This document shows, piece by piece, positions 1 to 64,000 of a stretch of DNA of 64,000 nt. The first letter of the stretch is position 1, and every line of letters begins with the position of its first letter. The stretch covers positions 4,092,001 through 4,156,000 of the forward strand of contig NC_088316.1 in assembly GCF_910592395.1 (NCBI RefSeq), read 5' to 3'. Under the pieces are notes generated by a model that made no database searches, was not told the DNA's origin, and saw only the letters and a list, made by a program, of their open reading frames with translations. The position numbers and the translations under genes are program-made. This DNA is from Lineus longissimus. Lineage: Eukaryota > Nemertea > Pilidiophora > Heteronemertea > Lineidae.

Positions 1-3000
1 TGCTTTCCTTGGGCAACGTACGTCTTGAATGACAGTTTGTAATACAATACCAGAGGCCAATAACCAGGCCTATGTCTTGTATGCAAATCAAAGGCCTGGG
101 TATATCATTTGAAATCGTATTATCAGAGCGGTCTTTCTTGATCAACACTAATCCGTCAAACGAGGTCACGACTTCACGTCAACAGCACAATGCACGCATA
201 TCCGTGTTAGCAGAAAGAGATAGGTCTACTAATTTTTTTACAAACCCAATAATATTTACTAGACGAGCTGACGTTATGCGTCATCAAATCGTTTCGAAGT
301 ACGGGCCAAATATTTTTCAAATTACAAAAAGGAACTTTTTGGCAAGAGTGATAGAAATTATGCTAATACTGACTGTTAACGCGCAGATCTTTTCAGCTAA
401 TAGGGCCTATATAGAAATTCATAAATACTGTTTTGACTGTTTGGAAACACCCAAGTTCTTCGATAAAACAACTTTCGCTCGGCGGAAGTCGCGCGCATTA
501 TCACGGACTTGCAAAGAAGTCCGACCGTGGCAATATTGAATTGAACATCAACCATGCAGACATTGATCCCCGTTTTGCCAGTGGTCGCCAATTCGGGTAG
601 TTTCGCTCCTCTTTTCCAATTCGGGTCCGCCGTGTAGGTTGTGCCGTTTCTGAAAACAGATTTGCGCAGAAAAGGACACACCTGACTTGTTGTTGCTTTC
701 TTCGATGAACTCCCAAACAAGCTGGATCTAGTTATTTCCGTGAAAATCCCGACCAAGGCAAATAAAGTCGGCTCGGGAGATTTCGAGGGATTTGTTGCCC
801 GAATTGCCGGCATCAACTCGCAAAACGGGGACCCTTGCCTGGTTGTCTACGTCTCTGCAGGCGGAAACCCTTTGAATAATAATGAGACCTGTTCGCGTCA
901 GCAGGTTCACAGAAGATTCCCTCGTTTTAATTTCCTGTACGAAGTGCGGATGAGCGGGATCATTGACTTGTCAACGTGGTTACTTTTTAAAGATATCTTT
1001 ATGCTCATGGCATATCAGGCACGTTTTGTGGTGTAGCTTTCGCTCGTGTTTAGATGACGTGTTGATACGAAAATAGGATTTATGTCCGGCTCCAGTTCAA
1101 CCCAATCCCATCCAATAGAACTTAACACATAGTACATTTTATATTTGGATTGCTTTTGATGAATAACTTCTTTCGTATAAAAAACCAAATTTTTGAGAGT
1201 GTTTTTTGTTTGTTGTTTTGCTGATCCAAAGGAAAATGTCGATCCTGACCAGGCTATATACCAGGGTACAGCGGTGCGCCGATTCAGTAGAAATACGAAG
1301 TTAGTGATAAGAAATAAACCTTTTCGACATGTTGTGGACAAGCACAAAGAATTGTTGAACCGATTTATGGTAGCATTCAAATGTCAATTTGTCATTCTCC
1401 AGGCAAAAACGACGTAGTTGTCCGGAGTTAGATACTCGGGCCGCCATCAACGCTCCTGCCCGTCAACCAATTTTCTCGGTAGGCGAGATAAGAAAGTGAA
1501 TTAGAATGTCCGTCGGGTCCATGATTATATCATATCTAATAATTATGCTATGACGTATAGAGTTTGATATCGAAAGTTATTTGAGGAACATTTTCAGGTG
1601 TCTAGTGTCCAATCAATGCAGCATTTCTCCTCGAAATCATCGTAAGGAAGGCGTAAACTAAAATGTAAACTGATGTTCTATCAAATGAACCAAAGTATCT
1701 TTAAATGCTCTCATGTCAAGTGACAACGACAGGGTCTGAAAGTTAGCCCACGATGTCCTGAGGCCAGTGCCCAGGTCGGTCCTGGCCTCTACTTTCTAGT
1801 TGATAACTTTCCGAACTCTAAAAATACGTTATGACTTACGTTAGTTCAACAACTTTAAAAAGCTTACTTCTTTTTAGGAAAAGTGCACTAGACGCGTTTG
1901 TCACAAGTGGAGATGTAGATTTTTAGATTTAGAGACAGGAAACTGATCCCGAAACGTTCGGTACGCACAATAATTATCCGACTTTGGTACATATTGAGAC
2001 AGGATATACACACATTCGTGGTATGAATTTGATTTTGACACAGTGAATAGAATCATAAGGTATGTCAAAGCGTACATGTGCCATGAAATAATGATCAATA
2101 TAGTTTACATTTCTTTGCACACATTTCTTCTGAATCAACGTGTATTTTGAAAAGCGTAAATAACCATTTCGTCTTAAATGTAAGCAACTATCGTGTATGG
2201 TTTTTCAGTCTTATCGTAAGAATCGCCATTCAATGTTTCCTATCCTTTATACATTCGCCATCTTGGAAGACATTTTCAACTGCTACTTTTGGCGTTTTTG
2301 TTGGCTTTATTTTTGTTCTTGTGAAACTCGCTCCCAAAAAAACTCTCAAAGTGCGGCCAATAAATCGAAATTGCGAGGATGCGACAATGGTGAGAATGGC
2401 ATTTCATTGCCAATGCGGTCAAGTACCGAAATCGTCCTCTATCAAATGTAGGGCGGTGAACTTACCAGACGGGACACTAATCAAAATCCACCCGGGTTAT
2501 TTTTATCCATTGGCATCGATATATTGGCTCGCGGCCACTAGAATCAGGTCCATCTGGCCGTCATCCAAGACAGCACTCTGGTGGCCCGGCCTCTCGGATT
2601 TTTAGCAATGTTCTATGGGCACCTTGTCATTAAAAATTAACCTTTTTCACACTGCTTACGGGAGGTTATCTAGTATGGGCCTCAACTCAGAAAAATCGAC
2701 GGAATACCCATTAGGGTTATATAACAGGTTTCGTCAGTTTTAAAAAACCGTAGGCCCGGCGACCGTTGGTGTCAAAACATCAAAGTTGATGACTTTTAAA
2801 ATAGATGAGGATGGAATATTATTTTTCCTGGTGTTCAAAAAGAACGAGTCTGTTGAATGGCACTTCCGGTGTTTTATAATGAAGACACGCCATGCTTTTG
2901 ATGGAGAGATTTGAACGGAAGCAAGATTATTAATGGCCGGAAACCCTTGGTGGGACTTGAAACGACATTGTCAGTCTAAAGTTTATCTGGATATGCCTGA

Positions 3001-4265
3001 TCTCTTGGGTCCACGATTTTCGGTTTTAAAGGCCTACACCATTCGTTAACAATCTGAAATTTGTTAATGAGTTAGTCAGTTATTCCAAATGCGTACGTAC
3101 TCTGTATAAATTTTAGCATTGCCGTTGTCTAGACAGATATACAACTTCTATAAATACCAAGTTTCAGGCGGCAAATTCGTAGACACGATAACTGCACTAG
3201 GGCATTGTGTATAACTGCATTTCTATTTTCCTATACCACCAGTAATTACGAACAGTGTACTTCTTTAAATATAGTACAGATATTCTTACTACATTTGAAA
3301 ACTTGATTTTGAATATTCCTACTGGAATCAGGCCGATTTATCAGCGGTGTACGACAGAGGAGGGATACCGACACACGCCAATAGATCGACGTGGCTGGAC
3401 TTAGTATTGGGACAAAGTCTCGCAAAGTCTGTTAAAATTATACGACCAGGATAAAGATGTAAGACAGTATTTTTTTGCCAGACCATCTGCTTTGCATTAG
3501 TACCGTGCATGGGCTTTTGATCAACCTCGAACACGAAGTTTTTTAATAATCAATGAAGAAAGTCCGAATCTGAAGATGCACTTCGATATGCGTGGCACAA
3601 TGAGCATTTGGTCAAGAGAGAACATTTTTCGAAGTATTAAAAGCACTTTGCTAACATGACCTGGTATACAAGTATGTCTCTTTGTATCAGAGAAAAAATT
3701 GCCAATATTACAATGTTCGTCTGTAGATAATTGTTTTATCAGAGAACAACAGAATATTCTTGTAAACAAAGTTAGGCTTTCCCCTCTGCATATTAAGTTA
3801 AAAACGGGATCATTCAGTAGTTTTCCATTAATCAAGCCCGTGTTTCCATAATTTTATGAATCGATCCAGGATGTGCAGGGCCTATGATCTGACTTGAACC
3901 ATCAATAATAGGCTTGTTGATAAATACTTCAAATGGTCTCTCTCTGTCCTGTTTATAAGAGATTTCCAGACGATGCCATCTATTTATAGATCTCCAATGT
4001 CCTTGTGTCAATTGTTGGCAGCAAATCGAGGTTAGACAACGGAAAACATGTTACAAAAAGCTAAAATGGTCTGTAGGGCCTACTGTCATTGGTCCCCAAA
4101 TTAACAATGTCAATTGGCATCATCTGTGACCATGCAGGAGTTTTCAATAAACTCCGCCTTTCGACTTTTCTGTCTAAAGGCGGTTTCAGACTAAAAACAA
4201 TTCAAAACTTGTTACTATACAAGATATACCCTAAGCGGAGCTGACGTTGCTGTTTGTCTCTAACG
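1..4265. other. Non-genic stretch, no supportable gene
   Basis: AT-rich sequence with scattered short open frames on both strands. None shows a recognisable domain, a chain of phase-compatible splice sites or a codon pattern that stands out. The longest frames (72-539 on + and 397-816 on -) overlap each other antisense and match no family I know. I see no RNA gene or clear repeat array here. Confidence 0.5.
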
Positions 4266-4271
4266 CTGATT

Positions 4272-4683
4272 GAGCAACTGGGGCTGAAAGGGTGGATGTC
4301 GTCCTGGGTGCCGACAAATGTTACCCAGGTTCGAGATCGACTGGATAATAAGCACCCTGGGTGCCATTACACTAGACAAATAGCACCCAGCTTCCTTTTG
4401 CCTGGCTTACAGATCTTAGGGACGAGGACGTTTCTGGCAATCTCGTTTTATCTCGCGCCGTGGTACTTGTGGCATTAGCAGTGCGCGAAATAAAAAGAAC
4501 AGATAAACAGCAAAAAATGCGTCTAGGCCTAAAGGTCTTTGAAAGCACATTTCGGATGATTTATTCAGAAAAGGTATATAGGAGGGATATATCCGAAATG
4601 TGCTTATTGTTCAGTCGATCTCGAACCTGGGTACCATTTGTCGGCACCCAGGACGACATCCATCCTTTCAGCGCAACTGGGCC
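4272..4683. repeat. Fold-back (inverted) repeat with tRNA-like B-box motif
   Basis: The left arm (about 4272-4354) and right arm (about 4602-4683) are near-identical inverted copies of ~82 bp. Both contain the segment CCTGGGTGCCGACAAATG and the motif GGTTCGAGATCGACTG, which resembles a tRNA B box. A second, inner inverted pair (about 4544-4560 against 4590-4605, core CACATTTCGGAT) continues the fold. Either two copies of a short SINE-like unit inserted head to head, or this is one fold-back MITE; I cannot decide which. Confidence 0.6.
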
Positions 4684-4900
4684 CTGTTCTTTATAGAACA
4701 GAGGCTCGAAGTTGTCTAAAAACACTCTCTTCCAGTGGTTGAATAGCACCTCTTCAGCAGTGAGGCCGTGGCTTCATTTGGTTCTCAACTAATTTACTAG
4801 TTTATACTGCTTGACCCGGGAACCCCGACCAGAGTTTTCCTGCAATGTGCATTATGGCTCGGCATACACATACTACAGTACTGTCTGACCGGTTTATGCC

Positions 4901-5090
4901 TGTTTCGCCTATTCCTGTTTCGCCTATTCCTGTTTCGCCTACAAAATTCCTGTTTCGCCTATTCCTGATTCGCCTATTCCTGTTCCGCCTATTCCTGTTC
5001 CGCCTATTCCTTTTTCGCCTATTTCCTGTTTGGCCTATTTCCTGTTTGGCCTATTTCCTGTTTCGCCTATTCCTGTTTCGCCTACTTTCC
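4901..5090 (+). repeat. 15-bp tandem array, left terminus
   Basis: About 13 degenerate copies of a unit with core TGTTTCGCCTATTCC; variants include CGCC to GGCC and a few inserted bases. It forms the left terminal region of the 1-kb element. The unit length is a multiple of three, so it creates an artefactual open frame of repeated FRLFL residues, which I do not regard as protein. Confidence 0.85.
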
Positions 5091-5716
5091 AGTACCCCTA
5101 CAATAAATCGACTCTCCCACGGGGAACCTTAGGGATGCATGTCCATTTTATGGCGAAAATGTGAGGGGACAATTGGATGATGTTAACGATGTGATGACAA
5201 TTTGACTAATCAAATGCCATCAACTTTGTTAACAAACCATGCCATGACCTTTTGAAAGAGTCACCTTGAAAGCGGGGACAGTCGGGACTTATTTGACCAT
5301 AGGACCATAGGACCATACTGACACACAGTAAAAACTAATAGATTAAGTAGAGTAAAGCAGTCGTTTATTTTATGAAAACTGAATTCATGAGTTTTTGATA
5401 AAAATACATAATATTTGTACATTCTCATAGTTATTTGATCAAAATCAGCTGTAAAACCCATGTCATAATATACATGTAGGTACAGCACATATAAAGTCAA
5501 ACAAGGTGGAAAATACATATCATGATATTATGTCAGACAAGGTAACTGATGGCATCAATGTAACTCATTATGTCCCTCACTCCATTGACGTATTGTTCTT
5601 TGAGGCGTAACATGCGTTCGTCAATGCGTACATATGTGGCTCTCCTCGTGTTGGGTCGGTCAGTAAGGGACGGTTCATATTCCTACGTCTGTGGGGAGGT
5701 TAGCAATACATTTGAA

Positions 5717-5885
5717 TAGGCGAAACAGGAATAGGCTAAACAGGAATTAGGCGAAACAGGAATAGGCGAAACAGGAATTAGGCGAAACAGGAATAGGCGA
5801 AACAGGAATTAGGCGAAACAGGAATTAGGCGAAACAGGAATAGGCGAAACAGGAATAGGCGGAACAGGAATAGGCGAAACAGGAA
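5717..5885 (-). repeat. 15-bp tandem array, right terminus (inverted copy)
   Basis: About 11 copies of the same 15-bp unit in reverse complement (AGGCGAAACAGGAAT), forming the right terminal region of the element. Copy number and spacer variants differ from the left array, so the two arms have evolved independently since insertion or are homogenised only partly. Confidence 0.85.
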
Positions 5886-5899
5886 TACACCGTCTGACC

Positions 5900-8214
5900 G
5901 AGACCAAGCCGGTACGAACAGCTGATGGGAACGCCACAGCCTTTGAAGTAATGCCGCCAATAAGTTCCCATATTATTGAACAGGGACAGGTTAATTTTGA
6001 CCCCAGTACGGTACGTTGAGACGCCAATCAGTAGTTAACTACCACTTGCTTATAGCATCAGCTCATTAGCTATACCTTAGTTGTACTCGAGGTGCTTAAT
6101 TCGATAACGGGCGAGGTGTTGTGATGATAGGAACCGGCCAATTTCGATCCCGAGCAAAGTATTCTGAGGCGCTTTTATGCGCTAGGTTATTGCATTAGTT
6201 CATCAGGTAAGCATGCTAAAATGACCGCAGTTGGACTCACGGTGCTTTGAACGTGAGTGATGTCTCCCAAGTGTTGTGTTGACTGGCGAAAATAAATACT
6301 AATAACATTCATGTGCCAGGGCCGTATTTAACCTTTTGGTCCAGGGGGGGCAGTGGGATAGATCGCCGAGGCGATCTGCATGCGCGTGTAAACAATGAAG
6401 CACCCACTTTGTTTGGCTGTTGAAGAAAAACCCCAGGCGCATCCGAACAGGGGGGCCCTCCCCCAGAAAAATTTGAAAATAAAAGGTCTGAAATGGCATT
6501 TTCCTGGCATTTGGAAGTGTGAATCAATAGAATTTTTACTCTAAAAAAGGACCACTTTTATGAAGTATTTTACGAAAATACCACATTTGGACAGAAAATG
6601 TTAATTTTCATAGTTTTAATTGTGCAGGATACCGTTAACAAGCAATAACAAGCTAGTCTTTACCTAATGTTGCATCATTGTGTATAACCATAGAAGACCA
6701 GACGAACTACAACTGGACGGATTCTTACAATTTTGAACATATTGGAAAGTATTGATACTCTCATCTATACTGAAATCAAATACAGTAAACTCTTGGTATA
6801 CTCTTAGTTATAAAATAATTTCGGGTGTTAAGAATATGATGCCCTTTGGCTGTTGTGTCCGAAATCCGGTAACAAGAAGAGCAAGGTCCCGTTATATTTA
6901 GAAGTTCGTCAAGATTACGAAACGTTTCTATGAAAACAATCAACAAATCTTTTTTGGAACAAAATGTCATCCCAAATACACTATTTCTTGGCTATTTTCA
7001 CATAGCAGTTAACAACAACATTGACTTAACATCACCATATGGAAATACAATATGTTGTCCTTGCCGTCTGTCTTAAATGCAATGCAATGATAAAAGGTGC
7101 CATTTCATACCGTAACCTTTCGAATTCGAAGTATCAGCTTGCTGTTTCCATTGATTGGGCGGGAGCGCTGATTGCATTTCACGGAAGTATACAGTTGGTC
7201 GGCTTCCTATAGCCACGATCGCGACGACTTGTCTTCGGTCAAGATCGGTGAACGTGGTCGGTCACAACGGGGAAAGGACGGCCCGACTTACCGATGTAGG
7301 TCAGGAGAAGATTGAACGTACAACGCGGGTAATCGGCATGTTTAGGACCTTCCTGCTTCACATTCTACTTTTCTCAGTTTTTGATTAACGTGATAAACGA
7401 CGTATTGTTAGTTGTTCTGTTGGTACCTTCATCAGAAGGCGAGAAAGCTGACCAACTAGAGCCTATACTTATGGACAATGTCAAAATTAATAAAATAAGA
7501 TCAAATATCTTGACGTCATGTAGCGAAGACCTGCAAAACATCACTGAAAAGTCACTGTGAGCGGTACTATACAAACCCTTAACCATCCTGGGCTAGTTAG
7601 CATTTTATGTAACAAAATCCACGTGTCGCATTTCAGTTTAGCCAGAAATTTAAGAAACAAGACACATGTTGTATAATGTCCGGATTCTTTTGTGACGTCA
7701 TGCAATATAGCCATTCAATTATTCTACAAAAGGCTAATTTGCATGTAATGACATAACCTTCACCTGTGATGTATTTCATGTTAAGCAAGAAATTAGAAAA
7801 CCTCTCACAGGTTTCTGCTGTGACGTCATAAGGTTCCAAATAAGGTACATGTATTCAGCTGCTAATCGAAATTTTCTAAGACATCTGTCAGATGCGCCAC
7901 ACCGGAAGTAGAGCAATTCACTCATTTAGCGGTGCTCCCAGACATCTCCGAAAAATTGTATTTTTCATGAAGAATTCAGTCGAAAAGTTGTTTGTTCACC
8001 CCTCCTTCCAGTGACGATTGCCCCCCCCCCCCCCCCGGCAAAAAAAACTAAATTGCTGGTGATCTAAATGTAGTAAGTGTTGCGAAACCTGCCTTTTAGC
8101 ACCAATGAGAGTCAGGGAGACGACTTCGAGGAAAGGGATGACATTATAAGAAATTCTACAACGATCCAAGGGATGCCCTCTGAAAATGCGGTGCCGATTC
8201 TCCAGGGTGAACAT
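5900..8214. other. Non-genic stretch with CRE-like motifs and a low-complexity C tract
   Basis: No supportable gene. The palindrome TGACGTCA-type core occurs at about 7512, 7693 and 7822. The segment 6303-6505 has G-rich and C-rich blocks (GGGGGGGC, GGGGGGCCCTCCCCC) separated by unique sequence and may be a dispersed repeat fragment. A pure C run lies at about 8021-8037. Confidence 0.4.
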
Positions 8215-8225
8215 GGTATCGGCGA

Positions 8226-8869
8226 ATCTAGGTAATAAAGGTACAGGAAAAAAAGGTACAGGAAAAAAGGTACGGAAAAAAAGTACCGGAAAAAAAGGTA
8301 CCGGAAATAAAAGGTACAGGAAATAAAAGTACCGGAAATAAAGGTACAGGAAAAAAGGTACGTGAAAAATAGGTACACAATGGCATAAATAGGTAAAAAA
8401 AGGTACACAATATTATTTGAATTCTCTCTTTTTCTATTCATAACTTTAACTTTATTTGTTGCGTCGGTATTGCATTGGCCTTAGAAATAGGTATATCAAA
8501 TTTCCAGTATACCGTTATGGTTTTCAATAGTCAAAACACGGCTATAAAGATCATGATGATTGTAAAGATTCTAGGCCAATTCCCTCCGCAAAAGGGTTAA
8601 CTGATAAATGTACCAATGTTCAAGTTGATAGAGACCCAGTAGTTACGAAATGTGCCCCGCTAAAAGACGACAGACACTTCGCCATAGCAAAAGCTCACCC
8701 ACCCCCAAAAAAGATTAAGACATAGGCCGAGTCTGAACCAGTTGAAGAGAATAATATTCTTTGAAAAATTGTGTGACTTTTTTTACCTATTTATGCCATT
8801 TTGTGTACCTTTTTTCCAGTACCTTTTTTCCGGTACCTTTATTTCCTGTACCTTTTTTAACCGTATACC
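8226..8869. mobile_element. Second element with inverted tandem-repeat termini
   Basis: About 644 bp bounded by an 11-bp direct repeat, GGTATCGGCGA, at 8215-8225 and 8870-8880. The left end (about 8235-8408) carries tandem copies of a 14-17-bp unit (core AAAAGGTACAGGAAA, with CCGGAAA variants). The right end (about 8778-8857) carries the same unit inverted (TTTCCGGTACCTTTTTT). A non-array segment, GGCATAAATAGGTA at about 8384-8397, also occurs inverted near 8785-8799, which confirms that the arms pair beyond the simple repeat. The interior (8410-8777) has no recognised coding sequence. The duplication length is ambiguous (8-11 bp). Architecture matches the 4891-5891 element, but the repeat sequence differs. 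Confidence 0.6.
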
Positions 8870-8880
8870 GGTATCGGCGA

Positions 8881-11800
8881 CTTGATGAAACGTAATCTTA
8901 TGTAATTTCCCAGGTATAGACTCATAATAATTTACCTTTTTCAGAAGATTAATCAAGGATTGAACACATTTATGGATTCATTAAAGGTTATATCAAAGTT
9001 TAGTATTCTAAAACCCGCTTCCTAATAACATACTCGTGTGATATACATGTATAAGGCACCAATGAATTTCATCAAACTAGACACTACATTTAGTGGGATT
9101 CTTCTTATCAATTACATGTATGTCTTGTAATTTATACCCAACGCAGTCTATAGATCAGCCGACCATTTCCACGGCAGTCACGTTCTTCTAGGAGTCTTGT
9201 TAGAGTTTCTGGTGATGTCAGTTTAGCCTTCAAGACCCAGCGGACCTATAGATCCCATGTTGGCTGCAGCGGAAAGATCCAGGCTATATTTGGATTATAC
9301 CCACCTCAGCCTTCAGCAAAGCCATTGCTTTAGAGAGCAATATTTCCCGTTTGGACTCCTTGGCAAATAGACCTCGAGTGGGTACATGCTTGATTGACTG
9401 TGACTGAACTGAATGTCCGAGGAGGGAATGTGTAATATTAGTTCTGTGAAGGATCTGACCTCGCATTGTATCAAGAGGGTAATCAAACCTTAAGGTCATA
9501 TCAATTTATTTGAAGTACTGGCGAAGCGCCCGCAAAATAAAGATGCCCTACGGTGAATCCTACACGATGATATCTCGTCAATGTAGCCTTCAAATGCTTA
9601 GTGGAATCATGCTTTATCTTGTGCAGCAGAAGAACAGCTACCTGCGGTCCTCAAGGAGGGAATGATAGACGATCTGTGCGCAGTCTCATTTCATAGCGAA
9701 GGCCCTGGTTCCTGCACCACAGGTCTGTACAGGAATGTATATCACGGAATAAAAACATATACTTTTCAAAACAAAGACTATTTTGTTGAAACCTTAGTGA
9801 TGATAGATTCCATTTTTGCACTAAAACAACAATAAGTATACGTGTTTCACAAGTTGCGTTCATTTAAAAAAAATGACAGCAACCCATGTTCTTGACGTGT
9901 TTGCCAACAACATTCTCAGTGTTTACCTCATAACAACAAAGAAACCAATTAGCAAAAAGTTAGCAAACAATTCAACAGAAGTCCATTTTTTGGTGATAAA
10001 AACGGGTTACAACCAACTGTTTGGTTCGCATTGTTTAACCTTGTTCGCTTTCAGGAACCTTTATCATGTTTATATGCTCTATTTGAGTATGCTCTTTATC
10101 ACTGCCAAGGTAACTCCTTGGAACAATTTTTCAATTCATTTCCAGGAAGCAGTACCTGGATGTTGCAATACAGTAATCAACAGATTTTACATTTTTTAAA
10201 ATGTTACTTGCCTCATATAGGTCAAAAGGGAGATACACATGTTATAACAAGTAATCATGACGTGTTTGCCAAGTTTATCATCCCTTTTTACAATCATTTT
10301 GCTAGAAACTAAAAATTAGTCAAAGAGTTTGCAACATTTTGTTAGATTAATACTCTGATTTCTCTTAAATGCCTAGCCCTCCATTTTTGAAATTCGTTTG
10401 GAAATGTTCTGTGTCCAGCGCACGTATCTTTACGTTCAAGAGTGAAACTTTAGCGTGCTTTCGTAACATTACCCCCTTAGTTTCAAAAGGGCAGAGGTGT
10501 CATCAAAAGGTGTCACCTTTCTGTGAACCCTTATTAATCATCAAGGAAAAAAAGAAGGTGTGCACCCTTTCCTTTGAAGAAGCGGGACGGGGGGAGGCCA
10601 CGCAAAAACCCACGATATTTCCTGCTAAGCCTACGCCTGATTATAAATTGGTCCCCCCACGAGATCAAAAGACATAGGGGACGACCCATCGCATCTTGAT
10701 ATCACATTTGTTTACGCGCATCCTAAGATTAGTTCTTTTTTCGTGAGGCGAGGTACATATTGAAACAACTAGTGCCAGGATGCATGGCACGTTGTTTATG
10801 ACGGTCTAGCGACTGTACATAACTGCAGCGATAAACTTCGGTAAAAAAACCTTTTTAAAAATGCCCGTGTATTTTATAGGCTCGACTTCCTTCCAGCCTT
10901 TTTTAAAGAGTGTATGGAATAGACGGTTTGATAAAGTCTTATTTCACAAATTAAAACAAAAGTATATTCTTTACTGAAATTCTATAGCTAACGGTTTTAT
11001 GTGAACCGTTTTTGTATTTAAGTCTCTCTGCATAGAAATGATTGCAAGTGGTGATATCCGATCCTGTGTTACACGAATCAGTGTCTCCTTTGGAGTAATG
11101 TCCTACTAAATTGTCCGATTTGGGATAATGCAAGAGACTGGTGATCATAGATTTTCTTTTAAGTTGTAATCATCAATGTTTTTATTCCGCGAATACTTCC
11201 TTGGCACAGAATACAGCAGTGTAGCAGGAATAGATGTCCCTGGTAAAGGCATGGCGTGACTTGATATCAACAGCAAATTTCAAATTTTAAATAGAATGTT
11301 CTCTTTGCCGATTTAATCAATATCCAAGCCTCGCAATTGGTAATTGTTGCTTAGTGTTCGACTAGCACAGTTTACTAGCGTTCTTTTGATAAACGGAGCA
11401 ACTTGAGCTGGTCCTCTAATTGGGAGATAGGGATTCTATAGGAACATGACAAGATTCTGTGATCTTGAATCCGCTTATGGGCAACGCACTGTCTTCAACC
11501 CTGGTCTGAGGAAAATCTGATTATCCTTCGTTACCCGAGTTGTCATTCATGACGCCAGAAGCATACGCGATTCCCCCTTAATTACAGTGTACTTGCAAAT
11601 TACCCGTGATGCGAGTTCCCTTTCTCGGCAGCGCTATGCACTCAAACACAGTATCATCAAAAATCTATTTCTCTCTTCGAAATTGAAAAAAAGACTACCC
11701 GTAGGGGACACTATCCTCGGTATCAACCTGAATTTCAGGGCAAAGTTTCGCCGAGAATGGCCTTGTCATCCAATTGTAAGGAGACAATTTTGCTGTTCTA

Positions 11801-12449
11801 TAGGTCCAGCTAGTACAGATTTCATTCCTAATAACATTATCTTGATAGAATTAGAGAGTGATGCACTCATATCGTCATAACAGTACCGGATGAACCGAAG
11901 CCATATGACTTCATCACTCCCATTGTGTCTTGAAATGTAATAACACCTAAACATCTTTTTCAATATCACGACTATAGATAACATTTGCAAGGTTAAAAAA
12001 ATATGGTTCTTAAAATATTATCTGCATTGTCATTCTTTCCTAATTAATCAAGAAAATGCACCAATCTTGGTGCAGTTTTAAGTTTGTGATCTGAAGCCGT
12101 ATGCCATCTTTATCTTATTTTTCCTCGTGACACAAGCTGCTTTCCAAAAATCCATCATTTTTACAGTCTTAGAACCCCATTGAGATTTTTTAGCAAAATG
12201 GAAAAAAACAATGGTTTTTGAGATTGCTAACATGAGCTCACGAAGAAGAAGAGAAGAGGACACTAATCAACCAAGTTCCCAGTATATTTTTTCATTGAAC
12301 CAACATGTAATCAAGACGTTAACAGGGCTGGACATCTCCCTTAGGAAGAGGTAAGATACTGTTTTGATCTGATGGTGGTGTAATGACGTCACATTATAAA
12401 TAGAATATTATCTCCAGTGATAATACTACCATAGTATTACTAGTATTAC
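8881..12449. other. Non-genic stretch, nothing recognised
   Basis: No supportable exon, RNA gene or repeat array. Open frames at 9873-10199, 10369-10677 and 11587-11880 have no recognisable domain and no convincing splice partners. Confidence 0.4.
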
Positions 12450-13000
12450 TTTTAGAAGTTTCTATGCCGGTGTAATGTTTTTGAGTGTTTCTGTTTTTGA
12501 GTGTTTCCCCTCATTGTTTGGGAACGCTCAAAAATAGATTGACGAGTTTTTCTGTGTATCCCCCCTATTGAAAAGTCATGGTCTCTCTAGCTGCCTATTG
12601 TTTGGAAACACTGAAACATGCGGAACAACCACAGATGTTACACCGGCTCGGATCACCGGGGGAGAGGGGAAGTGGGCTATTACTCTACTCCCAGGCTGAG
12701 TTTACCTTCCTACCACGTCGCACTCTCTCAAGGATGGGTGCTGGGGTTGGTCGCCAAATAAGGATTGATTTGTTGTCCACTCGTCATTGGATGGTTCTTT
12801 AGCCTTCTCTTAGCATACTAGAATTAATATTTTTAGAAGTTTCCATGCCGGCTGAGATCACCGGGGGAGAGGGGAATGGGGCTAGCACTCGTCTTCCGGG
12901 CAGAGTTTACCTTAGTTACCACCACATCGGTCTCAATCAAGGATAGGTGCTGACGTCAGTCGCCAAATGGCGATTGATTGGTTTTCCACTCGTCATTGGA
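12450..13000 (+). repeat. Imperfect tandem duplication, one copy interrupted by a MITE
   Basis: Two related copies lie in direct orientation at 12450-12791 and 12831-13000. Shared landmarks in order are TTTTAGAAGTTTC(T/C)ATGCCGG, GATCACCGGGGGAGAGGGGAA, GAGTTTACCTT, GGTCGCCAAAT or CGCCAAATGG, and CCACTCGTCATTGGA. The first copy is longer because a 172-bp element is inserted at its CCGG; the second copy preserves the uninterrupted site. No coding potential is evident. Confidence 0.75.
12471..12642 (+). mobile_element. 172-bp MITE, copy 1 (TSD CCGG)
   Basis: It begins TGTAATGTTTTTGAG and ends GATGTTACA, giving TGTAA/TTACA terminal inverted repeats. CCGG flanks it at 12467-12470 and 12643-12646. 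The neighbouring duplicated segment at 12831-13000 has the same locus without the element (ATGCCGGCTGAGATC), which fixes the insertion boundaries and shows that CCGG is the target duplication. Two further copies lie at 15093-15243 and 18144-18315. Confidence 0.8.
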
Positions 13001-15092
13001 GTGTACCTGATTTAAAAAATAAATGTAGAACTGAATGGCCTAAAAATCTTACGGGAGGTTCCAGAAAGAATTGGCCCCTGTTGGGCAGAGACATGTATTC
13101 ATCCACGACCGGAATAGAGCTTATCAAAATGTCAAGTTGTGGTAAATACATGGCTGGGATGGACCAAAGTGGAATTAATTCTCAACCTGTGGTTGATTCT
13201 TAATCTACAGAGTCAGGCCATCACAGAAATATGCTTTTTGATAATATATTTAAGAAAATGTGGTCTCACTGGTCAGTTTAGAACTTATACTTTGACAGGG
13301 CCATATCAATGCGCCATTGACGTTTTGATGGATATGGTGTACGGAAATCTCTTTTTCTCAGGCAATCGGTATTGGAATGTTTTTAAACTTTATTATGCTA
13401 TTGGCAAAGGGTTCTTCTTGACACATAAAGAATTTTGTGCAGATTGATTAGTCCAATGTGTACTTTTTTACCAAAACTCATGCACAACAATGTACATGTA
13501 ATGTACACAGGTTTTAATAGAGGTCTCTGGCCTGTTCTAAAAAGATAACTCTCATTTTTTTATTTCTGAACTGTTCATGAGTGGTTAACCACCCAGGTAT
13601 TAAGTACTGTTCTGCTATCAATGATTTATTGATTCAGACGTGAACCAGGTGTAATAAAGTGCTTCTAGGAACCGTCCCCTTCAGTTATTCTTACCTGATC
13701 AGGTACTTTTATAAGAAACCTCGATCCAAAGAGTCTGAAACATATTTCAACATAGTGTTTTACATTGGGAAACATCACAAAGTCGAACTGCGTACCGAGG
13801 TTTGCGCTTGATTCGTTGCCAAGGTGAGTTAGGGTTATCCGCAGCCACTTTTTCCCAATCAAAAGTGTGAGTGGCTCATTTGTCTAAGAAGACGATGTTA
13901 ACACGGTTGTTCGAGATGAAAATAACTCTAATGTAAATTCATCACCGGTGATCTGATCGTTTTGTTTCTAGGAAGAGCCGCGGATGCTGAAACAGAGCCC
14001 TCCTGTTTCGAGTGTAGTTTGGACAATCTAATAACAAATTAGTTCACAAGAAACGCTTTTAAGATACACCGATATTTTAATTCATGTATTTTTCTGTTAA
14101 AAACCTGGCATACTGAAACATACCCTTCTATTTTGGCGCAAAACAAGCTAGATATACAAGGAAATACTTTGAGGCGCACTGGACTGGGCGTTTTTACTCT
14201 GCCATTTTGTTTGGTACAACCGGGACCACAGATCAGTTAATTCTGTCTTTGGATAAATAACTATCGTCAAAAAATTATTATTTTCTTGCAAAAACAGACC
14301 TTTTCTGTAAAATATTAACTCACGACAGAAGTACAATGAAATTCAAAAAGCATCATGATTGGCGTTTTATCAGCACTCTCTCAGTGGCACACCCCGTATC
14401 CGTAGCTGGTCGAATAAATACTTCTTTGCAGCAGTTCCCCTATACATGTAAAATCAAATGTCTATTTGGAGAAAATGTTTTCAATTCTTGCAGAAGCACT
14501 TGATTGAAAACATCCTGTTCGGAGTGGAGGAAACCGTCAATCAAAAGCAATGGTAAATCAAAGCCAAGACCACAGAGATAAATCCTCGGACGCTCATGGA
14601 ATTGTAGGGAGTCGACATACATGTATTTGTATCCGCTTTTTCCTTCAATTTGTACATGTATATAGGATGTAGGACACCGAAAACGCGTGCTATCCCGACC
14701 TGTACGCGATACGGACGGTACGTCGGTCTCTAGAGGGGTATGAACCTATTCTTCATGCAGCTGGTCTGAAGCGGCGGCTTGTGGTGCTTCGTCAACGCTC
14801 TCTTATAGGCAATGTAAAAGAGGTTATTGTATCAGAGTCCTTTTTAGTATATAAGAGCCGCCCAACTATCCAATCTATTGAGGAGTTTCCTTTATGGAAT
14901 TGTGGTTGACGTTTTCGGACCAGTCACCGAAGTTACTGAGCGATGCCGAGAGTGGTTGAACGGTTGATTAGTGGCCGAGAGAAATTTAACAGTTCTTACC
15001 ACTTAGTAGCACTTTGGGGGGGGATTTGACTGAGAACCTGAAATGTCCTTAATGAAACGTCAAGCAGTTTGCGGAATGCTGATTATTGGGTC
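13001..15092. other. Non-genic stretch, nothing recognised
   Basis: AT-rich sequence with no supportable exon or RNA gene on either strand. Confidence 0.4.
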
Positions 15093-15243
15093 CCGCCATA
15101 GCTGTGATTGTTCCCCCTATTTCAGTGTTGACAGACTGCTCGAGTCGTAGAGAGACCATGACTTAATAGGGGAACAGAGAAAAACGAGTCAATCTATCTT
15201 TCAGCGTTCCCACTCAGAAACGGAAACACTCAATAACGATACA
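15093..15243 (-). mobile_element. Degenerate MITE, copy 2
   Basis: A diverged, slightly shorter copy of the 172-bp family, inverted relative to copy 1. Shared landmarks are AGAGAGACCATGACT, AGAAAAACGAGTCAATCTAT, CAGCGTTCCC and GGAAACACTCAATAACGATACACCGG. The left terminus is eroded (CCGCCATAGCTGTG instead of CCGGTGTAACATCTG), so it is the oldest-looking of the three. Confidence 0.7.
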
Positions 15244-15861
15244 CCGGACTTGGAGCTTTTTTATCGTAAGATCATTAGGATAAGCGCGGCCTACCACCCA
15301 GGCTATTTTTACCTGAAAGTTGCTACATTTGTAACTGTTTCTAGGTATTTCTGACATTATCACTGTTTCTTCTACTGATATTATCAGCGCCTGCTCTCTG
15401 ATCCTGAACAAATGGATCAAGATGATAGGCCTACTATTCTAATTTGCCGTGACGGCTGTATTTTGGAAACGGACTCCCCCGCCCTTAAAATCCTTGCTTC
15501 GCCTCATAGTGCTGTGAAGGTCGCTGAGAAGAAAAGCGGTGTGGCATAAAATCTTTAAAAATCTAAAAAAAATTAATTTGAAATTTCTAATGGTATAAAT
15601 ACAACCACCCAATTACATTATAATCCAGATACATGTATTGACATCAGTAACCAGAAAATCCTGTCAACTGTATGTGCTTTTTAACTGAAAGAATTTAGTT
15701 CTTCCCTTGTCTCCTGGGTGGCCTGGACTAAATAAAGCAAACTTGGCCATCTAGGTGAGAAGTGGAGAACTAAAAGAACTGTTCATAGGCTTTAGAGGTC
15801 TCGTGATTTAAGTCAGTATATCCAGTTGATGTGCATTAATTTTGGTTGGGACTTTATTATC

Positions 15862-15992
15862 ATAAAATGTTGACACCTAATTCGTCATCAATAATAGGCC
15901 TAGCATTTTGACTTTGCCCCCGAAATGTTGTCCCCCAATTCGTCATCAAAAATAGCATTTTGACTTCGACCCCGAAATGTTGTCACATAATA
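15862..15992 (+). repeat. Short tandem repeat, two units of ~72 bp
   Basis: Two consecutive copies share GAAATGTTG(T/A)C(A/C)CC(T/C)AATTCGTCATCAA and TAGCATTTTGACTT. There is no coding potential. Confidence 0.6.
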
Positions 15993-17652
15993 CAGCCTTT
16001 TTAAGTTGCGGCACGGCCTAAATGGTCTACACTACGGACGCAGTGGACCGGCCTCGACCCTCATCCTCACTCCATAGAGGAATGACGATCAGGATGACGA
16101 AATTGACAGCATATAGGAGTCTAAAACGGTCGTGAGACATTCGCTCTTATAATTTTAGAGTAATCTATTGGAAAACCTGTCATGTTCCACCCGTTCCATG
16201 AAAGTGTGGGATTCTCGGAGTAGCCTATATACAAAAGCCGGAACGATAATTATCCTTTTGATGACGGCTTTCATTGTTTCCTATACATGTATACGTTTAC
16301 ATACATTTATAACTGTACATCACAAAGGACTTCGACACCTTGAGAGCAGAAATTTCCAGGAATGTCCTTTCTTTACCTTAGCACACAGTGCTGATTGATC
16401 TTTTCCAAATATAACTAATTGAATCGATCGAATGGAATAAACTTCAGACCGGATATCAGTAAGAACTGAGAGCGAATAATCAATAAATGTTATTAGATTG
16501 AGTGATATTCGGACGAAGCTAATCAATACTCTCCGTTCGGTCTCGGAGCGATAATTGGAGATAAATAGTAATGAACCAGTTTTGCAAATAGGCCTACATG
16601 TAGTAAGGTAGGATAAGGCTGGGTTATTAGCCGAGGACGAGGGAGCGGTATCATAAACATGGTGGTGGTGGGGGGGAGGGGGGCAAAAAGATACTTATTG
16701 AATCTTTCGGCAAAATCATGGTCAAAACACGGGTTTTTTTGTGACTTCTGAGGGCATTTGACCCCTGCCCCCGACCCCCCCCCCCCCCCCGCTAGCTACG
16801 ACCCTGATATACATTTACAATGATGGTGAAACTGGCAATCTTCATCATGCATCCCATCGGGAACACGAGAGACATCTATCATGAGAGATAAAAACTATAA
16901 ATGTCACGCAACTTTGGGCCGGTGTAGAAGTTTAAAATGTCCCAGGATAGAATGAATGTCTAGGGGACAGGGATTCTAATATGCGTTTTATTTCAATCTC
17001 TGAGGGATTGACATTCATGGCCTCTAGAACAATTTACCATGGCATAATTCGTCAAAGACGTCAGAATACAATAGTGCTGGAAACTTTTACCAGGGGACAT
17101 GTCCTACTACTAAAGGCAGAAAGGATTCGTCAAAGTAACCAGCTGCGTAAGGTAAAAATAAATTAGCGAAGGTTTACATAAATCACGAAGAGTATGAAAT
17201 GACACAGGGGTTGTACTTCTTCGACTACACCATTCAATCATAATGCAGTTTTGCGCGCATTTGAATTTCCCGCACAAAAACCTTTCTGCTGCCACTCGAT
17301 AATTATAGGTGGCAGCGCTATGATTCCCGCCAAATTTTAATTGGTTTATACGTCATATCAACAGTAACACTGCCGAAGCACGTGGTTTGTCAGCTGTGTG
17401 TCAAAATAGCTGTGAGCACCACCAGAAAACACCGATTTCTCAACTAAACTTGGTATTATTTTCCTTAGATATACATTCTATTTGGAGCACAGCTACGACA
17501 GATTCATTTGAATCTAATTTTGAATCAAACTGATTTAAATAAAACGTGCATTAGGTGAAACTTGGTGAACGTTTTTTTCTGTTGACTGTTTTAGGCCTGT
17601 TGTAGGCCTGTTGTAGGCCTGTAAGTGTTGAGTGTACTGCATGCATGGCATG
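15993..17652. other. Non-genic stretch with G/C homopolymer blocks
   Basis: No supportable exon. The interval 16660-16795 has a G-rich block (GGTGGTGGTGGGGGGGAGGG) and, ~100 bp later, a C-rich block (CCCCTGCCCCCGACCCC followed by a C run) that could pair as a low-complexity inverted structure. Three copies of GTAGGCCTGTT-like sequence lie at about 17594-17623. Confidence 0.4.
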
Positions 17653-18143
17653 CATGCATGTGTTCCGCGCATTTTACCGATCTGCGCTATCTTAAGATTG
17701 CGCTGCGCATTCTTAGGATCCTATAATTGCGCGGCAATCTCGAGATCGCGCAAGGGAGTTGGGGGGTCTTGCGAGCCAATGAACGAATGATGAATGATTG
17801 TCCTGCAAATAATATAACTGACTTATCATGTTCTCTCCGAGAATTTGCAACATCAGACTGCATAAATTATGATGAAATATATGAACTATGGGTTGCCATT
17901 CCAACAATAATCTTCCGCACGGCTCATGGGCTTGAATTTTGTGAAAAGTCCCATCAACTTCTGCAATGTTACAAGAAACGAGGACGGGAAACTTGGTGTG
18001 AAAGAAAATGGTGTCCCCTACGTACTACTATCACGAGACACTAGTCTCCCTTGTCCCACAACAACAGGTAAAACTATAGTAGTAGAATTCGTTCTATTGT
18101 TCAATGATTGTTGAGGGATTGTTAGATTTATGGTAAGGGCCGG

Positions 18144-18315
18144 TGTAACATCTGTGGTTGTTCCCCATGTTTCAGTGTTTCCAAACAATAGGCAGCTAGA
18201 GAGACCATGACTGTTCAATAGGAGGGATACACAGAAAAACTCGTCAATCTATTTTTGAGCGTTCCCAAACAATGAGGGGAAACACTCAAAAACAGAAACA
18301 CTCAAAAACATTACA
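18144..18315 (-). mobile_element. 172-bp MITE, copy 3 (nested)
   Basis: Full-length copy of exactly 172 bp, inverted relative to copy 1. It runs TGTAACATCTGTGG to AACATTACA and is flanked by CCGG at 18140-18143 and 18316-18319. It lies inside the larger inverted-repeat element (17661-20108), so it inserted later than that element or was carried with it. Confidence 0.8.
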
Positions 18316-18836
18316 CCGGGGTAAGGGGCCGTTCATAATCAATGTGAATAAAGGACACTTAGTGCGAAAGAAAATGTTGTCCCCTACGTTATTCATTAGA
18401 CTATAATCCCACCTTTGGTGACAAAGAAAATGTCGTCCCTTGTGGAGAGTAAGTCATATCATATTCGTCAAAAAGTGTCATACTGATGTAATACTGTATT
18501 ATATCAGTCTTCATGTCCACAGATTCACTGTTCCAATCCTTGTGACATTGTTGATGAAAAAGGAAGAAATCAAATATATAGAAATGTTTATATTAAACTC
18601 ATCTGACCAGGTCTACAACATGCATGTACACAGTTCGGGATCCCAAGGCTAACTGAATTTGGAGGGAAACTCAGTAGACCAGGAAAACTATACAAACAAT
18701 AATAGCTGATAAAGCACATACAATGAAATGACATAAGGCTCAGGGACCGTGAAGGCCCAAAATAACCTGAGCTAAACCATTGGTCATAGCAGACTTAAAG
18801 GGGGAATAAACTCTTCAAACTGTTCAAATTGAACCT

Positions 18837-19200
18837 GTTACACTGAGATCTGTTCACATTATCAAAGGCATGGCCGCATTAATTACCACTGCTAATTAGG
18901 CTTCTGAGATGATGGTCAGTAAATATTGGTCAAAGTGTCATAGTGAGATCTGTTCACATTATTAAAGGCATGGCCGCCTTAGCGGCTTCTGAGATGATGG
19001 TCAGTATAAAATATTGGTCAAAGTGTCATAGTGAGATCTGTTCACATTATTAAAGGCATGGCCGCCTTAGCGGCTTCTGAGATGATGGTCAGTATAAAAT
19101 ATTGGTCAAAGTGTCATAGTGAGATCTGTTCACATTATCAAAGGCATGGCTGCATTAATTACCTACCACTGCTAATTAGGCTTCTGAGATGATGATATGT
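18837..19200 (+). repeat. Tandem repeat, four units of 88-100 bp
   Basis: Four units share GTGAGATCTGTTCACATTAT, AAAGGCATGGC(C/T)GC, GGCTTCTGAGATGATG and ATTGGTCAAAGTGTCATA. GAGATC landmarks fall at about 18845, 18945, 19033 and 19121. Outer units have AATTACCACTGCTAATTAGG where inner units have CTTAGC, so the inner pair is the most recent duplication. Confidence 0.8.
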
Positions 19201-19727
19201 TCATATTTGACTTGACACAAGCCAATTTTAGCACTTACTAATTATCATGATTAATATTCATTGATAATTTTTGGTGAAATGATCACTATGACAGAACGCT
19301 AATTTACATATAATTACCAATTACCAATTATCAATTATCATTAATTGGTGAATAAACTAAGTTCCATGACAATATTGTGCGACTGTAAGTGTAAATATCA
19401 TAAACATTGTATTGTGTAATCATATATATCAAGGAAATGTAAATACTATTGGGATGTTATTATAAATAAAATAATTATAAACGTATAATAAAATCTTAGT
19501 TATTAGATGTATCTCTTTATTCATTAAGTAAATCCGGATGCAAGATTACAACCAAATGTACTTGATCAATCATTAATTTTCAAAAGCATTGCTCTCAGGT
19601 TGGATGTCCATCAGCAAGCTGTGTTAGGGGATAACCTGAAATATAAAACAGTATTTATAATGAGAAGATAACATAAAACCTTACATGTAGGCCTAAGTGT
19701 CTCCCTTCTCTAACGAATGCCTGAGCA

Positions 19728-19805
19728 TGGAGGTATCTTAATAATACCTCCATGGCCTGCAGTTATCTTAATAATACCTCCATGGCCTGAGGTATGGCCT
19801 GAGGT
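19728..19805 (+). repeat. Short tandem repeat (~33 bp)
   Basis: Two full copies and a partial copy of a unit with landmarks TATCTTAATAATACCTCC and ATGGCCTG(C/A)(A/G)G lie within the 2.4-kb element. Confidence 0.6.
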
Positions 19806-20364
19806 ACAAAATACAAATCAACCACTCGACAGTCAACTTTGGCCGGTATTAAATTAATTTACTTTCAGCATCCCATAGACAGTCACATGACAGTAATGTG
19901 ACTGTTGGTGTAGCAAAAAATTAGGTGAAAAATAAAGCTACCAATGGCAATGCAAAGCTGAACATAGTATCATCATCTCTAAAATGCGCAATCGGCAAAA
20001 AGCGCACGCTCACCCTTGCGCGATCTCGAGATTGCCGCGCAATTAAACGATCCTAAGAATGCGCAGCGCAATCTTAAGATGGCGCTGATCGGTAATTAGC
20101 GCGGAACACATGCATGTACCCTGTCGACAGTCACAGTGTCGACAGTCATTATCCATTATTTTCCATATCACCCTGACTATGGACAAAACTGTATGATTTC
20201 CATTTTTATGGCATGTGCATTTGCTTGCCAAAATCCTTATAATATTCTTGTGAAAGCCTTTTTATTTGGGCAGTGGCCATTTCACACAAAATACGCCTTT
20301 TTGCTCATCATCAAATATTTGTCTTTACTTTCAGCAACTTCTTCCATCTAGTCATCAATAAACC

Positions 20365-22250
20365 ATGTCGATAACATCACCAGCATCCTCGACACCACTT
20401 CACAGCCGCACCCGGACAATGACCAATTCATACACTGATGACGTCTTCCCACGTCGCGTCGGATGTGGACGGGGTAGAATATTGGATGCCATTATGGCCA
20501 ACCAAACGGTATGAGAATCAGTGACGTTTTTCCCGATTCTACAGTTGCCAATGCTATAGGTGCTTGTCGTCACTTTCCTAAGCTTTTCTCCTGGTGTTTC
20601 GTAAGGCCAGTGGAATTTTATTTCATGGTATTCTCCAGCCCCTTTTCGTCCCTCATCATCAGTAGTAACTTGATGTAATAGCATCCCGCGAAGTTACTAT
20701 TTATAGCTCACAAGGTCATTTGCATAAGATATTGATGACGTTTTAGTCATGTGACAGGCGGACAGGACATCGCCACTTATTTCTACGCATTTGAGCTTAT
20801 TTCAAAGTCAATTATCTTTGACCCTGCATTGTTTTTAGCATGAATGATACCATAGAGTCAGAGAGAGAAATATTCAGAACAATTATGTAGTATTTCCAAC
20901 GCTCGGACATGTGCCAGATTGAATCTAACTGCCCTAGTTAGAAAGCCTGAATCCATTACGAAACCGCATATTTGTCCGACATTGCCTGTAATTCAGCGAT
21001 GGGGAAATAGAGGGCAGCAGCTGCAGTGACGTCATCTTCGCGGAATGCTATTAATCAAACTGTAATGGTGGAGGCTCAAAATTAAGCGAGGGCGGTGATG
21101 GGAACCATGACGTCAACTTTCATTGGCCTAAACCACGTCCTGCTTTGTAGAAATCATTAATATTAGTAGCCATTATGTAGTTAACCAGCATATTACATTA
21201 TCTATCCCATGCTACTTTCTCTTTGTAATGTTGTTTTCCTTTGAACTCCTCTTTCCTTAACTCATCTTGTTATAGTAGAGTGTCTGAACTATTTTCATGC
21301 TTGCATTTAGTACAGATATTGTGATAGTGGAAAGTGCTTTTTGTCATGTATGCTGTCTGGCCTGTTCCAAGGAACTGGATTGAGAGATGTGACAAGGATA
21401 AGGTCAACTGATGACGCGGTCAGTTTTCTTTATTTTGAGGCATTGTAACCTGGATATTTTGGGAATAGTCAGAATGGTAAAATTTTACCAGACTATAGAT
21501 TCATGCACTTGATTGGGAACAACGTTTACATGACGTAGTGTTGGCCGTCGTCACGTCACCATGCATTTTACATTACTGTAACGTGACGAGACGCGACGTT
21601 TTCGTAAACGTTGGTCCCAATCAAGTGCATGGATCTATAGTTTTGGGACAATTCATTTCACCAAGCCCTCAACCAGTCAGGCAAGAATACCTTTTTTTGC
21701 AAGTTGTCCCTACGTCTGGCAATCTTTGCTACTTTCTTCTGCGCCCACTCATGTCCACAGACGTGTCAGGACATGTTGTGGAGTTTCAGAGTGTCGCCCG
21801 AATTGGTGAAAACTCCCTTAACTGGCCACAACTCCCAAAATTGGCGACATCTCGCAGAACGAGGATCGTAGCCTGACTGTCAACCCTTCTCAAGATCTCA
21901 ATCCATTCCTGGACACTCTATCATGTCTTTTTCTTTTCTAAATCATGCACGAATTTCCTTCTTCTTAGGCTGGTGGTGGTAAAACCTCTCATACGCCCAG
22001 TCCAGTCAAACGGCCTCGCCAACACTCCAGCAGAACCTCGCCCGGCAGTCCGAAAGACATCCAATGCAACTGCAATCGCCCGATAAAATACATCATCTGT
22101 CGCGCTTGTGGTCACGTTTTTCAGGGACGCATGCGGAAAGAATGTCCACAGCATGACAAGTGGATTCATTTGATGGACCTTGACTCGTGCCCGAAGTGCC
22201 ATGCCAATAAACTTAGTGAATTTGACGGTGCTTGCAACCAGAGAGACTAA
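20365..22250 (+). CDS. Zinc-ribbon protein, isoform A (proximal terminal exon)
   Basis: Spliced model: exon 1 at 20365-20508 (48 codons, ending ACG before GTATGA) and terminal exon A at 21969-22250, entered after CTTCTTAG in phase 0; total 141 aa. Exon 1 gives a Ser/Thr-rich N-terminus followed by GRGRILDAIM. Exon A has a basic Ser/Pro-rich linker (KRPRQHSSRTSP), then a Cys-rich fold: CNCNRPIK, CRACG, GR, CPQH, IHLMDL, CPKC. Candidate zinc ligands are Cys81, Cys83, Cys92, Cys95, Cys107, His110, Cys122 and Cys125. I do not recognise a named vertebrate gene; it recalls small uncharacterised invertebrate zinc-ribbon proteins (low confidence). The basic linker suggests a nuclear or nucleic-acid-binding role, which is inference. 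A possible acceptor at about 20335 hints at an upstream non-coding exon. Confidence 0.7.
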
Positions 22251-24096
22251 AACTGATCCATAAATGTGCTTCTAAATGTTGCCTGCTTTGAAAAGGCTTA
22301 CTCAGTGTGTTCGAAATTTAAAGTTAATGGTCATGGCAGCTAACATAATCTCAAAATGTACAACTTTACAATCCTGTCAGGTCCGTCCATGAGCAGGGCA
22401 CATTTCATAACCGCTGGGGCTATCAACCTGAAACTTTTTCTTTTTGCAAAGTTTCACAAATAATTTGGGATTGAATACTTTCAGGCTGGGGAATCTTCCA
22501 TTTTGGAGGCCAAAATTTGGGTCCTGAGATTTGTGCAAAAATGTAATTAAATTGTCGCCAAGCCCAAGGATCAGACAAGTACCAGCCTACTATTCCTCCT
22601 ACGACAACACAGCCCTTTCCGGTACCTCTCCATCTCGATGGCAATACTTGATTCATGCATCCCAATTGGTATCCTATCCAACCAATGATAAAAAAGCCAG
22701 CTTAAACTTGCAATCAATGGCCTTTTCTTATTTGTTCTCGCTTACTGAACTCATACTTGTAGCGTTCGTTTTTTTCCATGAGCATTTGGAGCTGATTCCT
22801 TGTAATTTATGCAGCGCAACCTGAAGACGATAAGAAATGCTTGAAAAGCATCCGAGCTCTCTGAAAGCAAAAACTTGTTTGAGATTTTGTATTCTGCCAT
22901 GATACATTACATCAAAACTTAATGAGAAAAAGACTGGTCTTTATGTATCCTTAATGACATGAGTTGTACAGGGCTGTCGATTGCAGTGGCTGCTATGGAA
23001 AACCAAAGTTGTGCTGACTTTTATGTATCATTGGAGCACCATCAGTAGATGTTTTTGTTTCAAATTGTTTGAGATTCATTTGTAATGTTAAATTGCCATT
23101 GGTATAATTGATTAATTTATTGGGTGGTATAGAGGGTAATTGGTACCGGTTTTCAGGTAAGCATGCTTGTTCTTTGTTGCAACATGCTTGAACAGGTTAT
23201 CCAGTACCTGTACAAAACACAAAGTGGTTAATCAGTGTTTCTACCAGGATTGCATTTAAAAAGGGCACAAAAAGAATTCCAAAACAATTCGTATTGGAGA
23301 AAAAAAATCATTTTTTAGTGTATAGAATTACCCTAACGAGTGAGATGTTTTTTGCCTCTGCAGGTAAATTGGAAAATCACCACATAAAGCTCCATATGGC
23401 CCTAATCTTACAATGTACGTTTTTAACCATGAGATGTACATTGTAAGATTAGCAGATTGATTTAAAAGGTCCTATTAAAATGGTACCATTAAAATAGTAT
23501 AAACAATTTTCGTAAGCATTTACAGAAAGGTAATACATGCCCCCTTTTTCCAGTCGACTCAAAGGGATATGTGTGCCCCTTTCCCCTGGGAAGAAACCCT
23601 ATTTGTAGAGAGGAAATATCCCTTAGTTTACTGCATTTTATTTTGAAGTAATTTTAAGGATGGCAAGGTAATTGCATCCATAGATTTAGTCTTGTTAGTA
23701 TGACATGGATGGCTTGTTAGAATCTCAGCGATTGATAGAAGGTTGGTTCAGTGTTTTGATTGAAATATTCTCATGTCATATCAATTATTATTTATTTAGA
23801 AACGTCAACATCTCCAAAGACGCTCTCCTGTAATGATGTCGCCCCGCTCTACTCCATCACCTCCCGCTGATTCTCTTCGATCAACACCATCGCCTCGTCT
23901 CGATTCGGACATTGAAGACCATGTGACACCAGCCTGTCATTGTAATCGACCAATCAAAATTGTGTTCTGTAGATCGTGTGGCGAGATGTGGAAGGGACGG
24001 GTCAACTTGCGGTGTTCATTTCATCCAAATTTGATTCATCTCATGGACCTGTGTGTGTGCCCAAAGTGTAAATCCACCAATATTCATGAGCATTGA
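20365..24096 (+). CDS. Zinc-ribbon protein, isoform B (distal alternative terminal exon)
   Basis: The same first exon (20365-20508) joins in phase 0 to terminal exon B at 23800-24096, entered after TTTATTTAG; total 146 aa. Exon B is a diverged paralogue of exon A: basic start (KRQHLQRRSP), Ser/Pro-rich linker with STPSP repeats, then CHCNRPIK, CRSCG, GR, a Cys-x2-His pair (CSFH), IHLMDL and CPKC. Every candidate ligand of exon A is conserved. Exon A ends in a stop with no good donor, so the exons cannot be read in series; they are best explained as mutually exclusive 3' exons from an intragenic duplication. A less likely reading is that exon B belongs to a neighbouring gene whose first exon I cannot see. 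An AATAAA lies at about 25995, far downstream. Confidence 0.6.
21493..21640. repeat. Fold-back repeat in the zinc-ribbon gene intron
   Basis: The outer arms (about 38 bp; CTATAGAT(T/C)CATGCACTTG then ATTGGGA(A/C)CAACGTTTAC) pair with 90% or more identity. Inner arms around CGTCACGT and ACGTGACG also pair. The total is about 148 bp, typical of a fold-back MITE. Confidence 0.7.
23402..23452. repeat. Perfect 17-bp stem hairpin
   Basis: CTAATCTTACAATGTAC and its exact complement GTACATTGTAAGATTAG are separated by a 17-nt loop, in the intron upstream of alternative exon B. It is too short for a canonical miRNA precursor unless the stem extends imperfectly, which I do not see. Confidence 0.6.
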
Positions 24097-26324
24097 TTTA
24101 AAAAGCCTTGAGCTCCCTATTTCACAAGGGATTGTCACACACCGAAAATGGACTGTTTAACTTTACTTTGTACCAAATTACTTCAATGAGTGTTGAGATG
24201 AGAGTTGATTCTTTTGCTGAACAAAATTACATGCTTCAAATTTGCACTTTTATGCAAGCATGCGAGTGCAGTTCTTCTTGGCGTTCGACTAGTCAAACAT
24301 TCACACTGTTGGTCCTCAAGAATGTGGCAGTGTGACGCTAATCTGCTTCTGGTCCCCTTAGTCTTTCTTGGAGAGATTTGGACTTGGGCCAAGCCTCCCC
24401 TCCGTTGATAATGAGAGGACATTATTCCAGGATGTGTTCTGGCCTCTGTTCAGAGAGACCACATTCTCAGACGGCTGATTCACATAGGTCCAGTTTTCTC
24501 AAATTTGGCAGTGTCCACTTACAAATGTAGACAGAATATGGCAACTTGTTCTTCTCTCGACAGTTTGTTGATGTTGTCTGACTTGGACTTGGACTTGTAG
24601 CCACCATTTCTTGCTACCCACTGGGTGTGGAAGTACAGTACAAGAAGCTACAGCCAGGGGGCACAATCAATCTGCTACACTTGGTTGTGTTTCAGAAATG
24701 ACAGTCATATCTCTCACCTCAACACTTATTTTCAGCAATTTGATGGTTGGAAATACTGATTTACTGGCCATTTTGGTGACCCAGTCTCTTTTAGAATAGA
24801 GAGAAAATATGTATAGTTTTGTGCAATAATACTCTGTGAAATGATATGGTCAGAAAATTGTCTTGGAAACAAATGATATTATTCACAGTTTGTAATGCTA
24901 TATGTACGTGTATTTGAAATTTTATCATTCATTTTGTATAAGTTTTTGCATTGAATCGACATTAGCTACATGTATTACCTCCGAGAAACTGCTAGGAGTT
25001 TCATATAAGCATGATATTAACCATGTATTGGCTGTTTTATTATTGAGATAGAATCAAGTCCTACAGGCAAGCATTTCACTGGCTGGCGCACCTTTGTTAA
25101 ATTTTTGTATAAAAGTGAAGCCAGAGAACACCACAAGCAAGAAAGTCGCAGTCATGTGCAGTGTAAGAAAGCGTACGCCTGGGGGGGGGGGGGGGGGGGG
25201 TAGGGCAAGGCAAACCAGGAGTTTGAGTCTTGAGCTGATGGTTTCTGATGTGAAAATGAAGAGTTTTGTCACAAAACGAGATGTAAAGCCCTTGGTAATT
25301 CTTGGTGCTCCATATCCAACATTTTGGAGTTGACCTTACCATGGCATTGCCCTTAGAATGACTTGACTGTCCTCCAAACTTCAAATAAGTCGGACCTGCT
25401 GTGAAATTCAAGTGCAATTTCTGTTAAATTCCAAGCTTTGAAGCCATTTTCCCTCAAATTGCAGAAACCAATAATACTCTGTGTGTGTCTTAGGTTGGAA
25501 GGTGCGTGTACAAAAGGCCTACTTTACATGTAAGAGGCCTATGTGAAACAGGCCCACCAAAACCAACTAAATAGTGTCAACACAGTATCTTATTTTGTGA
25601 AGAAATTGCTCAAATTTTGTGCCTGAGTAGGTTTGATGTGACATCTCCATTACTGTTAGTGTTAGTGTTTTGTAGATGAAAATTTATTGTTACTTTAAAA
25701 AAATAGTCTATTGCACTGTGTTCCTAACCTATAGAAGATGAAATACCGTATTTTCATATCAATTATCCATGACAATCAAAAATTTTCTAAGGAGTCTTTT
25801 ATGGCAAGAAACATATTTTAGGAGGGAGACAGAGCCTTCCATGGGTCCATGGGATGAAGTGACTGAATGGTAGTATGGTAGTATGGTAGTTGAAAACTTG
25901 CATTTGACCGTTTCTTCAGTGTTAAATGAGATCATCATATATTTCTAAAGCAATCTACAGTTGATACTGCTGCATTTGATTTTTGTTACAAATAAAAATC
26001 TGCATTTATTTTCAAGAAAATCGTTTTGTTGATATGTTTGTTTTGAATCCTTCTTTCAGTACCAGTAGTGTATGACCTGTCATGCTGCTGACAGTACCCA
26101 CAAGGAGAATTCCCCTTGGGGACAAGTAAAGTCCTAACAGGTCTTCGTCCTCACCTAATGGACTTTCCAACAACCTCTCCCAGCCCACATGCCATCCACC
26201 TCTCCAAGCAAGCCTGGTCTCCCTCTGGGCTGGATTTGCTCGGTGAGGTGGTTATCCTTGGCTCCTAGAGGTGGGATCCCACCCATGAATAAAGGATACT
26301 TCTGTCCTTGTACTCGAGCAAGGA
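24097..26324. other. 3' flank of the zinc-ribbon gene
   Basis: No further exon recognised. It probably includes a long 3' UTR of isoform B, with the first clear AATAAA at about 25995. A pure G run lies at about 25180-25200. Confidence 0.4.
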
Positions 26325-29313
26325 CAGTGGATGTGACAAGCTGTCCTATTTGGTTGTTCCATCTCCAGGTGCTGCGTGAATGTGACTAGCTGTAGACTGT
26401 AAGACCGAGCCTGTCCTGATTGGTTGTACAATCTCAATGCTTTCTCTGTAGATGTGACAAGCTTAAGTTTCTGCCGTTAGACAAAGCCTGTCCTGGTTGG
26501 TTGGTTGTGCCATCTCCAGGCTTGCTCCATGGATGCAAAAAACTGTGGTTCCTGTAGGACAGAACCTGTCCTGGTTGGCTGTGCCATCTTCTGGCTTGCT
26601 CTGTAGATGTGACTAGCGCAGCTGTAGTTTCTGTGAGTCGGAGCCTGTCCTGCTGGTTGGTTGTGCCATCTCCAGATTTGCTCTGTAGATGTGACAAGCT
26701 GTGGTTCCTGTCAGATAGAGCCTGTCCTGGTTGGTTGTGCCATCTGCTGGCTTACTCTGCAAGTTTCTGTGAGACAGAGCCTGTCCTGCTGGTCGGTTGT
26801 GCCATCTCCAGGCTTTCTATGTAGACGTGTCTAGATGAAGTTTGTCAGACAGACTGTCCTGGTTAGTTGTGCCATCTCCAGACTTTCTCTGTAGATGTAA
26901 CCAGCTGAAGTTTGTTAAACAGAGCCTGTCCTGGTTGGTTGTGTCATCTCCAGACTTGCTCTGCAGATGTAACCAGCTGAAGTTTGTCAAACAGAGCCTG
27001 TCCTGGTTTGTTGTTTCATCTCCAGACTTGCTCTGTAGATGTAACCAGCTGAAGTTTGTTAAACAGAGCCTGTCCTGGTTTGTTGTGTCATCTCCGGACT
27101 TTCTCTGTAGATGTAACCAGCTGAAGTTTGTTAAACAGAGCCTGTCCTGGTTTGTTGTTTCATCTCCAGACTTGCTCTGTAGATGTAACCAGCTGAAGTT
27201 TGTCAAACAGAGCCTGTCCTGGTTTGTTGTTTCATCTCCAGACTTGCTCTGTAGATGTAACCAGCTGAAGTTTGTCAAACAGAGCCTGTCCTGGTTTGTT
27301 GTTTCATCTCCAGACTTGCTCTGTAGATGTAACCAGCTGAAGTTTGTCAAACAGAGCCTGTCCTGGTTTGTTGTGTCATCTCCAGACTTGCTCTGTAGAT
27401 GTAACCAGCTGAAGTTTGTCAAACAGAGCCTGTCCTGGTTGGTTGTGTAATCTCCAGGTCGTCTCTGTAGATATGTGTCTAGCTGTAGTTTGTCAGATAG
27501 AGCCTGTCCGGGTTGATTGTGCCGTCCCAAGGCTTGCTCTGTAGATGTGACTTGCTGTAGTTTCTGTGAGACAGAGCCTTTCCTGGTTGGTTGTGTCATC
27601 TCCAGACTTGCTCTGTAGATGTGACTAGCTGAAGTTTGTCAAACAGAGCCTGTCCTGGTTGGTTGTGTCATCTCTAGACTTGCTCTGTAGATGTAACCAG
27701 CTGAAGTTTGTCAAACTGAGCCTGTCCTGGTTGGTGGTGTCATCTCCAGGTCGTCTCTGTAGATATGTGTCTAGCTGTAGTTTGTCAGATAGTACCTGTC
27801 CTGGTTGGTTGTGTCATCTGCTGGCTTGCTCTGTAGATGTGACTTGCTGTAGTTTCTGTGAGACAGAGCCTGTCCTGGTTGGTTGTGTCATCTCCAGACT
27901 TTCTCTGTAGATGTGACTAGCTGAAGTTTGTCAAACAGAGCCTGTCCTGGTTGGTTGTGTCATCTCTAGACTTGCTCTGTAGATGTGACTTGCTGTAGTT
28001 TCTGTGAGACAGAGCCTGTCCTGGTTGGTTGTGTCATCTCCAGACTTTCTCTGTAGATGTAACCAGCTGAAGTTTGTCAAACAGAGCCTGTCCTGGTTGG
28101 TTGTGTCATCTCTAGACTTGCTCTGTAGATGTGACTAGCTGAAGTTTGTCAAACTGAGAATGTCCTGGTTGGTTGTGTCATCTCCGGACTTTCTCTGTAG
28201 ATGTAACCAGCTGAAGTTTGTCAAACAGAGCCTGTCCTGGTTGGTTGTGTCATCTCTAGACTTGCTCTGTAGATGTGACTAGCTGAAGTTTGTCAAACTG
28301 AGAATGTCCTTGTTGGTTGTGTCATCTCCGGACTTGCTCTGTAGATGTGACTTGCTGTAGTTTCTGTGAGACAGAGCCTGTCCTGCTGGTCGGTTGTGCC
28401 ATCTCCAGGCGGTCTCTGCAGACATGTCTAGATTTAGTTTGTCAGACAGAGACAGACCGGGTTGGTTGTCTCATTCCCAGTCATGCTGTGCGAATTAAAC
28501 TAGCCGTTTTTGTCAGATATAGCCTGTCCTGGTTGGTTGTGTCATCCTAAGGTTTGCTGTATAGATGTACCTCACTGTAGTTAGTCAGACAGGGCCTGTC
28601 CTGGTTGATTCTAGCCATCTTCAGTCTTCCTCTCTGTAGATGTGACTAGCAGCAGTTTCTGTCAGACAGAGCCTGTCTTTGGCATGGTGGATTGCGCCAT
28701 CTCCAGGCTTCCTCTGTAGATGCGCCTAGCTGTAATTTCTGTCAGACAGAGTCTGTCCGGGTTGGTTGTGCCATCTCCAGGTTTGCTCTGTAGATGTGAC
28801 AAGCTGTGGTTCCTGTCAGATAGAGCCTGTCCTGGTTGGTTGTGCCATCTCCAGGCTGTCTCTGTAGATGTGACTAGCTGTAGTTTCCATCAGACCAAGT
28901 CTGTCCTGATTGGTTCTGCCATCTCCAGGCCGTCTCTGTAGACATGTGTCCAGCTGTAGTTTGTCAGATAGTACCTGTCCTGGTTGGTTGTGCCGTCTCC
29001 AGGCTTGCTCTGTAGATGTGACTAGCCATAGTTTGTCAGAGAGAGCCCATTCTGGTTGGTTGTGCCATCTCCAGGTCGTCTCTGTAGACATGTATCTAGC
29101 TGTAGTTTGTCAGACAGAGCCTGTCCTGGTTGGTTGTGTCATCTCCAGGTCGTCTCTGTAGACATGTATCTAGCTGTAGTTTGTCAGACAGAGCCTGTCC
29201 TGGTTGGTTGTGTCATCTCCAGGTCGTCTCTGTAGACATGTATCTGGCATGGTTGATTGTGTCATCTCCAAGCTTGCTCTGTAGATGTGACTAGCTGTAG
29301 TACACATCTGCCT
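26325..29313 (+). repeat. 3-kb minisatellite, 72-bp unit (~40 copies)
   Basis: Head-to-tail units carry the landmarks CTTGCTCTGTAGATGT, AACCAGCTGAAGTTTGT, CAAACAGAGCCTGTCCTGGTT and TTGTGTCATCTCCAGA. The central part (about 26870-27450) is nearly uniform, with units differing at one or two positions; the edges are more diverged and include shorter variants (GACTAGCTGTAG, TCGTCTCTGTAGACATGT). Because 72 is a multiple of three, both strands stay open for hundreds of bases (26842-27450 on +, 26817-27599 on -), which I treat as an artefact of periodicity. Confidence 0.95.
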
Positions 29314-29540
29314 GACTGATGACCGTGTTCTTCGAAGCAGAGTAAGAATACAATAGTATAAGCAAAGATGATTGTTTTTTATTGTCACAAAATATATAAT
29401 GAGAACTTTCATTCTGTACAAGCACAATGAAGGCGTATTTACAATTTTAGCATTTTATGAACACTTAGGTGGCAATGGTATGCAGATGTTAAGCCAAATA
29501 TAATGATCTGCTCCAGCATAAAATCCTTTGATACAATAGT

Positions 29541-29710
29541 CCCCCCAAACCAAGAGAATGTGATCAATTTGAGTCATTGGGTGATATGAATAAAGACCAG
29601 CAAATGCTTTTACTTCAATTTTGTACAGGAAGGTCTAGTGTAAATGTACATGGAGTTTTAGATAAAAGCATTTGCTAGTCTTTATTCACATCTCCCATTG
29701 TTTTGGTGGT
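29541..29710. repeat. Fold-back repeat, ~38-bp arms
   Basis: The left arm (about 29573-29612) and right arm (about 29663-29701) share CAATGGG, GAATAAAGAC and AGCAAATGCTTTTA in inverted orientation. Beyond them, CCCCCCAAACCAA pairs loosely with TTTTGGTGGTC. The form is MITE-like; the long loop and lack of conserved-arm asymmetry argue against a miRNA. Confidence 0.65.
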
Positions 29711-32700
29711 CTCGAGTAAGACACCCAACACTAAATTGCTACGTCTTAACCCATTTGGTGCCCAATTGAAGTGGCACACAAAAATGCTTATCCCACCTTG
29801 AAGGAGGAATACTCCCTGAAGAATATCTCCTCCAAGTGCTGAGTGAATGTTTGTCGAAGAAGTGCTTTAGAAAGCTGAGGACTCCCTCGTTATGAAGTTC
29901 TTAGCCACAGACACCGAAATGGGTTGGTTATTCTGATACTAAGTTTGCAAGTAATGAGAAATTACATCCCCCACAAGGGGATATCTTGGTCTACTGAAGC
30001 TTTCAAATGGCACAGGCCTGGCAAAAAAACCATTTGCAGTTCAATTTTGGAACCAACTACATGTATTTTGATTGAAAAGTTAAAAGTTAAAAGAGTACCT
30101 CTGAAAAGACATATTTTTACAATGTACCCACAAAGTGCTAGACACAGTCGCTACTGAGACAATACCACCAATGAATATTCATAGGTTGGAGGGTCGAGAC
30201 CTATCAATTAGACGCGAGTATGTTTTTAAACCTCAAGTACATATTTGGAGAGGTATTGAAAAAATATTTGCTGTGGCAACTCTACAGATATAAAGAAATT
30301 ATTTGATGAACAAATTAATTTTGAATTTTGCTAATTTGGTAATCGGGGGCGTGTTTTGAGATTTTTCTGCCAGTTGGCTGAAGAGTGGAATACATCAATG
30401 TCTGTCTAATTTGTCGATTATCAAAAAATTTCCGTGGTCAACTACCAGTTTACTTTTCACCATTTACTTGCCCGACTGTCCGGAATATCACATAAAAATT
30501 TCAGATTCACAACCGCACGCAGTATTTGATGGGTCGCGGTCAAACATTGACAATTTAACTGCTAAAAGGCTTAAACAAGAGGCCCAAGGGCCTGGCGCTC
30601 AGCTGAAATGGATAGGTGAAGGCAAGGGTCAAGTGTGTGTCGGTACCGTTATGAGGCAACGAAGAAGATAAAGAGTTGGTTAACAAAATGAACTTTATTG
30701 GTGCGGCAGATATTTGATGCCTTTCGGCAGATATTTGAAGCGCCTTGCGGCAGATATTTGTTGCCTTGCGGCAGATATTTGATAACGCTCTCCAGGAATG
30801 GAAAGCAGTAAAACGAGTAAGCACACCTTACTCTGAATGTGGGAACAGCAAGTGCTTTCCTGGACTTGAAATGTGCCAACGACTCCTCTTGCATTGCAAT
30901 AACCAACAACAGTTAATCTGTAAAAAAAGAGAAGAGAAATTAACACTGACTGAATAAAAAAGGGTGACATAGACGGGGAAATGTACACCACCGGATACAG
31001 TCTGTGCTTGATCAGGCATCGGTCAGATGATATCCTGAACAAGGCATCTATGGAAGCAAATCCAGAAAGAGACTTAACCTTCGAAGGGCACACTTATCAC
31101 TCAGTGAAAAGTCAGTCCTGGGGGTTGTTTTCCAATTCAAAATAAAAGTGTAACCTCTTTGAATTAGTCTCACAGACTGAACCATAACACTCAACAGCCA
31201 ACCGTGCCCATGATGTGAGCCGTGAGCGAGTGGTGTACCGGGTACTACATTTTGAAAATTGTCGATCGTCTACGACATGTGACAGAACAGGATCTAGTGG
31301 ACTTAATGATGAGGTACTATCAAATAAGGTGTCCATCAAATGAATCATGAGGGCCTGTTGAGTTATACTCTAAGCGTGCACAGCGCAGTGTACAGACAGT
31401 ACAGGATTGCCAACCAAAAACATGAGCATTGCTGCGTAAGGAAACTGCAGTGGAATTCATACTACGATGTCATAATGTGACTTTCAAAATAATTGTAAAC
31501 AAACGTAAATCATAAATGGTGAGATATGTTGCAAAATTGCCAACCACAACAACTCCGGGACCGTCCCAAAATGGCCGACGGCGAATTCTCCGGTCGCTAG
31601 CGCAGTCCATAAACAAGCATCAATTTTACCAACTTTGGGTGCAAGCTTGGTCATAAAAGTTACAGAACTGTTAGAAATACATCTAAACAACATATATATA
31701 CAGTTAAAAGTGCATAAAAATCCCGTTTCAACCTCCGGGCGCTACCTTTTTTCTCCGCCACACGCCGGGCCCTACCGGTCGTTATTTAGTGCGACCGCCA
31801 CCAGAGTGTTTATCACGATCTTTCGCCGTTTTAATTCGCGTTTTAGGTAGATTAATCAATTATTACATGCATGCATTATATATCACCGAAATGATAATTG
31901 CGTAGGCTATTTGAAACTAAGTTCAGATATCATTTTCGATCTTTGAATTGAATTTAGGCGAGTGATTTTTGACACCCGGTCGACATATCAGGAAAATTCA
32001 CGCGAGATCGCTTGCATCATCGGCACGTTTGAAAACCGAATTTCACAAATTCCACAAATATTTATAACATACCATATGTATCACCACAAAGGTAACTCTC
32101 TAGACTATTTGAAACCAAATTCAGATACTTATTTTCACAAAAATTCGAAGCTATGCAAGCGATTTTTCAGTGGTAGAGATCGACGGAAACAAATTTCTCG
32201 CTCTAAAATGACATGAGACGAGCACCAACTTCCGCTAATTTGTTCACAAAATTTCCGGAATATTATAAAAAACTATTGATAAATCTGAATTATATAGACT
32301 CTTTTCAGTACCTAAACAAATTTCAGGTACATGGTCATGTTGATTAAAAGAGTATCAACCGATTGAACATGAGAAAGTTCACTCACCTTCATTGAAGCAG
32401 CGACTACCGCCATTTTTAAATGGTGGCATCTCTTCTATCGATCGGCCAATCAGCGGCACTGCTTGCAAAAAGTTAAGCCACCGCCAAATTTGAAATCGCC
32501 AAAATTCAGGCAATGTGCCTGCAGCGCCAACTGGCGGTGAAAACTATATTAATTCCATTAAAAGTAAAAAATGAAAAAATATTTAAAAATATTCAGCCAC
32601 ATTTGAAAACAATATTTGCTCTGTGGACCGAGGTAAAAAGGGAAAGAAATCTAAACGCGAAATGACCTCATTCTCTTAATACAGGTCGGATCGCGCCGAT

Positions 32701-33399
32701 TTTTCGTTTTTTGAGTTCACCTTGGGCAACTCCTAATTTAGCACCGTCAACGAAGTGGCTAGGCCTTCCCGGTCAGAAATGTCCAATTTTGTCCACAGAT
32801 GGGTCCCTAGATGGATGGATTGCAGGACGGACACCATTTGAACAGCTATACTACTAGCTCCGCTGACTTTGTCAGCTGAGCTAAAAATCAATGGTGGTCT
32901 TGTCTCTACTTAAAATGTCATGATAAATATTAGCGCTACACACACTGTCTATATGCAGAGAGGCAGGTGAGACACTACACAAGATAAACAAAGTACTCAG
33001 CTCATGATAAGTATTCTAAAAGGCCTTGGTCAAAGGGTATCATCATCATGTTTAATGGAAAACACATCAACCCTTGTATTGGCAGCACCAGTCCTTCGTC
33101 TCACAGGGACAGGGTGGCACATGGGTAAGAAAAGCGTACATAAACAAATTGTAAAATGTTTGTGTAGATCCTCAAATCACCCTTTATATACAGGGCCTCT
33201 GTAACACACACAACACCAGAGACATACTCTCCACTCAGTCCTTCAATTATTGATAAACTGTAGACTGTCAAATTTTCGCAGGTGCCTTACTTTGGTGGAT
33301 TTTCACAGAAAAAAAATTGCGAAAATACTTTTTATTAGAATAACTGAAAAAGGGGGAAATTTTTTAGGTTTACAGCAGAACCTTTCTGACATGTAACAG
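29711..33399. other. Intergenic stretch upstream of the MSL3 3' end
   Basis: No supportable exon. Four copies of a ~23-bp unit with core TGCGGCAGATATTTG lie at about 30703-30783. No RNA gene was recognised. Confidence 0.4.
30703..30783 (+). repeat. Short tandem repeat (~23 bp, 4 copies)
   Basis: Four copies of CGGCAGATATTTG separated by 8-12 bp spacers of related sequence (GCCTTGCGG, GCCTTTCGG). Confidence 0.8.
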
Positions 33400-33405
33400 T
33401 TTATT
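33400..33405 (-). terminator. Candidate MSL3 polyadenylation signal
   Basis: AATAAA on the minus strand, 48 bp past the MSL3 stop codon. It is the first such hexamer downstream and would give a very short 3' UTR. Confidence 0.4.
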
Positions 33406-33452
33406 TTCCCCAACATATTCATGGCCCCTCCAGAGAATGAGACTGTCCCAGG

Positions 33453-36400
33453 CTATCTCCGCCGTGCTTCTGGTTTCGTGGGCGAACTTGCTGGCACATC
33501 CACGTAGGCAGATTCAGGAAATAGTTCTGTGTTCTCAACCAAATACCTGGAATAATTAAGAATAGAATATATATCATGACATACTGCAAAGCCGGAAATA
33601 TTTGCGACCTTTTTATTTCACAGTTTTGTGAACTTTGCGTGTTTTGAGTGACTACTCTGTATTATATACTGTAACTGAACTGAGATTTTCCTTTTTAGCG
33701 ATATATTTTCGTGATTATCTTAGAACCCAAACAACGCCAAAATATAAGGCACGGGAATATACTGTCAGTCCTAGTTTGAGGCAACGTCAGTTAAAAAGTG
33801 TACAATAGGTCACAAGAATGGATGCTTTCTTACTGACATTTGCAGAAACCAGATTTTACTAGGTAAAGGTTTCGGTTATAGTCAGATCATCAAGGAGTTA
33901 ATCAAACACTTGATCCCTTCCAACCAGTACCCTGATAAGCTGGGTTGAGAAGGCAAATGCAGGGTTAAGTGTCTTACTCAAGACGCTGAATCAATTTGTA
34001 ATTCTAGCAGGAGTCGAACCTACTAACTTTGTAAGCCGTCTTCTTGTTTATACTTACTCCAATATCATATCTAAATGCTTTTGTAGGACAACGCGTTTGT
34101 GGTGAGGCATCGGCATACAATTGACAAACTCTGGTAATTTTACTGTAAACAAGAGGAAATACGCATGAGTAAAGATAATGTAAAAGTTTTGGGTTTATAG
34201 TCTGATATCAAGATATTATCATCCAACATCACACTTTTACTCTGGTCTATCATGAAATCTTTCAGTAGAGCTCCGTCTGCTCAACAAGCACTAGAACCTG
34301 AGCATTTTGACTGGTACACCCATTGATATACCTTGGTACCCTCTTCTTTTTCTTCTAAGTGAGTCTTAAGTTCTCTCCCTCAACATGTTAAAGATTATTA
34401 GTAATGGTTGTGTGTGGGTCGGGGGTATACTTCAGTTTTCCCACAATTGCACACTGGGCTTACAAACCAGGGACCTCTTGACCGCTAGCCAAGTGTCAGA
34501 GTCAATCGGCCACCGGGGCTCCTATGACAAATTTTTTTATACCTGCTTATATTACCCATCTTCTTTTGCATTTACTAATTCAATCACTATAAATGTTTCG
34601 CTACAAGCCTGTATTGCCTTTAGGGTTGGTGCTTCTTGGCCAGCACATGCCACAGATGTCTAAATTCTAAGGATAAGGCAATCAAACCTGAAAATTTAGT
34701 AGTCAAAGATACCATTAGCACGGTGATGTGCGGGTCTGTAGGTGACACCAACCCTAAAAGGAACACTGACCAGCACAGATTACTAAGGAGTACTCACCAA
34801 ATAATCTCAACAAATGATGAACACCATACATAACACTAGGGGGTGGTGGTGTCTCTGCATATACCTCCGGAGGGATCAACTTCCACGACAGAATTCCATT
34901 CAGCTGCGCGCCATTCTCAGGAGGCCCAAAATTGGACGTCGCACGACTCGCGGACGTTCCCGTATTGACCGATTTCAAAGTTGGCGTAACGTGTGCCGAC
35001 GACGTCTTACTCGACATGACGCTGGGTAATAACAATGGCGGTGGTGGTGTAATACGTTGAGACAGAGTCCGACCCTCCGACGAAGATTTAGAGGTCGACG
35101 CCTGGGACCCGGAGGAGTTCAATCTGGTGCTAGAGCGTCGTAATTCTCGTCCGGTCTTTTTCGACTCCGCCTTAGAACGCCTCCTCTCCCTCACGCTCAT
35201 TTCCTTCGACTCAAGCACCGGAGATTTTTCCATCACGGGTGGCTGATCAAGGGATCTTCCCGCACGTTCGGCCTCGGCTAAAGATTTGCGGGTTATTCGT
35301 CGAGTTGGAGCCTCATCTTCATCATCCAACGGTTCTTTTTTAATGTTTTTCGGCGACAGTCTCGGGATCTTTAGAGGGGGTTCCGCAGGGGGGCTGCTAA
35401 CACTCTGTCTGGTCGTTCGCCCCCTTGGTGACATTGGAACTGCTGGAGGGGGTTCATCAGTCTCTGAGCTATAAATAAGAGAGTCAAATGATTCGAAATT
35501 GAATGAGCCTGCAGTGCAGGACAGAAAGTGCTACAATATGTGACCCATCACATCAAATAGGGTACAAAGTCGCCAGGCCTAGTTTTGAACAATCACTGAG
35601 AGATTCCAGTTTCAGCCAAAGGTAGAGTCCATGAAAGCAACTCATGTTTCTTCTCACTTGGTGGAGTCTTTAACTTTCCCTGGCATAGACACAGGACACA
35701 AAGCACCTCTCAGTCTCGATCAAAGGACTGTGAAGAGCCAGGAACTTAAGTTCGTTGAAAGCCACACCAGTTTGTCTGCAACTACAAAATCCTAGGTTCT
35801 CCCAGGGATCAAACCTGGGTCCTATTGCATGGTAGCCTGCAGTGTCAACCACTAGGCTAAGTGTGAGGCTTCTCAAGATATCTGGGTTCAAGTTTAGGCC
35901 ACATCAGTCGAAATTTGCAAATGAATGGGCTAAACTGGACTAACCTATCACTTTTGGCACCAAAAGGTGGCTTGAATGTCGTCTGTAAATTCGCATGAGG
36001 CACTTCCTCAACATTGTAGAGCAGATGTGTGGGCAAGATGAAATCAAACATCAGCCTCAGACCATCCACAAGTTCCTTGCACAGCTCAATACTGAAAGGG
36101 AAGTCTTTATACATGAGAACCAAGGACATTCGGCTCAGTATCAATTTCTTAAACAGGGACTGAATCAATTCATCATTCAGTCCCTAAAAAAAACACATTT
36201 ATACCTGGACATTACATACATTCTAGTAATACATTGTCTATTGTATTGTAGGATATGTGTATCAATTGACTGGAAGCAGATTGATCAATGATCGTGGTAT
36301 CTTCACAGGACAGTTATCACAGTTATTGGTGGAAGAATTACATGCCGATCTAATGGTGTTATGCTATGGTAAAACTTCTCGAGACACCTTGTACACTTTT

Positions 36401-39400
36401 GTTGCCCCTTGATACGTCTAGCAAAACGAAATAATATCTGCGGTTTTTTCTAGCAATTCAAGAAACCCAAGGTTTTTCTGAGTGAATTAGCAAAATCCCA
36501 GAAATTTAAGGAAGCGTATGGACCCTGTTTAGTAGTTTGTAACATAGATGTTTCTGCCCTCCAAGACAAACTTACTTTCTTTCTGGCGGAGTTGGTAGCT
36601 GCTCCCCTCGGACACGGACTTTCTCCGTCGAGGCACACAGGATGTTAATGGCGAAACTTTTGACGTATCCCTCAAGGATGGTGATGATATTTGGATCGGC
36701 CGGCAGACGGACCAACTGCAAAGACAAATAAGACCTCACGATATTTGTGACTGGAGTGGTATCTATCAAGGCCTAGTCATTTCTCAAAGCAGCTTGACGA
36801 ATATTCTCTGCAACACAGCGATATCATCAGTGGCAGATCGATTTGCAAGTAAAGTTCCATCCATTCGAGTTGGGGATACCTCTTTTGCCAACAGATGTGG
36901 CTATGAGTCATCAGAAACAGATTACACAAGGTAGGATTGGGGAATGGATTTGTCCATCTGACAACTTGGGCAAGTCTGAACAAAACATTTTGCAGAAAAT
37001 GTTGATACTATTGAGTATTCTACAAATATCGCGCCTGATAAAAGTGACAAAACTTACTTTATTCTTTCTGAGGACAAAGTAACAATCATCCTCCAAGTGT
37101 TTCTTGAGAATTTCTGGGATTTCAAGTCTTAATTCCGGAATCCTGTCCAGCTGAAACAAAAACAGGAAAAAAAATTGACCCTCTTTTCTAGTTTTACATC
37201 CTTATTGGCTAATACAGGGGGTTCATTCGTTTTTTGAGTACCAGGATTTGTTCACAACAGGAGGGGGCACTTGGTCAAATTCTCGGTACATTCACAGTGA
37301 AATACTATACTATACAATGTTACATTCACAGTGAAATACTATACTATACTATATTACACTGGTAAAGTAAGCGGCTGTCCTGCAACCAAGCCAACTCCTT
37401 TTGAACCCCTGCTCTTGAGTGGCCATCTTTCTCTTATACAACCATCCAAACCCCATCGCCTGCTAAAGCCTGCCAGGTATACACTTTCACTTTCGGCCGT
37501 CTTCTATAATCCCTTTAAAACAAGCTGCTTTCTACTAACGTGAAATATCACAGTAGCCATATGGTATTGTAGATCATTTGAATTAACAAATTGCAGACAG
37601 AAATGCACTGTGGAGAATCAATTCCCATGCTTGCCAGGAATCAGGCTGGCCTTCCAGTTTGCCAAGCTGGCCTGTCCTGGGAAAGTTTTTTCAATAATGA
37701 AATGTTTTAATAGTGTTCATCTGGTGATAATACTATACGAATCTCAGTGGCTTGCACAACGATTCTTCAGGGTAATGCAATTGCAAACCAGAACCACTTC
37801 ACCAATTGTAGAATATATCTTGTAAATTTTGTACATTTGTTTAATAATTCCCATGAAGTCATTCTGTGATAATCCATGCCGCCATGAAACTACACTTACA
37901 TTGATCTCGTCTTCCTCCTCCTCTGGCTCTGAAGTCATCTGATGTTCAGAGCAGCTCGCTGGCTGAAATAAACAAAGGAAAGTTCAAACCATTTTAAACT
38001 ATACAATCATTTTGATGTTACTCTTTGAATTTAAAGAAATTTTAAGGATGGCATTTGTTGCAACGTGCAGCATACAGAAACTGTCAGAAAAAGTTGATGT
38101 AACTAAATTTCTTTGACACAACAAAATGTTGGACTTTTTCGGTAGATTACATGTATTAACTTGCTGAAATTTTGTCAATGTTTTAAGTTTCAGAACACTG
38201 ACACCAGTAAATGACATTTATCTAAGGTGACCTACTAAACAAAATTAGTCTTGATGTGAAAAGAAACCAAAGCACTTTGCATAGTGTCTCACACCTGATG
38301 TTCTTCTGCAACCGGTACATTTAACCCTCCAGCCTTGTAGTAGCTAGCTCCACTCACCTTACACCAACGGATATATCACTGCCAGACCCCCTAGCCCCCA
38401 ATTTCCCATCAGATCATCCCCAGTGGACCCTGTATTTGTGTCAGATGCCCATAGTCCTACTTTCATATGGCAAGCTCACTTAACCAACTCCATCAGACTT
38501 GTCGCTGCCAGTGCCAGACCCCCTAGCCCCCAATTTCCAATCGGAGTCATCGTCCCCCGTGGACACCGTTTCCAAGCCCCCACACTTTACCACCATATGG
38601 CAAGCTCGTTCAACTTACACCATCAGACTTGTCACTACCAGGCCCCCGAGCCCCTAGTCTCCCATCAGAGTCGTCATCCCCAGTGGACCCTGTATCTGAG
38701 TCTTCCTCCTCGCTGTCGTCACTCTCACAATCTTTATCCTCCGACATATCGCTCTCGTCATCTCCGCCCGAACCGTCATCGCCTCCCCTCCGACTCCGCC
38801 TCAACACACGATCGAGAATCTTGTCAATCTTCTTCTTACGCATTTTGTTTCGTTTTCTGCAATGTGACACAATTTCAGTTAGTGAAGTAAATAACTGTCC
38901 ATGGATGTACATATTAGGTCCAGTTTGCATCAACCTCAAACATTTCTGAAGCCCTAAGCTCTTCAGGAAAGACAGCCCTCATCAGAGGTTTGTTAGATGT
39001 GTCACCATAACAATGACGACTCAATACATAAATATCTTTGTTTACAAAATGACACCATTCTGACATCACGCGATGACGCTTTAATTTTTAGGAAGCCAGC
39101 TATTTTTACCAGTTTCCCTGTGTCACAGTCACTAGTGTCAGTAAAAATACCCCCCTTTTGGTGGTCTTTCTTGGGATATCTCAGAAAAACACTCAATTTT
39201 TATAATTTCTCAGGAAAAGAACCCCTTTCCCTGGATGGAAGTGGGAACTTGCATGTGCATCCCGAATATCCCTACAAATCCCGAGTTGGGGGCTGGGTGG
39301 AAAATGTAGTTCTTATTGTCAAAGTCAAACAGGCAGCCTGAACCAAAACTTTACTTACACTTTTCTAGCAATCTTTGCTATTCTTTTCATCACATTCCTA

Positions 39401-40698
39401 TGTTCCTCAGTGTTTCTGAGGACAAAGTCCTCCGGGACAATTCTGTCCCAGCTGAAATTTTAAAGAGAAATTACAATATTTTCTAGGTATTTGAATCAAA
39501 GCACAAAACTATTTGAAATGTTAAACCAGTTTTTGCCAGTGCCAGTCTTGATGTATCAGTAGAGTTTAAAGCAGGACAGACGAATAGGCAATACATTTTG
39601 TAGTATTCGAAAAATTATCGAGTAAAAATAGCTTTAGGCTACTCCTTCGGATTAAGGAAAAAAGACATCCATTATCAATTTCAGTGTAATAATTATTACA
39701 AATGTACTTAACTTGGAGTTTTTTCAGCATACAGTTACCATAATACCAAAGGTGGAAAAAACTTACCATAGGACTGAATAGCCAAACCAGAGACCTGGGT
39801 CTTTGGGTGCCAGGTGACAGTAACATTAGCTTATGCAACAGATTATGTGATACAGACTTTCCTTGTGGCAGCCGATGGCATCCTTGTCCCCAGGAAGCCA
39901 TACTGCACAGTTTGCAAGCACTGGAATGAGTGTGTACAACAGTAAACACAAATTGGCTGCCTGGGGACAACCAATTTCTTCGAGTGGGAATTTCCCCTGG
40001 GCCAAGATTGAGGGGGAGGGCCCTGGCATGCCTGGGGCACCCAATTTAAAGTTGTTTTTTTACTCTGTTTATTCTGGTCTTCTTGGGGACATTACCTGCT
40101 GTTCCAACCTTGGAAATGGATATGATATTCAGCGACGCGACCTTTTCCTACGTTTGTGTCAAGGACCTGAAGTGAAAGTCAGAGAGGATAGCGATTGGAA
40201 CAACCAATGACGATGAACTGTACTTTCCTGGTATCCTCCAGTCATTTTTTTCCACCAGATCTGACAAAGATTAAGATTGCAGTGGTTAATTATGGCTCTA
40301 AATGCAACACGACACATTGAGATAAGTTTGAGAGGAAAGTTCAATAATTGATGGGCATAAAAACAAAACATCATATGATGTCACCTGAATGGGAAAGCAC
40401 TGGGGCTCATTTTGGGCATTGATTTTTTTGATGCATCCTGTATACAGTGTAGGCTACATCATGTAAACACGTACATGTCACTGATAATGTACAGTAACAA
40501 AACATCGAAGACAAATGAAGATGTCTACATGTGGTTTTTCCCCACAACAACAGCAACTTCACGCAAAAATTTAACAGCAACTCAAAGCCTATAATTCACC
40601 TTTGCATCATATAAAACACGGGCCTTTGTAGGATCTGGTTCAAAGCACAATACAGCTTCTCCCGGTGAAAACAAAAACTTTACGCCTCGCGCCGACAT
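33453..40698 (-). CDS. MSL3: MSL3 homologue (male-specific lethal 3), complete
   Basis: Eleven coding exons, 597 aa: 40600-40698, 40096-40166, 39359-39451, 38619-38856, 37900-37962, 37058-37150, 36576-36715, 35945-36091, 34798-35468, 34058-34142, 33453-33546; every junction is GT/AG and in phase. The chromo-barrel (residues ~6-87) shows [18 protein letters not shown], then [13 protein letters not shown]; Tyr30, Phe51, Trp54 and Trp58 fit the methyl-lysine aromatic cage. An acidic linker (~110-188) follows. The MRG domain starts at ~190 ([49 protein letters not shown]), is split by a ~190-residue Ser-rich, basic insert, and resumes at ~506 ([21 protein letters not shown]) through ELFPESAYV, as in vertebrate MSL3. 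Family role: subunit of the MSL complex that directs MOF to acetylate H4 Lys16. It is divergently arranged with the Rab escort gene, ~1.1 kb apart. Confidence 0.95.
34188..34335 (+). repeat. Dispersed repeat, copy 1
   Basis: It shares with 55895-56055 the ordered landmarks TTTGGGT(T/A)TATAGTCTGA, GA(A)ATC/ACC-TTTCAGTAGA, TGCTCAAC(A/C)AGC and CTGAGCATTT. Overall similarity is moderate and ends are not defined. It lies in MSL3 intron 9. Confidence 0.55.
34428..34512 (-). repeat. tRNA-derived SINE-like fragment
   Basis: On the minus strand, a GGTGGCCGATTGACTC A-box-like motif is followed ~40 nt later by GGTTTGTAAGCCC, a degenerate B box. No paired acceptor stem is visible, so this is not a functional tRNA. 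It lies in MSL3 intron 9. Confidence 0.45.
35794..35870 (-). repeat. tRNA-derived SINE-like head
   Basis: The minus strand carries TTAGCCTAGTGGTTGACACTG (A box) and CCAGGTTTGATCCCTGG (B box with a perfectly paired T stem) about 35 nt apart, total about 75 nt. The acceptor stem ends do not pair, so a functional tRNA is unlikely. It lies in MSL3 intron 8 in host orientation. Confidence 0.5.
36154..36185. repeat. Short hairpin in MSL3 intron 7
   Basis: AGGGACTGAAT and ATTCAGTCCCT form an 11-bp perfect stem with a ~9-nt loop. No function is assigned. Confidence 0.5.
38341..38700 (-). repeat. Tandem triplication across the MSL3 exon 4 / intron 4 boundary
   Basis: The 3' tail of exon 4, with its splice donor, is repeated in the adjoining intron as two degenerate copies (about 38375-38500 and 38501-38620; unit ~125 bp). 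Landmarks on + are CAGACTTGTC(A/G)CT, CC(C/G)AGCCCCTAG or CCCTAGCCCCCAATTTCC, and CCAGTGGACCCTGTAT. The exon-proximal donor (GTAAGT) is intact; the first intronic copy has GTTGGT, the second GTAAGG. The copies are remnants of a duplicated exon end. Confidence 0.7.
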
Positions 40699-41791
40699 CT
40701 TTCTGCGGCCGGAAGCATTGACCTAATTTGAAAATTTGGATCCTGGCCAAATCACATCTTTACACTCCCGCGCTAGTGGTTACGGAAACACCAATTGTCC
40801 CTTGTTCAAATTAATCCGGCGTGCAGTTGAGCCGTCAATTAGATAACGTTATGTAACGCAGGGTAGACTCCCTGGGCAGTCCATTGCGTCATCCTAATTG
40901 GGTCTCCTTATGGTGAGGAACGAGGCCGGTCCACTGCGTCAGGAGTGATAACGCAGAGTGGGGGGGGGGAGGTTACTACAACACTACCAGGTAAGCGTAG
41001 CTATAGGGGATCTTATCAGATCCACTTTGCCGCAAATGCTATTTACCATCATTTGAAGAAATGTAATCCAAGGGAAAATATACAAATTTTCAATTTTTTG
41101 TTCAAATACATCGTGTGCACGAGCCCCAACGGCTCTTCCGGCCGGAGCTTTAGGTTTCCATAGCACCCTGGATAGGGGACACAAAGAAATAACAGTGCTG
41201 ATCCGTCCGAGTGTCAAACCTACGACCTCCTGACAGGGTTTTGCACTCCTTCCACTTTCCTCCCTGACCCGCGTCCCGGGCTACACTCCGGACGCAGGAT
41301 GACGCAATGGGCTGCCCCGGGAGTCTATCCCGGGCTTGCCATAGTTGAGTCAATCAAGAACGCTGGTCTTGATAACCAAGAATTGCATATTTTCAATTAT
41401 TTGTTGCAAATACATGTACTTTTTTTTTCGCGTGATGACTATGAAAACATGGGTAATGAAAACCACGACCTCGGGAGGGTTTACAAAGCGCGCGGGCTAT
41501 TGTCTTTTCCATATCACATCCACACCCCTTTGTTCTCAAAGTTATGATTTTCATCCAAAAATTATGCGTCTAATGTCTCTGAAGGTGATTTGATGTATCT
41601 CGAATGCATATTGTATTTGTCTCTACATGACTGACTTGATCTGTCCTAAAGTACACTGAAAAGCGTTGTATTTTAATTTAATTTCGTTAATTGGACCAGC
41701 AGGTGCGCGCAGTCGCAAAGCGTCCTTCTGCTGTTTCTCACTATTTCAATTACGAAGTCGCGGCGCCGAACAAAGAAAATCGTAGTTCAAA
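40699..41791. promoter_or_regulatory. Divergent intergenic region shared by MSL3 and CHM
   Basis: 1,093 bp separate the two start codons, so the two promoters and 5' UTRs must lie here if transcripts start nearby. No TATA box at a convincing position was seen. The MITE-like repeat at 40858-41335 splits the region into a ~160-bp MSL3-proximal part and a ~450-bp CHM-proximal part that is GC-rich near 41755-41770. Confidence 0.5.
40858..41335. mobile_element. MITE-like inverted repeat in the MSL3/CHM divergent promoter region
   Basis: The left arm (40858-40895) and right arm (41296-41335) are inverted copies of ~38 bp with landmarks TAGACTCCC, GGGCAG and CCATTGCGTCATCCT. The ~400-bp interior has no recognised coding sequence and contains a degenerate tRNA B-box-like motif on the minus strand near 41208-41230. 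It takes up almost half of the 1.1 kb between the two start codons. Confidence 0.65.
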
Positions 41792-44700
41792 ATGGCGGAC
41801 GATCTACCCACGGACTATGATGTTATTGTGCTTGGAACAGGTTTGTAGCCGTTTAAAGTCCCGTAATTGATAAAACTTAGGCATCAGTAAATTCTGTAAT
41901 TTTCAGAGAACATTTCTGTGTATTTTTTATGATTTGTGCTGGCTTGTTTCAATAAGAAATTAAGTGTAAACATCGTACATGATGCGTCGTGCTCAAGCAC
42001 ATGGCCATGTTTTGACAAAAGATTTTATTCCAAAATGCCGCCATTATTTTTAGGCGCATTCCCTATATTTATTTCGAATGAAGCCCCAAAGTTATCATCT
42101 TCGGGTTCCCAACGATCTTGGGAATCATTATTTGCCTTTGTTTTAGTGCTAGAAATTGTATTTGTGCAGAATTTTGAAATTTTCCACACGAAGTCAACAC
42201 TGACTCACGGGTAGTTTTCGCCACTCGTTTCAAAATGGCGGCAAAGTTGATCATAACAATGACATCAGCCTAACTGTGGATAGTTTGGATGAGTCACTCG
42301 CCTGATTTCTTGTTATGGCCTAACGTGCAGTTGCATTCGAAAGATTATAATCTGTGGTTTTCAGTAAGTTCGTGGCAGTTCTTTTGCTGATTTTCTCTAC
42401 TTCTGAAATAAAAATGTAATGGTCTTTGGGCAATCCGACCCGGCCCATCCCCACGCCAGTGTTTGTAAATGTAACAAAGTTTCTTCAGCGATTCATTTTG
42501 TTTCAACTTGGCAGCATTTTTGATTCTGACCCTGTTCCTGGCTTAATGCCAAAAGAGAAAATCTTGCTGGTCAAATGCTCTTCTTGCAAGTTCGTTACCT
42601 GCCTTTGAAAAGTATATTTGGAAAAAAGAAGCATTTATTAATCCACCAGTTTATGCCATACCCTTGTTTCTAACAATTGTTTTTGCAATTAAGTAGACTG
42701 AGTAATGAATTAAGGGAGTCGCCCGGCCGAGCCATGTTGGCAGTGATCTGGATCATCGACGCGGTTGAGTCCATATATCAGGGGTATGGCCTAAATAAAT
42801 TGGTTCATTAAATTTGTTGCAAGGCCTGAAGTTGGCTGGTCATGCTGTAGTTGATTGTTATGTTGTGTTGCAGAATACTTTTAAATAGATAATGAGTAGT
42901 GCTAGTACAGTGTTCTTATTTGTAAGAATAAAGATCGTCCAATATGATATGATGTAAAGACCATTCATTAACAAATGTGTTTGTCGTATGCTGTTTAAAA
43001 TGCAATACTTTGTTTAATTTTTGTGCCAGCATAGTCTGCCGGTGAGACTGGGAGGGGTCTGATTTCAATCAATGTGACTTAGTGGAAAGCTTATTTGACC
43101 CACCCAGTTTTAAGGGTGGACCACCATTTTGGCTAGAACTTGAAATCCTAAAATTAAAACTCTTTCACAACAAGGTGAAGGCCAATTTCAAAGGTGGGAC
43201 TGGGAGTAAGTTCTTTGTTTACCAGGGAATAGACTCCCGCCATTGAAATTGGCATTCACTTCATTTTAGGGGACGTTCTAATTGCTTGTAACCAAAATTG
43301 TTTCAAAACTTACAACTTCATTCCTTGACAGCTGGTGTTGCTTCAAAATGTTATCTTGCAATCCTGTCTTATTTTATAACACTACAGAGCCTATTGTATG
43401 TGTCATCTGTCCTTCCTTCTTCTTTTGCCAAGCAGCATTCAAGAAAAAGGGAGTTTGAAAAAAAATTCTCTCCGTTTTGCTAATTTGCAGGGTTAAGTGA
43501 AAGTATCTTGGCTGCTGCTTTTGCCAGGATTGGCTTGAAAGTTCTTCATTTAGATAGGTAGGAATATATTAGTCTTTACTAATTAAAATTTATGTAAAAC
43601 AGTTCATGGATTGGTCCCCTCAAGTATTCTGAACTGCATTCTCTTTTCATCAACCAAATTGGTGGTTTTGTTGCTCAATGAATATATGGAGTTGCTCAAA
43701 AATAGCTGGTGCTGTTATAGTCCGTTTGTGTTACTGTTATAGTCTTACAAATGTGTGGTAGCAGTCTCAGTTACTCTTATTCTAAAAAAACCCTTGATTT
43801 AAACTGAACAGCTGAATTATAGTGGCTGATTTCGGGATCAATTCAGAACTTTTTATGACAGCAAAACTTTCTGAGACTGAAGTACCAGCTGCACTGCTTG
43901 TATTGTCCTCTGATAATCTCACGGTCCATATGCGACATCCATTCATTGTGAAAAAATTCATATTGTCAATTGTGCACTTGTTGTTTCAGATATGAATACT
44001 ACAGTGGCGATTGGGCTTCATTCACTTTTGATTGCCTCCAGAAGTGGATAGAAAATGTCCACAGTACTCATGAGTCAGCAGTCAGGGATGACTCGGACCT
44101 GCTGAAAGATGGTGAATCGTTTATTGGACTTGAGCCATATTCCAATACAATCACTAATGTGGAACAGTCATGGTTTATCAGGTAAATCATACATAGTTCG
44201 AGGTGAAAATGAACATTGTCCCTGAGAAGTCCTCATAAATATTTCAGCTCTCTTTACATAATGATTAAAGGCCCAAGAAACACATTTCTTGTGAATGGGA
44301 GGCATCAAGTGTGATTGTACCCTTGGGAAGCCATGAAGTGCTACTGATAATGACTGCTCATGTTCAGTTTTGTTGTGGCTTCTTCCTAGAAAATTATCCC
44401 TGGCTGGAAAATTCTGTTTGTTCTTGGAGATTCATTCAGTGTCTCTTGGATGCTCAGCTTGTTGGTAGGTTCTTTCTTTGTCATGTGTCAACTTTGAACA
44501 AAACTTTCTTATGTTTGCCTGTAAACTGCCAAATTTTTGTAGACACTTTTATGATCTATCCTTAGTTCAAATCTTATATTCTCCCTTCAGAGAGAGCTTG
44601 CCTGTTGAACTGGACACCGAAGCCCCTGGCTCTGTCCAAGATGATGGAACTACTGACAGTGGATCTGGCGTTGGTACAGAGGGCAGTCCTGAGGAGAAGC

Positions 44701-47700
44701 CCGCTGATAAAGAAAAAGGTGTTGCAGTGGGTGATGTCTCCCCTCTGCCTGCTCCAGAGGCAAAGGATGTCATCAGTGAAGTTGTGTCCAAAGAATGGAC
44801 AGCAGAGAAGATCAGAGGTTCCTCGAGAAAGTTCAATATTGACTTGTCTCCAAAGGTAAGCACTTAAAAAAATCTACATGAAGAGTTGTACAAAAATTGT
44901 TATGTTGGTCCTTGCAGTTTCATCTTCAGCCTTGTCAGTTGAAGTCTTTATTTTTCAAACCCAATGGTAATGTTTTATCATCTTCTGTCTCCCCCTCTAA
45001 ATGATTGACATGTATTAGCTGACCCCCTCCCCCAGATGAAAAAAATCGTATCATTGCAACTGATGCCAGCAATTTTGAGATAGTTCCTTAGTGACACTGA
45101 GAAGTGCCACATTTTGGTGATGTACTATCTATACTTGACTTTGCTAATTCCTTGCACTTGCATTTCAGCTACTCTATTGCCGGGGCTCGCTTGTGGAGTT
45201 GTTAATTTCTTCCGACATTGCCAAATATTGTGAATTCAAAGTGATATCGAGGGTGCTAACGTGGATGAACGAGAAACTTGAACCGGTTCCCTGTTCAAGA
45301 GCGGATGTGTTTGCAACGAAGGCTGTCTCCATGATTGAAAAAAGGGTGCTGATGAAATATCTTCAGTTCAGTTTGGACTATGAAAGCCACCCAGGAGAGT
45401 ACCAGGGTAGGTGTGGTTTGATGGAAATGTCAATCGGGGCTACCCCAGGAAAAGACCACAGTCCAGACAAACTAACAGTTACAAACCAGAAGTTAAGACT
45501 TCATTTGATTAATTTTCATGGAGAGCTCCAAAGGGCTGATAGTACCGTACACAAATACTGTTTGAAAAATTCGATAAGCAGCTGCATAAATGTTGTTCAA
45601 TGCCAAAATAAGCAACTGTGTAAATGTAGTGCGATGCTTCAGCATGCCAACTAAATCTGTTTCAAATTAAACTTTACAGGTTTTGAAGATCGGCCATTTA
45701 GTGAGTTCCTTAAGTCGAGGAAGATGTCTGCTAACGTTCAACATTATGTTATACATGCCATTGCCATGGTTTCAGAAGACACACCCACTTTGGAGGTAAG
45801 TTTTAAGACTTGAAGATGTCATCTATCTTGGTCAAGAGAGCTAGCACTAAAGAAAGACAAAACGTTGTATTCATTTGGCAGAGTAAACAAAAGCAAATCG
45901 ACAAATAATGTCATTTACACTTTTTTAAAGAGCTCTCTGGTAAAAGTGAGAATAGGGTTGTCGATGTTTTTTCACGGCATGGCAATTGGGCCATGTTGAG
46001 GAGGCAGAATGCGTCGCTCTTAGTACCCTTGTTAAACAGTTTTATTTATATTACTTTTTTTTCTAGGCCCTAAAAGCGACGCACAAATTCCTGATGTCTC
46101 TCGGGCGCTATGGTAACACTGCATTCCTTTGGCCAATGTATGGTAGCGGTGAGCTACCCCAGAGTTTTTGCCGAATGTGCGCTGTGTTTGGCGGCGTGTA
46201 TTACTTGAGGAGACCAATAGAACAACTCGTCATCAATGAGGACAAGAAGTAGGTTTTTTTAGAAAAACATTAAAAAAAATGGAACTGAGGTGGACAATTA
46301 ATTCACCCGTACTTCAAATTTATATTTGCTTTTAAGTTAATCGTGTGATCGATTGACAAAAATGAGATTCATCACCAATTAACTGATATCTGACCTACTG
46401 ACCCCACACAAACCAAAGACCCATGTCTTCAGTTGACTGGATAAATACAGGCTGTCTGTGTTGTGCACCATATCTCAGATAAGGTCTTTAGATAAAGGGT
46501 AGCCATGGGGAATTTGGGGAAATGCAATATATCTCATATCTTTGTACGATGTATATTTTCTCTGCAGGATTAATAATACATTTTTCAGTTAGTATATATG
46601 TACAGGTGAAGTTAGGTCCGGACATGTTGTCTGAAACGCAAATGGGGACTGAGCTTTCTTGCAATCCGCAAATCAATTTTCTCCACACGTAGTTGTGTCA
46701 TATTCCACAAAGTGGCTGTGATGTGTTCTGACATATTCATATCACAGCCTGCTTTGATGGGCTATGCCGCAATAACTCTCATCAGTGAAATGTGGACAAG
46801 TTAGATCATCCTCTATCATCATACAAGTGAGGACTAGCTTGTAGTTTTGACAGGAGGCTTAAAGTTGGTGTAAGAAGTCTTCAGACTGAAATGTTTGGTG
46901 TGGAGATTTCGGATGAAAGCTATGACAGAAGGAGTAAGAAGAAAGGTGTATTGCATCTTTAAGCTGTTTTAAACACATTGGCAAAACTCTCAGGGAGTGG
47001 CCTGGGCATCAACAAAAGACAGGGTATGTCATAAATTTGGTGTGTTCGTGTTGGTCTGGGTGAAAAAACCTCCAGATTTTAAGGACGATCTTGTAGTTCT
47101 TTGTAAAACAAGTTCTTTTTTGTTGCAGGGCTGTTGGCGTTGTTTCGGCTGGCCGGCGATTGAATGCCAACTACGTGGTGATGGATGCAAGCTTTGCCAG
47201 TAGTCAGTTGGCGCCTGGTATTACGTCAAGCAGGTAAGATTGTCTGATGGGACTCTGAGCTTGTCTTATGGGACTCTGAGCTTGTCTTATGGGAGAATAT
47301 CGGTGAGGGTGTCTTAAAGGAGAGAATGAATGAATGAATTGATCAGGAGGGACTCCGTGGGTGTGGCGAGGGCATTCTCTATGCAGGCTGTAGGGGGAAA
47401 TGGTTTGGTCAAGAATTTTAATTTTGCGAGTAGACAACTCGCAGCCAAGTAGGGAAAGTATTGTAGCGTAGTGTAGCCCAAAAGCAGAACTGCAAATGCA
47501 GGCGTTGTAGTGTCATGTTAGGAGAAGTCGTTGTATTGTGTTCTCTTCTACATGTATTTCTCTGCTGCTTTGGGGGGCCAATGTACCTGGTTTGGCCGAA
47601 GACATGGAATCTTCGCCAGTGAAAGTAAAAGCTGGGAGTGTAATGGGGAATAATCAGATGGCTTGGAAAGGTTTGACGGAAGCATGAAAACTTTTCCTTT

Positions 47701-50700
47701 GAAAGTTAAAGGTGGTGTAACTAGGAATCAATCAGATGGCTTGAAACTAGGTGCAAAAGCTAGATGGGTTGAAACTAGGTCCGTTCTTTCTTTCAGTGTC
47801 CTAAATGTTTTGAAGAAATATGTCTCTTGTCTAGACCACAGGGTGCCTGTGATATGCTCTAAAAATGACATATCACAGCCTGCTTTGATGGGCTAGACTT
47901 GGGTCCCTGCCGTTCACCTATTGTCTATTGGATAAGCAAAGGAAATATGGAAGTTATTCACTCAGACTTGCGTTGATCTTGTATTCCACAGAGTGGCTGC
48001 GGTGTGCTAAATTGTTGTCCATATCACAGCCTGCTTTGATGGGCTACAGGATTTGACATTTGCTTTGGACAGTTGACCTGATAAATGCGAATTTACAGAC
48101 AAATCTGTTGTCCAAAAGAAACTTGCTTTGTGAAGCTGCCAGACTGGGTCCGTCTCGTCGTGCAAAGCCCTAGCAGTTGTTGCCTAGATCTCCTCGACAA
48201 TTTGTTTTTACTTGCCTGGATCGTGCATTGTTTGTACTTTCCACCCTTCAATCTTTCTGTTACATGACTGCTATGAGTACGAGAGATGACTTCAAGACAA
48301 ATTTTGGTTCCCAAAGGAGTGCACCCAGTGCTGCATCTCTGTCCAGAGTTGGCATGTCTTGTTCCTAAATAGTGTTTTCCAAATCCACTGAGTGGTGGTG
48401 ATGTGTTGACAATCATATCACAGCCTGCTTTGATGGGCTTGGAGCCACTGATATTCCATAGTAGTAAAATACCGATAAAACAGTTTTGTATACAGTAACA
48501 TTTTCAAAGTAAATGATATCTGGAGGACTTTGAATCTGTTTCGTGAACACATCCTATGCTTGTCCCTTCTTCCACAAAGTGGTTGTGATTTGCTTCATGT
48601 AATCATATCACAGCCTGCTTTGATGGGCTAAGTGACCGGTGAATAACTTCTTTAGACTGGTCCCTTCGCACATGTAGCTTCACTTTTGGGATTTCAGTAA
48701 AGCGTTGTTTAATGATGCAGCGGCCCGAAATACTAGTCTATCGTAGTTCTTGGTAGATAACGTGAAGTTGTACTAGTTCGGAAGTAATCAGTTTGATTCT
48801 GTGTGTTCTTTAAGAATACTTTTCGGTGTAGGTTTTTAGGCGATCTCGGTGTTCTTGCCAATTTTACGCTCCACAAAGTGGCTTTGAAATGCTGACATCA
48901 ATGGTTTATCACAGCCTGCTTTGATGGGCTGCAAAATTGGCCGGTCGATTAACCCCTTCCCCAGCTCGTTTGGTGTGCTGTAACAAGGTTTGTGTGAACC
49001 CTAGGCCTAGATTCCAACCTATCTGAGGCTGCCTGTGTTGGGCTCAAACAATTTAGGACAGGCTGCATGACTTGATCTGTATTGCAGATGTGGGATTATG
49101 TATCGGGTCTTGCTAAAATTACTAGAGTAGAGCGTTTCGTCACTGACTGGTGGGTCCCTGTAGATTTGGTTCATGAAGGATTCGGGATCTGTGTGACCAC
49201 TTCATCCCACTTTCCCAGTACCAGCAGCTGAGTTCCAGGTATGACTAGCGTAGGTTAGACAATCTAACAAAGAGACTTAAATAAAGGAACAAATTCAAGG
49301 AGGAGCTTGTTCTTGGAAACCAATCTTTCTCTCTGATCTGGTCCACTAAGTGGCTGTGATGTGTCATGAATAAAAATCATATCACAGCCTGCTTTGATGG
49401 GCTTGATTTGATGTGAGTTCTTCTGACTTTGATATCTAATGGAGAGTCGTATGGACTGACCACTGCTTTGAATAATGTGCAATTTTGCGATTGTTCAGTA
49501 AGCAAATCAGAAGGCTACCAATCTGTGCTTGCAACGGAGCAGTTTGAATAGAAATTTTGATGAAGAAAAAGCCATGCAGAATCCAATTCAGTGAGCGATT
49601 CGGTAGTAAGGCCCATTGAAGTGGCTGTGATGTGTTCCAGAATATTTCATATCACAGCCTGCTTTGATGGGCCAAGCTGCTGTCCAACGTTGACAAGACT
49701 CTAGCCAACCCATGACAAACATGTACATGTAGTTCGAAGTTCTTCGTCGTCTGTACCTTGGATTGTCCACTGCATGAGGAATTTTTGAGATGCACGCTAG
49801 TCAGTCGGATGGATTGGAGTACACAGTTATTTGGAAAGCAGATTGTTGAGGAAAACATCTTTGATGGAATAATTCAAGTCTGCCCTCCTCTTCCGCAAAG
49901 TGGCTGTGATGTGTTGATTACAATTCGTATCACAGCCTGCTTTGATGGGCTAGGAGGTGGACCTGCTCTGGGCAGTCTGGAATCAACAGGAGAAAAGTAT
50001 TGCAACGACTTGAAAGCTATCTGTCTGTTTTCTTGAAAGTTGTATGCCTGGTATGGTAGAGGTAGATTTGGTCACTTGAAAATGCAAAAGGTAGCGAAGA
50101 CCACCAGGTATGATTCCACTGGATCATTGATTATTTTTTGGCCCCTCGTTCCACAAAGTGGTTATGATGTGCTGTCAGTTGTGACATATCACAGCCTGCT
50201 TTGATGGGCTGAGTGGCTTTGACAAGAAGAAGACACGGATCTTACATGTAGTTCCTCTAACATTTATATGAGGTATTGTAGGCAATTGACAAGACCATAC
50301 TGTTTCTTATCTGCAGTCTTCTTGATACCTGAATTCCCTCTGTGGTGAATAGGCTAAGAAAGGCGGTGACTGGAAGAAAAGCGCATTGAGTCGGGTCGAG
50401 CGTGGGAGGAGGAAACCCGCATTTTGGTAGAATCCCTGTCAAGTCCATCACAGCGGTTGTGATGTGCTATATGAAGACATATCACAGCCTGCTTTGATGA
50501 GCTGGATGGTTGGGTAAAACGTCAATGGCAAGGTTCTTGATCGAGATGAGGTACTACTAGGCCGAAACACAAGGTAGACTGTAGTTTGTTGTGAAAGGGG
50601 AGTCCTTGGTCATAATTGGCCTCTGTCGGTGGTAGGATTGTACCTGTAGGTGTGTGTGCGTGTCGGGAGTTGGTGGTGGTGACATGTCACTTATCAGTCA

Positions 50701-52930
50701 TGAAAGTCGCAAAGTGAGTGATGTGGACCTGGGAGGAATTGGCCTCGAACAATTATTTACTTATAGGACCGTCCATGAATTTTCCCTGAGGATAATTTTA
50801 GTGACAAGGCCAACATAATAATGCTGTAACCAGGCAATTTTAATATGACTTTGATTGGAGGCTTAAGTTCCCAATTGAGCAGAACTACCCGATGGGAATT
50901 CTTGAACATTCTGAGTGTTGGGTGTTGAGAGTTTATTATGGTGTGCTTTCTTTCAGGTGTGTGTCAAGGGCCATATACCTCACCAACAAGAGTATTCTAG
51001 ATTGTGGTAAAGATGAGGTAGGTTCACTCTCTTACTACATGTGAACTGTACTTCACTGAGATAAGTATCCCTTGGCCTTGTGCGAGGCGAGAAAGTGCTT
51101 TGGTACCATTTGTACCATATCAGTTGATTTTGTTATCGATTACCAAAGGATTATCATTGCTGCATTGAAAATATATATATCAGCACACAACTTCCGTGAT
51201 CAATCAACAATAGAGCTCAAGTAGACAGTGCTGTACTTAAGAAAAAAGGTTAGATTGTATGCTCTGTTAGAGTTGACATGAACCAGAAATTGTTCTGAAA
51301 AAATAATTTGTCCCCTTTTCAGCTGACCCTTCTTCGACTTCCATCGACCCCTGATAGTCCAGAGCCCATCACTGTGATAGAACTCACTCAGTCTGCCTGT
51401 GCTTGCCCTGATAACATGCGTAAGTTGAATCGTACACCTCCAGGGTTCTCCTCTAACTTCTAACCAGGTGCTGCACCAAGACGAATTCAGTTTTCGACTT
51501 AAGCACCTAGACAGATTCATGAGCTGGTAATGGTTTCACTCCTAGAGCAACCAGACAGGTTTTGCTGCCACCCTACACAAAATGAAAATGGAAGTCAAAA
51601 TTTTGTCAAAATATGATTACATCACCCGGCAAAAGAAATTTGGAGTACAGAACACTGCACTTCCAGGCTGGAGTATACAGCAAAGCAGTTGTATGCCCTG
51701 ATGATGAATCGATTGGCCTAGGCAGTGCCAACTGACATAAGTATCCACCACATCTTGTGTTGTGGCAGGATTCCCATTTGTCTTTGTATGCTAAGTCGGG
51801 AAGGGCAAATCTCAGCTCAGTTACTGAGATTAAAGTTTTTTCCAATAGTGTGTATATGTATCAGTTAACTTGGGGGATCAATCGTTATGATTCTGGTATT
51901 TTCATGCGCCTATGATCTACTCCATGGAGTAGTGGATCCAAAATGATGTCCTCTGTTGGCAGGCGGGTAAGAACGTAGTTACGTAGTTACACCTCACAGG
52001 AGTCCACGTTATCGACTTTCTATTTTAGTACTGGTACACATGACATGCATCGGCAGTGGGGACCCCAAGAAAGATTTCAAACGGGCAGAAGACAAGCTGT
52101 TCAAGCCAACTGACTCCAGCGACGAGGATGACGAGAGGCCAAAAGTCCTGTGGTCGTTGTACTTCAGTCGACAAGATTCCACCCACTGTGACTTGAGCAC
52201 GGGCGATGTCAGTAATGTGTTTATCACGACCAGTCCTGATGAGACTCTGCATTTTGAAAAGGCAGTAACACAGGTGCGTGTAAATTTCTTTTAAACAACC
52301 AGTTGAGTTTTTATACTGGAAAAGGTGAATTATTTGCGAGTATTTATGCAGATGCACTGTCAAACGCAAACTAAAAAAATGAGCAGAATTTGTCAACTTT
52401 AAGCGTTGCGAAAAATTTCATTTTATATCTTTCAAGACTACTCATATTGATCAGGAGGGGAGGAAACCCCCGACTTCAGTGGGTGTATGATTAATTGCGA
52501 TTAACTACACTAGTTATCTTAGAAGTGAAGCAGGCAATCAAAGCAGCTTGTTGCGTATTCTATTAAAGTCTTCTGCATTTGCATTGCTCTTCAGACCAAG
52601 CCAATCTTTGACAAGATATGCCCAGATGAGGAGTTCCTGCCAAAAGCCCCAAACCCGGAAGACATCATATTCGAGGGAGGCGAAGGGCAGGCGCAAGATG
52701 CTGGGTTTGGTGCCCAGGGAGATGCAGCTGTTGATGACAAGAAAGAGGGAGGGGCTCCTGAAGGGGTAACAAAGGATGCGGTTGTTGATGGTGAGACGGA
52801 ACTTGATGATAGTCAACCAGTAGACTCCGTGGCTGATACAGCAGTTGCTGAAGCTGAGTCGGGCATTCTCGTGGAAAGTAATACTGAAATCGATGATTCA
52901 GTTACTGTGGAGACTGATGAACTGAAATAG
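41792..52930 (+). CDS. CHM: Rab escort protein (REP / choroideremia homologue), complete
   Basis: Twelve exons, 650 aa (human REP-1 is about the same length): 41792-41840, 43491-43557, 43990-44181, 44591-44855, 45169-45406, 45680-45795, 46067-46248, 47129-47233, 50957-51017, 51323-51419, 52029-52273, 52595-52930; all junctions are GT/AG with matching phase. The N-terminus has the GDI/REP dinucleotide-fold motif ([20 protein letters not shown]) and YYSGDWASF. An acidic, variable segment (~105-180) precedes [23 protein letters not shown], typical of the family; [11 protein letters not shown] and [20 protein letters not shown] are further REP/GDI signatures. Exon 12 has the conserved [23 protein letters not shown]-like segment, then an acidic tail. 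Family role: presents newly made Rab GTPases to geranylgeranyl transferase II and delivers them to membranes. Introns 7 and 8 carry eleven miR-2 family hairpins. AATAAA hexamers at about 53523 and 53894 are candidate poly(A) signals. Confidence 0.96.
43180..43264. repeat. Fold-back repeat in CHM intron 1
   Basis: GGCCAATTTCAAAGGTGGGA and, inverted, TCCCGCCATTGAAATTGGC form arms of ~20 bp around a ~45-bp loop, with a second inner pairing of GACTGGGA-like sequence. Confidence 0.55.
46700..46766 (+). ncRNA. mir-2: miR-2 family precursor 1 (CHM intron 7)
   Basis: Hairpin with 5' arm CACAAAGTGGCTGTGATGTG and 3' arm TATCACAGCCTGCTTTGATG, predicted 3p mature 46740-46762. GGCTGTGATGTG pairs fully with CATATCACAGCC (one G-U), and CAAAG pairs with CTTTG. 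Seed ATCACAG defines the miR-2/miR-13 family. This is the only copy upstream of CHM exon 8. Confidence 0.9.
47252..47295 (+). repeat. Short tandem repeat near the start of CHM intron 8
   Basis: Two copies and a partial copy of a ~22-bp unit, TTATGGGACTCTGAGCTTGTC. It is unrelated to the miR-2 hairpins. Confidence 0.7.
47829..47899 (+). ncRNA. mir-2: miR-2 family precursor 2 (CHM intron 8)
   Basis: Predicted 3p mature 47871-47893. The 5' arm is GGTGCCTGTGATATGC, diverged outside the seed-pairing core, and the outer stem is closed by GTCTAG/CTAGAC. 151 nt separate its mature start from that of copy 3, the tightest spacing in the cluster. Confidence 0.9.
47981..48050 (+). ncRNA. mir-2: miR-2 family precursor 3 (CHM intron 8)
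   Basis: Predicted 3p mature 48022-48044. The 5' arm is CACAGAGTGGCTGCGGTGTG, where C-G and G-U changes keep part of the stem; the 3p sequence equals that of copy 1. Confidence 0.88.
48376..48446 (+). ncRNA. mir-2: miR-2 family precursor 4 (CHM intron 8)
   Basis: Predicted 3p mature 48416-48438. The 5' arm is CACTGAGTGGTGGTGATGTG, with a mismatch against the middle of the invariant 3p arm. Confidence 0.88.
48565..48635 (+). ncRNA. mir-2: miR-2 family precursor 5 (CHM intron 8)
   Basis: Predicted 3p mature 48606-48628. The 5' arm is CACAAAGTGGTTGTGATTTG; the G-U pair replacing C-G opposite CACAGCC preserves pairing. Confidence 0.9.
48857..48941 (+). ncRNA. mir-2: miR-2 family precursor 6 (CHM intron 8)
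   Basis: Predicted 3p mature 48907-48929. The 5' arm GTGGCTTTGAAATGC has more mismatches than the others, but the basal stem is long: GCCAATTTT pairs with AAAATTGG outside the usual hairpin. The base before the mature start is T rather than A. Confidence 0.85.
49340..49406 (+). ncRNA. mir-2: miR-2 family precursor 7 (CHM intron 8)
   Basis: Predicted 3p mature 49380-49402. The 5' arm is CACTAAGTGGCTGTGATGTG with a fully paired GGCTGTGATGTG core. Confidence 0.9.
49609..49675 (+). ncRNA. mir-2: miR-2 family precursor 8 (CHM intron 8)
   Basis: Predicted 3p mature 49650-49672. The stem is closed by GGCCCATTGAAGTGGCTG against the 3' arm ending GATGGGCC, giving the longest near-perfect stem of the set. 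Confidence 0.92.
49884..49958 (+). ncRNA. mir-2: miR-2 family precursor 9 (CHM intron 8)
   Basis: Predicted 3p mature 49928-49950. The 5' arm is CGCAAAGTGGCTGTGATGTG, and CCTCCT/AGGAGG extends the basal stem. The base before the mature start is G, not A. Confidence 0.9.
50146..50216 (+). ncRNA. mir-2: miR-2 family precursor 10 (CHM intron 8)
   Basis: Predicted 3p mature 50187-50209. The 5' arm is CACAAAGTGGTTATGATGTG; the core has one A-C mismatch and a G-U pair. The 3p sequence equals that of copy 1. Confidence 0.88.
50443..50511 (+). ncRNA. mir-2: miR-2 family precursor 11 (CHM intron 8)
   Basis: Predicted 3p mature 50480-50502. This is the only copy whose mature 3' part reads GATGAGC, the form I recall for insect miR-2, instead of GATGGGC. 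The 5' arm is CACAGCGGTTGTGATGTG and CCATC/GATGG closes the stem. Confidence 0.9.
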
Positions 52931-55174
52931 ATACTAGAAATAACTCTCCTCTGTGTTTCCGCTTTGTTGGTCAGTGATACTTTTCTTCATCAATAATAGT
53001 AATTATGAGACTTAGAAAGCGCTGAATCCCACTGGTTTCAGTTGCTCAAAGCACTTCACATTATTTACTGACATTTGGAACATTACTAGCCGGCTCCTTA
53101 TAAAAACTTTTGACCCTACATGTACGGTCCCTCTGCTGTGTGCTATTACTAATGTGTTTCACTGCAGTTCCTAACTTGTGCCATGTTGGCCCAAGTGTCT
53201 CTGCTATAGGAGAAATAACCTTCACAAAAAATACTTATTCTGCGTCTTTAGAGACAGGAACAATATTGTAGTGGTCTCCGATCGAAAGCTTTTGACTTCA
53301 TGTTCCCTTATAAGGGTGTCATTACCAATGTGTAATACTGCAGTGTATGACATAGTGCCCTGTTGGTCAAGAGTCACTGCTACAGGAGAAATAACCTTAG
53401 CAAAATCTTGTTATTCTTTATAGCTTGTGGTGTATCTTCTGTTGGTTTTAAAGCTTGGTAGTAGCGACCATCACTAGGTAGCCATGTGGTGATTCATAAT
53501 CTTCCGTGGACGCCTTGCTAGAAATAAAAAATTGTTTTGCTGGAATCCTTGGTCGAACGGATTCTGGAGGGTCAAAAGGCACTGGTTTCAATGTCTTTTT
53601 GTCTCAATAATGCCGGCCACAAAGGATTTTGGTTAGCCTACTTCAGCCCTAAAACAAGAATACTACAGTATATGAATCACCACACTGGGTGAACTGATAG
53701 GCTTTTCTTGCTGTTCATGTAAATCATATGTGGAAAATGTAATTATTGCAGATGTTGTTAATTGCCATAGGCTTAGAGCCTACCCAAGTCTTTCATTTGA
53801 TGCTAATCTGTCTGTATTAGAAATGGTATGTGCTACTGTGATTATTAAAGATATGTGTATTTATTCAAGAGTAATTATTTTGTTGGGAATTATGCAATAA
53901 ATAACCAATAATGATATATCTTTCTTGTGTTTCTTTCTGGTGGACATCACATAAAAATCTGTTTCCATGAAAGGAATGACTGGAAAATCCAGTTACCTCG
54001 GCCCAAGTACCAAGTAGCCAGGCATTGTAGCAGTTCATGCTGTGCCATGTCCATCTCCATCGAATCGTTTCTAAGACAGTCGATACGCCTTCAGGATATT
54101 GAAGACTGTCCGGATATCTCTGCTCTTTTCCCATCTTCACATGACATCATTGTTCCCATGCCAGTGAGGACGAAAAGATCTTCATTTGTATTTGGCCGAG
54201 GACGGTGTCTCAATCTGATTTTCATAAAGTGAGTGATTGCTGTGCAGTGGTGTCTTCAGTAGGACAGCGTTTTAATTCAGTGTAAGCTCGGCTGCAGACA
54301 AAAGTCTCAATCAAAAGTGACAATATTGTGTTCCAAATTTGGAAATGATGTTGCCGGCAGTGCCTCAAACCATCCTAGAATGTGAATTTAATTGTCACGT
54401 CATCATAGGCCCACTCCTCCAAAAAACATATGAACGATTTTTTTGTGACACCCTGCATTGATTGGTTAGTATAGCTGACACAAGGTGGCGCCAACTATTT
54501 CCGGGTAAACATTCTTGCAAATTTGTTATTTTACACATCCAATAAATGCCGATTTTTACCTAAATACTGAAGATAAAGTTAAATTTCTTGTCCAACTGAT
54601 GAAAACTGTTATAAGATATCGTCGACAACAAGGTAGTTATCAACAAAGCTGAACAATACAGGTTTAGAAGACAAATTGTTAGACTTTTGGACAAGATTGA
54701 AAAACTCAAACTGCTACTTTTGACAAGATTGAAAAGCTGCTACTTTTCAAGTCTTTCTTCTTTCTATTAATTTTTCTCTCAGACCCTCAACTTAAATCTT
54801 TTGAGGGTGCATTTAGCTGTCATATACCTCCAACAGGATGGATAGGGCACAAGTCAAAAAGGTCCAGAACAGAGTCAGAACAGAACGTTAACATGATGTA
54901 GATGAGATGGGAAACCCAAGGGCAAGGCCTATTTATGCTATACTAACACAGTCCAATGTTTTGTTGCGGTCACAGGTGTACTTGGAGTGCCGGTACAGAA
55001 AAAAATACAGTAAAATTGCTTTATAGAATACCGTTTGCATTTTATGTTCTTACCCCAAGGTAGACGGAGCTGACCAACTGACAAGTGACCGATACCTCTC
55101 CCCTTGTTGGATGGGACTTTTTGCTTGAAGACCCAGACTCCACCCTTTGACCGTTGACTGATAAAACTTTCAAG
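52931..55174. other. CHM 3' UTR and CHM-BBS7 intergenic region
   Basis: AATAAA occurs at about 53523 and again at about 53894. The interval 53100-53420 contains an imperfect tandem duplication (about 53105-53245 and 53286-53420; landmarks AATGTGT, TACTGCAGT, CAGGAGAAATAACCTT, ATTCT). The sequence near 53008-53055 (AAAGCGCTGAATCC) resembles a generic dispersed-repeat end. No additional exon was recognised. Confidence 0.5.
53105..53420 (+). repeat. Imperfect tandem duplication in the CHM 3' region
   Basis: Two units of ~135-180 bp share AGCTTTTGAC or AACTTTTGACC, ATTAC(T/C)AATGTGT, CACTGCAGT or TACTGCAGT, and GGAGAAATAACCTT followed by (C)ACAAAA and TTATTCT. It falls within the likely CHM 3' UTR if the distal poly(A) signal is used. 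Confidence 0.7.
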
Positions 55175-58100
55175 ATGATGGAGCTGAACCTGTCACGGGT
55201 TGATTATGTCCAGGTAGGTGTCAACGAATTGCCATACTGTAAACAGAAGAAGTCTTGTGCCTCTTTATTTTTGCCATTCGTGAAAATTTTAAAGATGTCA
55301 ATAACTCGCAAATTTGACTTGTGCAAGTTGAGGTTATTTGTGATGTCGACATGAATCTGGCAGTTCATGATAGTTAAATCTTGCATGTTGTATATTGCCA
55401 TCTGATCTAAATCATTTAAACAATAAGACCATGCAAAGCCTAAGGCAGGTTATCCTCTCATGAGGGTCTTTCCTTGGGGCCTTTGACGAATTAGACCCGT
55501 TGCAGAGACAAATCTAAAAATTAATACAATAATTAGGCAGGATATGATTTGATATAAATCTGACATGAAAATGAAAGTTTGACTCGGAATCTGATCATGA
55601 TGCTTGTTTGTCGATTTAAGAGTAACTTTGTTTCACAACAAATGCACTATGTTTTATAATCTGTTGATATGTATTAAGAGTTCATCATCCCTGCTTCTGC
55701 ATTGCACTTTATATTTTCAAGGTTGGCATAACCTCCCAGAAGTCAATGAGACTACTGCCATCTGGTGGGAAGAAGGACGCACTACAGAAAGTCGCGGTGT
55801 GCGACCAAAATGGCGTGCTGCAATGTTTTGGCATGAAGAGAAGCGAAACACAGGTAAGGCTACTGGGCTTGCAAAATATAACAAAAAGTTCAGGAGTTAA
55901 AATTTGGGTATATAGTCTGACTCTGATATCAACTATGGTAGAGGTTTCATATGACTCGACACTATAACCCAAGTCTATCCTGAAACCTTTCAGTAGACCA
56001 CAGATGAGCTGCTCAACCAGCGCTCCAATCTGAGCATTTCTGATCGGTACCCATTTCTACACCTGGGTGCAGAGAGGCAAGTGAGACAAAGAGACCTGCC
56101 TACAGTCTCACGTGGATATCTATTGTCTGAGAACAGGCCACTGCTGCCTGCGTGAGCACCTAAAATGACTCTAAGTGAGAGACACAACAGAATGCCGAGA
56201 TGCCAGACAATGCCAGACACCAGTGCACATCCAATAAGGATCTCCCCTGCGCCAACGTATGTGAAAACAATTCTGGCCCGCAGAGACTCACGAGAAAATA
56301 TGAAGCTGCGCATGTGGGGTGCTCTCCGCGGAGGGAGAAATTGCCATGTCTTTCTTGACACATCGTCATTGAAGCTCAAAGGAGAGCAATTATACATCTT
56401 AACTTATACATCATTTCGCACCCCTCAGCTGTTTCATGCGTGACAGCACACGGCCAGAGATTGCCCGTTGGCGTTGTGGGTTTTTTTGTTTTTTATATCA
56501 GCCACTAAGTTTTTAAATGAAATCTTGGGATAATGATTATGAATGTTTTGCATCTGATGAAATGGACGTAAAAGAGTGGATTGGCCCAGGTTTCTGTTGA
56601 TAATGCCGTTTGTCCAGATACCCCTTTAACTCTTTTGTAAAGCCTGCCGCAAGAGATGCGCTGTCTTACAGTCGCTGGTGCTTTTGCCTCAAAGTTAAAG
56701 ACTCTTCTTTTTAAAGACTATTTTGTCGTCTGATTTTATCTTCTCACTTATGTTTTACTTCAAATACTTATGTTTTATCGTCATATGTTTTAAAAATGCT
56801 CCTGTCTTATTTCATGTCCTGTAATGCTTATGTTTCATTTCACGGCCATTTTTATGTATGTACAGTGCATAGAAAACTTTTATGTTAACCTTGCACTTCA
56901 ATATAAATTTATTATTATTATTAATTATTATTATTATTATAAAGCGCCGCTGACAATTGATTAGATATCAAGCAAATTGTAATGGCCTTCCTCTTGTACT
57001 GATGAATGTTCTTTTCCTCAGCATGTTTTCAAGACCTTGCCAAGCACCAATAAACTGACGAGGATGGAACTTGGAGGACCTGTTGGACAACCAAGGGAGA
57101 AAATCTTTGTAGCTTGTGGATCCGAGGTCCGAGGTTATACAAGAAGGGGAAAACAGTTTCTGGGGTTTGACACAAATCTCACGGAAAATATCAATTCTAT
57201 GTAAGTATACGTGAATTCAGATGTTGATTTCAAGGGTATTCTCCAAGTCCTCTTGAAATGAGGAATCAATTTCAGAAAGTGTGTGTTCCTATTGCGTGTG
57301 CTGTGAGAAAGTATTCTAGAAATTGGACTTGCAATTTATAGCAGGTTCAAACTGTAGGCCTAACGGAAATCAGAGTTGCCTTGAGGGAACCTACGCTGCA
57401 ATGTTTATCTGACTGTTTTGAATCTGTCAGGCTGAGATGTTTGAAAACAGCACAACCTATCGGCCAACATGTGTTTACATTCACTTACTGTGGCAAGAAA
57501 TGCTAAAAAAGTTATCACATTTTTGTTCAGGCATGTTGAAGGCTCAGATCTGTTCACCTGCGGCAGCTACATCTTCAACCACTACCGTGACTGCAAGGAC
57601 GTGAATTATTTCCTATGCGGCGATAAGATCAACGATGTGATATGCTTGCCCACTGAGAAGGTGACTGAGGTAACGCCGGTGTTGGCGTGTCAGGATCGTG
57701 TCCTCAGGGTACTTCAGGTAAGCTAGGCTGGTCTTTTTACTCACTGTAGGAGAGTCCATACAATTCCATAGTGTCCTGATTCACCACTTGGCCACCAGGG
57801 GGCCAAATCTAAAACCTTTCAAATGTGATAACTGCTTAACTACTTGCCCGATTGCCACCAATCTGATATCATGGGTACATCTAACCACCATACGGTATTA
57901 TATGTCACATGGGTTTTGATTCAACCTACTTTTTAAGGTTGCAGAGGTTAAATGGATAGGATAAAATTTCCCATTTCAGGCATTTAGCTATAGCATGTTT
58001 CATAACCAGCATGAACTGTTAATTAAATGTGACCTGTCACAGCAAAACCAGGCGCATGTCGCTCTGAGCTTGGCAGGTTGAGACGGACTGTTTCTTCATT

Positions 58101-61100
58101 TCTCTTTTGTCTGCCTTTTGTGAAATATGAGCACATCAATTTCTTCCATTATCTCCTGGTGTCATTCATAGGCTCATCTTCCGTGCGGCATGCGCCTGGT
58201 TTTGCTGTGATGGGTCACAAATATCTATACGGTGAGCACAATGGCCTGTGGCCATTTCATTACCTATCATTTGGGCACACATACACTGTATAAAGGATGT
58301 GAACTATTTTCTTAAGCTTAAATTTTGTTATGGTTAAAGTTTTCCATGCTGAGTGTTGATTTGGTTTTCCATTCTTGTGTTACAGAACTCTGAACTGCTT
58401 TATGAAGTGGAGGTCCCTGGTCCACCATCCTGTCTCTGTCTCTATGGTAACCATGGAGGTAAGTCATGTGACCTACTTTTCAATTGGTGGATACTGTATT
58501 ACAATAGACAATACTAGTATTCAAGTTCTTAAAGTCAGCTAATTCTAGTCTCTATGGTAACCATGGAGGTAAGTCATGTAACCTACTTTTCAAGTGGCGG
58601 ATTCTGTATTACAATAGACAATACTGGTATTCAAGTTCTTAAAGTCAGCTCATCCTAGCCTCCACACACAACAAGCCTCAATCGGTTTTCGAAAATTGTC
58701 CCCAGGTGTCATTTACCACATGTACCTACCACATGAGAGAGTCTCCATCCATATTGACATATCTCCTGATGGTCCTATGAGAGAGCTTCCATCCATATTG
58801 ACATATCTCCTGATGGTTGCATGCGAACACCTCTCGATCGTGCATTTATACCAGTTCCCAGTGTGACATTATGATATAATACATGATGTAATGTATAAGA
58901 GTCTTTCTCATAACATCCTTTGATAAAAACTCCAAGTATGGCATCCCTGCGGCCTGACAAGTCGTTCTTTCTCATTCCCAGGTGATGAAGGCAATGAACT
59001 CCTCTATGGAACAGCAGACGGCAAGATAGGCTTGGTCCAAATAAGCAGGTATAAAGATTGTTGCAAGTTGGTAATTTTTTGTGAAAAAGTTGTGGTTTTT
59101 TTTAAGCTCGTCAGTATGACAGTATATTGCCACCCTATATCTTTAGAACTCATAAGCAGGAAAACATGTCAACTTTGTTGGTATGTATTTTCTTCGAATT
59201 CATGAAATGTTTTTCGAGTTGACAGATTTTGTCAATTTCAGTTGGCCAATTATAAACTGTACTGCATTTTATTTCTGCACTTCTTCAGTTCTAAATCCTT
59301 TGTTTGATAATTTTCTGTTTGTTTTGTTTAAATCTTGTTGCTAGGCTCATAAGAGATATTCATGACAGGTACAGCCCTCTAAAAGAAATCACATCACATT
59401 TTATATTTCACTCATTTTATGAGTTTTATACTATCACTTCACCAAAAAACAATTTTGTTTGGCAACTGCATGCTGTTATCCATTTTTAAATGAGTACATG
59501 TATTAGCTTTAGAAAAAATTTCTTCAATTTCCACATTTCGTTAATCATCATTTACTGGGATTATGTTTTTCACCTCTACAGCAAAAGAATCAGGTGAATT
59601 TCACGAGTTTTGCACCGAAGATTCCGTCCGTACCACTCTTGTCACCAGTCATTTCTTTTATTCGAACAGCATTTAAATCCTCATGCATTATGGGCCGTGC
59701 ACATTGTCTGTCATATCTCTTTCACACAATGGTGAATTTCGCATTGAAAAATGAATTTTGTAGAAAATATTCCATGTAAGCTTACCCTTGGCCTTTCCCC
59801 TTGTGCATGGTAAACTCCCAGAAACAGCTAGAGTTAATAACTTCCGATCACCATTTGATCACATTTTGCTGCTATTTCCACCCAGAAAACGATTAAATTG
59901 CTCACAATAAATCCTAAAATTGGCAACATTTGGTGTCAAAATCTGAAGAAAGCATAGAAAAACCACTATAAAAGCAACAAAATCTGCCAGTAATTTCTAA
60001 AACTAGCTGATGCCTCCATGCTGGACACTTTCAAGCAGAGCATAAAATTTGAAAAGGGCTTGTGGCCGGTTCAAAGGCGAAGCAAAAAGAGACAATAACG
60101 AAAAACCAAGGTGCTGCTTCCTGCTAAACCTCTTTGATAGCTGAAGCGCTACTTTAGAGGATTGAGTACTTTCTTGACTTTTGCAGAGACAATGGCATTA
60201 AATGGGTGAAAACACTTTGTAATAAGCGTACTGAGTTCACTGCTAAATTTTGAAATTGAAGTTAATTTCACAGATGCCCTCGGTCACCCAATGTGCTGAT
60301 AATATACATGTATAATTTCTGTTTGATAAGTTTGTGCATCTTAACTTTTGCAGGAAGTTTGACAGGTAACTACTTGTGTCACATTCACAAACTTTTCCAG
60401 GTGTTACAGACATGATCTCCCCTCCCCACCCTGCGGGACCGTCCCTTATAGGGCGGTTCCCAATTCCAATTTATACCCAGATTGCCTCTGTCATTTTGTG
60501 CTTTGGAACCAATCTATCCTACCTGTCCCTATATTCCAGTAGCATGATGGTGGCTTGATTTAGATTGAACATGTTCATAGGTTTGAGCCGTGTCAATTTG
60601 TCAATAGGGTAGCGGCAAAACTACAGGCCCCGCTATGTGGTGCTGACTGTCACTGGGATTCCATCACACGGGGTGACTTCGAACTGTGGGGTAACTTCAA
60701 ACAGCCTCCTGAGGACAATTAAGACAATTTTTTCAACGTCACCCCGATATTTAAAGTTACCATGTGACGGTATTGCATTGCGTGACAAAAACGTGACGTA
60801 ACTTATGTCTGTTTTTTACGTCATGTTGATGCAGACCCGAGTGAAATTTAGCGCAGCTTCTGTGATGCTGATACCCTATTTTGATATGCCTGTTGTTCCT
60901 TAGTCACAGTCTGTATAGATTTAAGCTGCAGCATCTCTCAGTCACCATGTTAGACCCCCTGTTCATTTCACGTGCTGCTGCGTAATCGCGATGCTTTCTG
61001 GCTTCAGCGTACCGGTGATGAAATCTCCACAGTCCTGCATCCTCATCTTGCCTTTTCACTGGTTACCAACGTCGGTATTCCGTTGGTTGTCCTACATGTA

Positions 61101-62708
61101 CACCCGTGATTAGAGTTTTCTTAGATTCACAGAACACATTCTTGTAGGAATAATTTGAAATGTGCATGTTATTTACCTCACCTATGTTCACAGGAGATCA
61201 CTTTGAAATAAAATAATCACAGCATTGCCAAAAAAACCCACTGTACATGTAGGTATTTAAACATATGTCTTGACTGGCCAGAGTACATAGAGCCAGGCTG
61301 ACCTGGGGTACTACACCTTTCTTCTATCTACGGACTTCTGCTCTTTTTTCTTCCTTTGCAGATAAAATATATATGGAGACTTACATGTAAATACAAAAGA
61401 AAGCTAGCATCACTTGAGATTGCTAGATTATTGCTATATCCCAAGTTTTGCTCTAACCCAAAGTCGAGAACACCTCTATAGACTTAAGGTCCAGAGGTGT
61501 TCTGTGCATTTCTCTAAAGGTGCATTAGTTTAAGATATGAACATCAGTTATTTTTTTACTCTTCTTTTCAGGGTTTCTCCTAATCACAGATGGGTGGTAC
61601 CGAATGAAAAGCGCAGTGGCGGTAAGTTATGAGTTGAGACAAAAATGATAGCATGCGTGGGTGTGATGGGAAAGTTGGATTCTTATAAGGCATTTCCATG
61701 GCCAGGTTCTTGCTCAAAGAGCTTGGCCATCCCAGAATCTTCCGTGATGCTAGGATGCAGCTAGTTAGTGCTCACTTAAACCTTAGGATTCCAACAGGAA
61801 AGAACTAGGTGAAACTTTCTGTTAATCTTTAAATTTTGAAAAATGGACCAAAAATAAGCATGTAGAGGCATTTTTGTGCAAGTAGATGCTGACTCATGGA
61901 CAAGATTTTTACAAGAAAACGGTTTCAGACTTTTTGTAACAGCTCATTGGCTTCAGTGTGATTCGGAGTGTTCATTATTTTATATCTAAGACATATTTTC
62001 CAGGTGTCCTGAGTCTCGACAATTATGACATCACAGCGGATGGCGTCCTAGACCTGTTGGTTGGACGGGACGATGGCCTGGTTGAGGTCTATGGTTATGA
62101 TGAAGCTGATGAGCCTGTCAAGCGATATAGCACAGTTAGTATAGGCCCTTACTTTCAAAGCTGGGGTTATTTTTAGGCCAAGACTTTTTGTTTTGGCTCT
62201 AAAGTGAGTGTTGTGTGTCACTATTGTTGGGTGCCAATTGGAGTGATCGGCATAGTGAAAATGAGGTAGGTGGATTCTAACACGAGTATTCCAAACCGAT
62301 TGTGGTCTTTTGCTTGCCCTGGTATGTTTATTCAGCAGGTACGTACAACAGATGGGGTCTTTTGCTGGCCCTGGCATGTTTATTCAATAGGTACATACAA
62401 CAGATGGGGTCTTTTGCTTGCCCTGTCATGTTTATTCAGCAGGTACATACAACAGATGGGGTCTTTTGCTTGCCCTGTCATGTTTATTCAATAGGTACGT
62501 ACAACAGATGTTGTCTTTTGCTTGCCCTGTCATGTCAGGCAAAAGGTTGAAGAAAACCTGAGTTTACAATTTATAAGTCAAAGCAAATGCAGTAAAGTGA
62601 CTTGTTGTATTCCTACATTTCAGTTGTGCAGTGAGAGTGTGACTGCTGTCCAAGGTGGCGTTGTGGCATCTGCTGGGTATGATGAGGTCATCTGTTCAAC
62701 ATATGCAG
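55175..62708 (+). CDS. BBS7: BBS7 homologue, N-terminal part (runs off the window)
   Basis: Nine exons, 314 codons plus one base: 55175-55213, 55722-55853, 57022-57200, 57531-57717, 58386-58458, 58982-59048, 61572-61621, 62004-62134, 62624-62708; phases agree throughout. An in-frame Met at 55178 is an alternative start. The peptide follows the BBS7 amino-terminal beta-propeller: [100 protein letters not shown] and [11 protein letters not shown]. Length to this point (~314) agrees with the human protein, where the coiled-coil and platform regions follow; those exons lie beyond 64000. Family role: core BBSome subunit for cargo transport in cilia. The exon 5 donor is duplicated and two MITEs sit in introns 4 and 9. 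Confidence 0.95.
55895..56055 (+). repeat. Dispersed repeat, copy 2 (BBS7 intron 2)
   Basis: It matches 34188-34335 at ordered landmarks (TTTGGGTATATAGTCTGA, ACCTTTCAGTAGA, TGCTCAACCAGC, CTGAGCATTTCTGAT). Downstream sequence to ~56100 (ACCTGGGTGCAGAGAGGCAAGTGAGAC) may be part of the same element. Confidence 0.55.
56886..56942 (+). repeat. ATT/TTA microsatellite
   Basis: Interrupted TTA trinucleotide run followed by AAAGCGCC, an arrangement often seen at the end of SINE-type repeats. Confidence 0.7.
58028..58219. mobile_element. MITE family 2, copy 1 (BBS7 intron 4)
   Basis: About 192 bp with ~30-bp inverted ends: TGTGACCTGTCACAGCAAAA then CCAGGCGCATG at the left, CATGCGCCTGG then TTTTGCTGTGATGGGTCACA at the right. 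The interior includes GTCTGCCTTTTGT and CTGGTGTCATT. It is related, in reverse orientation, to 62827-63017. Confidence 0.8.
58437..58660 (+). repeat. Tandem duplication spanning the BBS7 exon 5 splice donor
   Basis: Two ~110-bp units, starting at about 58437 and 58547, share GTCTCTATGGTAACCATGGA and GGTAAGTCATGT, then ACCTACTTTTCAA, TGTATTACAATAGACAATAC and ATTCAAGTTCTTAAAGTCAGC. The first unit contains the real end of exon 5 and its donor (58459); the second repeats both inside the intron, ~110 bp downstream. The units differ at only a few positions, so the duplication is recent. Confidence 0.9.
62337..62536 (+). repeat. 52-bp tandem repeat (BBS7 intron 8)
   Basis: About four units share GGTAC(G/A)TACAACAGATG, GTCTTTTGCT(T/G)GCCCT and G(G/T)CATGTTTATTCA. 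A partial unit precedes at about 62303. No coding function. Confidence 0.85.
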
Positions 62709-62826
62709 GTATGTTTTTCTTTTTATAGGGATCATAATTGTATTACATGTGCTTTCATGACAGAATCACAGAGGATTTTGCCCGACCAGCGCTTTAGTAC
62801 TTTTACATTTTCACCAACCAGGAAAA

Positions 62827-63017
62827 TGTGACCCGGCATGGCAAAATGAGTTGCATGTTGCACAGAAGATGAGCCTAAAATGACACCAGGACATAATAGA
62901 AGAAATTGATATACTCAGATTTAACAAAAGGCAGACAATAGCGAAATGAACAACCAGTCCGTCTCAACCTGTCAAGCTCGGAGCGACATGCGACTCATTT
63001 TGCCACGGCGGGTCACA
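62827..63017. mobile_element. MITE family 2, copy 2 (BBS7 intron 9)
   Basis: About 191 bp beginning TGTGACCCGGCATGGCAAAA and ending TTTTGCCACGGCGGGTCACA, inverted relative to copy 1. The interior shares ATGAGCCTAAAATGACACCA and AAAAGGCAGACAA with the complement of copy 1. Confidence 0.8.
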
Positions 63018-63655
63018 AGTGTGCCTTTTCTTAAGTCTGGTGTGGCTCGGTTAGCTAGATTATGCCAGCTGAACATGTGGGCAGTAGGGTTTATTCAGAA
63101 ATGCTCATATATGCATTTTATAGCGTAATGACTTATTGATGTTGCAACCACTGCTTTGATACCCACTGAGGCTTGGGATGGGAATTGATTTGCTCGTGCA
63201 AAATTCACTTTAAACATTACCAGTATCACGGGATGAAAGGCTGAGTGTAAACCTATTGATAATTAGTCCAATGTGTGGTCGACACACTGGTGAGCTCTGT
63301 TATAATGTTCGATGACAGCATCAAATCCTGCGTGGATATGATGCATTAGCAGCAGACGACAGGTTGCTCTCCATCGTCCAGAGTAATGTTGGACACAAAT
63401 CGTGGCTAGGGCCCAGGTCTATTAAGCTAAAGACAAATATGATGACAATGATGATGATGATGAAAACAGAGCACTGTTTATGATAAATATGCCATGGTTC
63501 AGGGCGCGATGAAAAAACAAAATTTCTTTGCATTGAGGTCACCTTAGGCCTAAACACTCCAGCATTGATTGTTCTTTTACTTTTATACGGAAGCATTGTT
63601 TGTTTCATGTATAAATTTATTCCCTTTGCAATGTTTAGTCAATGGTCTTAAGGGC

Positions 63656-63774
63656 AGTGACAGACTGGTGCGTCACTTCAGCATTTATGATGTCATTTCC
63701 TGCACCAATTCGTAATTATGCAGCATGATGAAACTTAAGTGCAAAAATCTGACCCGCCACGCCAGTCTGTCACA
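63656..63774. repeat. Fold-back repeat near the window end
   Basis: GTGACAGACTGGTGCGTCA pairs with TGACCCGCCACGCCAGTCTGTCAC (a few mismatches) across a ~75-bp loop. It is followed by two copies of GCGGTTACAGACAGGTC-like sequence (about 63779-63811). Confidence 0.6.
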
Positions 63775-64000
63775 CATGCGGTTACAGACAGGTCGGCGGT
63801 TACAGACAGGTCATCATCATTACCGTTACCGTTACCGTCATAGTGGCATCTTGGCCCATGAAGGGTCTTTGCCTCCTTCATACGTAAACTTCTGCACTTC
63901 TTCATTTTATACGCATGCGGGTTTAACACAGTGGGAAGAAACAAAAAATTTAACTTTTTACACTATTTACAGATTGTCATGGACCTTCATTTCTTCTTTA

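Follow-up and report, generated by a model that had tools for sequence, protein, structure and literature searches.

The window, a 64,000-nt stretch of the genome of the ribbon worm Lineus longissimus, contains the REP/CHM gene (Rab escort protein, RabGGTase component A), whose coding span occupies positions 41792..52930 of the plus strand and, in a splice model with GT-AG introns, consists of 12 exons encoding 650 aa. The predicted protein matches Pfam GDI (PF00996, 1.3e-62) and the RAE1/2 domain (PF22603, 3.5e-32), and its best solved relative is REP-1 (1ltx_R, 1.2e-134) rather than RabGDI (1.9e-48). Eleven predicted hairpins, m1 to m11, lie on the same strand within two introns of this gene: m1 in intron 7 (46249..47128, 880 bp) and m2 to m11 in intron 8 (47234..50956, 3723 bp), the longest of the 11 introns.

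Exact TATCACAGCCTGCTTTGATG was found on the plus strand at all 11 start positions named beforehand, while shuffles of the window gave 0.04 matches on average with up to three mismatches allowed. A whole-genome search returned the exact 20-mer at least 11 times, and every occurrence found was in the REP array. Across the 11 hairpins, the 3p arm differs at one of 253 bases; bases 21-23 of the mature sequence are GGC in 10 copies and AGC in m11, and the seed AUCACAG occupies nt 2-8 of this arm in every copy. Mean identity between copies is 0.992 for the 3p arm and 0.317 and 0.329 for the 20-nt flanks. Because ten of the eleven loci carry an identical 23-mer, short reads cannot be assigned to an individual locus, which makes the array an annotation trap.

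The Rfam mir-2 model (RF00047) matches all 11 hairpins at E<=5e-5 in a 13-kb search. Seven score above the gathering score of 45.5 bits, namely m1 (46705..46762, predicted mature 3p from 46740; 61.5 bits; folding z -7.4), m5 (48572..48628, mature from 48606; 57.9 bits; z -4.7), m7 (49343..49402, mature from 49380; 55.7 bits; z -6.4), m8 (49613..49672, mature from 49650; 57.4 bits; z -9.4, the strongest fold), m9 (49893..49950, mature from 49928; 60.3 bits; z -5.3), m10 (50151..50209, mature from 50187; 46.4 bits; z -3.5) and m11 (50445..50502, mature from 50480; 50.8 bits; z -5.0). The other four, at 40.4-44.9 bits, fall below it: m2 (47836..47893, mature from 47871; 40.5 bits; z -4.9), m3 (47986..48044, mature from 48022; 40.4 bits; z -4.8), m4 (48385..48438, mature from 48416; 44.9 bits, just below; z -3.7) and m6 (48871..48929, mature from 48907; 40.5 bits; z -2.4, the weakest fold). 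The 5p start coordinates of all 11 hairpins are approximate. A sequence-only reading had described eleven plus-strand hairpins with a near-invariant 3p arm that lay within a Rab escort protein gene (introns 7 and 8), had assigned them to the miR-2 family and had implied a lophotrochozoan origin, and the position matches, the complete gene model with its Pfam and structural relatives, the seed and Rfam matches and the identity of the genome agree with it on each point.

Hairpin folding and constraint on the stem

Folding of each precursor had been proposed as a check, and a single stem was predicted for all 11, with 17-21 of the 22 mature bases paired; at least 16 paired mature bases in a single hairpin is a criterion for animal microRNAs, and every predicted fold lies above it. 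Folding energies were lower than those of dinucleotide shuffles (300 per copy), with z from -2.4 to -9.4. No shuffle folded as well as the real sequence for eight copies, while one did so for m5, one for m10 and four for m6, whose fold is modest.

Divergence outside the mature strand, as originally described, extends to the loops and spacers, but the 5p arm proved only moderately diverged. Opposite nt 1-22, in a tally that leaves out the bulged nt 11 and 18, the 5p base is changed and the pair kept in 16 cells, and 13 cells are unpaired; a direct count gives 49 differences in 220, a figure that is too high because m8 and m11 are shifted in register. One of the 13 unpaired cells corresponds to the single 3p change. 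In the stem below the mature duplex (nt 24-34), 96 of 121 cells are paired with varied pair types, and nt 24-33 show three to six pair types per position. The mean contribution of the 3' flank is -10.0 kcal/mol when it is the copy's own and -4.0 when it is swapped; in eight of the 11 copies the own flank beat all 10 swaps with neighbours' flanks, equal or better swaps being confined to m5 (1/10), m7 (3/10) and m11 (3/10), and none of 100,000 permutations was as good as the true set of pairings. Inspected by eye, the array had no clear common pattern of the Drosha motifs (basal UG, downstream CNNC). The proposal of selection on the 3p product is supported by the near-uniformity of the 3p strand, together with flanks, spacers and lower-stem letters that differ while pairing is retained.

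Another miR-2 locus in PPP4R1

One intron of PPP4R1 on contig C11 contains miR-71 together with another seven miR-2-like copies, among which there are five mature forms; PPP4R1 is the miR-2 host reported for oyster (PMC4138081) and for C. elegans, as ppfr-1 (PMC2835999). The REP array is therefore a second miR-2 locus on another chromosome, and the original description of the array stands, but not as the sole cluster. The two loci differ in miR-71 linkage, which is present on C11 and lacking in the REP array; no miR-71 was detected anywhere in the window, nor in the adjoining 100 kb to either side, searched as 10-kb pieces. Linkage to miR-71 is usual for miR-2 in protostomes and does not define the family.

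Mean pairwise differences over nt 1-22 of the mature sequence amount to 0.18 in the REP array and 3.52 in the PPP4R1 cluster, or 2.53 for the latter without its decayed copy d. Among array copies, m11 alone has A at nt 21, and its GAGC end is that of several C11 copies. A hairpin tree did not recover the REP array as one clade, mixed C9 and C11 copies and named no source copy, because the hairpins are too short for it to resolve source or order. One genome thus holds two miR-2 loci, one mixed and with miR-71 in PPP4R1, the other uniform in REP. They provide an internal comparison for asking whether selection for dose acts on miRNA copy number and how a new host gene affects a conserved miRNA.

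Proposed origin and role of the array

The REP array is probably a second, derived miR-2 locus that was multiplied in tandem, is under selection on its 3p product and serves dose. A miR-2 copy would have arrived in a REP/CHM intron without miR-71, the more varied PPP4R1 miR-71/miR-2 cluster being taken as older, and tandem duplication there would have given rise to the eleven precursors. Drosha and Dicer are predicted to release the 3p strand UAUCACAGCCUGCUUUGAUGGGC from each precursor (with a GAGC end in m11), giving small RNAs of 22-23 nt in the CCUGCUUUGAUGGG form; as every precursor would yield nearly the same 3p strand, the eleven hairpins would in effect produce a single miRNA. What is likely gained is dose, since each transcript of a broadly used gene would carry many precursors, and selection would preserve the stem and the 3p sequence, leaving loops, spacers and the letters of the lower stem to drift.

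Hosting in REP may couple miRNA supply to a housekeeping gene, as the initial interpretation held, although this is uncertain. A serious alternative, to which we give somewhat less than an even chance, is that the hairpins are genuine miR-2 genes driven by a promoter of their own, located within intron 7 or close to it, with REP merely their address. C. elegans mir-71 and mir-2 are reported from different introns of ppfr-1 with differing expression, own promoters are reported for at least one-third of same-strand intronic miRNAs in that species (PMC2835999), and strong host-miRNA co-expression is described for only 21 of 76 pairs in oyster (PMC4138081). However, all 11 hairpins lie on the host strand, and the six oyster mir-2 in PPP4R1 are reported to resemble their host in expression, with a largest r of 0.93 (PMC4138081).

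The uniform mature strand might instead reflect recent duplication or gene conversion rather than selection for one product. Tandem arrays are prone to conversion and mature identity within the REP array is extreme, so that conversion could in part account for it, but as the main explanation it is unlikely. Spacers between the hairpins share matches of only 12-18 bp, which is chance level, and the loops and lower stems differ in letters while the stems remain paired, from which it follows that the copies are old; moreover, conversion tracts would need to stop at the mature strand in all copies.

A more elaborate version of the dose reading, in which the array is a selected amplifier, split from the miR-71 cluster and housed in a ubiquitous membrane-traffic gene, and its miRNA damps REP itself in a self-limiting loop with strength set by copy number, is also improbable. 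It would act through a possible miR-2 8mer site, CTGTGATA, in REP exon 10 (51372..51379, plus strand) and a possible 7mer-m8 site in the presumed REP 3' UTR (53836..53842, plus strand), both speculative. The REP mRNA (coding sequence plus presumed 3' UTR, 2948 nt) contains two miR-2 7mer-m8 sites where 0.49 are expected from dinucleotides, an excess with a Poisson probability of about 0.09, which is too weak to claim host autoregulation.

It is scarcely credible that the array represents a family of mobile elements or inverted repeats with a resemblance to miR-2: a dispersed repeat does carry a miR-2-like 23-mer three mismatches from the pattern, accounting for 14 of 34 places in the genome search for that pattern (13 identical, one with a substitution), but the REP 20-mer was found solely at the array, where Rfam mir-2 scores, and no whole REP-type hairpins with common flanks occurred elsewhere among the genome-search matches listed. 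The three copies of this repeat examined, of the 14, form no hairpin (z 0.85, -0.11 and -0.11), and a mobile-element origin was rejected.

Relation to known miR-2 clusters

The PPP4R1 miR-2 loci of oyster, C. elegans (ppfr-1) and C11 share family, seed and intronic position with the REP array, and those of oyster and C11 also have several tandem miR-2 copies. The PPP4R1 locus has miR-71 in C. elegans and on C11, whereas the REP array does not; mir-71 has no occurrence in the text of the oyster paper (PMC4138081). Mature forms are varied in the C11 cluster, in contrast to the one dominant form among the 11 copies of the array on its other chromosome.

Drosophila miR-2/13 clusters, in a spitz intron and, for mir-13, in CG7033, likewise place the miR-2 family in other hosts, and are without miR-71, which is reported lost from the genus (PMC3763532, PMC4138081); in L. 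longissimus the host is REP, and the genome retains miR-71 at another site. Parasteatoda is described as having its miR-2 copies in two clusters at separate places of the genome, as here, but with one miR-71 kept per cluster and six mir-2 in the larger (PMC4987109). The miR-2 family of Brugia malayi, reported at 11 members, equals the REP array alone in number, but comprises nine individual sequences and two duplicates, about half of them clustered, mostly with miR-36 (PMC4019659). The terms nemert-, lineus, lophotrochoz- and brachiopod do not occur in the main text of the MirGeneDB 2.1 paper, and the literature searched, mostly papers open without subscription, yielded no miR-2 array hosted by REP.

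Hairpins and host gene

The host of the eleven miR-2 hairpins (m1-m11, numbered 5' to 3' on the plus strand) is a gene whose 12 exons, joined at GT-AG borders, give an open frame of 650 aa. Its product is a Rab escort protein (REP), with the Pfam GDI (1.3e-62) and RAE1/2 (3.5e-32) domains and a better match among solved structures to REP-1 (1ltx_R, 1.2e-134) than to RabGDI (1.9e-48). Intron 7 (880 bp) contains m1 and intron 8 (3723 bp, the longest of 11) contains m2-m11; these numbers, as assigned in the sequence-only reading, are correct when coding exons alone are counted, 5' non-coding exons lying outside the count. Elsewhere in the window, Pfam analysis of 10 reading frames gave a sole match, to the MRG domain (PF05712, 3.9e-6), in a minus-strand frame at 35857-36180, which probably represents an exon from an adjacent gene of the MRG family. 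The window also holds a tandem array at 26341-29222 (period 72, about 39 copies) and 15-bp tandem repeats at 4895-5084 and 5714-5887, about 0.6 kb apart, composed of TATTCCTGTTTCGCC and its reverse complement, rotated.

The 20-mer TATCACAGCCTGCTTTGATG was recovered exactly, on the plus strand, at all eleven mature starts proposed from sequence; the window held no further match to the searched pattern with up to three mismatches (0.04 expected). A genome-wide search (391,118,348 bases, 30 contigs) located the exact 20-mer 11 times, always in the REP array, and its backward control gave 0 matches. Folding bore out the proposed precursors, as each copy was predicted to form a single stem with 17-21 of 22 mature bases paired. 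Against 300 dinucleotide shuffles per copy, fold z ranged from -2.4 (m6) to -9.4 (m8); true fold energy was matched by no shuffle in 8 copies, by one each for m5 and m10, and by four for m6. Assignment to the miR-2 family was upheld by Rfam mir-2 (RF00047), which matched every copy at E<=5e-5 and seven of them above the gathering score of 45.5 bits. Weaker mir-2 matches on the opposite strand arise because the hairpins are near-palindromic.

Constraint on product and stem

Across nt 1-23, counted from the 3p mature start, the eleven copies show 1 difference in 253 bases, an A instead of G at nt 21 of m11. The 3p arms are 99.2% identical, versus 31.7% and 32.9% for the 20-nt flanks, and in blastn the spacers share only 12-18 bp (E 0.03-0.1), in agreement with the proposed selection on the 3p product. 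Divergence of the spacers was likewise confirmed; that claimed for the 5p arms needs qualifying, as 16 upper-stem cells (nt 1-22, bulged nt 11 and 18 excluded) have an altered 5p base with pairing retained. A further 13 cells are unpaired, including the sole 3p change.

In the stem below the mature duplex, letters vary by copy, with 96/121 cells paired at nt 24-34 and each position from nt 24 to 33 showing 3 to 6 different pair types. Because these pairs were taken from each copy's own fold, a flank-exchange test was run, in which one copy's 3' flank was swapped for each other copy's. The mean energy gain was -10.0 kcal/mol with the own flank versus -4.0 with swapped flanks. The own flank surpassed all ten swaps in 8/11 copies; equal or better swaps numbered one for m5, three for m7 and three for m11, and 0 of 100,000 permutations equalled the true assignment. 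Therefore, the 3p strand is constrained in sequence and much of the remaining hairpin in structure.

miR-2 loci across the genome

A second miR-2 locus, on C11, adds interest to the REP array on C9. The exact miR-71 21-mer occurs once in the genome, on the C11 minus strand (Rfam mir-71, 64.2 bits); the same search gave 21 further places, each with 3 mismatches and 14 being one repeated word, and the backward control gave 4. Rfam analysis of 5 of 8 candidate loci found mir-71 in the C11 locus (L035) only. Downstream on the same strand are seven miR-2-like copies, whose nt 1-22 take five forms: TATCACAGCCAGCTTTGATGAG, present in three copies, and four others. The cluster (C11:11593209-11598911) lies entirely within one PPP4R1 intron (C11:11599275-11592978), and its copy at 11594613 keeps the seed in a decayed hairpin (-17.9 kcal/mol).

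When the best 60 of 103,049 candidates were scored genome-wide with Rfam mir-2, the 18 rows at E<=1e-3 all fell on C9 or C11: 11 REP copies, 5 of the 7 C11 copies (11598669 and 11594613 being absent) and 2 opposite-strand echoes. Eleven of these rows exceeded the cut-off (7 on C9, 4 on C11), while 1/14 control genomes had a match and none exceeded it. A 23-mer search listed 34 places, against 2 for its backward control; among the matches listed, those within one mismatch were 11 on C9 and 4 on C11. As both searches score best candidates only, more diverged copies may exist. Fourteen of the listed 23-mer places belong to a dispersed, highly similar repeat carrying the miR-2-like TATCACAGTCAGGTTTGATGAGA, which looks like a recent mobile element; no hairpin was found in the three of 14 copies folded (C9:6611607, C12:9329910 and C19:3020739).

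Origin, role and known clusters

On the simplest account, the PPP4R1 cluster would be the inherited locus, from which a miR-2 copy may have been carried to REP and multiplied there. The GAGC 3' end of m11, common to four C11 copies, fits this direction; the hairpin tree did not resolve the source copy. Mean pairwise differences over nt 1-22 are 0.18 in the REP array versus 3.52 in the PPP4R1 cluster, and the array therefore serves one product, for which dose would be a natural reason for eleven copies. In flies, miR-2 is a regulator acting via K-box sites. The REP mRNA holds two putative plus-strand miR-2 seed matches (0.49 expected), an 8mer in exon 10 (51372-51379) and a 7mer-m8 in the presumed 3' UTR (53836-53842), a count that does not make a convincing case for REP as a miR-2 target.

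REP was not found as a miR-2 host in the literature searched, nor was a single eleven-copy miR-2 cluster in the passages compared, miRNA databases apart. The available passages on Capitella describe embryo miRNAs in a large tandem cluster, its family unnamed there, and a miR-2 gene numbered o36 (PMC8915122); larger miR-2 sets may therefore exist. The array is real, and belongs to an already known kind, the intronic tandem miR-2 cluster. According to the excerpts consulted, centipede mir-71 is followed downstream by five mir-2 (PMC4244043), a spider has two clusters of 3 and 6 mir-2 (PMC4987109), the Brugia family comprises 11 members with 9 sequences (PMC4019659), and in Drosophila miR-2 clusters arose by duplication and miR-71 was lost (PMC3763532). 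C. elegans ppfr-1 carries mir-71 and mir-2 in separate introns, with differing expression (PMC2835999), and in oyster a PPP4R1 intron carries six mir-2 copies and SMC4 another, PPP4R1, together with ppfr-1, being proposed in that study as the ancestral site (PMC4138081).
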